45,724 bases of DNA, taken from the NCBI GenBank assembly GCA_030430675.1, contig JAUIKU010000010.1:1-45724 (forward strand), written 5' to 3'. Source of the stretch: Bacteroidia bacterium. GTDB taxonomy: Bacteria; Bacteroidota; Bacteroidia; Cytophagales; Cyclobacteriaceae. Shown one piece after another: positions 1-45,724 of this stretch (position 1 is the stretch's first letter; every line of letters starts with the position of its first letter). The notes beneath the pieces were generated by a model that searched no databases, was not told the origin of the DNA, and worked only from the letters and a program-made list of their open reading frames with translations. The translations under genes were made by a program, and so were the position numbers.

Positions 1-189
1 AATGGGGCTCTTCAACTGTGCAAAAAAGATGGCCAGGGCTCCGGATGGGGCTACTGTCGGCAATTTGTTCAACCCGTGCTTAGACAGTTTTTGCTCTGCC
101 TGTTCTGCGGTGAGTCCGGTGAGGCTGCTTTCCAGTTCCTTTAGGCTCTCCTCCACGGAGATATGGTGAAACGCTACTTCCTTTTTCAT
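1..189 (-). CDS. P-type cation-transporting ATPase, N-terminal fragment (cut by window edge)
   Basis: Only the first 63 codons lie in the window; the frame is still open at base 1. The start codon is at 189-187, preceded by a GGGGTG purine-rich stretch. Residues 7-63 fit the N-terminal cation-ATPase domain: a His-His-x-Ser-x-Glu-Glu start, a Leu-Thr-x-x-Gln-Ala-Glu turn, then Gly-Leu-Asn-x-Leu-Pro and a Phe-x-x-Gln-Leu-Lys-Ser-Pro segment leading to the first membrane helix. The family pumps Ca2+, Mg2+ or Na+/K+ across the inner membrane using ATP through an aspartyl-phosphate. The ion cannot be told from this part. It is transcribed away from the Na+/phosphate cotransporter. The family call rests on this short domain only. 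Confidence 0.72.
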   Translation of the reverse strand, partial: MKKEVAFHHISVEESLKELESSLTGLTAEQAEQKLSKHGLNKLPTVAPSGALAIFFAQLKSPI

Positions 190-357
190 ATTCACCCCAT
201 TTGAGTGACCCGGTTATATATATATGATACGTTATACTATTCTATTATGCCGGATCAAATATTGCAAATCGCTTTGAGTGATTTTTATCAAGAGAACAAC
301 CGTCACTAGTCATTGTATGGTATATTGCTAATATGGATTTTTTGAGCTTTTGATGGC

Positions 358-2055
358 ATGCTAGCGTATTTGGACATCTGGAAATTACTGGCAGGACTGG
401 GCATCTTTATATTCGGGATGTTTTTAATGGAAGAGTCTGTTAAGAAATTGGCAGGTCGCTCTTTTAAGGTTTTGATCAGGACCTATACCACAGGTAAGAT
501 AAGGTCTATCTTTTCCGGGCTACTGGTGACATCCGTACTACAAAGTAGTTCCGCCGTCTCTCTGATAGTGCTGGCGTTTGTAGGCGCCGGAATCATGAGC
601 ATGGAAAATGCTATTGGGGTTATCCTGGGATCTAATATTGGAACCACAGTGACCAGCTGGATTGTAGCCACCTTTGGTTTTCAACTTGATATTGAAAGTT
701 TTGCCTTACCATTGGTAGGCATTGGTGGGCTTGGGATTATTTTTCTGGGGGGGTCTGAAAAGTACTCCGGTATTAGTAAACTTTTGGTGGGTTTTGGTTT
801 CCTGTTTATGGGGCTGGACTACATGAAGCAAAGTGTCGAGGGGTTTTCCAATAATTTTGACATTGCCTCCATACCCAACTACGGCCTGTTGGTATACCTG
901 ATAATTGGCATTCTAATGACCGCTGTTATGCAGTCCAGCTCTGCCGCCATGGCGGTTATTCTTACTGCATTAAATGCTGCTATTTTGGAATTTAATGCAG
1001 CAGCCGCACTGGTAGTAGGTGCCAATGTGGGCACTACTGTAACCGTGTTACTGGGTTCGTTAGGGGCGGTGCCTTTAAAGAAAAGAGTAGCCTACAGCCA
1101 TCTGGTATTCAACCTGATAACAGCGGTACTGGCGCTGGTACTGATGCCCTTCCTGGTTTACCTGTCACTGGATGTTTTTAATCTAAAGCACAATATGGTA
1201 CTGGGACTGGCACTTTTTCATACCTTGTTCAACCTACTGGGGGTGTTGTTTTTTCTGCCATTTATCAAGCTGTTAGCAGTTCTTTTAAACAAACTGATTC
1301 CGGATTTACGAAAAGAGGTCACCTTGTTTATCAATCAGCCCACTGCTGAAGTCCCGGAAGCTGCAATAGCCGCATTGCGGGATGAAACCATTCATTTACT
1401 TAAGGAAGTACTTGTATATAACCTAAGGGTACTTAACATAGATGAAAGTCTGGTGATCGAAAACAGCCATAGTGGCAGCTGTGCCAAATGGAAGAACGGC
1501 ACCCTGGAACAGCATTACGAAAACCTAAAGTTACTGCAGGCTGCCATATTTGCATTTGCTGCCAATGTGCAAACCCGGGGGCCATCACCAGCTGAGGCCG
1601 ATGAGCTTCACCACTACCTGCACGGTGCCAGGATGGTGCTGCATTCGGCCAAGACCTTAAAGGATATAAGACATAATTTCGAGGAGTTCGAAAGTGCAGA
1701 CGATGAATTTTTGAACCAACAATACGACCACTTTAGAAAGCGACTCACAACTACATATTTAAAACTGGACCAGATCATTGCAGAACACCAGGAAAAAAAC
1801 AAGACCAAATCAATTCTCAAATTATTAAAACAATTGAAGAAGAACGACGATCAGTTGGTTGCAGCCACCACCCAGGCAATTGCCAGCAATAAGATCAAGC
1901 ATATTGATGTGTCAACTTTGCTAATAGTTAACAGGGCCTTTGTGCAGTCATCCCGTCAGGTACTTCAAGCCTTGAGAGAGATCCTGCTGAGTCCGGAAGA
2001 GCAGGAGAAGTTTGAGCTGGTGGAAGAGGTAAGACAGGAAGTGTTTGAAGACTAA
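358..2055 (+). CDS. Na+/phosphate cotransporter (NaPi-II type) with PhoU-like tail
   Basis: This 565-residue inner-membrane protein imports phosphate with sodium. It has the two inverted Na_Pi_cotrans repeats: a QSSSA motif at about 62-66 followed by GSNIGTT at 91-97, and a second QSSSA at 191-195 followed by GANVGTT at 220-226. These paired motifs are the substrate/sodium-binding signature of the family. Hydrophobic helices fill residues 8-330. The remaining ~230 residues are charged and helical and resemble the PhoU-like domain found in bacterial members. The ATG at 358 starts directly at the first membrane helix; the ATG at 353 is out of frame and stops at once. It is followed 54 bases later by an aldolase with no obvious functional link. 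Confidence 0.92.
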   Translation: MLAYLDIWKLLAGLGIFIFGMFLMEESVKKLAGRSFKVLIRTYTTGKIRSIFSGLLVTSVLQSSSAVSLIVLAFVGAGIMSMENAIGVILGSNIGTTVTSWIVATFGFQLDIESFALPLVGIGGLGIIFLGGSEKYSGISKLLVGFGFLFMGLDYMKQSVEGFSNNFDIASIPNYGLLVYLIIGILMTAVMQSSSAAMAVILTALNAAILEFNAAAALVVGANVGTTVTVLLGSLGAVPLKKRVAYSHLVFNLITAVLALVLMPFLVYLSLDVFNLKHNMVLGLALFHTLFNLLGVLFFLPFIKLLAVLLNKLIPDLRKEVTLFINQPTAEVPEAAIAALRDETIHLLKEVLVYNLRVLNIDESLVIENSHSGSCAKWKNGTLEQHYENLKLLQAAIFAFAANVQTRGPSPAEADELHHYLHGARMVLHSAKTLKDIRHNFEEFESADDEFLNQQYDHFRKRLTTTYLKLDQIIAEHQEKNKTKSILKLLKQLKKNDDQLVAATTQAIASNKIKHIDVSTLLIVNRAFVQSSRQVLQALREILLSPEEQEKFELVEEVRQEVFED

Positions 2056-2109
2056 TTTGGGAAAAGGCACGAAATTTTAAGTAAATTATAGCAAAGTAGA
2101 TTAGTATAT

Positions 2110-2892
2110 ATGAACATATTAAAATCACGAATTCGCAACGGGGAGACTCTGATCGGTACATTTTTGTCACTTGGTGATCCGGTGGTTACCGAAATAGTAG
2201 CCAAGGCTGGTTTTGACTGGGTATTAATTGATTTAGAACATGGACTAGGGTCAGAAAGAGATGTACTGCATCAGATGCAGGCATTGGCCAGTACCAACGT
2301 CTCGGCTATGGTCAGGGTGGAGGGAACTCAAAGACAAAGAATTCAGAAAGTATTGGATTTAGGTGTTCAGGGAATCGTATTTCCTCATGTAAGAGACGCC
2401 GAACAAGCCGCTAAATCTGCCATGTCCATGCGCTATGCTCCCGAAGGTCGACGCGGTGTCTCAAGGATGGTAAGGGCCACTAATTTTGGGGAGGATTTCA
2501 CGGAATATTACAATCACCAACGCGAGAACCTGCTATGTGTTATCCAAATTGAAACCGAAGCTGCGCTTGACAACCTGGATGACATTGCCGCCATAGAGGA
2601 GATAGATGTGTTATTTATTGGACCAACCGACCTGTCCATGGCTTTGGGCATTTATGGTCAGTTGGATCACGAGAAATTTCTGGAGGCAGAGGCCAAGATC
2701 ATAGAAGCTGCACAGAAGCACAACAAGGCCGTGGGGTCCTTGTTATACGACGCTTCAGATTTTCAGAAATATTACGACAAGGGTGTCAGGTTCTTTGCCT
2801 GCGGTACTGACGCCTATTTCTTAAGGAATGGTGCCAGGGCGGTGGCCCAACAATTAAAAGCTGCCATAACCACCAATGTTACGGCAAGATAA
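2110..2892 (+). CDS. HpcH/HpaI family class II aldolase (2-keto-3-deoxy-acid aldolase type)
   Basis: This 260-residue cytoplasmic aldolase cleaves 2-keto-3-deoxy sugar acids to pyruvate (or a tartronate-type product) and an aldehyde, using a divalent metal. Visible signatures are Asp-Leu-Glu-His with catalytic His44, the Met-Val-Arg-Val-Glu strand around Arg69, the Gly-Ile-Val-Phe-Pro-His strand, and metal ligands Glu148 (IQIETE) and Asp174 (GPTDLS). Length and motif order match 2-dehydro-3-deoxyglucarate/rhamnonate aldolases (GarL, RhmA/YfaU); the exact substrate is not readable. It sits at the edge of the sugar-acid island and could supply the last step after lactone opening and dehydration, but no sugar-acid dehydratase lies in the window. 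It is convergent with the next gene, 18 bases away. Confidence 0.88.
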   Translation: MNILKSRIRNGETLIGTFLSLGDPVVTEIVAKAGFDWVLIDLEHGLGSERDVLHQMQALASTNVSAMVRVEGTQRQRIQKVLDLGVQGIVFPHVRDAEQAAKSAMSMRYAPEGRRGVSRMVRATNFGEDFTEYYNHQRENLLCVIQIETEAALDNLDDIAAIEEIDVLFIGPTDLSMALGIYGQLDHEKFLEAEAKIIEAAQKHNKAVGSLLYDASDFQKYYDKGVRFFACGTDAYFLRNGARAVAQQLKAAITTNVTAR

Positions 2893-2910
2893 ATTTTGAA
2901 TGGTGACAGG

Positions 2911-5900
2911 TCAGGTTAATATATCATTAACCACATGTCCGTGAACATCTGTAAGCCTGAAGCGGCGGCCCTGGAACTTATAGGTTAATCTTTCGTGATC
3001 TATGCCCATAAGGTGCATGATGGTAGCCTGGAAATCATGCACATGCACCCTGTCCTTCACTATGTTGTAGCTAAAGTCATCGGTTTGACCGTAGGAAAAT
3101 CCCGGTTTCACACCAGCCCCAGCCATCCACATGGTAAAGCATCGGGGATGGTGATCTCTTCCGTAATTGTCTTCGGTTAACTTGCCCTGAGAGTATACGG
3201 TACGTCCGAATTCTCCGCCCCAAATTACCAATGTGTCATCCAGTAGTCCTCTTTGTTTTAAGTCTTTTACTAATGCCGCAGTGGCCTGGTCGGTATTTTT
3301 ACACTGGTTTTTGATTCCCGATGGTAAAAAGGTATGCTGATCCCAGCCCTTGTGATATAACTGAACGAAACGCACATCATTTTCCAACAGCTTGCGGGCC
3401 AGCAGACAATTGGCCGCATAGGTCCCCGGGTCCCGGCTGTCTTCTCCATACAGCTCAAAAATATGATCCGGTTCGTCGGACAGGTCGATAGCATCCGGAA
3501 CCGAAGCTTGCATGCGATAGGCCATTTCGTACTGAGCAATTCTACCCTTAATTTCAGGGTCGCCATAAACGCCGTATTGCACTTCGTTCAGTTGCCTAAG
3601 GTACTCCAACATTTCCTTGCGGTCTTCACCCAGATAATTTTCGGGGTTGTATAGCTGCGGGTGGGAGGGGAGGTCACCCTGATTGCCGAAATCTTCGGTG
3701 GTCTTGACCAGTCCGGTACCAAAGTAATTTTGCCAATAGCGGTTTACTGCGACCCGGGCAGTCAGCGGATGATCGGGGTGGGTAATCCACTGTGCCAGTC
3801 CCATACGATTTTTTGGAAAATCTTCCGGCATCTTTAAAATGCTTTGAGGCGTGTTGGGTGTTACCTGTTGTCCATAGGAATTATAGAGCCCACGCTCTAA
3901 TACATAAGACTTTCTGGGTTGAGCCATCTCCTTCATCACCATTATTTCTTTCACCTGCTCCATGCTATCGGACAGTACTTCCCGGTCATGAGTAAGTCGT
4001 TTTACAGCCAGCTTATAATCGGGAGAATAATTGTTTAAGTAATAAGTCTTCAGTAATTCCTGGTGTTGGTCTCCTAACTGATTCGATGCCATGGCAACAA
4101 CATTTCTGAATTGTTCTGGTGCTGCCAGCTGTTTCACTTCCAATGGAGCAAGTTCCCTTTGGTATACCGCGATGTTATCTACGGTTGCTCCACCCAATCC
4201 TTTACCCCTCCATCGAGCGCCAATCTGAAGCCCTGGCTCATCGGGGTTCGCGTAACCATCGTGTTTACTGCTGCTAAAAATGATGTCCTTGTAAAGGTTG
4301 TCGACCTCCACTTGTGTGGCCAATTCCTCACCGTCCAGGTAAACTCTGAAACCACTGGCTTTGCTGGAACCATCATAGGTGACGGTGAGTTGCAGCCAGG
4401 TGTCCTTAGGCACTTCATTGGTGGTGTACTCCACAATGGCATTATCGGGCCAGGTATGGGCCATCAACAATTCGAGATGGTTGTTTTTCAGTGCCAGGTG
4501 ATAACCTCTAAAGTTATATATGCGGGCGCCATTGCCTTTGTGAAACAGTACACCGTTTTCGAGATCGTGGGGAATAAAAATATTAAGCCCAACGGAAAAG
4601 GGCTGACTTCTTCTGAATCGGCCAATGTTTTTCAGATCGATCCACGCATCTCCATCCAACAGTATTCCCTGTCCCTGATATCCTTTGGTATAAACCGGGG
4701 TTTCACCCGAAGAAAACATCCGGTCCATTTTAGCTTGCTGTTCGGGATAAACACTGTTGTTTAAGTCGTTCTCAAACTCGAAGTGTGCCACCGGTTCTCC
4801 GGGAAATCGATTATCCTTTAGCTTATGGTAAGACTGGCTCTGTACCCATCTTTCAAATTGCTGATTGATCTTATCGGTGACATTTTGAAGATTTTTTTCG
4901 CTTTCCCGAGTTTTCTTTTCAAGATATTCCAGTATTTCTTCCTGTTGGTCGGTGGGCAATAACAGTGTAGGTACCGGTGTAGCTCCCTCCCATGAGATCT
5001 GTCCGGATTCATTGACATTATTAAAAAAACTATAAAGCTGGTAATAGTTTTCCTGGGATATAGGGTCGAATTTGTGATCGTGGCATTTGGCGCAAGCCAG
5101 TGTCAGGCCCATCAGGCCCTGACCCAGTACATCGGTGCGGTCTGACACATAGGCCACTCTGAATTCTTCATCCACGATTCCGCCTTCCAGGTTTTGCGGG
5201 TGAAGCCGGTTGAACCCCGTGGCCAGGATCTGCTCGCGGGTAGGATTGGGCAACAGGTCACCTGCCAATTGCCAGGTGACGAATTCGTTATAAGACATAT
5301 TTTGGTTAAAGGCTTTAATAACCCAGTCCCTCCAGGGACTCATATCCCGGTAGCGATCCACCTGGTAGCCGTGGGTATCTGCATACCGGGCCAGGTCCAT
5401 CCAGTCCATAGCCATTTTTTCTCCATAATGTGGGGAGGCCAATAACCTGTCGACCTGTTTTTCATAGGCATCCTCACTGAGATCTTGTTCGAATGCCTTG
5501 ATCTCATCAATGGTTGGCGCAAGGCCTGTAAGGTCGAGACTCAGCCTTCGCAGCAACAGATCTTTGGGGGCTTGTTCTGTGGGTTTAAGTTGCCGCTCTT
5601 CCATTTGTTGCAAAACGAAGCGATCGATGGGGGTAACGGCCCAGTCCTTGTGCAGGACTTCGGGTGGTGATACTTGCTTGGGTTTAATGAAGGCCCAATG
5701 GGGTTGATAGACGGCTTGTTGCTCGATCCATTTAATCAATACCGCCTTCTCCCGGGCAGATAAATTCAAGTTCGACTCAGGAGCGGGCATCATGAAATCC
5801 GGATCGTTTGAGACGATGCGATGGAAGAGTTCCGACTTTTGCAGGTTACCTGGTTTAATGGCAAATTTCCCTGGGTTGTCAGGTAATTCATCGTATGCCG

Positions 5901-6162
5901 ATGCTGCGACATCCAATCTGAGTCCGGCTTTTTGTTTGGCCTGGTCCGGCCCGTGACACTGGAAACACTTGTCCGATAATATGGGCTTTACCTGGGAGTT
6001 GAAGTCGATTGTTCCAAGGTTGAGATAAGCCTCAGCTACATCGTCGGGTATATCGGTGGTACAACCCGGCAAAAACAGCCAAACCAGGCACGTTAAAATT
6101 GCCCACAAATTCCGGCATTTGCGGGGCCATGATCCTTGTTCGAATTTAATTATCTCAGTCAT
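2911..6162 (-). CDS. Chimeric secreted lipoprotein: PSCyt1-DUF1549-LamG-truncated PSD1 fused to the C-terminal half of DUF1501
   Basis: This 1083-residue protein starts with a lipoprotein signal (LPGC, Cys34). A first heme site CFQCH lies at 66-70 (PSCyt1). A DUF1549/PSCyt2 domain covers about 155-390 with a second heme site CAKCH at 357-361. A LamG/concanavalin-type domain follows at about 460-685, then the start of PSD1/DUF1553 ([11 protein letters not shown] block) at about 765-833. At about residue 835 (near base 3655) it switches without a break to sequence typical of the second half of DUF1501, including [26 protein letters not shown] and [17 protein letters not shown]. In related genomes these are normally two adjacent genes, PSD1 then DUF1501. 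Here the end of one and the beginning of the other are missing, so it looks like an in-frame deletion fusion. It is the last gene of the minus operon beginning at 9066. Retained activity is uncertain. Confidence 0.85.
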
Positions 6163-6211
6163 TCTAAATAGGGTGACTGTTACTTTCAGTTCCTGCTGAG
6201 TAGTTTACGGT

Positions 6212-7084
6212 TTAAACCTCATACAGCATCGGGAAAAACTGTCCTTCCATTTTGTGTCCCTTGGGAATGATAGGTACTCCCTGTAATAACTCATCATCTG
6301 TGGCCGAATAGGTACCGTCGGCAAATACATTCAACACAAAAGCCCTGCGCGAACGATCCGACCTGTTTTCATATGACCCATGGACCATCAGGGGATGATG
6401 AAAAGAGCAGTGTCCTTTTTTTACTTCAATAGGAACCGGTTTAAATTCTGCTTTCTGTTCTTCAGAAAGGTAATCCATTAAACCCTCCATATCACCAGCC
6501 AGGTCGGGTTTATCAAGTAATCCCCAAAGATGACTCTTCGGTACATAGTGCAGACAGCCATTATCAACATCAGCATCATCCAGGGCTACCCAGCAGGTGA
6601 GGTGTTGCATAGCCTCGGTACGGGTCCAGTAGGAGTAGTCCTGATGCCAGGCCACCACACCGCCATGCCTGGCGGGCTTACAGAACAATTGATCGTGCCA
6701 GAAACGCACAGATTTGTTCCCCAACAGTTGGCTGGCAGCCATCCGAAACCTGGGATTCCACAACACGTCATGAAAGCCCTCGGTAATTCGCCAGTGCCCC
6801 AAAGAATGAAATAAAGTGGTGTTGGGATCGGTAGATTCGTTTGAGTGAAACTCATAAAATAAGTGGTGTCCCGGATGATTTGCATCGGTAAGTTCCTCCA
6901 ATTCGCTATTCAGTTTATCCACCTGCCATTCCTCCAGTAGTTTGATATTGGAAAGGTGTCCGTATTGGCGGTAATAAGCCACCTGATCATCGGTGAGTTT
7001 ATACTGTTCCCATTCCCGGGAGGATTGAGGCTCTGTAAAGAGGTCAGAGATTAACTGGTGGTATTTTGATAAGTCCTTGATCAT
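6212..7084 (-). CDS. Phytanoyl-CoA dioxygenase (PhyH) family Fe(II)/2-oxoglutarate oxygenase
   Basis: This 290-residue cytoplasmic protein has the jelly-roll PhyH pattern. The iron-binding facial triad is visible as His147-x-Asp149 in the WHQDYSYW block and His235 in the MVHGS block, with Arg residues near 244-247 that could bind 2-oxoglutarate. Family members hydroxylate or oxidatively demethylate small organic molecules while turning 2-oxoglutarate into succinate and CO2; the substrate is unknown here. The gene lies between the esterase (45 bases upstream) and the chimeric PSCyt gene (49 bases downstream) in one minus-strand operon that also encodes a zinc alcohol dehydrogenase. That context fits oxidation or demethylation of a sugar or small alcohol, which is inference. 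Confidence 0.86.
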   Translation of the reverse strand: MIKDLSKYHQLISDLFTEPQSSREWEQYKLTDDQVAYYRQYGHLSNIKLLEEWQVDKLNSELEELTDANHPGHHLFYEFHSNESTDPNTTLFHSLGHWRITEGFHDVLWNPRFRMAASQLLGNKSVRFWHDQLFCKPARHGGVVAWHQDYSYWTRTEAMQHLTCWVALDDADVDNGCLHYVPKSHLWGLLDKPDLAGDMEGLMDYLSEEQKAEFKPVPIEVKKGHCSFHHPLMVHGSYENRSDRSRRAFVLNVFADGTYSATDDELLQGVPIIPKGHKMEGQFFPMLYEV

Positions 7085-7129
7085 AGTTCAGGGTATGGTT
7101 ACTAAGTAATCAAATTTACAACTAAAAGT

Positions 7130-7933
7130 TTACGATTTACGGCGGTAAGCAACGCTGTTAACAAACAATAAAGTATCGCGCACATGTTTATGCCAGTAAT
7201 TCCAATCATGACCACCTGGAAATTCCCGGTATTCATGAGGAACACCAATATCCGTTAAATAGGAGTGAAGCTTGCGGTTGTACCCCAATAGCTCATCCTC
7301 AGTTCCGCAGTCAAACCTCAACGGTGGGACCTGGTGAGGGTGTTTATCAATTAAATCCAAAATGGAAGCTTGATTTTCATCGGGCTTGAAAACAGACCAG
7401 TCTTCCTCAACAAATGATTCCATTTGTGCTATCTCCGTGATGGCAGAATGTGCAGATATGCCTGAAAAGGTTCCAGAGTGTTTAATGCCCAGGCGAAGCG
7501 CACCGAAGCCTCCCATAGAAAGCCCTGCGATAAAGATCCCGGTTTTGGGGGAAACATCAGTGATGTTTTCCTGAATGGCATTGGGAACGTCTTCCACGAT
7601 CCATCGTTCAAAATCATAACCATTGTGCCGCAGGTAGCCGGAGCCGTCACCCCAAAGGCCGTCGGAGGGCATGGCAATGATCATGGGTCCGATCTTTTGC
7701 TGTGCCATCATGTTTGCTGCTGTGAGGTGCACACCTCCCTGCTGGGACCAGCACCAGGCACTGCCATAGACCCCGTGCAATAGGATCAACAGTGGTACCC
7801 CGGTAAGATCTTTGACCGGTGGCACAAAAACACAAATATCACCCCGACCCAGAAGATTCGCAGTCTTCACGGTTAGAAACCTAAGGTTGTTGCATTCGAA
7901 GCGGGGGTCGGAAATTTCAGTAGTTCTGAACAT
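7130..7933 (-). CDS. Esterase D/tributyrin-esterase-like alpha/beta hydrolase
   Basis: This 267-residue alpha/beta hydrolase has no signal peptide, so it is probably cytoplasmic. The nucleophile elbow GLSMGG puts Ser139 as nucleophile; the oxyanion segment LLHGVYGS lies at about 51-58; the acid is probably Asp213 in the DCGTEDELL block; and the base is His242 in GGHDW. This arrangement is the esterase D/EstA family, which contains carboxylesterases, S-formylglutathione hydrolases and acyl-sugar esterases. It is co-directional with the alcohol dehydrogenase 20 bases upstream and the dioxygenase downstream. The dehydrogenase/esterase pairing recalls FrmA/FrmB formaldehyde disposal, but the nucleophile context is nearer EstA, so a plain sugar-ester esterase is equally possible. 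Confidence 0.82.
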   Translation of the reverse strand: MFRTTEISDPRFECNNLRFLTVKTANLLGRGDICVFVPPVKDLTGVPLLILLHGVYGSAWCWSQQGGVHLTAANMMAQQKIGPMIIAMPSDGLWGDGSGYLRHNGYDFERWIVEDVPNAIQENITDVSPKTGIFIAGLSMGGFGALRLGIKHSGTFSGISAHSAITEIAQMESFVEEDWSVFKPDENQASILDLIDKHPHQVPPLRFDCGTEDELLGYNRKLHSYLTDIGVPHEYREFPGGHDWNYWHKHVRDTLLFVNSVAYRRKS

Positions 7934-7953
7934 CTGATTGCGGAGATAGTTTT

Positions 7954-9066
7954 TTAAGAAAATTCAATTACACCTTTGGCATTTTTACCGGCAAGCATAT
8001 CATCAAAAGCTTGTTGCAATTGTTCCAAACCATAGGTACGGGTAACTAATTGATCCAGCATTAACTCCCCATTGCTATACAGACTAGCCAATTTTGGAAA
8101 ATCCGATTGGGGCTTACATTGACCATACAATGGATTTATATAGATTTTGTCCCATTCAAAAAGGCACATATCCACAGAAATTTCTTGTTCGATTCCGCTG
8201 ACCTGTACTGCAGTGCCGGCATTTCTCACCATGGCCAGTGGTGCTGCACCCAACTCCGGGATAGCGGTACATTCAAAAGCATAATCAGCACCCCGGTTGT
8301 TGGTCAGGGCTTTAACCTGCCGGGCGGCATCCAATAAGCCACTATCCTGTCGTTCAGCCTGGATGAAATGTGTAGCCCCAAACTTTTGGGCCATTTTAAG
8401 CCGTTCAGGTATTACATCAATTGCGATGATCATTGACGCACCGGAGATCCTGGCACCCTGGATTACATTTAGACCTACTCCTCCGGTGCCCAGCACCACT
8501 GCGGAACTGCCAGGTTTAAATTTTGCTGCATGTACTACCGAACCATATCCCGTCATCACTCCACAACTGATAAGACTGGCAGAAGTGAAGGGCATTTCAA
8601 TGGGAAGCTTAACACAGGCAGCGCGTTTGACCAGGGTATATTCCGAAAGTGTACCAATATTAAAAGCTCTTTCAATGGGCTTACCATTCCATTGACTGCC
8701 ATCAAGATGTGCATGACCGGGAGTATAGCCGTTGCCACCAGCCACTACCGGAGAGTTGACTTCACATATATGCTGATTGCCCTGCAGGCATTGAAAACAT
8801 TTCATACAGGGCGTTGCCCAGTTTAAAATCACCTGGTCACCGGCAGCCAGATCGGCCACTGAGGCACCGGTTTCCACCACCACACCGGCTCCTTCATGGC
8901 CCATAACTATGGGTTTTCCCCAACTGAGGGAATCGTAGTCCGTATGACAAATACTGGCTGCTTTAATCCGCACTATGACCTCGTCGGGTAACGGGGCGCC
9001 AATCTTGACGTTGTCTAATATAAAACTTCCGTCTCCGCTGGCAATTGCTGCTTTTGATATCACCAT
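7954..9066 (-). CDS. Zinc-dependent alcohol dehydrogenase (long-chain MDR, class III-like)
   Basis: This 370-residue medium-chain dehydrogenase oxidises alcohols with NAD(P). Catalytic zinc ligands are Cys40 (ICHTD) and His57 with Glu58 (MGHEGAG). Structural zinc is bound by Cys87, Cys90, Cys93 and Cys101. The Rossmann motif GTGGVGLNV is followed by an acidic residue (AIDV) that favours NAD. Length and the VMTGYGSVV block match class I/III enzymes, including formaldehyde dehydrogenases, rather than the shorter sorbitol-type enzymes. It is the first gene of the minus operon ADH-esterase-PhyH-PSCyt chimera and is divergent from the DUF1080 gene across a 167-base region carrying a motif shared with another promoter region. 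The physiological alcohol is unknown. Confidence 0.87.
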   Translation of the reverse strand: MVISKAAIASGDGSFILDNVKIGAPLPDEVIVRIKAASICHTDYDSLSWGKPIVMGHEGAGVVVETGASVADLAAGDQVILNWATPCMKCFQCLQGNQHICEVNSPVVAGGNGYTPGHAHLDGSQWNGKPIERAFNIGTLSEYTLVKRAACVKLPIEMPFTSASLISCGVMTGYGSVVHAAKFKPGSSAVVLGTGGVGLNVIQGARISGASMIIAIDVIPERLKMAQKFGATHFIQAERQDSGLLDAARQVKALTNNRGADYAFECTAIPELGAAPLAMVRNAGTAVQVSGIEQEISVDMCLFEWDKIYINPLYGQCKPQSDFPKLASLYSNGELMLDQLVTRTYGLEQLQQAFDDMLAGKNAKGVIEFS

Positions 9067-9122
9067 ATTAAAGTAAGATCCTGCTATTACATCTGATCAT
9101 TAAATATAGGCTTTTTGCAGGG

Positions 9123-9140
9123 GCACTTGGATATTTCAAT
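9123..9140. promoter_or_regulatory. Shared motif copy A in a divergent promoter region
   Basis: The core GCAYTTGGATATT(T)CAAT occurs here and again at 13300-13316. Both copies lie between a minus-strand zinc dehydrogenase gene and a plus-strand secreted carbohydrate-active gene, in the same orientation. A CCTG follows in both at about the same distance (9149-9152 and 13325-13328). This is a candidate operator for a common regulator. The match was found by eye and its statistical weight is unknown. Confidence 0.35.
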
Positions 9141-9233
9141 TTAAAAACCCTGGGTAGATAAAAAGGTGAATGCTTGCTTTTTATGCCATACGGAGTTTCT
9201 TAGTGGATTAAAGCCCTTTTTTATCATTACGTT

Positions 9234-10031
9234 ATGATTTTAAGATCCCAGAATTCCGCGTTGCTTTTATTGTTTTTGTTCTTTCTGCCGGGATGTACAG
9301 AGCGCCCTGAGGGTAAAAAAGGTGGCGAGGATTGGCAAGTGCTGTTTAACGGTAAAAACCTGGATGGCTGGACCCCGAAATTCTACCACCATCTTGTGGG
9401 CGATAATTATGCCAATACCTTCAGAGTGGTTGACGGCACCATAGAGGTTAGTTATCAGGACTATGAGGAATTCAACGAACGTTATGGGCACCTGTTCTAC
9501 AAAAAGCCTTTTTCTTCTTTTCATTTAAAATTCGAATACCGCTTCACCGATCAGTGGATGGAGGATGCTCCATCCTTTACCTATCGGAATAGCGGTGTAA
9601 TGTTCCATTCACAGGATCCCAATACCATTCTCAAGGAACAGAACTGGCCTATTTCGGTAGAATATCAAATGTTAGCCGATGCCGGAGACGGAGAACCACG
9701 GCCAACCGGAAATATGTGCTCTCCCGGGACAGAGGTCTTTTACAGGGGGGAGATGGACCCAAGGCATTGTATTAGCTCTTCTTCAGATACCTTTCAATGG
9801 GACCAATGGGTACAGGGGGATCTAATTGTTTATGGAGATTCGTTGGTGATACACCTGGTAAACGGTGATACTGTATTGCAGTACAATAAGCCTCAGATTG
9901 GGGGAGAAGTGGTTGCCGGTTTTGATCCTGAGATCAAAGTTGATGGCAAACCGTTGACCAGCGGCTATATAGGATTGCAAGCCGAAGGTCAGGGTGTGGC
10001 CTTCAGAGCATTGAAGATTCGGGAACTATAA
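9234..10031 (+). CDS. DUF1080 family lipoprotein (3-keto-glycoside hydrolase-like)
   Basis: This 265-residue protein has a lipoprotein signal ending LPGC (Cys21), so it is probably anchored in the envelope. From about residue 34 it shows the DUF1080 opening pattern W-x-x-LFNGKNLDGW, then a concanavalin-like beta-sandwich with FKFEYR-type strands, NSGVMF, a VEYQMLAD block and GYIGLQAEGQGVAFRALKIREL at the end. Characterised DUF1080 members in Bacteroidota hydrolyse 3-keto-glycosides made by glycoside 3-dehydrogenases; the exact reaction here is not proven. It stands alone on the plus strand between two minus-strand operons, and its last six bases overlap the end of the convergent transporter gene. 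The neighbouring secreted FAD oxidoreductase and TIM-barrel isomerase support a keto-sugar role. Confidence 0.85.
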   Translation: MILRSQNSALLLLFLFFLPGCTERPEGKKGGEDWQVLFNGKNLDGWTPKFYHHLVGDNYANTFRVVDGTIEVSYQDYEEFNERYGHLFYKKPFSSFHLKFEYRFTDQWMEDAPSFTYRNSGVMFHSQDPNTILKEQNWPISVEYQMLADAGDGEPRPTGNMCSPGTEVFYRGEMDPRHCISSSSDTFQWDQWVQGDLIVYGDSLVIHLVNGDTVLQYNKPQIGGEVVAGFDPEIKVDGKPLTSGYIGLQAEGQGVAFRALKIREL

Positions 10032-11351
10032 AGCACTCCCTGCGGTCATTTTAGACGTTTGATTCCCATACCAGGCCACTACGACAAAACAAACCAGGGG
10101 CAGTACAAAGGAAAAATTAACTTCCGGAACCCCTAATATTTGTACGTCCGAATAACCGGTACCTCCAATATCCAGCATGGCACCCTGAAGCACCGGCATA
10201 ATGGCACCACCCACGATGGCCATTACCAAAAATGCCGCTCCATATTTGGCGTCATCACCTACATCTGTCAGGGCTATTCCATAAATAGTAGGGAACATTA
10301 CCGACATGCAGAATGATATACCAACCAGGGAATAAAGCCCCATGAACCCCTGGATAAAGATAGCACCCAAAGTAAAACCAATAGCCCCGAAAGCGAAGTA
10401 CATCAGCAGTTTACCGGAATTGAAGAACTTAAGCATATAGGTGCCAATCCAGCGCCCTGCCAGGAACAACCCCAATGCCATATAGGCATAGCTGACGGCA
10501 CTTTGGTTATCCACTCCCAGGGTTTCGGCATACTGATAGATATAGGTCCAGCACATGATCTGAGCACCTACATAGAACATTTGAGCGAATACTCCCCCAA
10601 CGAAACGCTTATTTTCAAAAAGCCGGCTGAGAGATTTTTTAATGGAATCACTACTGGTTTCCTTGCTTTCAGGCATTTTTACCAGCGCTATCAGGATCAT
10701 CATGAATAGTACGAATAATCCCAGGATTACATAAGGATCCCTGATCACCATCAGGTCGGCAGTACGGATAACGGATTTGGCGGATTCGGTCAGGGTATCA
10801 TAAATAGGGTTTCCCTCCGTGTCCAGATCGTCAGACTGCAGGGAACCCAGGATGAAAGTCTGGGCTACAAATAACCCTGAAAGAGCCCCCACCGGATTAA
10901 AGGCCTGCGCCAAATTGAGCCTCCTGGTGGCTGTTCTGGGGTCGCCCATGGCCAGGATAAAGGGGTTGGCGGTGGTTTCCAGGAATGCCAGCCCAAATGT
11001 CAGGATGTACAACGCCGCCAGGAAAAATCCAAAAGCCTCAAAGGCAGCGGCAGGGTAAAATAATAAGGCACCAATTCCGTACAACAGTAAACCGAATAGC
11101 ACGCCTTTCTTGTAGCTGTACTTCTTGATAAACATTGCTGCCGGGAAGGCCATGGTAAAGTATCCTCCGTAAAAAGCCATCTGTACCCATGAAGCCTGGG
11201 TATTATTGAGCTCCAGCACCTTCTTGAAAGCGGACACCATAGGATTGGTAATATCGTTGGCAAATCCCCACAATGCGAAGAGGGAAGTGATCAGGATAAA
11301 GGGTACGATCACTTTTTTTGAGACTACAGGTATCTTACTGGATTGTTCCAT
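10026..11351 (-). CDS. fucP: FucP-type MFS sugar:H+ symporter
   Basis: This 441-residue protein of about 12 membrane helices follows the L-fucose:H+ symporter (FHS) subfamily: an early LFALWGFANDITNPMV helix, FGLAFLETTANPFIL in helix 4-5, RLNLAQAFNPVGAL, and FPTIYGIALTDVG and GAIMPVLQGAMLD later. The acidic residue in the first helix and the ETTANP block are typical of FucP. Substrates of the subfamily include L-fucose, glucose/galactose and other hexoses or deoxy sugars. It is the last gene of a minus operon, 7 bases after a fuconolactonase-like amidohydrolase, which favours a deoxy or uronic-type sugar as cargo. The fucP symbol reflects the subfamily and is not proof of fucose specificity. 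Confidence 0.88.
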   Translation of the reverse strand: MEQSSKIPVVSKKVIVPFILITSLFALWGFANDITNPMVSAFKKVLELNNTQASWVQMAFYGGYFTMAFPAAMFIKKYSYKKGVLFGLLLYGIGALLFYPAAAFEAFGFFLAALYILTFGLAFLETTANPFILAMGDPRTATRRLNLAQAFNPVGALSGLFVAQTFILGSLQSDDLDTEGNPIYDTLTESAKSVIRTADLMVIRDPYVILGLFVLFMMILIALVKMPESKETSSDSIKKSLSRLFENKRFVGGVFAQMFYVGAQIMCWTYIYQYAETLGVDNQSAVSYAYMALGLFLAGRWIGTYMLKFFNSGKLLMYFAFGAIGFTLGAIFIQGFMGLYSLVGISFCMSVMFPTIYGIALTDVGDDAKYGAAFLVMAIVGGAIMPVLQGAMLDIGGTGYSDVQILGVPEVNFSFVLPLVCFVVVAWYGNQTSKMTAGSAL

Positions 11352-11358
11352 AAATGAG

Positions 11359-12189
11359 TTAAGAAAGTCCGTAAAAATTCATGGCATTGCCACCCCAGGC
11401 CAGGGCTTTTTGCCTGTCAGATAAATCATTGACAAACGAATTAAACACCTCAGCAACCTGATGGTAGCTGCCCGCCAACAGGCAAACCGGCCAATCGGAA
11501 CCAAACATGATACGGTCAAAGCCAAAGCAAACCGCTATGTGTTCAAGATAAATTTGCAGATCTGCCTGCTCCCAATGGTCCCAATCGGCTTCCGTTATCA
11601 GTCCGGAAACCTTACAGCAGACGTTCTGGTTCTGTGCCAGTTGCTCGATTTGTAAAGCCCACGGTTCAAACTCACCGGCTTTTATGGGTGGTTTGGCAAT
11701 GTGGTCCAATACAAACTTCTGTTCCGGCAACTGCGCTACCAATGCTATGGCCGCGGGTAATTGTCTGGGATAAATCAGGATGTCGTAGGTGTAGTTGTAC
11801 CGGTGCAGTCTTGAGAGGCCATTTAAGAAGGAGTCTCTCAAAAGGAAATTATTATCCGGTTCGTCCTGTACGATATGTCGAAATCCCTTAAGTAGCGGGT
11901 AGCGTGAAAAGTATTCCAGCCTTTCTTCAACTCTGGGCAATTGCAGATCGACCCAACCAACCACACCTTTAATGGAGGGATACTTATCAGCCAGGGTTAA
12001 CAAAAAAAGTGTTTCCTGTTCCGACTGTGCTGCCTGTACTGCAACCGAGCCGGCAATGTCCTGGTTGTCCAGCAGAGCTGATAAATCCCGGGGCAGGAAA
12101 TCTCTCTTTAGTACCGACATCCGGTCGCTGATCCAGGGATGGGTGAGCGGGGAGTAATGCCAGAAGTGCTGATGTGCGTCTATTTTCAC
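11359..12189 (-). CDS. Amidohydrolase-2 family lactonase (L-fuconolactone/rhamnonolactone hydrolase-like)
   Basis: This 276-residue TIM-barrel protein matches COG3618-type lactonases. It starts DAHQHFW with metal-type His6 and His8, keeps the HPWISD block, an internal GVVGWVDL strand and FRHIVQDEPD, a KFVLDHIAKP strand, and an FGSDWPVCLL block near residue 235 with the conserved Asp. The family hydrolyses aldono-1,4/1,5-lactones, especially L-fucono- and L-rhamnono-lactone. It lies 24 bases after a zinc dehydrogenase that could make the lactone and 7 bases before a FucP-like transporter. The three genes resemble the front half of a non-phosphorylative deoxy-sugar pathway. No dehydratase for the next step is present. 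Confidence 0.86.
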   Translation of the reverse strand: MKIDAHQHFWHYSPLTHPWISDRMSVLKRDFLPRDLSALLDNQDIAGSVAVQAAQSEQETLFLLTLADKYPSIKGVVGWVDLQLPRVEERLEYFSRYPLLKGFRHIVQDEPDNNFLLRDSFLNGLSRLHRYNYTYDILIYPRQLPAAIALVAQLPEQKFVLDHIAKPPIKAGEFEPWALQIEQLAQNQNVCCKVSGLITEADWDHWEQADLQIYLEHIAVCFGFDRIMFGSDWPVCLLAGSYHQVAEVFNSFVNDLSDRQKALAWGGNAMNFYGLS

Positions 12190-12213
12190 CGTGCTGAATT
12201 TAGCAAGATATAT

Positions 12214-13224
12214 CTATAGTTCAACCATAGCCTTAATAACGCCGGTTTCAGGTGCTAGCCAGGTGTCAAAATTTTTGATCATTTGATGAAAGGGAACGCT
12301 GTGGTTAATAAAGGAGGTTGTGGGGAAGTTGTGCTCGTTCAATACCGATATAACCTGGGAAAAATCCTCCTTGGTGGCATTACGGCTGCATATTATAGCC
12401 GTTTCCTTGGCATGAATTTCCGGATGGCTAAAAGTCAATCTGTCCTGTGAAAGCCCTACCAAAATATACCTTCCTCCATGGGCCATATATCGGGGGCCTG
12501 CTTCCAGGGCTCTGCGATTCCCGGTAGCATCGAACACGGCTGTAGGCAGGTCTTTGTCGGTTATTTCTGATAATACCGCCAATGCCTGATCATCTGCCTT
12601 AATCACATGGGGTATTCCCATTTCTCCGGAGGCAAATTGCAGTCTTTGTTCATTGACGTCCATGGCGATTGCCTTTGCCCCCATCAGTTGAACCTGCTTC
12701 AGTAGCCCCAGACCAATGGGACCACAGCCAATTACCAGTACAAACTCATCTGTTAAAATATTTGCCCGGCGTAGGGCATGAGCGCCGATGGCCAGCGGCT
12801 CCACAATGGCCATTTCATCCAGGCTCAAACGCGGGGCCGGAATAAGCAGGTCGGTGGGCAGGCTGATTATTTCCTGCATACCACCGTCGGTATGCACTCC
12901 CAGGACTTTCATACTGCTGCAGCAGTTGGATTTACCCCGCCGGCAGGCAATACAGGAGCCACAACTTAGGTAAGGCATTACTACCACGTTATCGCCGGCT
13001 TTGAGTACCGGGTGCTGATCGATTTCCAGAATGCTGGCGGCAAGTTCGTGGCCCAGGATGCGAGGATAGCTGAAAAAAGGCTGGTTTCCGGCATAGGCGT
13101 GCAAGTCAGTACCGCATATACCGATTTTTCGTATTTTCAAAAGTGCTTCACCCTCCAGTGCTTGCGGGGGGGCTTTTTGTTTAAGCATAAATTTGCCGGG
13201 TTCCTGGCAAACGATATAATCCAT
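12214..13224 (-). CDS. Zinc-dependent sugar/polyol dehydrogenase (sorbitol dehydrogenase-type MDR)
   Basis: This 336-residue medium-chain dehydrogenase has catalytic zinc ligands Cys37 (GICGTD) and His59-Glu60 (LGHEL). The structural zinc site is the CGSCIACRRGKSNCC block (Cys88, 91, 94 and 101/102). The nucleotide motif VIGCGPIGLGLL is followed by an Asp (AMDV), indicating NAD. The size and pattern are those of sorbitol, threonine and L-galactonate/gulonate 5-dehydrogenases. As the first gene of the operon with a lactonase and FucP-like symporter, it probably oxidises the imported sugar or its aldonate; which one cannot be read from sequence. It is divergent from the lyase gene across 128 bases. 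Confidence 0.87.
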   Translation of the reverse strand: MDYIVCQEPGKFMLKQKAPPQALEGEALLKIRKIGICGTDLHAYAGNQPFFSYPRILGHELAASILEIDQHPVLKAGDNVVVMPYLSCGSCIACRRGKSNCCSSMKVLGVHTDGGMQEIISLPTDLLIPAPRLSLDEMAIVEPLAIGAHALRRANILTDEFVLVIGCGPIGLGLLKQVQLMGAKAIAMDVNEQRLQFASGEMGIPHVIKADDQALAVLSEITDKDLPTAVFDATGNRRALEAGPRYMAHGGRYILVGLSQDRLTFSHPEIHAKETAIICSRNATKEDFSQVISVLNEHNFPTTSFINHSVPFHQMIKNFDTWLAPETGVIKAMVEL

Positions 13225-13285
13225 GGTCGCAGGGGTTTACTTTTGTGGCAGCTTCCTCAATAAAGAGCTGAGAAGTAATTCAAAG

Positions 13286-13293
13286 TAAATTTG
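13286..13293 (+). promoter_or_regulatory. Bacteroidota-type -7 promoter element for the lyase gene
   Basis: TAAATTTG is an exact match to the TAnnTTTG element used by the main sigma factor of Bacteroidota. It lies 67 bases before the first ATG and about 114 before the preferred ATG of the lyase gene. No convincing TTG -33 element sits at the right distance, so the call rests on the -7 box and on position. Confidence 0.45.
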
Positions 13294-13299
13294 TATAAT

Positions 13300-13316
13300 G
13301 CATTTGGATATTCAAT
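13300..13316. promoter_or_regulatory. Shared motif copy B in a divergent promoter region
   Basis: This is the second copy of GCAYTTGGATATT(T)CAAT, differing from the copy at 9123-9140 by one missing T and one C/T change, again followed by CCTG about 25 bases from the motif start. It begins 7 bases after the -7 box at 13286, so it would lie around the transcription start of the lyase gene, a typical repressor position. Confidence 0.35.
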
Positions 13317-13352
13317 ATACTAATCCTGTGGATTTAATTATGTTTTGCTGAG

Positions 13353-16241
13353 ATGCCGAAGCTGCCTTTTCAATTTCGACGGGTTTGGGACTTCACTTTT
13401 AAGGGTATGGATCAGCCCCTAAAAATCAAAGTGGTTTTGCTGGTTTTATTACTTTGCTGTCAACTCTCTGGGTTCACTAATAACCGGTTTCCCGGAGCTC
13501 AACTTGGTGATTGGCATATCTTAAGTAACTCACACCCAAGACTATTGGTGGGCAATCAATCCAACGGTGAGTTTCTTCAGTCAATAGCGTCTGTCGACTG
13601 GAAAGAACAACTGGTTGCGAAGAAACAGCAGCGGGTGGAGAAATACCTCAATTTGTGTAAAGAGGATACTGAATGGTTGGTTTCGCGGCTGCAAATGAAT
13701 TGGAACACCAGGCATAGTGAGGTATATCTGATAGGCGCCAAATTTTCACATTCCGATGGAACAGCACCGGTTCCCACGGTACGATACTCTGGGTCCCGTG
13801 ATTGGGCCACCGACTATAAGACCCCCGAACTTGATGAGGTAAAGCCCTACCAGGATGATCCGCGTGGGTTGTACCTGCAGCGAAAAGACAACGAGCAATG
13901 GGAGTGGGCTACACCTCCAAGTACCGGCCATATCATTGAAAGTATCAACGAGGAGGTGCTGCAGTTGGTAGCTGATGCAGCATTTTTGTACTGGTTAACC
14001 GCCGATAAGCGGTACGCTGAATTTGCCACACCCGTATTTTTCCAGTATATGGAGGGCATGTTCCATCGCGATCCACCTACCCAGGTGGATGATTCTGACC
14101 AGGCCGGTCTATCTGGCTTGGCCACCTTTGAAGTGATCCATGAGTCCATAGTGGTTTCGCTGGCGTTGGCTTATGATTTTTTGTTCGATTATTTCATCAA
14201 AAACCAGCTTGACCTAAAAAATTCCCAGGCAGTATTTCAAAAATGGGGTGATCAGATAATTAAAAATGGGGTTCCCAATAATAACTGGAATCTATTTCAG
14301 GCCAGGTTTTTGACATACATCGCCCTGGTTCTGGAAGATAATGAGAATTATTCCAACGGCAAAGGTCGACAGTATTACCTTAGACATACCTTTGATGAAT
14401 CTTCAGAACGGCAAATCGCCCTGAAGGAGTCGGTGCTGGTTTATGATCAGCAAAATGGCATGTGGCCGGAATCGCCTTCCTATTCTATGCATGTCACTAC
14501 CACTTTACTGGAGATACTTACCCTGTTGGACCATGCCACCAATGCCGATGAATTGAAGAATTATTCCATAGTTGAAAAAGCAGCTATTACAGCTTTTCAG
14601 TACCTTTTTCCTTCGGGTTACACCGTTGGTTTCGGTGATTCCAATCATCGAATTATACCTCCAAAAAACCTGGAGTTGCTGATTTCACATTACAAAAAGT
14701 ACAGTAAAAGGGAGAAAGAGGAAATGATCACCGGACTGTTACAAGAACTGATAGAAAGCGGTTTGTATGAACGAGGGGGAAGCGGGTTGTTCGAGCTTTT
14801 CTTCTATGTGAATGACTTGCCGGAAGAAGCCTCCGATCAAGAGCAAAAGTCATTGGTGTCACCCACCTTTTATGCTCCTAATGTCAGTTGGTTCACACAG
14901 CGATTGGGTCATGGCCAGGATGCTTTAATGGTTTCCACCGTGGGGTCCTTTGGAAACCATGCCCATTCCAATGGGATTGCCATGGAACTGTTTGCCAATA
15001 ACTACGCGTTAGGACCAGATATGGGGCGTGGTATCAGCTACTGGAATCCCGATCACAGGGAATACTACTCCCAGTTCCCGGCGCACAATACGGTAGTGGT
15101 GGATGGCATATCCGGCTATCGACCGATGCGTAGTTACCATCCCTTTACCCTGGATAACAGCTTTCCCAAATCAGAGGAGCGTCCTCAATTTGGCAAGGTG
15201 ACCTTTGGCAAGTTTTCATTTTTTGAACCTAAAACCAGGTCAGACCAGCAGCGGTTAACCACCCTGGTACAAGCCAACTCCCAGCAGGGGTACATTGTGG
15301 ATGTTTTCAGGTCGAAGAAGGTACAAGACATCATACAAACCCATGATTACCTCTATCACAACCTGGGTCAATCACTGGAATTTATTGACAAAATGAACCA
15401 GCCGATGGCATTAGCGCAGACTGACGAATTGAGTACCGTCCATGGGGAGCAGAAAGCCTACAACTATTTCTATGATAAAAGAAAGACCATGTTGGACCGG
15501 GATTTCAATGCTTTGTTTACCCTGAAGAGCACTGGACAGCCTGATAATTTGATGCGGTTATGGGTTAAGGGGAGCCTGGCACAGCAGGTTTATTCAGTCA
15601 TGGGTCCCAAAAGCAGGGCGCTTTCCACAGGAACTGCTCCGGAAGAAGTTTTGGACGCTTCCATCCCGGCGCTGATACTTAGGCGGAAAACAGCAGCCTG
15701 GAGGGATCCTTTTGTGGTGGTGTTCAATCCCTATTTCAGTAACCGTGAAAATGTGGTAGAGGAGGTGATCTTTAACCAGGACAGCCTGGGCACACAGGAG
15801 ATCACAGTGTCCCTGAAAGATGGGAGTCGGGATTTGATGGTAGTGGGTACTTCGGAACGTACTTTGCTGGTACGAGAACAGTTCCTGCAAAACGGTTTGG
15901 TCTCCATAACCCGAACTGCAACCAATGCGGCGGTAGCGTTTATTTTTGTTTCCGGAATGAATCTGTTCCAAAGCAACGGCTGGGAGATAATATCAGAGGG
16001 AAGCCCTGCCACGGTGACTGTGGAAAGGTTAGCGGATAGCCTGGTGATTCAAAGTGATCAGCCGGTATTGTTAAGAATCCCTAAAACCCCGGAATTTGCC
16101 CCCGGTCAAATGAGTATATACCGGAACCAGGAGGTTTCAGCAGTTAGAAATGGTAAATTAAGTCGCTTCAATTCCCATCAGGTGGAGTATCGCATTGCAG
16201 AAGTTTATGACAAGGTGGTGATAGCACCGGCACCCAAATAA
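13353..16241 (+). CDS. Secreted heparinase II/III-like polysaccharide lyase
   Basis: This is a large secreted protein of 962 residues from the first ATG, or 944 from the ATG at 13407. The second start is more likely because it leads directly into a signal peptide (MDQPLKIK, then a Val/Leu/Cys-rich core). Residues up to about 420 look like the alpha/alpha-toroid of lyases. The heparinase II/III-like beta-sandwich follows, with GNHAHSNGIAMELFANN near 533-550 and PAHNTVVVDG near 575-585, the two most conserved blocks of that fold. The family eliminates uronate-containing glycans such as alginate, heparin-type or exotic algal polysaccharides; the substrate is not deducible. It is probably periplasmic or surface-located and leads a plus-strand run with the FAD oxidoreductase and isomerase. 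Confidence 0.83.
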   Translation: MPKLPFQFRRVWDFTFKGMDQPLKIKVVLLVLLLCCQLSGFTNNRFPGAQLGDWHILSNSHPRLLVGNQSNGEFLQSIASVDWKEQLVAKKQQRVEKYLNLCKEDTEWLVSRLQMNWNTRHSEVYLIGAKFSHSDGTAPVPTVRYSGSRDWATDYKTPELDEVKPYQDDPRGLYLQRKDNEQWEWATPPSTGHIIESINEEVLQLVADAAFLYWLTADKRYAEFATPVFFQYMEGMFHRDPPTQVDDSDQAGLSGLATFEVIHESIVVSLALAYDFLFDYFIKNQLDLKNSQAVFQKWGDQIIKNGVPNNNWNLFQARFLTYIALVLEDNENYSNGKGRQYYLRHTFDESSERQIALKESVLVYDQQNGMWPESPSYSMHVTTTLLEILTLLDHATNADELKNYSIVEKAAITAFQYLFPSGYTVGFGDSNHRIIPPKNLELLISHYKKYSKREKEEMITGLLQELIESGLYERGGSGLFELFFYVNDLPEEASDQEQKSLVSPTFYAPNVSWFTQRLGHGQDALMVSTVGSFGNHAHSNGIAMELFANNYALGPDMGRGISYWNPDHREYYSQFPAHNTVVVDGISGYRPMRSYHPFTLDNSFPKSEERPQFGKVTFGKFSFFEPKTRSDQQRLTTLVQANSQQGYIVDVFRSKKVQDIIQTHDYLYHNLGQSLEFIDKMNQPMALAQTDELSTVHGEQKAYNYFYDKRKTMLDRDFNALFTLKSTGQPDNLMRLWVKGSLAQQVYSVMGPKSRALSTGTAPEEVLDASIPALILRRKTAAWRDPFVVVFNPYFSNRENVVEEVIFNQDSLGTQEITVSLKDGSRDLMVVGTSERTLLVREQFLQNGLVSITRTATNAAVAFIFVSGMNLFQSNGWEIISEGSPATVTVERLADSLVIQSDQPVLLRIPKTPEFAPGQMSIYRNQEVSAVRNGKLSRFNSHQVEYRIAEVYDKVVIAPAPK

Positions 16242-16311
16242 AGGGAGTGCGGCTGGAGTGACGTAGCACAATAATATTAAAAACAAATAAAACGCAAATT
16301 GTGGTAAGAAT

Positions 16312-18003
16312 ATGAAAACATCAAATTGCTTAGCTCGGGGATCAATGATTTGGATGGTAACTACCATACTGGTAAGCGCTTTATTGTGGTCATCCTGTCA
16401 GCGGCAGCAAGTTGAAGAATCATCCAATGTCATGGAGTCAGATGTAGTGATATACGGCGGTACTTCTGCTGCAGTAACTGCCGCGGTGCAGGTAGTCAAA
16501 ATGGGAAAGTCCGTGATTATGGTATCACCAGACAACCATCTTGGTGGTCTGACTTCAGGTGGATTGGGTTTTACCGATACCGGTAAAAAGGAGGCTATCG
16601 GGGGGCTGGCCAGGGAGTTTTATCACCGGGTATGGCGGCATTACCAGGATGACACGGCCTGGAAGTGGCAGCAACGGTCGGAGTATGGCAACAAGGGACA
16701 AGGTACGGCTGCCATTGATGGAGACAAACGGACCCAGTGGATCTTTGAACCTGGTGTGGCAGAACAAATCTTCGAAGATTTCATCGCCGAGAATAACATA
16801 ACTGTGTACCGGGATGAGTGGTTGGACCGCGAATCCGGGGTAGTAGTAGAAAATGGAAATATCCAATCCATTACCACCTTAAGTGGCAGGACTTTCAACG
16901 CCAGAGTATTTATAGATGCCACTTATGAAGGTGACCTGATGGCGGCTGCAGGTGTTTCATACCATGTGGGAAGGGAAGCCAACGAAGTATACGGTGAAAC
17001 CTGGAATGGCATCCAGGTGGGTACGTTACACCACAAGCATTGGTTTATGAGTGACATTTCACCCTATAAAAACCCAGGTGATCCCTCCAGTGGCGTATTG
17101 CCCCTGATTTCTAATGAGGATCCCGGGATTAAGGGTCAGGGCGACAAACGGATACAGGCCTATTGCTTCAGGTTGTGTATGACCAATCATGCTGATAACC
17201 GCAAACCGTTTCCCAGGCCGGTAAATTATGATTCTGCCCGGTATGAACTGTTGGCCAGGGTATTTGCCACCGGCAGGCGTGATCACTTTGAAAAATTCGA
17301 TCCCATACCCAATAGAAAAACCGACACCAATAATCACGGCCCGGTAAGCAGCGACTATATAGGAATGAACTACGATTATCCGGAAGCAAGTTACCAGCGC
17401 AGAGCAGAAATTATTGAAGACCACAAAAACTATCAGCAGGGGTTACTGTATTTTATCTGCAATGATCCCAGTGTTCCGGCAGACATACAAACTGCTTATC
17501 GGGAATGGGGGTTGGCTAAGGATGAATTTGTAGACAATGATAACTGGCCGCATCAGTTGTATATAAGGGAAGCCCGGCGCCTGATTGGCGAATATGTGAC
17601 CACCGAGCACGATATTACCAGTGCTTACGATACTCCGGAGTCGGTTGGAATGGGATCGTATGCCATGGATTCTCACAACGTTCAGCGATATATTAAGTCG
17701 GATGGATATGTGCAAAACGAAGGAGACATTGGCACTAAAGTGGAAAAACCGTATAGAATATCCTACGGTTCGCTTACACCCAAGAAAGAAGAATGCGAAA
17801 ACCTGCTGGTACCGGTTTGCGTTTCTTCCAGCCACATTGCCTTTGGGTCAATCAGAATGGAGCCGGTCTTTATGATACTGGGACAAAGTGCCGCCACTGC
17901 TGCTGTTTTAGCGATCGATGAAAATATTGCATTACAAGATTTATCCTATAAAAAGCTTAGATCCAGGTTGCTGGAAGATCAGCAGGTACTGGAGTTGCAA
18001 TAA
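16312..18003 (+). CDS. Secreted FAD-dependent oxidoreductase (FAD_oxidored, PF12831-type)
   Basis: This 563-residue protein has an N-terminal hydrophobic signal ending near Cys29 (WSSC), an imperfect lipobox. The FAD-binding beta-alpha-beta unit DVVIYGGTSAAVTAAVQ starts at about 44, followed by NHLGGLTSGGLGFTD, FEPGVAEQIF, FIDATYEGDLMAAAG and a C-terminal LVPVCVSSSHIAFGSIRMEPVFMILGQSAATAA block. That order is the FAD_oxidored family often annotated as xanthan-lyase-associated or glucose-inhibited-division-A-like. The reaction is undefined; export of a flavoprotein suggests periplasmic sugar or alcohol oxidation. It lies 70 bases after the lyase and 46 before the TIM-barrel protein, in the same direction. 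Confidence 0.84.
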   Translation: MKTSNCLARGSMIWMVTTILVSALLWSSCQRQQVEESSNVMESDVVIYGGTSAAVTAAVQVVKMGKSVIMVSPDNHLGGLTSGGLGFTDTGKKEAIGGLAREFYHRVWRHYQDDTAWKWQQRSEYGNKGQGTAAIDGDKRTQWIFEPGVAEQIFEDFIAENNITVYRDEWLDRESGVVVENGNIQSITTLSGRTFNARVFIDATYEGDLMAAAGVSYHVGREANEVYGETWNGIQVGTLHHKHWFMSDISPYKNPGDPSSGVLPLISNEDPGIKGQGDKRIQAYCFRLCMTNHADNRKPFPRPVNYDSARYELLARVFATGRRDHFEKFDPIPNRKTDTNNHGPVSSDYIGMNYDYPEASYQRRAEIIEDHKNYQQGLLYFICNDPSVPADIQTAYREWGLAKDEFVDNDNWPHQLYIREARRLIGEYVTTEHDITSAYDTPESVGMGSYAMDSHNVQRYIKSDGYVQNEGDIGTKVEKPYRISYGSLTPKKEECENLLVPVCVSSSHIAFGSIRMEPVFMILGQSAATAAVLAIDENIALQDLSYKKLRSRLLEDQQVLELQ

Positions 18004-18049
18004 AAACTTACAGGTAATTTTAGCAAAACATTAGAAAAACCACCATATC

Positions 18050-19141
18050 ATGAAAAGAAGATCATTTACCAATAAAACGATAATGGGGGCTCTGGCCCTG
18101 CCTGTGATGCCCGGTCTAGAAGCCGGTAACTGGTTGTCGGCTACTCCGCCAGTAGCTACCAAAGTGCCACTAGGAGTAGATGTACATTCGGTGCGTGGTA
18201 TGAACTGGAAAGCAAAACAACTAATGGAGTATGTGATTGGCCTGGAAGTAAACTCCGTGCTGCTAAACGGGCTGGACTATTTTGAAAGTCTGGACGAAGC
18301 TTATCTGAAGACCCTGAAAAAATTAATGGATGAGAACCAAATAAGCATTTATTTTGGGGTAGGTGGGCTTAGCGTTAATTCACCATCATATTCCGATAAA
18401 TTTGGCACTCCCAAAGAGTTGATCCAGCAAGGGATACGGATGGCAAAGATCTTCGGAACCCCCTCTGTGAACTGTAAGATAGGGAGTCACAGGGACAGGC
18501 ATACAGATGGTGGGATCCAGGCCAGAATGGAAGAGCTGATCGGGGAGCTTCGAGGGATGAGGTCACAAATTCAGGATGCGGGAATCAAGTTTGCCGTGGA
18601 AAATCATGCCGGAGATATGCGTTCCGAGGAGGTACTGGAAGTAGTGGAAACCGTGGGCACCGATATCTGCGGAGTTATGCTGGACCCGGGTAATGCAGTT
18701 TGGGTTATGGAAAACCCCGTGCATCAGCTGGAAAAACTGGGAAAACATGTGCTTTGTACCAGCATCCGCGATTATCGCATCTGGGAATCAGAGAACGGCG
18801 CTACCCTGAGCTGGACAGCTATTGGTGAGGGAGCCATGGACTTTGTGAAATATACCGAAAGGATGTCAGAATTATGCCCGGGGGTGCCTCTACAAATTGA
18901 AACCATATCAAATCTAAGCCTGGAAATACCATTTCTAACCGACAAGTTTTGGGAAGGCTACCCTGACCTGAAAGCCTATCACCTGCAGGAATTTTTTTTA
19001 ATGCTGCGGGATAAAAATTCCGTTGAGATTCTCATTAATTCGAACCTAAACAATTCCTCCGGGCTTGCTCAACAGGACCAGAAACTGGAATTGATCAAAA
19101 GTATCAATTACCTAAAAGAAAACTGCCCGGCCATTCAGTAG
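18050..19141 (+). CDS. Sugar phosphate isomerase/epimerase-type TIM barrel with export signal
   Basis: This 363-residue protein starts MKRRSFTNKTIMGALAL, a twin-arginine-like exported leader. The body is an AP_endonuc_2/xylose-isomerase-like barrel. Likely metal ligands appear as Glu in FAVENHAGD, Asp in MLDPGN and Glu in LQIETIS, with a His in the KIGSHRDRH block. Exported relatives in Bacteroidota act on keto-sugars and often accompany DUF1080 proteins and oxidoreductases. It closes a plus-strand run lyase-FAD oxidoreductase-isomerase and is convergent with the glycoside hydrolase 49 bases downstream. The substrate is unknown. Confidence 0.82.
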   Translation: MKRRSFTNKTIMGALALPVMPGLEAGNWLSATPPVATKVPLGVDVHSVRGMNWKAKQLMEYVIGLEVNSVLLNGLDYFESLDEAYLKTLKKLMDENQISIYFGVGGLSVNSPSYSDKFGTPKELIQQGIRMAKIFGTPSVNCKIGSHRDRHTDGGIQARMEELIGELRGMRSQIQDAGIKFAVENHAGDMRSEEVLEVVETVGTDICGVMLDPGNAVWVMENPVHQLEKLGKHVLCTSIRDYRIWESENGATLSWTAIGEGAMDFVKYTERMSELCPGVPLQIETISNLSLEIPFLTDKFWEGYPDLKAYHLQEFFLMLRDKNSVEILINSNLNNSSGLAQQDQKLELIKSINYLKENCPAIQ

Positions 19142-19189
19142 TGAACCAGGGTCCGGAGGTGCCGGGTTTGGTTTGTCCGCCATTCAAAA

Positions 19190-20815
19190 TCATCTGGCTA
19201 CCAACCGTAGTGCCGCATAGGGCATTTCCGTTTGGTATCTGAATGCCCCGGGCCTTACCGCCTCCTCAGACATGATGGTCATATTCCAGGTATCGATGAC
19301 CTCCAGGGTATAACTATTTGGCCCTGCAAGATCCAATTCGATATACTGAGCGGAATCTGCTGTATAACTCAAATAGTATTCCCCTTCTTTGGAGAAAGTA
19401 TATACGTTGTTATTGAGTTGTTTTACCAGGGTACCATCATGCTTGTCCGGAATGTTATCAGGTACGGTGAGGCCTGATAGAGAAATTATATCGGGGCTCA
19501 TTTCGGTGACCGGTGCCTGCTCCATTATACATTTAAAGAATGCGATCCTTTCGGGGCTTTCTCCCATCAGGGTTCCACCTTTTGCCCACCAACGTACTTC
19601 GGTCTGATCATCGGAATCGTTTCTAAAAGTATCCCCGTGAGTGCCATACGAGCCACTCAGTCCAGCCTTCCAGAAATAGCTGGTCATTTCCTGGGCACTT
19701 AAATTTCCCCAGCCACTCGGAACGTCTCCTTCATAGCGCATTTCATCAAACAGTACTGGCTTGCGGTACTGGTTGCGCCATTTTATAATGTTGAAGAAGT
19801 AATAGGTCTGGGTACTGGCATGCGTAATCCAGGGACGTGAATGATCGTAGAAATGACTTTCATCACTGTACCAATTATGTATCCCCCGAAAGCGCTGATG
19901 AGGATCTTCAGTTTGTAACAGGTTTCCGATTCCCTCCCAGTCTATGGCCTCTTTAAATCCTGGTATGTCCCATTCATTGGCCAGGGACCACCAGATATTT
20001 CGATATGCGGAAAGACGGGCAATCATATAACGAACATATCTTTGGTTCATTTCATTTCCCATTTCAGCATATCCCCAATCGTCGTAAGGATGAAAAAGGA
20101 TCACATCTGCCTGAATTCCCATATCCATAAGCTGTTTAATCCTGTGGTCAAAATTTCTGAAAAATTCGTAATTAGGCTGAGCAGGATCATTTTCTTCACC
20201 TTTTTCCTTAAATGGAAGAAGCCATGGTTCGGTATCGTTGCCGTACCGATAGTGCTTGGGAAAGACACACATGCGTATCTTGTTAAACGGGGAAGTGGCG
20301 AGGGTTTTAATTGTGTGTTCCTGAATACTCTGTTTAACACTGGTCCACTGGTAAGCAGTGGTGCCAACGATATAAAATGGAGATCCATCTGCGTATTCAA
20401 AATAGAAGGTATTTACTATTTTGAGGGGGCCATGGTTATTTCCAGTGGGTCCAATACACAAAAATGAGCCATTCTGATCATTAAGGTCCGGTTGATTGCT
20501 TTTGGTAAGGTAGGTCCATTCACCCGGCTGATCCGGTGAAAAACGTATTTTATAGGTTCCATTACCATCATAGAACCCCGGTACAGTTAGCGATTTTGAA
20601 CCATTGGAGAATTTAGCCTCCAGGAAATTATCCATATAGGGATTGCCCTGGGTGGGTCCGGTTAGCGTGATTTCATAAACATCCCACTGTTCAACTTTTA
20701 CTAATTCAGTTGGTTGACAGGAAATTATAAAAAATGAGACTACATAAGTAAAGAGTAAACGGGTTGGTAGGTTGGTATTTATTATCATGACAGGAATAGC
20801 TGTTAGTGTTCTCAT
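19190..20815 (-). CDS. GH-A-type glycoside hydrolase lipoprotein (DUF5060-DUF4038-DUF5605)
   Basis: This 541-residue protein has a signal ending near Cys33 (FIISC). Starting at the internal Met10 would give a tidier leader. Residues 42-120 are a DUF5060 beta-sandwich (WDVYEITL, NPYMDNFLEAKF). A TIM barrel covers about 130-440, with a likely acid/base Glu281 in SLANEWD and nucleophile Glu358 in VLFDEMRYEG, at the expected beta-4 and beta-7 positions. A DUF5605-like beta-sandwich ends the protein. Relatives include apiosidase-like and other exo-hydrolases acting on plant or algal side chains; specificity cannot be read. It has an AraC gene upstream on the same strand, 122 bases away. Confidence 0.84.
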   Translation of the reverse strand: MRTLTAIPVMIINTNLPTRLLFTYVVSFFIISCQPTELVKVEQWDVYEITLTGPTQGNPYMDNFLEAKFSNGSKSLTVPGFYDGNGTYKIRFSPDQPGEWTYLTKSNQPDLNDQNGSFLCIGPTGNNHGPLKIVNTFYFEYADGSPFYIVGTTAYQWTSVKQSIQEHTIKTLATSPFNKIRMCVFPKHYRYGNDTEPWLLPFKEKGEENDPAQPNYEFFRNFDHRIKQLMDMGIQADVILFHPYDDWGYAEMGNEMNQRYVRYMIARLSAYRNIWWSLANEWDIPGFKEAIDWEGIGNLLQTEDPHQRFRGIHNWYSDESHFYDHSRPWITHASTQTYYFFNIIKWRNQYRKPVLFDEMRYEGDVPSGWGNLSAQEMTSYFWKAGLSGSYGTHGDTFRNDSDDQTEVRWWAKGGTLMGESPERIAFFKCIMEQAPVTEMSPDIISLSGLTVPDNIPDKHDGTLVKQLNNNVYTFSKEGEYYLSYTADSAQYIELDLAGPNSYTLEVIDTWNMTIMSEEAVRPGAFRYQTEMPYAALRLVAR

Positions 20816-20824
20816 TGATGGTCT

Positions 20825-20840
20825 TATCCTGACAAGGATA
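20825..20840. promoter_or_regulatory. Inverted repeat upstream of the glycoside hydrolase
   Basis: TATCCT and AGGATA form 6-base arms around a GACA spacer, just upstream of the hydrolase gene. The extended half-site TTATCCT recurs at 21813-21819 in front of the AraC/DUF1593 pair, so it may be a shared binding site. Function is inferred from position only. Confidence 0.3.
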
Positions 20841-20937
20841 GGCTAGCAAATAAACAAATACCAGTCGATTATTATTAAAAACCTATTATATTCCTAGCTT
20901 TAAAGTCACTCTTCCCACATTGATCCAGCTAGGTAAA

Positions 20938-21792
20938 CTAGTGTTGATGGTTAGCTCTGAGCTGGTGCTTCTGTCGATATTCTCTGGGAGTCATGTTATT
21001 CTTTTTCTTGAAAGCTGCATTAAACCTGCTGATGGAGTTAAATCCGGACTGGTAAGCTAAACTGGTAATGCTCTCGCTGGTAATGGTCAGTTTCCTTTGT
21101 GCGTACAGCACCCTTTGTTCTATCAAATGGTTTGAAATGGTGCAATTGAAAGCCTTTTTGAAAATAGCATTGGCATAGTCCGGATGCAGCCCTGCTTCTT
21201 TGGCAACATCACTTACCTTGATCGGTTCAGTAAAATTCCCGGCAATGAACATTGCCATTCTCTCTACCAGGCTGATGGGAGGGGGGTCAACTTTATAGAT
21301 GGATTGATTTGAAGAAAGAGTTTTCAATGCAAATCTTTTCAAAAACGCACATATCTCCAGTGTGCAAATGGCATATAGTTCCAGGTCATTCCGCCCCAGA
21401 TCATGAGTCCATCTTTCGAATTGCCCCAAATCACAATGGATGTCCGACTGATCAACGGTTTGCACTTCACCTTTAAACAATACGTTCAGAAATACTTTAG
21501 GCAGTTGCCATTCCAACAACATGGAAAAAGGAACGGTAATTACATAATAGGGGGCACCCTTGCTAAAATCTACAATTTGATGAGGCATCAGAGCCCAGAA
21601 TACCACTGTGGTACCCTTTTTTAGCTTAAATTTCTGATTGTGGATCAGGTAGGTGATCGAGCTATGCGGTAGAAAATTGATCTCAATTTCGTTGTGCCTG
21701 TCGGGCCGCTTCATAAGGTTAGGGCGCCAATGCTGGCAGGTAAGGCCATACGGCTTAAGATCCTGCCGACGCTCATCGAATTTCATTAGCAT
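20938..21792 (-). CDS. AraC-family transcriptional regulator
   Basis: This 284-residue regulator has an N-terminal cupin-like sensor (about 1-175; HNEIEINFLPHSSITYLI, LKKGTTVVFWALMPHQI) and a C-terminal pair of helix-turn-helix units (about 180-278; SDVAKEAGLHPDYANAIFKKAF and SLAYQSGFNSISRFNAAFKKKNNMTPREYR). It most likely senses a sugar and activates nearby genes. It is divergent from the DUF1593 gene across 69 bases and transcribed toward the glycoside hydrolase, so both are candidate targets. The sensor domain does not identify the ligand. Confidence 0.9.
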   Translation of the reverse strand: MLMKFDERRQDLKPYGLTCQHWRPNLMKRPDRHNEIEINFLPHSSITYLIHNQKFKLKKGTTVVFWALMPHQIVDFSKGAPYYVITVPFSMLLEWQLPKVFLNVLFKGEVQTVDQSDIHCDLGQFERWTHDLGRNDLELYAICTLEICAFLKRFALKTLSSNQSIYKVDPPPISLVERMAMFIAGNFTEPIKVSDVAKEAGLHPDYANAIFKKAFNCTISNHLIEQRVLYAQRKLTITSESITSLAYQSGFNSISRFNAAFKKKNNMTPREYRQKHQLRANHQH

Positions 21793-21816
21793 CTCGGAAA
21801 ATGATAGTTTTTTATC

Positions 21817-21826
21817 CTAATATTAG
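21817..21826. promoter_or_regulatory. 10-base palindrome between divergent AraC and DUF1593 genes
   Basis: CTAATATTAG is a perfect palindrome almost centred in the 69-base divergent gap and directly follows TTATCC, a half-site also seen upstream of the hydrolase. It is a candidate operator for the neighbouring AraC regulator. An AT-rich 10-mer can also occur by chance. Confidence 0.3.
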
Positions 21827-21861
21827 TGGATTATGTTTTAATACTATAAGATTTTTGGTAC

Positions 21862-23298
21862 ATGCAAGCTTTTAGATATTTACCGTATTTCCTGTCGCTA
21901 TTGTTGACCTCCAATTCCGGGACGCTGATATCACAACCACAGGAGAAAGTAAGACTGTTCGTTTTAACGGATATTGAGAACGAACCGGATGATGCCCAGT
22001 CCATGGTTCGACTGTTGTGTTATGCCAACCATTTTGAGATTGAAGGATTGGTAGCCACTACCTCTATTTGGATGCAAAATGAAGTAGCGGATTGGAGAAT
22101 TCACGAAATCGTTGATGCTTATGAAAAAGTGAAGGATAATCTCGAGGTACATGAATCGGGATATCCGGCAGCGGCTGACCTGCGGGCGGTGATAAAAAAA
22201 GGCATCTCCCAATTCGGCATGGCCGGGGTGGGGGCAGGCAAGGATACCGAGGGCTCCGACTGGTTAATCGAGGCCCTGGAAAAAGAAGACCCCAGGCCAT
22301 TGTGGGTCTCGGTGTGGGGTGGTGCCAACGTATTGGCACAGTCGCTGTGGAAACTAAAACGAACCAAGTCCCAGTCGGAGTTGGAAAGGATCGTTGAAAG
22401 AATAAGGGTTTACACCATCTCTGACCAGGATAATGCGGGCCCCTGGATCAGAAAAAATTTTCCTGACCTGTTTTACATAGTCAGCCCCGGATTCCAGGAA
22501 AATGGTGGTGGACAATATCATTATGCTACCTGGTCGGGTATCTCAGGCGATAAGTTCCACGGCCGTTTTGACGGGCCTGACTTCACTATTGTCGATAATC
22601 CGTGGTTGGATGTTCATATTCGCAATGATCATGGTCCTTTGGGAGCAGAACATCCGCACACTGAATATCTGATGGAGGGCGATACTCCATCCTTTCTGGG
22701 ATTGGTTTCAAACGGTCTGAATGACCCGGAGCATCCCAATTATGGAGGCTGGGGTGGCAGGTATGAATTATATATCCCGCCGTACAGGAAATATCTCCAC
22801 GAGCCGGAAACGAGGCCCATCTGGACCAATACCCAGGATGAGGTGTACAGTACACTTACCAAAAGGCATCACACCAGCAACCATGCCACTATTTGGCGAT
22901 GGAGACAGGCTTATCAGCACGACTTTGCAGCACGTATCGATTGGAGTAACAGCGGAGAATACTCTGGCGCCAACCATCCTCCGGTGGCCCGGTTGACACA
23001 CCCCAATGAATTGACGGTCAGGTCAGGTGAAGAGCTGGTACTTGATGCATCTTCTTCATCAGACCCCGATGAAGATGGATTGACCAGTGAATGGATATTG
23101 TACAAAGAGGTTGGCACACTCAATGCCGATCAGCTTGAGTTAATCAAAAAAGAAGAACACAGGGCAGCATTTAAGGCCCCGGAGGTGGAAACCGCTAAAA
23201 CAGTGCACGTAATTGTAGCGGTCACAGATGATGGAACCCCTTCACTTACCAGATACCAACGCGTAATTATCAATGTTCTTCCTGGTGAAACGGATTAG
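21862..23298 (+). CDS. Secreted DUF1593 / Sde182-type nucleoside-hydrolase-like protein
   Basis: This 478-residue protein has an N-terminal hydrophobic signal peptide (about 1-25). Residues 31-330 are a nucleoside-hydrolase-like domain opening LFVLTDIENEPDDAQS, where Asp37, Asp43 and Asp44 replace the usual calcium-binding DxDxxxDD cluster. A C-terminal Ig/cadherin-like domain (about 375-475; PPVARLTHPNELTVRSGEELVLDASSS) follows. Related proteins are annotated as cellulose-binding Sde182; the enzymatic role is not established. It is divergent from an AraC regulator, which probably controls it. A short lipoprotein leader frame overlaps its end. Confidence 0.83.
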   Translation: MQAFRYLPYFLSLLLTSNSGTLISQPQEKVRLFVLTDIENEPDDAQSMVRLLCYANHFEIEGLVATTSIWMQNEVADWRIHEIVDAYEKVKDNLEVHESGYPAAADLRAVIKKGISQFGMAGVGAGKDTEGSDWLIEALEKEDPRPLWVSVWGGANVLAQSLWKLKRTKSQSELERIVERIRVYTISDQDNAGPWIRKNFPDLFYIVSPGFQENGGGQYHYATWSGISGDKFHGRFDGPDFTIVDNPWLDVHIRNDHGPLGAEHPHTEYLMEGDTPSFLGLVSNGLNDPEHPNYGGWGGRYELYIPPYRKYLHEPETRPIWTNTQDEVYSTLTKRHHTSNHATIWRWRQAYQHDFAARIDWSNSGEYSGANHPPVARLTHPNELTVRSGEELVLDASSSSDPDEDGLTSEWILYKEVGTLNADQLELIKKEEHRAAFKAPEVETAKTVHVIVAVTDDGTPSLTRYQRVIINVLPGETD

Positions 23299-23359
23299 CC
23301 TGATCGGGTTGGGGCTATTGCTGGTAGCTGGTTGCCACGGGCAATCCAAGCCCAGCTGA
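23285..23359 (+). pseudogene. Stranded lipoprotein signal peptide (gene remnant)
   Basis: A GTG at 23285 opens a frame overlapping the last 14 bases of the DUF1593 gene and reads MKRISLIGLGLLLVAGC, then HGQSKPS and a stop at 23357-23359. An in-frame ATG at 23273 adds four residues. This is a textbook lipoprotein leader with a perfect LVAGC lipobox and operon-style overlap, but it ends seven residues after the lipidated Cys. Losing one C from the run at 23351-23353 would carry it into the frame of the exchanger. It is most simply the front of a deleted or frameshifted lipoprotein gene; a true micro-lipoprotein is less likely. Confidence 0.5.
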
Positions 23360-23408
23360 ACAAACAAGATCGACTTTACCGGATGAATTGACGTTATTGC
23401 AACCATCG

Positions 23409-24347
23409 ATGACCCAGTTAAGCACATTAGTATTAGGTTTGGGAGGGCTTTGGTTAGGTACCGAACTGGTCATTAGGGGTGCTTTACGCATTGCCAACTA
23501 TTATAACCTCTCCCAGGTATTTATTGGTCTTACCATATTGGCCATTGGCTCTGATCTCCCGGAATTGATGGTGGCAATTAAGGCATCCGCACTGCAGGTA
23601 CAGGGAAAAGAGGCATCCGGTTTGATCATTGGCAATTCCATAGGCAGCTGTTTAAACCAAATCACCATTGTGTTAGGTATTGGAGGAGTGATAGGCTATC
23701 TCACATTATCCCGAAAATCTGTAAAACGGGATGGGCTGGTATTAATGGGGGTTATGATATTGTGGTTTCTGGTAGGTTATGACGGACAGATTTCCAGAAT
23801 AGAAGGAATTTCATTGCTTACGGTATATGTGATATATTATCTGATGCTTCTCTATGGGGAGAAAGTACCTCAAAGGTTGAAACAAGATTTGCCTAAGCGC
23901 ATTTGGCAAGAGCTGATATTTTTGGCAGGGGGAATGTTATTGGTGATAATTGCTTCGGAAATGGTAGTTAAAAGCGCTATTTCGCTGGCGGAGCTATGGG
24001 GGGTGTCGCAGTCATTTGTGGCCATAGTTTTTATAGCACTCGGTACCAGTTTACCGGAATTGGCCTTGTCAATTAGTGCCTCCATAAAAAAAGCTCCCGG
24101 GTTATCCGTGGGCAATATTATCGGTAGCAATATTTTCGATCTTTTAATACCTGTGGGGATCGGAGCCACCATATCAGAGCTTACGGTGGAGTCGAACCTG
24201 CTCTTTAGGGATCTTGTTTTTTTATTTATAGTGACCGGAATTGTGCTGATCTTTTTTTCCAAAACCAAGGGCTTACAGAAGAAGGAAGCTGTCAGTCTGA
24301 TCGCGCTTTACATTGTGTACATTGGGCTGAAAACCGCTGGTATGTAG
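23409..24347 (+). CDS. Na+/Ca2+ exchanger family antiporter (YrbG-like)
   Basis: This 312-residue inner-membrane protein carries two inverted alpha repeats: GSDLPELM at about 47-54 with GNSIGSCLNQ at 75-84, and GTSLPELALS with VGNIIGSNIFDLL in the second half. These Pro-Glu motifs coordinate Ca2+/Na+ in the CaCA family. About ten hydrophobic helices are present, with a charged loop in the middle (QRLKQDLPKRIW). The ATG at 23409 is preferred; an upstream TTG at 23388 would add seven polar residues. The second-repeat motif is canonical, while the first has Asp in place of the usual Thr/Asn. It probably extrudes calcium or related cations. It directly follows the stranded lipoprotein leader. Confidence 0.88.
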   Translation: MTQLSTLVLGLGGLWLGTELVIRGALRIANYYNLSQVFIGLTILAIGSDLPELMVAIKASALQVQGKEASGLIIGNSIGSCLNQITIVLGIGGVIGYLTLSRKSVKRDGLVLMGVMILWFLVGYDGQISRIEGISLLTVYVIYYLMLLYGEKVPQRLKQDLPKRIWQELIFLAGGMLLVIIASEMVVKSAISLAELWGVSQSFVAIVFIALGTSLPELALSISASIKKAPGLSVGNIIGSNIFDLLIPVGIGATISELTVESNLLFRDLVFLFIVTGIVLIFFSKTKGLQKKEAVSLIALYIVYIGLKTAGM

Positions 24348-24522
24348 ATCCTTCATTGATGTTATGTTGATAAGGATCAGTTAAACCAGGATCTATGTCA
24401 TTTTAATTACTCCTGACGAAGGTTAATTTCATCGTTACCGCTATCAGGTGGTCTAGAGAAACACGGGGATTTCCCGGGAAGTTTCTTCTGGAATTACAGC
24501 GTTTTTAACAAACTACAAATCC

Positions 24523-25398
24523 GTGTCATCTCTGATAAAAACAATTTTAGTTCCTTTTGATTTTTCTTCATTTTCGAAGGCTGCAGTGAGCACAGCTATT
24601 AGCTTTGCCCGCGAGCTACAGGCCAGTGTGCTGTTATTGCACGTTGTTGATGTGCTGGACTATGGCAGTTTTAATCTATTGGATGAAAGCCAGGGAGACA
24701 GCTATCAGGTTCTTACGGAAAAGATTGCCAGCAAAACGCTCAGTCAATTTGTCAAGTCTTTGGACCATCAGGGAGTTGACATCAAGTCCAAGGTTTGTGT
24801 TGGTCATGTGCATCACAAGATCATTGAGGAGAGTGATTCGATAGCGGCAGATTTGATCGTTATGGGTACTCATGGCGCCTCAGGGATGGATAACCTGTTG
24901 GGGTCCACTACCAGAAGAATGATCAGAACCTCTCAGGCGCCCGTTTTAACTATCCATGAGGAATTGAGATTTGAGAGCATTAAGCGAATTGCCTTCGCCT
25001 CCAGTTTTAACCAGGAATACACATTTTCTTTTCCTACCATATACCAGTTCATGGAATTGTTCCGCGCTGAATTGTTCCTGGTAAAAGTTGTTACTCCTGC
25101 AGATTTTGAAGCCACCTACTACAGCAGGAAAATCATGGACGATTTTGCACGGGAATTCTTAATTAAAGATTACCGGATACAGGTAGTCAACGCACCTTCT
25201 GTTGAGGATGGACTGGACTGGTTTTGCTCAGATGCTGACATTGATTTACTTTTCATGACTACTCACGGTAGAAAAGGGCCGGCGCGATTGATTACCAAGA
25301 GTCATACCGAGTCCACCGGCCAGCATAGCGGATGTCCGGTGCTGAGCATTAGAATGATGAAGGTCAAGCAAAGAAAAGGTGTAATATTCCCCGACTAG
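24523..25398 (+). CDS. Tandem-domain universal stress protein (UspA family)
   Basis: This 291-residue cytoplasmic protein has two Usp folds. Domain 1 (about 1-147) starts KTILVPFDFS and ends with the ATP-type motif GTHGASGMDNLLGSTT at 115-130 (G-x2-G-x9-G-S/T). Domain 2 (about 150-282) has the weaker MTTHGRKGPARLITKS version followed by CPVLSIR, suggesting nucleotide binding mainly by domain 1. The start is a GTG at 23 bases after an ACA-rich stretch. Tandem Usps bind ATP and adjust the stress response; no partner is indicated nearby. It is convergent with the Mla operon. Confidence 0.9.
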   Translation: MSSLIKTILVPFDFSSFSKAAVSTAISFARELQASVLLLHVVDVLDYGSFNLLDESQGDSYQVLTEKIASKTLSQFVKSLDHQGVDIKSKVCVGHVHHKIIEESDSIAADLIVMGTHGASGMDNLLGSTTRRMIRTSQAPVLTIHEELRFESIKRIAFASSFNQEYTFSFPTIYQFMELFRAELFLVKVVTPADFEATYYSRKIMDDFAREFLIKDYRIQVVNAPSVEDGLDWFCSDADIDLLFMTTHGRKGPARLITKSHTESTGQHSGCPVLSIRMMKVKQRKGVIFPD

Positions 25399-25401
25399 CC
25401 G

Positions 25402-25413
25402 GACCTGCAGGTC
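25402..25413. terminator. Palindromic element between convergent genes (possible bidirectional terminator)
   Basis: GACCTGCAGGTC is a perfect 12-base palindrome in the 41-base gap between the convergent Usp gene and mlaD. It is bracketed by GCCG and CGGC, and CAGGTC recurs at 25443. The gap could fold as a terminator for both strands, but no clear T run follows, so the call is weak. Confidence 0.3.
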
Positions 25414-25439
25414 TCCTTCGGCGGCTGAATCCAAATAAT

Positions 25440-26438
25440 CTACAGGTCAGAATTTTTGGTTGAATTCTGTTTTTGTTGTTTTTCCTGCTTCTTGAAGTAT
25501 TTGCGAAATAGAAAATGATCGCGCATTGCCTCCAGGTTTTCATTTAAAAGTATGGTGCTTTCCCGAATGTTTTCGATGCTTTCTTTCATATCATTAGTAA
25601 TGGTGCTATCATAAAGCAGGGCATTCAGGGGCCCCTCAGCATCCTCTGAGGTTATGGCGGAGGTAGCTTCTTTTAGTTCTGCAGTCACCTGGTGCAGATT
25701 TCTACTGGCTTCATCCAGACGGGTCACCACCGACGTCATTTCTGAGGTAATGGTGGTATCGCTGGCGATCAGGTTTAGCAGGTTATCCTTTTGATCGAGG
25801 TTGTTAGCAATTTCATTCAGGCTATTGATAAAATTAGCTGAGTTGGCGGTTGCCCGCTCCAGGTTGGATAAGCTGACCTTAAAACTACCCACCAGAGACG
25901 AGTCTGTCAACAAAGCGGTAATAGCTCCTTGTCCTTCATTGATGTATTTGGTGGTGGTCAGAAGGTTTCTGGAGAGAATGGCAATATTTTCGTTGGTGCT
26001 GCTGAGGGTGCTCAGGATATCATCGGTTTCGGTACGGCGATAGGAGGCAATACGGTCCATATGTTCAACCGGAGGGAAATCACCACTTCCCGGGCCAATA
26101 TTTATCAGCATATTCCCAACCAGACCATCGGAGCCGATTCCAGCCAGGGCATCCTTTTTTATATACTGCCTTACCTTGGTATCTATTTTCATGAATACCT
26201 CCACCGTGGAATCAGAGAGTATGGACAGTCTATCTACGGTACCGACATTGATTCCTGAAAATCTTACGTTGTTACCGGCCTGGAGGCCATTGACATTTTT
26301 AAATACCGCACTGATCTGAAAAGTATTGCCGAAAAGGTTTTGTTTGCTTCCTATCAAATAAACAGTTACCACAAACATGGCCAACGCAATGGTTACCATT
26401 AGTCCAAGCTTGAAATTGCTACTGGTTTTTTGCTTCAT
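25440..26438 (-). CDS. mlaD: MlaD-like MCE-domain substrate-binding protein
   Basis: This 332-residue protein has one N-terminal membrane helix (about 11-30), a single MCE domain at about 38-117 (FKNVNGLQAGNNVRFSGINVGTV) and a long helical C-terminal region rich in Asn, Ser and Leu, expected to form a coiled coil or tunnel. It is the periplasmic component of a phospholipid-trafficking ABC system between inner and outer membrane. It is the last gene of the operon mlaE-mlaF-mlaD, 7 bases after mlaF. As in other Bacteroidota the C-terminal part is much longer than in E. coli MlaD (183 residues), and no mlaC or mlaB is nearby. Confidence 0.9.
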   Translation of the reverse strand: MKQKTSSNFKLGLMVTIALAMFVVTVYLIGSKQNLFGNTFQISAVFKNVNGLQAGNNVRFSGINVGTVDRLSILSDSTVEVFMKIDTKVRQYIKKDALAGIGSDGLVGNMLINIGPGSGDFPPVEHMDRIASYRRTETDDILSTLSSTNENIAILSRNLLTTTKYINEGQGAITALLTDSSLVGSFKVSLSNLERATANSANFINSLNEIANNLDQKDNLLNLIASDTTITSEMTSVVTRLDEASRNLHQVTAELKEATSAITSEDAEGPLNALLYDSTITNDMKESIENIRESTILLNENLEAMRDHFLFRKYFKKQEKQQKQNSTKNSDL

Positions 26439-26445
26439 GGTTCAA

Positions 26446-27222
26446 TCACTTAAAGAATGCCTGCACCTGGGGATCTTTACTTTTGTAAAGCTCCTCATAG
26501 GTGCCTTCTATGTAGTTCTGTCCATCAATCAGCAGGATCATGCGATTGGAAATAACCCGGGCACAATCCATATCGTGCGTTATAATAATTGATGCCGTCT
26601 GTCTTTGCCGCTGAATGTTTAATATAAGTTCGATAATTTCCTTAGCGGTAATGGGGTCCAATCCGCTGGTAGGTTCATCATACAAAATAATTTTTGGATC
26701 AAGGATTAGTGCCCTGGCCAGTGCTACCCTTCTTTTCATTCCGCCGGAAAGTTCACTGGGCATCAGATCGATGGTATGCCTAAGTCCCACATTGTCCAGG
26801 GCATCCTCTATTAGGTTGGAGGATGAAGAGGTTATTTTATCGAGGTGCCTTCTCAGTGGAAATTCAAGATTCTCTCTTACCGTCATGGAATCATAAAGGG
26901 CGCTTCCCTGAAAGAGGAAACCAATCTCAGTTCTCAATTGATCCAGTTCCTCCTGGTCCAGAGTGGTTATGTCTTTACCCAGTATCATTATTTGACCCTC
27001 ATCTGGTTCCATTAAACCCACCAGGCATTTGATCAGCACTGATTTGCCGGAGCCGGATTTACCGATTATTACCAGGTTTTCCCCCATGAAAAGTTCCATA
27101 TTAAATCCGTTCAACACATGATTGTTGCCAAAGGACTTTTGGAGGTCTCTTACCAGCAGCACTGGCTCAACACTGGCAGGCATGGATTGATGAGAAACCC
27201 TGGATATGGGACTGTCTTTCAT
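26446..27222 (-). CDS. mlaF: MlaF-like phospholipid-transport ABC ATPase
   Basis: This 258-residue ABC ATPase has Walker A GKSGSGKSV at 54-62, a Q-loop GFLFQGSALYDSMTVREN near 101-118 typical of MlaF, signature LSGGM at 158-162, Walker B IILYDEPTSGLDP with Asp182-Glu183, and switch His in IIITHDMD. It powers lipid movement by the MlaE permease at the inner membrane. Five bases separate it from mlaE and seven from mlaD, so the three are one transcript. An extra ~20-residue N-terminal leader precedes the first beta strand. Confidence 0.93.
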   Translation of the reverse strand: MKDSPISRVSHQSMPASVEPVLLVRDLQKSFGNNHVLNGFNMELFMGENLVIIGKSGSGKSVLIKCLVGLMEPDEGQIMILGKDITTLDQEELDQLRTEIGFLFQGSALYDSMTVRENLEFPLRRHLDKITSSSSNLIEDALDNVGLRHTIDLMPSELSGGMKRRVALARALILDPKIILYDEPTSGLDPITAKEIIELILNIQRQRQTASIIITHDMDCARVISNRMILLIDGQNYIEGTYEELYKSKDPQVQAFFK

Positions 27223-27227
27223 GTTAT

Positions 27228-28007
27228 TTAAAGCTCGTAGAATACATCCGCTACCAATACCGCTAGAAAGTCTATTACAAACAAGATCATCGAGGCAATC
27301 ACCACCGCTGAGTTGGCAGCCCGCCCTACTCCGGCGGTACCTTTTTCTGCTTTGTATCCTTTATAACATCCTACCAGCCCAATGGCAAACCCAAAAAAAA
27401 ATGACTTTACCGTAGCCGGCAGAATATCGCTGAAATCAAGATGGGCAAATACCTGGTTGAAGTAGAGTTGCCAGGTGACCGCCCCTTTGAGGTTTTCCAC
27501 CAGGTAACTTCCGGTCATGGCTATAAAATCGGCCAAAATCACCAATATGGGAATCATGATGGTAGTAGCCAGAATTCTGGTTACAATCAGATATCGAAAG
27601 GGGTTGGTACCTGATACTTCCATGGCATCAATTTGCTCGGTCACCTTCATGGATCCAAGTTCGGCCCCTATACTGGAGCCTATTTTCCCAGCGCATATAA
27701 GTGCGGTAACTACTGGTCCAATTTCCCGTACGATCGATATACCAACCATGGATGGCATCCACGCTTCCGCGCCGAACTCTACCAAAGTTGGCCGTGTTTG
27801 CAATGTCAACACCAGGCCCATAATGAATCCTGTAACTCCCACCAGTGGAAGTGTTTTGTATCCAAGCAAAAAGCACTGTTTGAAAAACTCCTGGAATTCG
27901 TATGGTGGTTTGAATACCTCCTTTAAAAATCGAATGGCAAACCGAGTAATAGCCCCTGCTTCAATAAAATAAATTCTGAGCGGTTCAAACAGGTAATTTG
28001 GCAACAT
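27228..28007 (-). CDS. mlaE: MlaE-like phospholipid ABC permease
   Basis: This 259-residue MlaE/DUF140 permease has an amphipathic N-terminal helix and five or six membrane helices. Characteristic blocks are GYKTLPLVGVTGFIMGLVLTLQ, REIGPVVTALICAGKIGSSIGAELGSMKVTEQIDAMEVSGTNP (the coupling loop) and KSFFFGFAIGLVGCYKGY. It forms the inner-membrane dimer of the Mla lipid transporter. It is the first gene of the three-gene operon; 120 bases separate it from the L,D-transpeptidase gene upstream on the same strand, so it may have its own promoter. Confidence 0.93.
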   Translation of the reverse strand: MLPNYLFEPLRIYFIEAGAITRFAIRFLKEVFKPPYEFQEFFKQCFLLGYKTLPLVGVTGFIMGLVLTLQTRPTLVEFGAEAWMPSMVGISIVREIGPVVTALICAGKIGSSIGAELGSMKVTEQIDAMEVSGTNPFRYLIVTRILATTIMIPILVILADFIAMTGSYLVENLKGAVTWQLYFNQVFAHLDFSDILPATVKSFFFGFAIGLVGCYKGYKAEKGTAGVGRAANSAVVIASMILFVIDFLAVLVADVFYEL

Positions 28008-28127
28008 GCAATCTGATTACTTTTGTCACAAACTACTTGATACAGGTCAATTATACTCCTGTCAGGATCACCTCAAACTATGATTTAAGTCACCTAAATG
28101 AATTAAAGTATCACCAAGCCGTGGTAC

Positions 28128-29612
28128 TTATTTCGTTTCAAGTGGAAAGTCCAGAGCTTCAATTAGTGCTTTATCACGTTGGTAGATATCCGGTCTAAAC
28201 TGTAAAGTTTCGTTGCTGTCGATCCAGGAAGTCCAATACAATACATATACAGGAATCGATTTTGAGAGTTCTATTTCGAATGGGCCGGTACTATTATTGG
28301 CGATGGTTTCCAGGTCCAGCTGGTTCCATTCAGGCTCATCCCGCAACAGCAGATCCGCCAGCTCAAATGGATCTTTTACTCTAATACATCCCCGGCTAAA
28401 GGTTCGGTTGGTTTCACTGAACAGGCTTTTATCAGGAGTATCGTGTATATAAATCGCATGGGGATTGGGCATTATGAATTTGATCTTTCCCAGGGCATTA
28501 TGTGGTCCCGGTGTTTGGCGTAATAGATAGTTAAAATCATTTGTTTCCAGATCGGACCAATTGATGTTATGGTAAGGCACCACCTGATCCCTGTGATCGA
28601 GAATCTGAATATTGTTACGCTCAAGATAGCTTGCAGGATCCTGTTTTAACAGGATCTCCATTACCACTGACTCAGGAAGGTACCAGTAAGGATTCAGTAC
28701 TATCAGGGATAATTCAGCAGCCAATGCAGGGGTTGCCCGGTACGGGGTTCCTATAACTACCGGACGGCTAAATACTACTTTATCCTCTTCCATGACGTTA
28801 AGACTAAAATCCGCAATATTTACTAGGATATACCTGGAGCCAAGGTCATTGGGTAACCATCGCCAACGCTCCAGGTTTGCCGCTATGGTGAGAAGATTCC
28901 TGGTGAGTGAGGTGTCAGCATCCAAAACAGACCGCTTTTGGGTGCTATCATGATAAAGCTTCCTATATCTGGCCAATGCTTTTTTAAGCTTTGCATATCC
29001 TGGGTGATTAGGTTTTAACAATTCAAGGCTTTCGGAGATATTGCGCTCTTCAAGGGCTTCTGTCAAATAGTCCCAAAACTCCACCTCGAGTTCCCTACAG
29101 GGAACGTACCATTGCTGGTTGACATCGTCCGGACAGATTTTTCCCAGGTACAAATGCTTGGCATAAGTGAGATAGGCATCGGTAAAAAGTATATCCAAAC
29201 GTGCGGATTCTTGTGGGTACTGCTTGGGTTTTTTGATCCTTAACCGAATGGTTCTAATGGTCTGAAGGTGATAATCCAGAGGGTTAAGGCCTTCCAGGTC
29301 CGCAGACTCAATTTTAAAAATCAGACGTTTTGCATTAACAGTTATTCTATTGTGATCAATCCAGGCTGGCATATATTGGCGATGCTGGTAAAATTGCTGT
29401 ACCAGGTCAAATGAAAAGATAGATTCACCATCCAGGCTATGCGGGTCCTGAATTTTAACTGAAAGAAGTTCCCGCTGGATGGCAGAAATGGTAGAGTCCG
29501 AGGAATCGTACAAAGGCTGCTGGCCACTACACAACAGGGTAAAATTAATTGTCAACAGGGTCATAAGTATCTCGTAGAGGTACTTGATCATGGTTGATTT
29601 ATAGCTGGACAT
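28128..29612 (-). CDS. YcbB-like L,D-transpeptidase
   Basis: This protein of up to 494 residues has an N-terminal signal peptide; the ATG at 29591 (Met8) gives a more typical leader and avoids overlap with the antiporter gene. An L,D-transpeptidase scaffold domain spans roughly 65-250. The YkuD catalytic domain covers about 260-430, with YIHDTP (His390) and SRGCIRV (nucleophile Cys409) clearly present. A helical segment near 195-225 resembles a peptidoglycan-binding unit. Such enzymes make 3-3 crosslinks in peptidoglycan or attach proteins to it in the periplasm, using meso-diaminopimelate stems. It follows the CPA2 antiporter on the same strand, probably cotranscribed. Confidence 0.9.
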   Translation of the reverse strand: MSSYKSTMIKYLYEILMTLLTINFTLLCSGQQPLYDSSDSTISAIQRELLSVKIQDPHSLDGESIFSFDLVQQFYQHRQYMPAWIDHNRITVNAKRLIFKIESADLEGLNPLDYHLQTIRTIRLRIKKPKQYPQESARLDILFTDAYLTYAKHLYLGKICPDDVNQQWYVPCRELEVEFWDYLTEALEERNISESLELLKPNHPGYAKLKKALARYRKLYHDSTQKRSVLDADTSLTRNLLTIAANLERWRWLPNDLGSRYILVNIADFSLNVMEEDKVVFSRPVVIGTPYRATPALAAELSLIVLNPYWYLPESVVMEILLKQDPASYLERNNIQILDHRDQVVPYHNINWSDLETNDFNYLLRQTPGPHNALGKIKFIMPNPHAIYIHDTPDKSLFSETNRTFSRGCIRVKDPFELADLLLRDEPEWNQLDLETIANNSTGPFEIELSKSIPVYVLYWTSWIDSNETLQFRPDIYQRDKALIEALDFPLETK

Positions 29613-30825
29613 TTCTTATTTCCCCGGATTTCATCAATGAATACTTAGCGGCAGCCGGACCGATAATCTCATGGATAATGGTGGCACCCATAATAGTGGC
29701 CAGCAATAATTCCGTAATTGACTGGTATTGCGGTAACTGATAGATATTCAATATCAGGCCAATTACAATACCTGCCTGGGGGAGCAGACCTCCGGCAGTA
29801 TACCTCTGCACCATTACAGGAGCATGAGCTAGTTTGCCACCCAGATAAGCACCTGACACTTTGCCTATGGTACGCAGCAAAACGAAAACAAAAATTAGTC
29901 CACTGGCCTTTGGAATGGTTGAAACATCCAGCAACAGGCCACTAAAAACGAAGAAAACCAGAAAGATAAGATCTTCAGTATAGCGAGTCAGTATTCTAAA
30001 TATAGTACGATGGTGTTGACTTTTGTTAACTACAACTACTCCCATGATCATTACTGTCAGGATGTGATCGGTTTTTAATACATTAGCTACTCCGGTACAC
30101 ACCAGCAGTAATGCAAGAATGAGAACCATCCATTGTCCTTCCCTGGTAATTTTAAAATAACCGGCAGTTGCATCCATAATTACTGCCATAATCACCCCAA
30201 TAAGCATCGCCATGAATATTTCAAATAAGGTTTCTAAAACGCCTGATACAAAAGTGAATATTGAATCACCGGTGAATATGGTAACTGCTCCTAAGGTTAT
30301 ACTGAACAAAACGATCCCAAGTACATCATCCAGCGCAGCCACCCCCATAATGGTGTCTGATACATTTCCCCTGGCTTTATATTGATGAATAACCGCCAAG
30401 GTTGCTGCCGGTGCGGTAGGGCTGGCCAGAGCCCCCAGTAGGCATGCCAATAACCATATATCCGGCAGATCAAAGGGCATTGCAGCACTTCCCATCCATC
30501 CCCATATGAATACCGCAGAGGCGATAAGTATAAACGGAAAAATACTGGCCAGCAAAGTAATATTAATGATCTCTCTGCGGTGTTTTTTCACTACAGACCA
30601 CTTTAGTGCACCACCCACTTCAAAAGCAATAAATGATAAACAAACATCCATCAGCGGTTCGATGGTTTCAGGCATCTCAGGGCTGATCAGGTTCAAAGTA
30701 TTTGGGCTGAATAATACTCCTGCCAGTATATAACCGATGATCTTGGGCAAACCGAATCTCTCCAATGCCCAACCAAGGGAATAGCCTGCCATTAATAATA
30801 AACCTATGGTCAACAAGAGATTCAC
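29599..30825 (-). CDS. CPA2-family monovalent cation:proton antiporter
   Basis: This 408-residue membrane protein of about 12 helices has the Na_H_Exchanger fold: FGLPKIIGYILAGVLFSP in helix 2, LASPTAPAATLAV near 133-145, and GVAALDDVLGIVLFS with the paired acidic residues Asp166-Asp167 that mark electrogenic CPA2 transporters. It exchanges Na+ or K+ for protons. There is no TrkA-type regulatory domain, which many larger CPA2 members carry. Its last 14 bases overlap the longest form of the L,D-transpeptidase gene, suggesting cotranscription. It is divergent from the small heat-shock gene across 166 bases. Confidence 0.89.
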   Translation of the reverse strand: MNLLLTIGLLLMAGYSLGWALERFGLPKIIGYILAGVLFSPNTLNLISPEMPETIEPLMDVCLSFIAFEVGGALKWSVVKKHRREIINITLLASIFPFILIASAVFIWGWMGSAAMPFDLPDIWLLACLLGALASPTAPAATLAVIHQYKARGNVSDTIMGVAALDDVLGIVLFSITLGAVTIFTGDSIFTFVSGVLETLFEIFMAMLIGVIMAVIMDATAGYFKITREGQWMVLILALLLVCTGVANVLKTDHILTVMIMGVVVVNKSQHHRTIFRILTRYTEDLIFLVFFVFSGLLLDVSTIPKASGLIFVFVLLRTIGKVSGAYLGGKLAHAPVMVQRYTAGGLLPQAGIVIGLILNIYQLPQYQSITELLLATIMGATIIHEIIGPAAAKYSLMKSGEIRNVQL

Positions 30826-30991
30826 AGGTACCGGTAACTGTTGTTAATTAGATCAATTGAATTTTGTAAAATCCATTAACACTAATTATGACTAAGGCTT
30901 GCTGCGCTGTTGACAAGCGTCATTGAAAATGATCGAACTCACTAATAACTTAATTGTGTAAAAGATGTTGAACCATAAAAGTTAAAACAAC

Positions 30992-31426
30992 ATGTCACTT
31001 ATTAAACGACCCAAAAAAGAAAATCCTACCGTCCGCTCCATGTTTAACCAGTTATGGGACATGGATGATTTTTTCACCAGCGATTTGTTCAGGCAAAAAG
31101 TGCCATCGGTTAACGTATCGGAAACAACCAATGACTTTACGGTAGAGGTAATGGCTCCCGGCTTATCCAAGAAAGATTTTAACATTTCTATTGATGATAA
31201 TTGTCTTACTGTATCTTCTGAAAAGGAAGAGCAATCGGAAGAAAAGGAAAAGCACTATACCCGTAAGGAGTACAGTTACAGCGCTTTTGAAAGGTCTTTT
31301 AACCTTCCGGATAGCGTCGATAAGGATGCGGTGAATGCCAGGTATCAGGATGGCGTTTTGAAGATAACTCTGGAAAAAACCGCCCAGGCCAAGAAGGAAC
31401 AACCTAAAAACATTGAAATCAGTTGA
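30992..31426 (+). CDS. Small heat shock protein (Hsp20/alpha-crystallin family)
   Basis: This 144-residue ATP-independent holdase has an alpha-crystallin domain at about 35-130: VNVSETTNDFTVEVMAPGLSKKDFNISIDDNCLTVSSE, then YSYSAFERSFNLPDSVD and ARYQDGVLKITLEK. The C-terminal NIEIS supplies the I-x-I motif used for oligomer assembly. Length and motif order are standard for the family. It is monocistronic: a perfect-stem terminator hairpin follows 14 bases after the stop. The 166-base upstream gap contains no exact TAnnTTTG box, so its promoter may use a different sigma factor. Confidence 0.95.
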   Translation: MSLIKRPKKENPTVRSMFNQLWDMDDFFTSDLFRQKVPSVNVSETTNDFTVEVMAPGLSKKDFNISIDDNCLTVSSEKEEQSEEKEKHYTRKEYSYSAFERSFNLPDSVDKDAVNARYQDGVLKITLEKTAQAKKEQPKNIEIS

Positions 31427-31439
31427 TGATATTCAGCGA

Positions 31440-31470
31440 CCGTCCGGAATCTGTTTAAGATTCCGGACGG
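31440..31470 (+). terminator. Intrinsic terminator after the small heat shock gene
   Basis: CCGTCCGGAATC (31440-31451) pairs perfectly with GATTCCGGACGG (31459-31470) around a 7-base loop, followed by TAAAGTTT. The 12-pair GC-rich stem 14 bases past the stop codon is strong terminator evidence; the T tract is short. Confidence 0.8.
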
Positions 31471-31519
31471 TAAAGTTTCCGGCCTCCAAAATGCACCTTT
31501 GACTTATAAAATTTTAGTT

Positions 31520-31960
31520 ATGTTACATTATCATATATTTAAAGGCAGACCATTATTGGTGGTATTATTAATTACTCAGGTGCTTTTATCCGGATGCGGT
31601 CAGGGGCGTGGGTTTGCTTTGCCGGAAGGGAATATAAAAGCTGGAGAATCCGCGTTTACTATATACAATTGTAATGATTGCCACAGCATTGGTGCCATAC
31701 AATTCACCGGATCCGGCGATGATTTACACATACCCCTGGGAGGGGAAACCACCAAGCTCAAGACCTACGGAGAACTGGTTACCTCGGTAATTAACCCCTC
31801 GCATAAGGTAGCAAAGGGATACCAGGGTGCAGTAGATTCAGGTAACGAAATGAGGAAATATAATGATATTATGACCGTGCAGGAGTTAGTAGATATTGTA
31901 ACATTCTTGCAGTCAGAGTACCATTTCGTAGAACCTGAAACCCATTATCCATACTATTGA
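31520..31960 (+). CDS. Lipoprotein c-type cytochrome, single heme
   Basis: This 146-residue protein has a signal ending with lipobox LLSGC (Cys26) and one heme attachment site CNDCH at 51-55. The axial methionine is probably Met111 or Met118 in the MRKYNDIMTV block; conserved INPSHKVAKGY is seen in sulfur-oxidation- and copper-oxidase-related monoheme cytochromes. It would carry electrons at the outer face of the inner membrane or the periplasmic face of the outer membrane. The ATG at 31520 is preferred over a TTG at 31499, which would only add seven residues. It stands alone between a terminator and a convergent operon; its partner is unknown. Confidence 0.86.
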   Translation: MLHYHIFKGRPLLVVLLITQVLLSGCGQGRGFALPEGNIKAGESAFTIYNCNDCHSIGAIQFTGSGDDLHIPLGGETTKLKTYGELVTSVINPSHKVAKGYQGAVDSGNEMRKYNDIMTVQELVDIVTFLQSEYHFVEPETHYPYY

Positions 31961-32000
31961 GCCGCTGGTTGTTGCTACTACAATTTTTTGTAAAGTAAAA

Positions 32001-32032
32001 AAGATTGCCGCCCCTGTCGGGACGACAATCTT
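32001..32032. terminator. Bidirectional-looking terminator between cytochrome c and the M19 operon
   Basis: AAGATTGCCGCCCC (32001-32014) and GGGACGACAATCTT (32019-32032) form a 14-pair stem; in minus-strand RNA the two non-Watson-Crick positions become G-U pairs, and the stem is followed there by a T-rich tract (complement of 31985-32000). It best ends the minus-strand operon, and may also stop the plus-strand cytochrome transcript. Confidence 0.75.
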
Positions 32033-32035
32033 ATT

Positions 32036-32060
32036 AAACTAACCAAACTAAACTAAACTA
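32036..32060. repeat. Short AAACT tandem tract
   Basis: Five AAACT/AACCA-type pentamers run from just after the terminator stem to 16 bases before the end of the dipeptidase gene. It is imperfect in the second unit. No function is apparent. Confidence 0.5.
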
Positions 32061-32075
32061 TTCTTTTCCGATTTG

Positions 32076-33197
32076 CTACTGGTTGCCCCAGGTAGTGGTT
32101 AACAAACGGAGCCAATTCTTGCTGCATACATTGGTGATATCATTTTCGGAATATCCTCTGGCAGCGAGTAATGATGGAAATTTTTGGATATCTGCTATGG
32201 TATTCATGTCATAAGGGGTTTGTTCCAAACCAAACAAGCCATCGAGGTCACTGCCAAATCCGATATGGTGGCTGTTTCCGGCAATCTGGCAGATATGGTC
32301 GAAATGATCTATTAGTTTTTCCAGGTCGATCCCCAGATCTTTGGGGTTGTCTTGATTCATACGGAACCCGGGGTGCAACATCCAGGTATCCAGTGCACCC
32401 CCGATGACTCCACCTCTTTCGATTATTTTGCGAATCTGGTCGTCGTTAAACTGCCTTTCTCCAGGCACCAGGCTTCGGCAATTCTGGTGACTTGCCAGTA
32501 CCTGTCCCTGAAAGACGTCCAGGGCCTGGTAAAAGCCGTCGTCGGTAAGGTGAGTTAAGTCCAGCAGCATGTCTGTTTGATTCATTTCTTTTAACAGGGC
32601 CTTGCCCAGGGCAGTAAGCCCTTCACCATTGGAATGGGTTCCCGCTGCATATCTTCCAGGACCATAATGCGAAAGCCCTATTGATCTTAAACCTTGTTCA
32701 TAGTACTTGTGGAGGTAGTCCAGGTCAACAATGGAGTCAGCTCCTTCCAATGCCAGAATGTAACCAACCGGCAGCTTTGAATCAGGCGCCTGTTGCCAGC
32801 GTTGAAGGTGTTGATTAAGACCTTCCACTGAATTGATTTGTATCATTTCCCCCATTTGCTCCATAGCCTGATACCAGGCAAGCTGGGCCTGGCCGTTGGC
32901 ATAAGCTTGTGCTGGTGAAAACCAGCCCGGTAAACTCATGGTTGCAATTGATCCGCCACGCTGATCGACCCGAGAAATGATAGTGGCAAAAACCAGGGCT
33001 ACGTTCCCTTCCCTTAACTCAGGAAGTGCGACTGTTCCTTTGCCCCGATCCTGGAAGTCGTCCAGGGCTAATGCCAGCTCTCTTTGCCGGATGGTTTCCA
33101 CCGGCATGGTGAGATCCCGGTTTAAGGTCATGGCATTGGTAGCCAGATCCAAATGTGCATCTACCATCAGGAAATTATTACTCATCATCTTTTCCAT
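32076..33197 (-). CDS. Membrane-dipeptidase-like peptidase (M19, renal dipeptidase family)
   Basis: This 373-residue TIM-barrel metallopeptidase opens VDAHLDLATN (His15-x-Asp17 metal ligands), then GLSHYGPGRYAAGTHSNGEGLTALGKALLKEMN, LLDLTHLTDDGFYQAL, LASHQNCRSL and IGFGSDLDGLFG, the expected order of zinc ligands and substrate-binding blocks. The family hydrolyses dipeptides, often with a D- or dehydro-residue at the C-terminal side, and some beta-lactams. There is no signal peptide, so it acts in the cytoplasm. Starts at Met4 or Met5 are possible; the longest frame overlaps the preceding gene by 20 bases. It is the last gene of a five-gene operon. Confidence 0.87.
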   Translation of the reverse strand: MEKMMSNNFLMVDAHLDLATNAMTLNRDLTMPVETIRQRELALALDDFQDRGKGTVALPELREGNVALVFATIISRVDQRGGSIATMSLPGWFSPAQAYANGQAQLAWYQAMEQMGEMIQINSVEGLNQHLQRWQQAPDSKLPVGYILALEGADSIVDLDYLHKYYEQGLRSIGLSHYGPGRYAAGTHSNGEGLTALGKALLKEMNQTDMLLDLTHLTDDGFYQALDVFQGQVLASHQNCRSLVPGERQFNDDQIRKIIERGGVIGGALDTWMLHPGFRMNQDNPKDLGIDLEKLIDHFDHICQIAGNSHHIGFGSDLDGLFGLEQTPYDMNTIADIQKFPSLLAARGYSENDITNVCSKNWLRLLTTTWGNQ

Positions 33198-34194
33198 TGT
33201 GGTTTATCCGCTGCGAAGACACCCTGTTGGCAGAATCCCTTTTATCATTGGCATATTTGGCCGAGAGCCGGCTGATATCGAATGAAAATTTTTCAAAAGC
33301 CTCCTCCCATTGCTTTGCTTCCTCCGGGGTATAGTCATAAAACCCCTTCCCGTTGAAAATGCCGTTTCCTCCTTTAGTAGCAATATCATCGATCAGTTTG
33401 GGCACGTAAGTTTGGTTGCTCAGGGTAGGGAAGAGGTCCTTCATTACCTTGTGATAAGCCTGCAGGCCTGTCAGATCCATGTAACGGAAAAGTCCGCAGA
33501 ATGTCATCCAGTGCCCGGCGTCATTTTTGCAGGCCCGGTCCACATCTTCGATAGTGGCATATCCGTTTTCAACCAGATAAAAAGCCTCCCTGTACATGGC
33601 ATACATGATCCTGTTGGTGATAAAACCGCGTATATCTTTTCTGACCAGGGTGGGTTCTTTTCCCCAGCGACAAGCAATTCGAGATAGCTCTTCTCCCATT
33701 TTCACGTCACTGAATTCTCCACAAACGATCTCTAAAAATTTGGTAGTGTAAGCAGGTTCCGCCCAGTGCATACCGAAAAACCTATGGGGGAGCTTTACCA
33801 AAGTTTGCAATTGACTGATAGGAATGGCAGAGGTATTGGAAGTAATGATTACCCGGTCATTCACTTCCCGCTCGATTTTGCGATACACCATCTTTTTTAT
33901 GTCAACCTCTTCAATGACACATTCCATTACCAAATGACAATCTCCCAGATCGTGGTAGTCTTCGGTTACCGTGAAGTTTTTCAGTAATTCAGCAGGTAGT
34001 TTTTCTGTAAATTGCTGGTGATGGGACTCTGCCAATGACTTCTCGATGCGAGCGGGACCTTCAAGGTCAAGTTTGGATCTGGTAGGTATTAGCGCGACTA
34101 CATTTTGTTCGTTCAAAAGCAGAGCGGTAGCTATGCTACTTCCCATGTGACCCAGGCCTACTACACCTATTGTAAGATTATTTTCCTCTTCCAT
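33178..34194 (-). CDS. 3-Hydroxyacyl-CoA-dehydrogenase-like NAD-dependent dehydrogenase
   Basis: This 338-residue dehydrogenase has an N-terminal Rossmann fold (GVVGLGHMGSSIATAL at 10-25) and the helical 3HCDH C-terminal domain (GFITNRIMYAMYREAFYLVENGYATIEDVDRAC). The usual catalytic block HFFNPxPxMxLVE appears as RFFGMHWAEPAYTTKFLEIV, so the His and surroundings differ from fatty-acid enzymes and resemble the beta-hydroxyacid members of the superfamily such as lambda-crystallin/L-gulonate 3-dehydrogenase or carnitine dehydrogenase. It is therefore unlikely to be a plain beta-oxidation enzyme. Both ends overlap neighbouring genes, indicating one transcript with an MFS transporter and M19 dipeptidase. 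Confidence 0.83.
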   Translation of the reverse strand: MEEENNLTIGVVGLGHMGSSIATALLLNEQNVVALIPTRSKLDLEGPARIEKSLAESHHQQFTEKLPAELLKNFTVTEDYHDLGDCHLVMECVIEEVDIKKMVYRKIEREVNDRVIITSNTSAIPISQLQTLVKLPHRFFGMHWAEPAYTTKFLEIVCGEFSDVKMGEELSRIACRWGKEPTLVRKDIRGFITNRIMYAMYREAFYLVENGYATIEDVDRACKNDAGHWMTFCGLFRYMDLTGLQAYHKVMKDLFPTLSNQTYVPKLIDDIATKGGNGIFNGKGFYDYTPEEAKQWEEAFEKFSFDISRLSAKYANDKRDSANRVSSQRINHNGKDDE

Positions 34195-35470
34195 ATATGA
34201 TTGATTTACCTGGTGTGCGATTCCAGCTAACTAACTTGTAACCAAAGCTGCTGTAGATCAATATAACTGAATACAGCAGCAGCAGTAGCATCATGCCGGC
34301 ATTGCCACCAAACTGCATGTTAATCTGTGCATACACCGGGGGTAAAACAGCACCCCCGGCTATCGCCATAATTAGCATGGCTGAAGCGGTTTTAGTGTGT
34401 GCCCCCAAACCTTTGAGAGCCAATGGCCATATACAGGGCCAGTTCAATGAGTTGCAAAATCCCATAAAAATAAGAAAGGTCACAGAAATCAGTCCGGTGG
34501 TGGCCAACGCCCCAATGGTAAACAATATTCCCAGGGATGAGCAGACTACCAGTGCCCGGTTTTGACTAATGTATTTCGGGATGAATAATGTACCGCAGAG
34601 ATAGCCTGCCAGCATCGAATAGATGATATAGTGTACAAAAGGTTGAGATTCCAGGGTGGTGAATCCCATGCTAACTCCGTAGGGTATGATGTAATAGCTG
34701 GTAATGGCTTCGGTGCCTTCTGCACAAAATAGTGCTGTCGCTCCCAGTATTAGATTTGGGAAACTCCATACACTGGTGCGGTTCGACCCGGTAGTATCTT
34801 TGTTGTCTGTTTCTTCATTGACCTCAGGTAATTTTACAAACCAAATAAGCAGTGTAATTATTACCAATGCCAATGCAATCCACAAGTAGGGTTCAACCAC
34901 CCGCAATGCCAGTCCATCCAGCGTGGCGATTTTCTCTTCGGGAGACATGGTTTTTAAACTGCGCGAAATGCTGTCGACATTTAACAACAATATGGGCCCC
35001 AGTATGCTTTGACTGAGAATACCTGCCAGCTTATTGGATATTCCCATAATACTGTTTCTGCTTCCGGCGGACTCATTGGGACCCAAAATGGTAATGTAGG
35101 GATTGGCAGCAGTTTGTAAAATAGCCTGCCCGGAACCCAAAATAAACAGTCCCAGCAGGAATATTGAATAGGTGCGGTAGTAGGCCGCGGGTATAAAAGT
35201 CAATGCACCAATTACCATGGTAACCAAACCCAGCACCATGCCCAGCCGGAACCCCGTTTTTCGCAGTATAACGGAGGAGGGTAGTGCCATTACCACATAG
35301 GCGGCAAAAAAAGCGAAGGTTACCAGGGTGGTACGAACCTCATTGAGTTCCAGGGTGACCTGGAAATAGGGTATCAGTATACTGTTTAACCAGGCAGCAA
35401 ACCCGAAGACGCCAAAAAGCAGGGCGATCATCAGGATTGGAACGATATTTTGTCTGCCGGATGTGGTCAT
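34178..35470 (-). CDS. FucP-type MFS transporter (amine/sugar catabolic operon)
   Basis: The protein is 430 residues from the ATG at 35470. A longer upstream start exists in frame but lies inside the aminotransferase gene; the shorter start overlaps the aminotransferase stop as ATGA, the usual coupled arrangement. About 12 helices with FHS-subfamily blocks are present: LGSGQAILQTAANPYITILGP, SRNSIMGISNKLAGILSQ, and FCNSLNWPCIWPLALKGLG plus AGGAVLPPVYAQI. The subfamily is a proton symporter for hexoses and deoxy or amino sugars. Placement with an aminotransferase and RidA suggests an amino-containing cargo, which is inference. Confidence 0.87.
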   Translation of the reverse strand: MTTSGRQNIVPILMIALLFGVFGFAAWLNSILIPYFQVTLELNEVRTTLVTFAFFAAYVVMALPSSVILRKTGFRLGMVLGLVTMVIGALTFIPAAYYRTYSIFLLGLFILGSGQAILQTAANPYITILGPNESAGSRNSIMGISNKLAGILSQSILGPILLLNVDSISRSLKTMSPEEKIATLDGLALRVVEPYLWIALALVIITLLIWFVKLPEVNEETDNKDTTGSNRTSVWSFPNLILGATALFCAEGTEAITSYYIIPYGVSMGFTTLESQPFVHYIIYSMLAGYLCGTLFIPKYISQNRALVVCSSLGILFTIGALATTGLISVTFLIFMGFCNSLNWPCIWPLALKGLGAHTKTASAMLIMAIAGGAVLPPVYAQINMQFGGNAGMMLLLLLYSVILIYSSFGYKLVSWNRTPGKSIIYGRGK

Positions 35471-36813
35471 GGTTCCATTTCTTCCAATACCTTCCTGGCA
35501 TTGTGGAGTGCAATTTCTATATGCTCCCCGGTATGCACTGCAGAAATATACCAAAGGCCTCGTCCGATAATTCTGATACCTCTTTCGTGCATTCGGGCAA
35601 TGAACTCTGCCAGTTTTTTCTTATCGTAGGTGCTGGCATCCCTGAAATCATTCACTGTAGCTGCGTCGGTGAATCCCGTGTGGAACATGGGCCCTAGTCC
35701 CTGCACCAGCAAGTTGTGCCCGGTTTCACTAGCTGCTTCTCGTAACCCCTTCATTAGCTGCTGGCCCAACTCAAAGATTCGTTTATGGGTTTCCGGTTGT
35801 TCCAGAATTTCGATGGTTGCCAGGGCAGCCGCAATTAGCGGACATGCGGAATTCATGGTTCCGGCATGGATGACCCGGCCGTCGGCCAGTAGTTCCATCC
35901 AGGGCTTTTTGCCAACCAGCGCTGATATGGGGTACCCACTGGCTATAGCCTTGGCGAAAATGGAAAGATCGGGAACCACATCGAACATTTTCTGGGCACC
36001 GCCCAGGTTCGTTCTGAACCCGGTAATAACTTCATCAAATATCAGGGTGACCCCATATCGGGTACACAGTTCCCGCAACCCTTCCAGGTATCCTTCCCTG
36101 GGAAGCACACAACTACTATTGCACATAATGGGTTCGGTAATAATAGCTGCAATCTCCTGATGATGTTCGGCAAGAGTTTTCTCAACCAACTCCAGATTGT
36201 TCCACGGCAACAGGTAAAACTCATCTTTTACTTCGGGTGGTAACCCCTGGGTCCAGGGTATGCTGACAGGGTCTTCAAGCGGCCCCATGGCCTGAGGATC
36301 CAGGGTCAACCCCCAGCTTACATTGTCCAGCCAACCGTGATAGTGCCCTTCAAATCTGATAAACTTTGGTTTACCGGTTTTAGCGCGGGCAGTTCGTAAA
36401 GCGGTATGTATTGCGGTAGATCCGTCCAGACAAAACCGGATCAATTCCGCTGAAGGAATGTACTGTTGCAGCTTTTCAGCCAGGCTAATTTCCAATTCAT
36501 GCTGTCCGGCAAATAACTGCCCAAGATTTGAGTAGGTGTTAACTTTTTCTAATACACTTGGATTGGAATGACCGGCTATCAGGGGACCCTGACTTAGGGA
36601 AAAGTCCAGATACCTGTTCCCATCTACGTCATAGACATAGACTCCCCGTCCGTGAGTGTAAAATAACGGGTGAGGGTAGCTGTACTTCCGGAACTCAGAG
36701 GATACCCCTCCGGCCAGACAGTTCTTGGCCCGCTCAAATAATGCGGCGGATTTCTGGTAAGATAGTGGCGTGTTTTTAGAATTCACGGTCAAATTGTCAT
36801 ACTGTGGAACCAC
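35467..36813 (-). CDS. Class III aminotransferase (glutamate-1-semialdehyde aminomutase-like)
   Basis: This 448-residue PLP enzyme shows VYDVDGNRYLDFSLSQGPLIAGH at the start of the fold, FCLDGSTAIHTALRTARAKTGK, EPIMCNSSCVLPREGYLEGLRELC, LIFDEVITGFRT and FAKAIASGYPISALVG, where the lysine (about 288) binds PLP. The pattern is nearest to glutamate-1-semialdehyde aminomutase-like transaminases. A heme-pathway role is unlikely because it sits in a catabolic operon with RidA and MFS genes and no porphyrin genes. It probably moves an amino group from a beta- or omega-amino acid or amino sugar to an alpha-keto acid. Its stop overlaps the MFS start and RidA is six bases upstream. Confidence 0.88.
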   Translation of the reverse strand: MVPQYDNLTVNSKNTPLSYQKSAALFERAKNCLAGGVSSEFRKYSYPHPLFYTHGRGVYVYDVDGNRYLDFSLSQGPLIAGHSNPSVLEKVNTYSNLGQLFAGQHELEISLAEKLQQYIPSAELIRFCLDGSTAIHTALRTARAKTGKPKFIRFEGHYHGWLDNVSWGLTLDPQAMGPLEDPVSIPWTQGLPPEVKDEFYLLPWNNLELVEKTLAEHHQEIAAIITEPIMCNSSCVLPREGYLEGLRELCTRYGVTLIFDEVITGFRTNLGGAQKMFDVVPDLSIFAKAIASGYPISALVGKKPWMELLADGRVIHAGTMNSACPLIAAALATIEILEQPETHKRIFELGQQLMKGLREAASETGHNLLVQGLGPMFHTGFTDAATVNDFRDASTYDKKKLAEFIARMHERGIRIIGRGLWYISAVHTGEHIEIALHNARKVLEEMEP

Positions 36814-36819
36814 TTAACT

Positions 36820-37215
36820 TTAACCGGAATAGTTGACAATAGCGTCAATTTCCACCTTTATACCTTCTGCCAGGGTGGATTGGACAGTGGTTCTGGCCGG
36901 TTTAATTTCACCGAAATAGCTGGCGTAAACCTGGTTAAATCGATCGAAATCATTAATGTTTGCCAGGTGTACCGTACACTTGACCACGTTGTCCATGGTA
37001 CAGCCTGCCTGCTCTACAATGGCCTTAACATTATCTAAAGTGCGGCGTGTTTCTTCTTCGATAGTTCCCAGTACAAACTGGGAGCTGGTGAAATCCACCG
37101 AGGCCTGCCCGCTGACGAACAGAAATCCACCGGATATCAGCCCATCCGAATAAGCTCCGGTAACAAAGTCTGACTTCCGGTCCGGGTGAATTATTGGTTT
37201 GTTGCTATTTCCCAT
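36820..37215 (-). CDS. ridA: RidA/YjgF-family enamine/imine deaminase
   Basis: This 131-residue protein has the chorismate-mutase-like RidA fold: GLISGGFLFVSGQASVD, TRRTLDNVKAIVEQAGCTMDNVVKCTVHLANINDFDRFNQVYASYF, and PARTTVQ with the conserved Arg followed by VEIDAIV. RidA proteins hydrolyse reactive enamines and imines made by PLP enzymes, releasing ammonia. It is the first gene of the operon and directly precedes a PLP aminotransferase, a functional pairing well known for the family. It is divergent from an AraC gene across a 314-base region with repeats and a -7 box. Confidence 0.92.
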   Translation of the reverse strand: MGNSNKPIIHPDRKSDFVTGAYSDGLISGGFLFVSGQASVDFTSSQFVLGTIEEETRRTLDNVKAIVEQAGCTMDNVVKCTVHLANINDFDRFNQVYASYFGEIKPARTTVQSTLAEGIKVEIDAIVNYSG

Positions 37216-37295
37216 AATGCTAGATTAAAGTAATACAGATATGTTCATCATTGCAATTGATTTCCAGAGGGTTGTATTTAAGGACGAGGCTAAAA

Positions 37296-37303
37296 CAAAG
37301 ATA
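37296..37303 (-). promoter_or_regulatory. -7 promoter element for the ridA operon
   Basis: On the minus strand this reads TATCTTTG, an exact TAnnTTTG box, 81 bases upstream of the ridA start. An ATCAC-N6-GTGAT repeat at 37313-37328 overlaps the expected -33 zone; no clear TTG is present there, which fits a promoter needing an activator. Confidence 0.42.
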
Positions 37304-37342
37304 TTTGAAATTATCACTGTCATGTGATGAAAAACATTAGAA

Positions 37343-37382
37343 AACCAATATCTATCTTCTACTATATAAGAGTAACCAATAT
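37343..37382. promoter_or_regulatory. Pair of direct repeats, candidate AraC-type operator
   Basis: AACCAATAT occurs at 37343-37351 and 37374-37382, exactly 31 bases apart (about three helical turns) and in the same orientation. AraC-family dimers usually bind direct half-sites, so this pair is a candidate site for the adjacent regulator. Confidence 0.4.
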
Positions 37383-37387
37383 GGTAG

Positions 37388-37402
37388 TTAATTACTAATT
37401 AA
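37388..37402. promoter_or_regulatory. 15-base palindrome in the AraC/ridA divergent region
   Basis: TTAATTA and TAATTAA flank a central C in perfect symmetry, six bases after the second direct repeat. It is AT-only in the arms, so chance is possible, but its place beside the repeats suggests part of the control region. Confidence 0.3.
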
Positions 37403-37529
37403 ATACCTACCCTGTCACTAATGAAAAAGATTAAATTTCTAATACGTTTCTTCGGAGTTTGCCTGAAATTGTTGACTTACAGGGTTATTTTCAGAATATT
37501 AGTATCAGGTAATTCCAAATTTTCAAAAG

Positions 37530-38390
37530 ATGAAAGCTTCAGTTGTACGTTTATTTAAAGATCCTGACACTTCCTTCATCTTTCATCGAGAGACGGAGGA
37601 TTTTGACCAATACCATCATCACCCTGAGTACGAGTTGGTTTTGATCAAAAAAGGAAGGGGGATACGCATTGTAGGTGATTCTATTGATGAGTTTAAAGAA
37701 AATGACCTGGTATTTCTGGGAGCGCAGCTACCACATGTGTGGAGGTGCAACGACGAATACTTTCTTGATGATGGAACCTTCCTGGGAGAAGGTCTGGTAA
37801 TTCAGTTTACCGAAGATTTTCTGGGAACGAAGTTCTTTGATATGCCGGAGAATGTGGGACTGAGCAAGTTCATAGATCAGTCAGCCCAGGGTTGCCGACT
37901 CTATGGAAATACCAAGAAAGAAATCGTCCGGTTGATGACAGAAATGTGCAACATGACTTCCTCACAACGTCTTTATGCTTTGTTTGCCATTTTTGAACTT
38001 TTGGGTAACACCACAAGTTTTGAACAAGTCAGCAGTCAGGCCTTCCTGGAGCCCTATAAAACGCATAACAATGAACCCCTGAGGGCAGTAATTCAATATA
38101 CATTACAGAACTTCAAGAACGACATAAAGTTGAAAGATGTACTGGAGATAGCCAATATGTCAAACACCCAGTTCTTTGTAACTTTTAAGAGTACCTATAA
38201 GATGTCGTTCAAAAATTATCTATCTAAAATCCGTATAGGGTGTGCCTGCCGGTTACTTACCGAGGAGAATTTCAACATAAGTCAGGCGGCCTATGAATCC
38301 GGCTTTGAGAACATTTCCAATTTCAACCGGCATTTCAAACAGATCAAGGGAGTAACGCCCAGTGAGTACCTGAGAGCGGTAAAGGTTTAG
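37530..38390 (+). CDS. AraC-family transcriptional regulator
   Basis: This 286-residue regulator has an N-terminal cupin sensor with HHHPEYELVLIKKGRGIRIVGD and NDLVFLGAQLPHVW (about 25-75), and two C-terminal helix-turn-helix units (about 190-283; LKDVLEIANMSNTQFFVTFKSTYKMSFKNY and SQAAYESGFENISNFNRHFKQIKGVTPSEYL). It is divergent from the ridA operon and directly precedes the ceramidase-like gene, so both are likely targets. The His-rich cupin entrance resembles regulators sensing sugars or amino sugars, but the ligand is unknown. Confidence 0.92.
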   Translation: MKASVVRLFKDPDTSFIFHRETEDFDQYHHHPEYELVLIKKGRGIRIVGDSIDEFKENDLVFLGAQLPHVWRCNDEYFLDDGTFLGEGLVIQFTEDFLGTKFFDMPENVGLSKFIDQSAQGCRLYGNTKKEIVRLMTEMCNMTSSQRLYALFAIFELLGNTTSFEQVSSQAFLEPYKTHNNEPLRAVIQYTLQNFKNDIKLKDVLEIANMSNTQFFVTFKSTYKMSFKNYLSKIRIGCACRLLTEENFNISQAAYESGFENISNFNRHFKQIKGVTPSEYLRAVKV

Positions 38391-38436
38391 CTTGGTTAAA
38401 TATGACAAGCCGGAGAATAAGATTATTGATGAAAAT

Positions 38437-39813
38437 ATGATGGCTCGTAAAATTTTCTTTCTTTTTATATGCACCACGGCGTGGTTACAAGTTTTTAGTC
38501 AAAATGACCAGGTACTTCAGGTGCTTGAGGCGGGTATAGGAGTGGTTGATGTTACCGGAAAGGACGCGGTAATTCTCGATCCTCTAAATGTAAAGGCCGT
38601 TGTATTCAGGCAGGGAACAGAACAAGTAGCGCTGGTGGCCTGCGATGTAACCAATATATCCAGCGATATACTGGACCGTGCACGTTATAATGCCTCTAAG
38701 GCAACCGGAATACCCTATCGCAATATAAGTGTTTCGGCTACGCATACCCATATGGACAATGCCTTAGGGGATTTGGGATCAGCCATTGTGTCTGCTGTAA
38801 AAACAGCCCAGAAGAATCTGAAAGTAGTTAACCTGTATTCAGCCGTAGGACAGGAATTTACTGTGGCACACAATAGAAGGTATTTCATGAAAGACGGCTC
38901 GGTAAAGTTTAATCCTATGTTTTTGAATCCGAATATCGTTAGACCGGCGGGGCCTATTGATCCGGATGTTGGATTTGTATTATTTAAAGATCAGGCTTCC
39001 GGGAAGCCTGTGGCATCACTTTCTAATTACGCATTGCATCTTGACATTGTAAAGGAATATGGTGCTGTTTATCAAAAGGAAGGCGCCGGGTCACCCAATG
39101 CGGTCAGTGCCGATTATCCATATTGGTTAGAGACAGCGCTTCGTGAGGATTTCGGAGACACGTTCAATTCGATATTTTTTACCGGATGTTGCGGCAATAT
39201 AAATCATTGGGACTTTTCAAAGCCAGGGCCGCAAAGTGGACATAAAACCAAATCCAAGCAGGTGGGAGATTCCTTGTATCAGGCCATAAAAAGGGTGCTT
39301 CCCACGGCAGATCAGGAAGACCCCAATCTTGCCATACTCACAAGGGTAGTGACCGCGCCATTACATCCATATACACAGGATGACTTAGACTGGGCACGTG
39401 GAGTGGAATCCACACAGTTGTCTTCAAAAAGTGAAGAACCTGATGAAAGAAAGCAATTTCTTGATAAGGTTATGAGATCAAGAATCCTGTGGCTTGAAGA
39501 CCAAAAGCAAAAAGGAAATACATCCATTCCCTTGGACGTACAAGCGATCCGGTTAAGTGAAAATACTGCTATTGTTACACTACCGGGTGAGATGTTCGTA
39601 GAACATGGAATTACCATTAAGAATTTTTCTCCTTTTAAGAATACCATAATAGTGGAGCTCTCAAACAATAACGAAATTTCCTATGTGCCTACAAAAAGTG
39701 CCTTTAAACAAGGAGGGTATGAAGTAGTAAATTCCAGACTGGCACCAGGAGGAGGCGAAATGTTGGTTCAGGCGGCCATAGAGTTATTGCAGGAGCTTCG
39801 TCAAGTGCATTGA
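38437..39813 (+). CDS. Secreted neutral/alkaline ceramidase-like amidase
   Basis: This 458-residue protein counts from the ATG at 38437; an upstream in-frame TTG at 38392 adds only polar residues and no signal. The signal peptide (MMARKIFFLFICTTAWLQVFS) ends near residue 22. The neutral-ceramidase N-terminal domain is visible: AGIGVVDVTG, VALVACDVTNIS, ISVSATHTHMDNALG near residue 100 (zinc-type His), HNRRYFMKDGSVKFNP, and SNYALHLDIV, followed by FFTGCCGNINHWDFSKP and IVTLPGEMFVEHG. Bacterial members cleave N-acyl amide bonds of lipids or other conjugates; many Bacteroidota copies have unknown substrates. It follows the AraC gene by about 46 bases. Confidence 0.84.
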   Translation: MMARKIFFLFICTTAWLQVFSQNDQVLQVLEAGIGVVDVTGKDAVILDPLNVKAVVFRQGTEQVALVACDVTNISSDILDRARYNASKATGIPYRNISVSATHTHMDNALGDLGSAIVSAVKTAQKNLKVVNLYSAVGQEFTVAHNRRYFMKDGSVKFNPMFLNPNIVRPAGPIDPDVGFVLFKDQASGKPVASLSNYALHLDIVKEYGAVYQKEGAGSPNAVSADYPYWLETALREDFGDTFNSIFFTGCCGNINHWDFSKPGPQSGHKTKSKQVGDSLYQAIKRVLPTADQEDPNLAILTRVVTAPLHPYTQDDLDWARGVESTQLSSKSEEPDERKQFLDKVMRSRILWLEDQKQKGNTSIPLDVQAIRLSENTAIVTLPGEMFVEHGITIKNFSPFKNTIIVELSNNNEISYVPTKSAFKQGGYEVVNSRLAPGGGEMLVQAAIELLQELRQVH

Positions 39814-39846
39814 ATGCATTTTCAGGCCGAATATCATAATAACATC

Positions 39847-39863
39847 GCCATTCCGGAAATGGC
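39847..39863 (+). promoter_or_regulatory. Hairpin just before the sigma factor start
   Basis: GCCATT and AATGGC flank CCGGA in the last 35 bases before the sigma-factor ATG, followed by an A7 run. The A run rather than a T run argues against a terminator for the plus strand; the hairpin could affect translation start. Weak evidence. Confidence 0.25.
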
Positions 39864-39878
39864 AAAAAAATGTAATCC

Positions 39879-40550
39879 ATGACGGTACCTAAAAAGGTAT
39901 ACCTGCTTAAGTCGAATGAAAGCTTTCCGAAACAGAAATCTTCGGACAGCTATGATTTTAATCAATTAGAGGATAAAGACATTTGGAGTTCATTTAAGTC
40001 CGGCAACGAGGACGCATTAATTTTCATTTACTCAAAATATGTACATGGACTATTCAACTTTGGTTGTCAATGTACCAGCAACCAGGAGTTGGTAAAGGAT
40101 TGCATTCAGGAGTTATTTATATCACTTCAGTTTAAAAAGGGGGTTAGGGCTGTACAAAATATCAAACCGTATCTTTTCAAATGTTTGCGTCGTGAAATTT
40201 TCCGGGCGCTAAAGAAGCAATCAAGATATTTTCTTAAGGCACAGGTTGACGAGTATGACATATTCCAGATCGAATTACAGTGGGATGAAAAAATGATAGA
40301 AGATCAACTATCAGAAGAGAGAAAAATCTTATTAAGGGAGGCCATCACCAAACTAACTTCCAAACAACGAGAGGCTATAATGTATTACTATTACGAAGGA
40401 TTTACTTATACAGAAATCGCAGACATTATGAATATGAGCTCAGTGGTAACAGCCAGGAAACTTATCTACAGGGCCATAGACTCCCTAAAATTGGCAATGA
40501 ACGAAAGTAGAGTTCAACTGCAATTCACTATCCACGGGGTTCTCCCTTAA
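39879..40550 (+). CDS. ECF RNA polymerase sigma factor
   Basis: This 223-residue sigma factor has region 2 at about 30-105 (EDALIFIYSKYVHGLFNFG, QELVKDCIQELFISL, IKPYLFKCLRREI) and region 4 at about 150-205 (LTSKQREAIMYYYYEGFTYTEIADIMNMSSVVTARKLIYRAIDSL). This is the Bacteroidota expansion of FecI-type factors that drive SusC/SusD genes. A 30-residue N-terminal extension precedes region 2. The FecR partner lies 176 bases downstream and the SusC receptor after that, giving the usual sigma/anti-sigma/receptor order. Confidence 0.93.
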   Translation: MTVPKKVYLLKSNESFPKQKSSDSYDFNQLEDKDIWSSFKSGNEDALIFIYSKYVHGLFNFGCQCTSNQELVKDCIQELFISLQFKKGVRAVQNIKPYLFKCLRREIFRALKKQSRYFLKAQVDEYDIFQIELQWDEKMIEDQLSEERKILLREAITKLTSKQREAIMYYYYEGFTYTEIADIMNMSSVVTARKLIYRAIDSLKLAMNESRVQLQFTIHGVLP

Positions 40551-40565
40551 TTTTTCAAAATGTGA

Positions 40566-40584
40566 TATACCGGTAAGCGGTATA
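40566..40584 (+). terminator. Weak hairpin after the sigma factor gene
   Basis: TATACCG and CGGTATA pair around GTAAG, 15 bases after the sigma-factor stop, followed by a TTTTT within ten bases. It may stop or attenuate transcription before fecR, whose 176-base upstream gap could then carry its own promoter. Confidence 0.4.
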
Positions 40585-40726
40585 AGTGTAATTTTTCCGA
40601 CTGGTTATCAGCGAGTTAATTGATGCCGGGAAATATTGTTGATTTCAAATGGGATCGTTCGTGTATTTAAAGTCCTCTTACTAGTAGACTAACAAACTAC
40701 ACCGAAACATCGGTAATCAAACCCTG

Positions 40727-41761
40727 ATGGAATACAAACAATACAAAACCAGTGATTTTATAAAAGATGAGTTTTTTGTCCGATGGGTAACCAGGGGTGA
40801 TAAAGGATCAGATCATTTCTGGAAAAAGTGGTTGAAGAATCATCCGGAGAAAAGTGCTGAAGTGGCAGAAGCCCAAAGAATAATCAGGTCATTCAGATAT
40901 AAAACAAATCACGTGATAAAGGAAGAGTCTTATACGGAGTTACTTGAAGGGATTTTGCGGGAAAGGATCAAAAAAGACCATGCTACGGAGATCAACAGTC
41001 GATCACGGAAGAAGTTTCAATGGGTAGCCATTGCGGCTTCTGTGGCAATTCTATTGGTAACCTTTTACTACCAGATGCCTGTGATAGAGGAAACCGAACA
41101 ACCCGATAGATCTTTGGTGGTAAAGGAAACAGCAAAAGGTCAGAAGTCAACCATAAAGCTTAGTGATGGCACCAACGTTGAGTTGAATTATGATTCAAAA
41201 ATTTACTTTACCGAAGGTTTTTCTGACAGTACCCGCATTGTCTATCTGGAGGGAGAAGCATTTTTCGATGTGTCAAGAGATGAACAGCGGCCATTTACAG
41301 TAAGAAGTAATGATATTTCAACTACAGCCTTAGGTACTTCATTTAATATAAATAGTAACAGAGTTACCCGGCAGGTTAAAGTAGCGCTGTTGACCGGAAA
41401 AGTAAGGGTAGAGGACTCTGCCGGTCGTGCTGTTATCTTAGAGCCCAATGAACTGGCTCATTATACTGACGGAAGAATAAGTAAAGAGAAGTTTGAATAT
41501 AATAACGAGGTTGCCTGGAAAGATGGCAAATTATACTTCGACCAGAATAGATTGGAAGATGTTTTTGAAAAGCTGGAGAACTGGTATGGGGTAGAGTTTG
41601 ACGCACAAACGGAGATGCAGGGCATATACACCGGAGAATTCAGTAATAATCCTCCATTAAGTCAGGTGCTGAATGGTATTGCTTTTGCCACAGGATTAAG
41701 CTTTGAGAAAAAGCAGCATACGATAATCATTAAAAACAAAGACCATGAAAAATCCAGATAA
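40727..41761 (+). CDS. FecR-family anti-sigma factor
   Basis: This 344-residue inner-membrane regulator has a cytoplasmic N-terminal anti-sigma region (about 1-95), one membrane helix at about 97-117, a FecR domain (about 138-235; KGQKSTIKLSDGTNVELNYDSKIYF, LEGEAFFDV, ALGTSFNIN) and a C-terminal DUF4974/STN-binding-type domain (about 270-335; FDQNRLEDVFEKLENWYGVEF). It holds the upstream ECF factor inactive until the SusC N-terminal domain signals substrate. It lies between the sigma factor and SusC. Confidence 0.93.
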   Translation: MEYKQYKTSDFIKDEFFVRWVTRGDKGSDHFWKKWLKNHPEKSAEVAEAQRIIRSFRYKTNHVIKEESYTELLEGILRERIKKDHATEINSRSRKKFQWVAIAASVAILLVTFYYQMPVIEETEQPDRSLVVKETAKGQKSTIKLSDGTNVELNYDSKIYFTEGFSDSTRIVYLEGEAFFDVSRDEQRPFTVRSNDISTTALGTSFNINSNRVTRQVKVALLTGKVRVEDSAGRAVILEPNELAHYTDGRISKEKFEYNNEVAWKDGKLYFDQNRLEDVFEKLENWYGVEFDAQTEMQGIYTGEFSNNPPLSQVLNGIAFATGLSFEKKQHTIIIKNKDHEKSR

Positions 41762-41773
41762 CAGCTCCTAGGA

Positions 41774-41804
41774 AAAAGGGTCTATATAAGATACAGACCC
41801 TTTT
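41774..41804 (+). terminator. Perfect-stem hairpin between fecR and susC
   Basis: AAAAGGGTCT (41774-41783) pairs with AGACCCTTTT (41795-41804); the loop can add a TAT/ATA inner stem. The U-rich right arm makes it a working intrinsic terminator candidate 13 bases after the fecR stop, implying that susC is transcribed from a separate, probably ECF-dependent promoter. Confidence 0.65.
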
Positions 41805-41806
41805 AA

Positions 41807-41842
41807 TCAGCTGCATTGGTTTGACGACCCTGAAGCAGCTGA
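41807..41842. promoter_or_regulatory. 8-base inverted repeat upstream of susC
   Basis: TCAGCTGC (41807-41814) and GCAGCTGA (41835-41842) are perfect inverted arms 20 bases apart, starting right after the fecR terminator and ending 38 bases before the susC ATG. It may be an operator or an mRNA leader stem for susC. Function is inferred from position. Confidence 0.35.
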
Positions 41843-41880
41843 GTTATTTAAGCAATCAAATCACTTAAACACACCAATTT

Positions 41881-44800
41881 ATGTATAATAAGTTTTTACG
41901 ACAAGTTTTACTTATGTCTAAATATGCCCTATATGGCATGTGCTTGCAGGTTTTATTTTTGAGTGTGCTGTCTGCAAAGAATAGCAATGCCCAAACAGAT
42001 AAACTGAAGGATATTATTGTCACGGTAAACTGGGAAAGTACAAAGCTCAAAAAAGCATTCTCTGATTTAAACCGGAAAACTGGATTCAGTTTTAACTATT
42101 ACGACAGTGAGATAGATGTAAACAGGCCGATATCATTGAATATAGAAAATGGTTCAATGCAAGCGGTACTACGTGGAATGTCAGAAATGGCCGGGTTAAA
42201 GTTCCGGCGTATTAACAGTAATATTCACGTGGGAGGTTTGAAAGACTCGGAAAATATTATCTCCGAGCAAATAACGGAACTGGCCAATGTTGAGATCTCA
42301 GGCAGAATCACTGACGAAAATAATGAGGGATTGCCAGGGGCTTCCGTTGTAGAGAAGGGAACCGTAAACGGGACCACCTCCGATTCCGAAGGAAACTACA
42401 GTATCACGGTTTCGGAAGGATCGATTCTGTCCATTTCTTTTATTGGATACAAGACTCAGGAGATTCCAATCGGTGCTCAAAATGTAATTAACGTACAGTT
42501 GGAGCTGGATGTATCCCAGTTGGATGAACTGGTGGTAGTGGGCTATGGAACCCAGGAAAAGGTCAATCTTACCGGTGCTGTGGATGTAATTCCCAACGAT
42601 GCGCTTCAAAATAGGATGACCTCTACCGTATCACAGTTACTGGTAGGCTCAGCATCTGCGGTAAGTTTTAATTACGACAGGAACGGTTACCAGCCAGGGT
42701 CGGAAGCCACATTGGAAATCAGGGGCACCGGCTCATTGAACGGCGGTGAGCCCTACGTGATTATCGATGGTTTTCCGGGAGATATGAACCGGCTAAACCC
42801 TGAAGATATTGAATCTATATCCATTTTAAAGGATGCTGCAGCATCAGCCATTTATGGTGCTCGTGCCCCTTATGGTGTGGTATTGATCACCACTAAGTCA
42901 GGCAAGAAGAAACAAAAATTAAGCGCCAGCTATTCGGGGAGTGTAAATGTGATCACTCCCGCCAGATTACCCGGTACACTTGATTCTTACACATTTGCCC
43001 GGGTGACCAATGAAGCGGCCCTCAACAAAACTTCTTCCTTGTATTATAACGAAGAAACCATTGAGCGTATCCTGGCTTACCAGGCCGGAGATTACGATTA
43101 CATAAGAAACCAAATACAAACGCAGTTCCCCGACTTTCCGGTTGAGGACATAACCAATTGGGAATCCATGCCCACCGCCGGAGGAGGCTGGGCAGGCCAG
43201 AATAGCGCCCATGCCAACTACGATCCATGGGATTATTTTACCGGAACCAATATCGGTACCTCTCAAAACCTGTCCATTAACGGTGGATCTGAGAAAACCT
43301 CCTATTATTTCTCGGTAGGATACCTGGACCAGCCGAGTTCATTGGAACTGGGAGACGACTATTTCAAGCGTTTCAATCTTACCGCGAAACTCAGTACCGA
43401 GATAACCGACTGGATGGATTTCAAATATGAAACCCGTTTTATGAAGAGTAAAAGACACCTGCCCAATGCTTCCAGACCGGAGACGCAGGACACGTACAAT
43501 GCGTTGTTCCATATCATTTTCAACTTTAACCCAACACACCCTTTTTATACCAGTTTTGGTGATGAAACCCAGGGTGGGAGACAGTTCTTCTGGGCTGGTT
43601 ATAACAACGATGAAAGAACAGAGAACTGGCAGATTGTGGGCACGGAGATTCGCCCATTGGAAGGTTGGAAGATCAATGCGGACTTTGCCTATCAGATGGT
43701 GGACAAGTACGATTTACACGATGGACAGGAGTTTACCACGGTCAACTGGCTGACTGGCCAGAATACCAGCTCCTGGTACCCCACTCAGGTAAATGAATAT
43801 CATTACAGCGATAACTACTGGAGTACCAACGTCTATTCTTCCTATGAAAAGAGTATCAATGATGACCATAACTTTTTGGTTATGGGTGGGATGCAGTTGG
43901 AAAGAGCCAATTTCCGGTCATTGGATGCCCAGGCGTTGCAGTTGATTGTACCAGATGTAATTTCACTGTCAACCACCACCGGTGAGCCTGTACTGCGTGA
44001 ATCATTGACCCATTGGGCTACGGAGGGGTATTTTGGAAGACTTACCTACAATTACAGGGGCAAATACCTGTTTGAATCCAACGTGCGCTATGACGGTACT
44101 TCCAGGTTTCAGGAAGGCAAACGCTGGGGATTCTTCCCGTCATTCTCTGCCGGATGGGTAGTGAGTAACGAGAATTTCTGGGAGTCTGTTGCCCCGGTGG
44201 TAAATACTTTAAAGATCAGGGGTTCCTGGGGAGAATTGGGTAATCAAAACGTAGCGGCCTACCAGGACCTTGCCTTGATACCTATTTCCAAAGCAAACTT
44301 AGGGTGGTTGCCCGGGTATACCCAAACCGGACAGGTAGGATACACTTTAACTCCTGGTTTGGTGAGCCCCGGTCTGACCTGGGAAACGGCCGCCACCACC
44401 AACCTGGGTTTGAATCTGGGTTTCCTGCAACATAAACTGGAGGTAGACTTCGATTGGTTTGAGCGGAACACTACCAATATGATCGGGCCTTCGGAAGCAT
44501 TGCCGGGGGTTTTGGGAGCTTCAGCTCCTCAGTCCAATAATGCTACCCTTAGGACCCGCGGTTGGGAACTGGCCGTGAGGTGGAAACAAACACTGGCCAA
44601 TGATCTGCACTATTTTGCTAGTGTGGGCTTGTACGATGCCAAATCGGTAGTAACAGAATACAACAACCCTACCGGATACCTGGGCAGCTGGCGGGTTGGG
44701 CAGGAAGTTGGTGAGATCTGGGGTTGGTCTTCTCAGGGGATGTTTAAATCTCAGGAAGAGATCGATAATCATGCTGACCAGTCGTATATCTACAATGAAT

Positions 44801-45456
44801 GGAACACCGGTGATCTGAAATACGATGATCTTAACGGAGATGGCGTGATCGACCGGGGAGAATATACCATAGACGATCATGGCGACCTGGTGTTGCTGGG
44901 CAGTACTTCTCCGCGTTTTCAGTTCGTGATCAACGCGGGATTGAGACATAAAGGTTTCGATTTCTCCATGATATGGAAAGGGACCATGAAGAGAGATAAG
45001 GCCATGCTGGATTATGAAGATTATGCCTTCTATGGATTCCGCAGGGCGGGGTGGTCACAACCGAAAGATGATCACCTTGATTATTACCGCGACCAGCCAG
45101 GTACCAAATACGTGGGCCTTTACGAAGGTGAGGCCAACATAAATACTGATGCCTATTACACCAGGCCCTATCTGGATTCAGGAGCCTCAGCCAAGAATTA
45201 CAATGCAAACTCATGGTTCCTGGGTGATTTCTCCTACATAAGGCTTCAAAATGTGCAATTGGGATACACCATCCCGGAAAGCTTGTTTTCCAAGGTTGGG
45301 ATCAGGGTATTCTTTTCAGGTGATAACCTGTTGACATTTGACAAACTGCCTAAAGGTATAGATCCCACTATGTTTGGAGGAGGGTACCGGGACAATCCTG
45401 GAAAAGATTACCGGGCCGACAGAATTTACTCATTTGGACTGAACCTGACCTACTAG
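41881..45456 (+). CDS. susC: SusC/RagA TonB-dependent receptor with STN signalling domain
   Basis: This 1191-residue outer-membrane transporter has a signal peptide (about 1-38), a secretin/TonB N-terminal (STN) domain at about 48-115, a carboxypeptidase-D-like barrel lid (138-215), the SusC plug signature DELVVVGYGTQEK at 215-227, and a beta-barrel with many Trp/Tyr-rich strands ending in aromatic Tyr. It imports a polymer or oligomer with its SusD partner using TonB energy, and the STN domain reports occupancy to FecR. The ligand cannot be told from sequence. A terminator-like hairpin and inverted repeat precede it; susD begins 15 bases after the stop. Confidence 0.95.
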   Translation: MYNKFLRQVLLMSKYALYGMCLQVLFLSVLSAKNSNAQTDKLKDIIVTVNWESTKLKKAFSDLNRKTGFSFNYYDSEIDVNRPISLNIENGSMQAVLRGMSEMAGLKFRRINSNIHVGGLKDSENIISEQITELANVEISGRITDENNEGLPGASVVEKGTVNGTTSDSEGNYSITVSEGSILSISFIGYKTQEIPIGAQNVINVQLELDVSQLDELVVVGYGTQEKVNLTGAVDVIPNDALQNRMTSTVSQLLVGSASAVSFNYDRNGYQPGSEATLEIRGTGSLNGGEPYVIIDGFPGDMNRLNPEDIESISILKDAAASAIYGARAPYGVVLITTKSGKKKQKLSASYSGSVNVITPARLPGTLDSYTFARVTNEAALNKTSSLYYNEETIERILAYQAGDYDYIRNQIQTQFPDFPVEDITNWESMPTAGGGWAGQNSAHANYDPWDYFTGTNIGTSQNLSINGGSEKTSYYFSVGYLDQPSSLELGDDYFKRFNLTAKLSTEITDWMDFKYETRFMKSKRHLPNASRPETQDTYNALFHIIFNFNPTHPFYTSFGDETQGGRQFFWAGYNNDERTENWQIVGTEIRPLEGWKINADFAYQMVDKYDLHDGQEFTTVNWLTGQNTSSWYPTQVNEYHYSDNYWSTNVYSSYEKSINDDHNFLVMGGMQLERANFRSLDAQALQLIVPDVISLSTTTGEPVLRESLTHWATEGYFGRLTYNYRGKYLFESNVRYDGTSRFQEGKRWGFFPSFSAGWVVSNENFWESVAPVVNTLKIRGSWGELGNQNVAAYQDLALIPISKANLGWLPGYTQTGQVGYTLTPGLVSPGLTWETAATTNLGLNLGFLQHKLEVDFDWFERNTTNMIGPSEALPGVLGASAPQSNNATLRTRGWELAVRWKQTLANDLHYFASVGLYDAKSVVTEYNNPTGYLGSWRVGQEVGEIWGWSSQGMFKSQEEIDNHADQSYIYNEWNTGDLKYDDLNGDGVIDRGEYTIDDHGDLVLLGSTSPRFQFVINAGLRHKGFDFSMIWKGTMKRDKAMLDYEDYAFYGFRRAGWSQPKDDHLDYYRDQPGTKYVGLYEGEANINTDAYYTRPYLDSGASAKNYNANSWFLGDFSYIRLQNVQLGYTIPESLFSKVGIRVFFSGDNLLTFDKLPKGIDPTMFGGGYRDNPGKDYRADRIYSFGLNLTY

Positions 45457-45471
45457 TTCTAACTATTAGAC

Positions 45472-45724
45472 ATGAATAAAATGAAAAGGATAAATTATAT
45501 AGCGCTGATTTTAGCTGCGGCATTTACTATAGCATGTGAAGACTATTTGGACAGGCCGCCTTTGGATCAAATCGATAATGACAGCTACTGGAAGTCTGCC
45601 GTTGATCTGCAAAACTATACCGCACAGTTCTACGAGGAACTGCCAGGGCATCAAAACAGTATCTATACAGAAGGGACGCAATCAAATGATGACATCACCT
45701 TTCGCAGGACCGATATATTGCTCA
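45472..45724 (+). CDS. susD: SusD/RagB-family surface lipoprotein, 5' end (cut by window edge)
   Basis: Eighty-four codons are present. The leader (MNKMKRINYIALILAAAFTIAC) ends in a lipobox Cys, then EDYLDRPPLDQIDNDSYW, the start typical of SusD proteins, which form the lid over SusC and bind the glycan at the surface. An in-frame ATG at 45481 is an alternative start. The gene runs off the window end. Its place 15 bases after susC makes the pair a single uptake unit. Confidence 0.9.
   Translation, partial: MNKMKRINYIALILAAAFTIACEDYLDRPPLDQIDNDSYWKSAVDLQNYTAQFYEELPGHQNSIYTEGTQSNDDITFRRTDILL

Follow-up and report, generated by a model that had tools for sequence, protein, structure and literature searches.

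A five-gene operon of a Cyclobacteriaceae bacterium as a possible catabolic unit for glycan-derived amino-sugar acids

Five genes on the minus strand of a Cyclobacteriaceae contig (JAUIKU010000010.1, assembly GCA_030430675.1; the whole analysed stretch of 45,724 nucleotides is referred to as the window) form a tightly packed operon. Our tentative reading, which we regard as possible, is that it represents this genome's version of a Bacteroidota catabolic regulon, probably AraC-controlled, for a glycan-derived amino-sugar acid bearing an amide. The operon is a reduced form of a wider gene set, in which the D-serine-dehydratase-type PLP enzyme found in many relatives, designated c4, is missing. 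All of the enzyme kinds are known, while their combination corresponds to no named pathway. Among the matches listed, no description of this operon was found in the openly accessible literature, and the available parts of PMC12017989 and PMC4433059 held nothing decisive for it.

Organization of the operon and its surroundings

The five open reading frames reported in the earlier note were found head to tail between positions 37215 and 32076, and each product exceeded the gathering score of its Pfam family. The first gene encodes a RidA-family imine/enamine deaminase (36820–37215; Ribonuc_L-PSP, TIGR00004). It is followed by a class III PLP aminotransferase of the branch resembling glutamate-1-semialdehyde (GSA) aminomutases (AT3; 35467–36813; Aminotran_3), a FucP/NagP-type MFS sugar transporter (34178–35470; MFS_1, TIGR01272), a 3HCDH-like NAD-dependent dehydrogenase of the HWAEP subfamily (HCDH; 33178–34194; 3HCDH_N and 3HCDH), and a Peptidase M19 family metal hydrolase (M19; 32076–33197; Peptidase_M19). 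The tight packing noticed earlier was confirmed: RidA is separated by 6 bases from AT3, which has a GTG start codon, the AT3 stop codon is coupled to the transporter start by ATGA, and overlaps of 17 bases (HCDH and transporter) and 20 bases (M19 and HCDH) follow. A terminator-like hairpin on the minus strand with a 14-pair stem and a T-rich tail lies just 3' of M19 (32001–32032); the same scan gave 6 such sites in the region vs. 7.0 expected in shuffles, so the weight of this hairpin comes from its position after M19 and not from the scan.

On the plus strand, a divergent AraC-family regulator (37530–38390; HTH_18, HTH_AraC) precedes a gene (38392–39813) for a protein with an N-terminus resembling a signal peptide by eye. 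The gap between the two is 1 base from a TTG start or about 46–49 bases from ATG starts, and they are possibly co-transcribed. Further downstream on this strand are genes for an ECF-type sigma factor (39879–40550; Sigma70_r4_2), a FecR-type anti-sigma factor (40727–41761; FecR, FecR_C), and a SusC-type TonB-dependent receptor (41881–45456; Plug, TonB barrel, CarbopepD_reg_2), and an apparent SusD-like lipoprotein reading frame, recognized from the sequence, which starts at approximately 45473 and runs off the end of the contig.

For the product of 38392–39813, no Pfam match was listed at E values up to 0.05, nor was there an NCBIfam match; it thus falls outside the ceramidase sequence profile. 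Its AlphaFold model (pLDDT 82.7) resembles the neutral ceramidase 2zws of P. aeruginosa (E 4.8e-24, TM 0.65 by query length, 14% identity), and on the basis of this model it is predicted to be an amidase with a neutral ceramidase fold. Such a fold, together with hydroxy-amine chemistry, could mean degradation of sphingoid or sulfonolipid bases, with a long-chain amino alcohol being freed for AT3 and HCDH. We consider this extremely unlikely, as the sequence relation to ceramidases is weak even in a relative (26.5 of 1200 bits for the L032 protein), the transporter is of a sugar type, the operon enzymes belong to families acting on polar hydroxy-amino acids, and neither an acyl-CoA ligase nor a thiolase is among the operon genes.

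Conservation of the gene set in related genomes

The dehydrogenase is carried by 31 loci in other genomes. Counting genes within 10 kb of it or up to the contig end, M19 was found in 26 of the 31 loci, RidA in 18, and AT3 in 16; with M19 in 26 and AT3 in 16 of 31 loci, a chance association is unlikely. An AraC gene was near HCDH in 13 loci, being divergent in 10 of them, and c4 was present in 15, directly after RidA in 14. Ceramidase-like amidases and an MFS transporter were also recurrent.

When the gene order was searched for in other genomes, as the earlier note had proposed, the gene set proved to be conserved, but the exact succession RidA-AT3-MFS-HCDH-M19 recurred only with insertions. 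In L045, c4 is inserted after RidA; in L120, a ceramidase-like gene occupies this place and a DHDPS-family aldolase gene stands before RidA. The culturable strain Kriegella aquimaris DSM 19886 (L047) carries RidA-c4-AT3-HCDH-M19 together with the operator described below. Absence of the order from every other genome, which had been named as the outcome fatal to the proposal, was not observed. AT3 is missing in L031 and L049 and decayed in L038; it is dispensable to the gene set. In the sibling genome (L031), a candidate AT3/MFS remnant within a 118-bp gap was rejected (24.3 bits vs. a shuffle maximum of 26.3).

Pairwise distances of HCDH, taken for the single best copy per locus, correlated with those of M19 (rho 0.85), AT3 (0.83), c4 (0.80), and AraC (0.88), and more weakly with those of RidA (0.51, the same value as between RidA and M19); the species compared are related, so shared ancestry also contributes to these correlations. 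Between AraC and the secreted ceramidase-like family, rho was only 0.37 (7 loci).

Versions outside Bacteroidota were looked for in a plasmid collection, where the best of the matches listed reached 34% for HCDH and 42% for AT3. The region of a Neorhizobium plasmid match represents a histidine-degradation context. The record of a Microvirga plasmid match is without annotation in the corresponding region.

In relatives, the neighbouring genes include GH20, GH27, and GH110-type glycoside hydrolases, sulfatases, and SusCD pairs. These carbohydrate-active enzymes vary between loci, so no single polysaccharide is implied.

Predicted regulator and operator

A predicted AraC-type operator, the direct repeat GTATYAKA-N14-YAYTA with a half-site offset of 21 bp, lies on the minus strand between the regulator and the operon (37419–37445). 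It is the only match in the window (0.02 expected), with the pattern having been chosen after inspection of the sites. The motif search covered 13 of 14 intervals, L053 being omitted because it nearly duplicates L032; the best result was kept from 12 starts with the real set and from 4 with each shuffled set. The repeat was found in 9 of the 13 AraC-linked intervals: in 9 of the 10 nearer ones, including the window and with L050 as the exception, and in none of the three distant ones (L069, L075, and L119). The geometry test was restricted to 10 of 13 intervals, these same three, which do not match the final pattern, being left out. A TAnnTTTG box follows exactly 21 bp after the repeat in 8 intervals; the window is without it.

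The repeat also precedes an MFS gene in L037 and a ceramidase-like/MOSC/MFS unit in L044, which suggests one regulon. The operon is probably controlled by the AraC-type regulator, and the regulon probably extends to the ceramidase-like amidases and the MOSC protein.

The short operator pattern was not specific across the whole genome of the window (5 matches vs. 6 in the control) and was rejected as a genome-wide predictor (29 matches vs. 32 in the reversed control over five genomes). The stricter form, repeat plus box, was missing in 9 of 15 genomes, that of the window among them.

Protein families and alternative functions

RidA belongs to its named family (TIGR00004, 112.4 bits vs. a cut-off of 106.25). 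Arg108, presumably the catalytic arginine, Thr109, Thr110, and Glu122 were invariant in all 26 aligned sequences and Tyr22 in 25 of them, one contig being included twice in the alignment.

AT3 scored 206.9 bits with Aminotran_3 and below the cut-off of each NCBIfam model listed (best 25 of 69), and the GSA aminomutase cut-offs were not reached (hemL, 345.8 of 527.3; NF000818, 351.8 of 398). Its closest solved relatives are GSA aminomutases, with D-phenylglycine aminotransferase also among the solved relatives. AT3 shares the class III PLP branch with GSA aminomutases and GntE, and the GGVSSxxR stretch, which it retains, the DEVxTGFR stretch, and the Lys-bearing stretch can be aligned; it differs from them in scores and in the C-terminal active-site stretch, reading IGRGLWYIS where the aminomutases have FEAGF. 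Its operon context is neither that of haem synthesis, as for GSA aminomutase, nor that of guanitoxin, as for GntE.

GSA aminomutases act on aminoketone/aminoaldehyde pairs. Their closeness to AT3 would fit a route in which a 2-amino sugar acid is oxidized at its beta-hydroxyl by HCDH, the beta-keto acid loses CO2 to give an aminoketone resembling 5-aminolevulinate, and AT3 transaminates it, with c4 and RidA serving another stereoisomer; AT3 and HCDH do occur without nearby c4 in L040, L042, L044, L050 (a 6-kb contig), L069, and L075. This route is distinctly unlikely in our opinion, given that AT3 is without the FEAGF stretch and that two parallel routes would be needed within one operon. GSA-like aminotransferases are biosynthetic as well, and GntE is the best NCBIfam model of AT3 among those listed, so the genes might make an amino-modified sugar acid instead of degrading one. 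Uptake and hydrolysis are indicated by the neighbourhood, with its MFS of importer type, SusC/D, sulfatases, glycoside hydrolases, and several enzymes that hydrolyse amides, and no ligase or glycosyltransferase is among the operon genes; biosynthesis is therefore very improbable.

The transporter belongs to the FucP/NagP subfamily (gluP, TIGR01272, 228.2 bits vs. a cut-off of 202.55). NagP was its best model but stayed below the cut-off (291.3 of 625 bits), and it falls within neither the NagP nor the FucP equivalog. The L-fucose symporter was its only PDB match.

HCDH has the Rossmann and C-terminal domains of the 3-hydroxyacyl-CoA dehydrogenase superfamily, and Ser122, His143, Glu155, and Asn194, which we take to be the catalytic residues, were invariant in 25 aligned sequences (the window and 24 of the 31 loci). 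It scored below the cut-offs of all 19 models listed, HBD, FHMPC dehydrogenase, and carnitine dehydrogenase being among the names tested. The unusual active-site block noticed earlier is real: from the catalytic His onwards, HCDH reads HWAEP vs. HFFNP in 3-hydroxybutyryl-CoA dehydrogenase. The nearest solved sequence is PDB 4om8, 5-formyl-3-hydroxy-2-methylpyridine-4-carboxylate 5-dehydrogenase, which shares the GMHW stretch, has HWSNP at the block, and acts on a carboxylate free of CoA; we infer that HCDH may likewise be CoA-independent. HCDH lies far below the cut-off of the NCBIfam equivalog of this enzyme (175 of 500 bits), and by fold 3-hydroxybutyryl-CoA dehydrogenases outrank 4om8. The 4om8 enzyme presumably oxidizes an aldehyde in vitamin B6 degradation; since this nearest characterized relative is named for aldehyde oxidation, oxidation of a hydroxy acid by HCDH is not assured.

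M19 is a member of its family (Peptidase_M19, 185.6 bits vs. 26). His15, Asp17, Glu151, His216, His237, Asp317, Arg248, and Gln249, presumably including the metal ligands, were invariant in all 41 aligned sequences, one contig being counted twice. We propose that M19 is an amide hydrolase for an amino-acid-like substrate. Characterized M19 dipeptidases cleave dipeptides of the L-X-D type.

The presence of RidA is better accounted for by c4 than by the aminotransferase. No c4 gene is present in the window operon, and single searches of the genome of the window found no orthologue, only two distant partial pieces with 38–40% identity at contig ends (C313 and C366). The His-x-Cys (HxC) metal ligands were retained in all 27 c4 sequences checked. 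According to the accessible part of PMC4401734, His and Cys ligands characterize the dehydratase and His and Asp the D-threonine aldolase, and a predicted aldolase/racemase with His/Cys is also noted there. The ligand arrangement of c4 in the relatives is thus predicted to be of the dehydratase type and not of the aldolase type, while the existence of that predicted enzyme means that HxC falls short of proof.

With the catalytic residues of M19 intact and c4 being of the D-serine dehydratase type, the operon could instead scavenge D-amino-acid peptides: M19 would cut dipeptides of the L-X-D-Ser/D-Thr type, c4 and RidA would deaminate D-Ser and D-Thr, AT3, whose solved relatives include an aminotransferase for D-phenylglycine, would handle other D-amino acids, and HCDH a hydroxy-acid by-product. 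A separate module speaks for such a function. On plasmids of Parabacteroides distasonis and Hymenobacter, genes annotated as RidA family, D-threonine aldolase (D-TA) family, and membrane dipeptidase are adjacent and stand in this order; P. distasonis also has a GntP-family transporter there, and Hymenobacter has none nearby. The D-TA enzymes are 42–44% identical to c4, with a function named by family only. L122, L125, and L126 also combine M19 and a c4-like gene with GntP and a small gene, the Rid protein of L122 being closer to another Rid subgroup (PF14588). Unlike the window operon, this module is without AT3 or HCDH. Peptide scavenging would leave the cluster-defining HCDH without a clear role, and it agrees poorly with the sugar-type transporter and with the ceramidase-like amidases, sulfatases, GH20/GH27/GH110-type enzymes, and SusCD around the operons of relatives. 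We regard it as fairly unlikely.

Proposed pathway

A single transcription unit for catabolism of an amino compound, with a link to amino-sugar conjugates, had been suggested earlier, and this is supported by the conserved order, the predicted AraC operator, the NagP-like transporter, and the glycan-utilization neighbours in relatives. For catabolism of an amide-bearing (N-acylated) amino-sugar acid, the substrate would be an alpha-amino, beta-hydroxy or beta-amino polyol carboxylate. Oligomers would be imported via SusC/SusD, an acyl group may be removed outside the cytoplasm by the ceramidase-fold amidase, and the monomer would enter through the MFS transporter. M19 would cut the remaining amide, the leaving group being a sugar acid resembling a D-amino acid. 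HCDH and AT3 could both work on the beta-carbon of the carboxylate, interconverting beta-hydroxy, beta-keto, and beta-amino forms. The alpha-amino group would be lost as an enamine/imine hydrolysed by RidA; its source could be the HxC PLP dehydratase c4 in roughly half the related loci, and in the genome of the window a distant c4 homologue encoded elsewhere would have to serve. The resulting 2-keto-3-deoxy acid may be cleaved by the DHDPS-family aldolase, which is encoded beside the operon in L120 and has a 70% homologue in the genome of the window; the copies in L120 and in L071, a cluster with GH20, share 73% identity.

Deamination followed by oxidation of the hydroxy acid, the order assumed in the earlier note, was not established: a c4-type enzyme requires the beta-hydroxyl still in place, so the dehydrogenase may precede c4, use another isomer, or work reductively.

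A more specific version, in which sugar acids of the 2,3-diamino kind (or with another C3 substituent) enter a non-phosphorylating pathway under one AraC regulon, seems unlikely to us. The ceramidase-fold protein and M19 would remove two amides, AT3 would take the beta-amino group, HCDH would set the hydroxyl at the beta-carbon, and loss of the alpha-amino group through the dehydratase and RidA would leave a 2-keto-3-deoxy acid as substrate of the DHDPS-type aldolase.

In many glycan loci of Bacteroidota, the amino-sugar end products are unexplained. The gene set described here joins several families of amide- and amine-handling enzymes with a predicted operator, so its substrate could be identified by offering a small number of compounds to a strain that can be cultured. 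Functions would thereby be obtained for three families whose database names (membrane dipeptidase, ceramidase, and glutamate-1-semialdehyde aminomutase) are misleading here.

Comparison with the oxidative chitin utilization pathway

The ong cluster of Pseudoalteromonas serves oxidative chitin utilization, in which GlcNAc1A is converted via GlcN1A and KDG to KDG-6-P; as described in the accessible part of PMC9537276, a RidA protein, a PLP enzyme of the D-amino-acid deaminase type, and an amide hydrolase help this marine bacterium to convert 2-acetamido-2-deoxygluconate to KDG. As far as that part of the source goes, ong and the window have in common RidA in the operon, an amide hydrolase, and a TonB-dependent receptor, and ong shares with the relatives the deaminase-type PLP enzyme and, in L043, GH20. 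The fold-type III PLP deaminase of the OngC type is not in the window operon, its family being represented by c4 in the 15 loci mentioned above. No D-aminoacylase-type deacetylase like OngB is among the operon genes; M19 stands in its place, and the amide hydrolase would here be M19 or the ceramidase-like protein. No KDG kinase was recognized among the neighbour genes scanned. AT3 and HCDH are extra relative to ong, and the SSS importer and MurR/RpiR-type repressor described for ong contrast with the MFS transporter and AraC regulator here. By analogy, the best reading is that the operon would work like the marine ong pathway without being a member of it.

Operon layout and predicted active sites

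The five genes of the proposed operon, encoding RidA, a class III PLP aminotransferase (AT3), an MFS transporter, a 3HCDH-like dehydrogenase (HCDH) and an M19 family protein, lie head to tail on the minus strand (37215 to 32076). The intergenic distances from RidA to M19 are 6, −4, −17, and −20 bases, negative values being overlaps. A terminator-like hairpin is located past M19 (32032-32001, minus strand). Divergent from the operon, on the plus strand, an AraC regulator (37530-38390) is followed by a gene without a Pfam match, for which the predicted structure suggests a neutral ceramidase fold, and then by ECF sigma factor, FecR, and SusC genes. A SusD-like start after SusC is truncated by the end of the contig, of which the window is the complete sequence.

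Judged by sequence, the family assignments of the five genes are secure at the Pfam level. No NCBIfam equivalog cut-off was reached by MFS and HCDH among the models listed, or by AT3 among the best 25 of 69 models; M19 had no match in NCBIfam. AT3 aligns with GSA aminomutases and differs from them in the C-terminal active-site stretch. The M19 metal site and an Arg-Gln pair were kept in all 41 sequences, and Ser, His, Glu, and Asn of HCDH in all 25 aligned sequences. The unusual active-site block that the earlier note had ascribed to the dehydrogenase was found to be HWAEP, replacing HFFNP of a 3-hydroxybutyryl-CoA dehydrogenase. The nearest solved sequence carries HWSNP and uses a CoA-free carboxylate as substrate; by fold, CoA enzymes rank first. 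The acidic residue of HWAEP could hold an ammonium group. The best model for MFS was the N-acetylglucosamine transporter NagP, with a score below the cut-off, and Ser and Gln occupy the positions of the proton-coupling Asp and Glu of FucP.

We tentatively propose that the operon serves the catabolism of N-acylated amino-sugar acids; in the simplest reading, AT3 and HCDH would act at the beta carbon. One of the two main rival explanations places the operon in an aminoketone route, which we consider improbable.

Conservation in other genomes

A scan for HCDH in one genome per species gave 42 candidates and 31 confirmed loci, carried, according to their titles, by Flavobacteriaceae, Saprospiraceae, Cytophagales, Chitinophagales, other Bacteroidota, and one member of Verrucomicrobiota. 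Within 10 kb of HCDH, or less where contigs end, M19 was present in 26 of 31 loci, RidA in 18, AT3 in 16, AraC in 13, and MFS in 6; two ceramidase-like families were present in 11 and 9, and c4, a gene for a D-serine-dehydratase-type PLP enzyme missing from the window operon, in 15. The claim of a tightly packed operon was borne out, and the set is kept in other genomes. Of the 13 AraC genes, 10 were oriented divergently from the operon and three (L042, L044, L046) stood past M19. Gene c4 immediately followed RidA in 14 loci. Packing was tight in these loci: in 12 of 25 cases, HCDH and M19 shared 4 to 26 bases (first start codon taken).

Few genomes had an orthologue of AT3: 3 of the 295 sampled from the class and 5 of 98 relatives, together seven distinct genomes (E up to 1e-100). 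In six of the seven, HCDH adjoined AT3 or was separated from it only by MFS, the exception being G038 (L121). Relatives of M19 were found at 15 places, spread over 14 of the 295 genomes; at least 11 of these places adjoined HCDH or a c4-like gene, and two of the remaining four were inspected. Pairwise distances among HCDH, M19, AT3, and c4 were correlated (rho 0.79–0.91), those of RidA against these four less so (0.51–0.69), and those of AraC against the secreted ceramidase-like family at rho 0.37 on 7 loci. These correlations, in which species kinship is ignored, fit joint inheritance. The gene set is real and conserved, and is made of known families; the matches listed in a literature search included no description of it. 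In Chitinophagaceae and relatives (L055-L057, L059, L060), the HCDH-M19 pair occurred alone, without RidA, AT3, or c4 nearby, and all these loci except L059 had a fatty-acid-desaturase-cluster gene near the pair.

Variable genes of the set

RidA, HCDH, and M19 were present without AT3 in L031 and L049. The L031 genome, Cyclobacteriaceae MAG DHS20C17, was placed in one genus with the window's genome by automatic grouping; there, RidA-HCDH-M19 (L031:8338-10979) has 118 bp in place of AT3 and MFS. Between c4 and HCDH, L038:1535-1792 still matches AT3 in decayed form (blastx E 2e-18), which indicates that AT3 was lost from that locus, where the remaining genes stayed open. AT3 is therefore not constant and may serve a variable group, or a variant, of the substrate. 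Two HCDH copies flank AT3 in L069:8904-12225 and L075:7553-10871; the second copy no longer has the catalytic His (GLNW vs. GxHW) or the usual SNTS stretch, which suggests a pair of active and inactive dehydrogenases. In L069:16793-18001, a weakly lactonase-like part seems to be fused to the beginning of a GSA-aminomutase-like aminotransferase; the locus end cuts this gene off.

The c4 copy at L032:7511-8617 combines an Ala_racemase_N with a D-ser_dehydrat domain, and its PDB matches were sequences of D-threonine aldolase, 3-hydroxyaspartate aldolase, and D-serine dehydratase. Enzymes of the D-serine-dehydratase type release an enamine, and a c4-type dehydratase would thus provide an obvious job for RidA. 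His-x-Cys occupied the metal site in all 27 copies checked. The ligands are reported to be His and Cys in the chicken dehydratase and His and Asp in D-threonine aldolase, and His/Cys also occurs in a predicted aldolase/racemase (PMC4401734). A separate module of a Rid-family gene, a c4-like gene, and M19 was found in Parabacteroides distasonis (with GntP) and Hymenobacter. GntP, a small gene, a c4-like gene, and M19 stood together in L122, L125, and L126; the small gene of L122, the only one of the three subjected to a domain scan, encodes a Rid-family protein. The other main rival, scavenging of D-amino-acid peptides, seems unlikely to us as the function of the operon.

The window's genome contained only partial c4-like pieces (38–40% identical) on two other contigs. 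They appear to be one distant D-serine-dehydratase-like gene split across two contig ends (L064/L065, contigs C366 and C313), and an aldehyde dehydrogenase gene adjoins one piece.

A predicted AraC operator

A search for an 18-base motif in 13 AraC-to-operon intervals gave an information content of 15.1 (best of 12 starts) vs. 11.9–12.8 for six sets of shuffled sequences (each the best of 4 starts). Across the ten nearer intervals, the motif resolves into the direct repeat GTATYAKA-N14-YAYTA; the offset between its half-sites is exactly 21 bp in all of them except L050. Other spacings from 15 to 29 occurred in at most two intervals each, and 500 shuffles averaged 0.012. The distant intervals L069, L075, and L119 (AraC 41–45% identical) had no match, leaving the repeat in 9 of 13. 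In eight of these nine, the window being the one without, the repeat is followed at exactly 21 bp by a TAnnTTTG box, presumably the Bacteroidota −7 element; in L036, the box was read by eye, the automatic search having given an earlier match. The predicted site in the window lies at 37419-37445 (one match, 0.02 expected).

Across 1.16 Mb of loci exceeding 5.5 kb in length, some of which overlap and many of which are operon loci, all repeat matches preceded RidA except two, which preceded a separate MFS (L037) and ceramidase-like/MOSC/MFS genes (L044). These two sites and that before L045 RidA were left out when the pattern was defined. Among 15 whole genomes, repeat plus box gave seven matches in six genomes, all at places already found (coordinates compared by hand), vs. 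one for the reversed pattern; the other nine, including the window's genome, had none. The short repeat alone was at chance level (5 vs. 6 for the reversed control in the window's genome; 29 vs. 32 in five genomes), so the window site rests on position and conservation.

Glycan neighborhood and aldolase context

Among the neighbors scanned, related loci included glycan-utilization genes: GH20, GFO/IDH, sulfatase, amino acid permease, and phosphotriesterase-family genes in L043, sulfatases in L032, a GH27-type gene in L044, GH110-type beta-barrel domains next to L120, SusD and an FAD oxidoreductase in L037, and GH31 in L045. A second HCDH context, L071, comprises creatininase, RidA, HCDH, an enolase-superfamily protein, a DHDPS-family aldolase, and GH20. 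Judged by gene lengths, L074 is arranged alike, and the identity of its RidA, HCDH, and aldolase was confirmed. In L120, an aldolase 73% identical to that of L071 precedes RidA. In the window's genome, a 70% aldolase homologue on contig C247 adjoins a GntR-like gene (named by eye). In this locus (L142:244-1846, at a contig end), the GntR-like gene is 60% and the aldolase 68–70% identical to the L071/L074 and L120 genes; by eye, the aldolase has an atypical motif where a GTTGE-like stretch is expected.

Six loci (L032:3638-5861, L042, L044, L048, L049, L053) carry a ceramidase-like gene immediately followed by a MOSC_N/MOSC-type protein of mARC/YcbX-like domain order. The L032 ceramidase-like gene had no obvious signal peptide by eye, and the L044 pair stands after the operator-type site. 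Such a pair could act on a substrate with an N-O bond, reduced before amide hydrolysis. LanB- and LanC-like lanthipeptide genes lie directly past the operon in L032:14514-18030, and their relatives cluster in L036 and L053.

Comparison with known systems

For the proposed N-acylated amino-sugar-acid catabolism, the closest described chemistry is, by analogy, the ong pathway of marine Pseudoalteromonas for oxidized chitin. There, 2-acetamido-2-deoxygluconate is converted to KDG-6-P with a deacetylase, a PLP deaminase, and a kinase; mutants lacking any one of these three genes, or the gene for RidA, did not grow on this compound, and the role of RidA was left open by the authors (PMC9537276). 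The operon set would share the logic of amide removal and alpha-deamination with RidA; however, it differs in its parts list and has AT3 and HCDH in addition.
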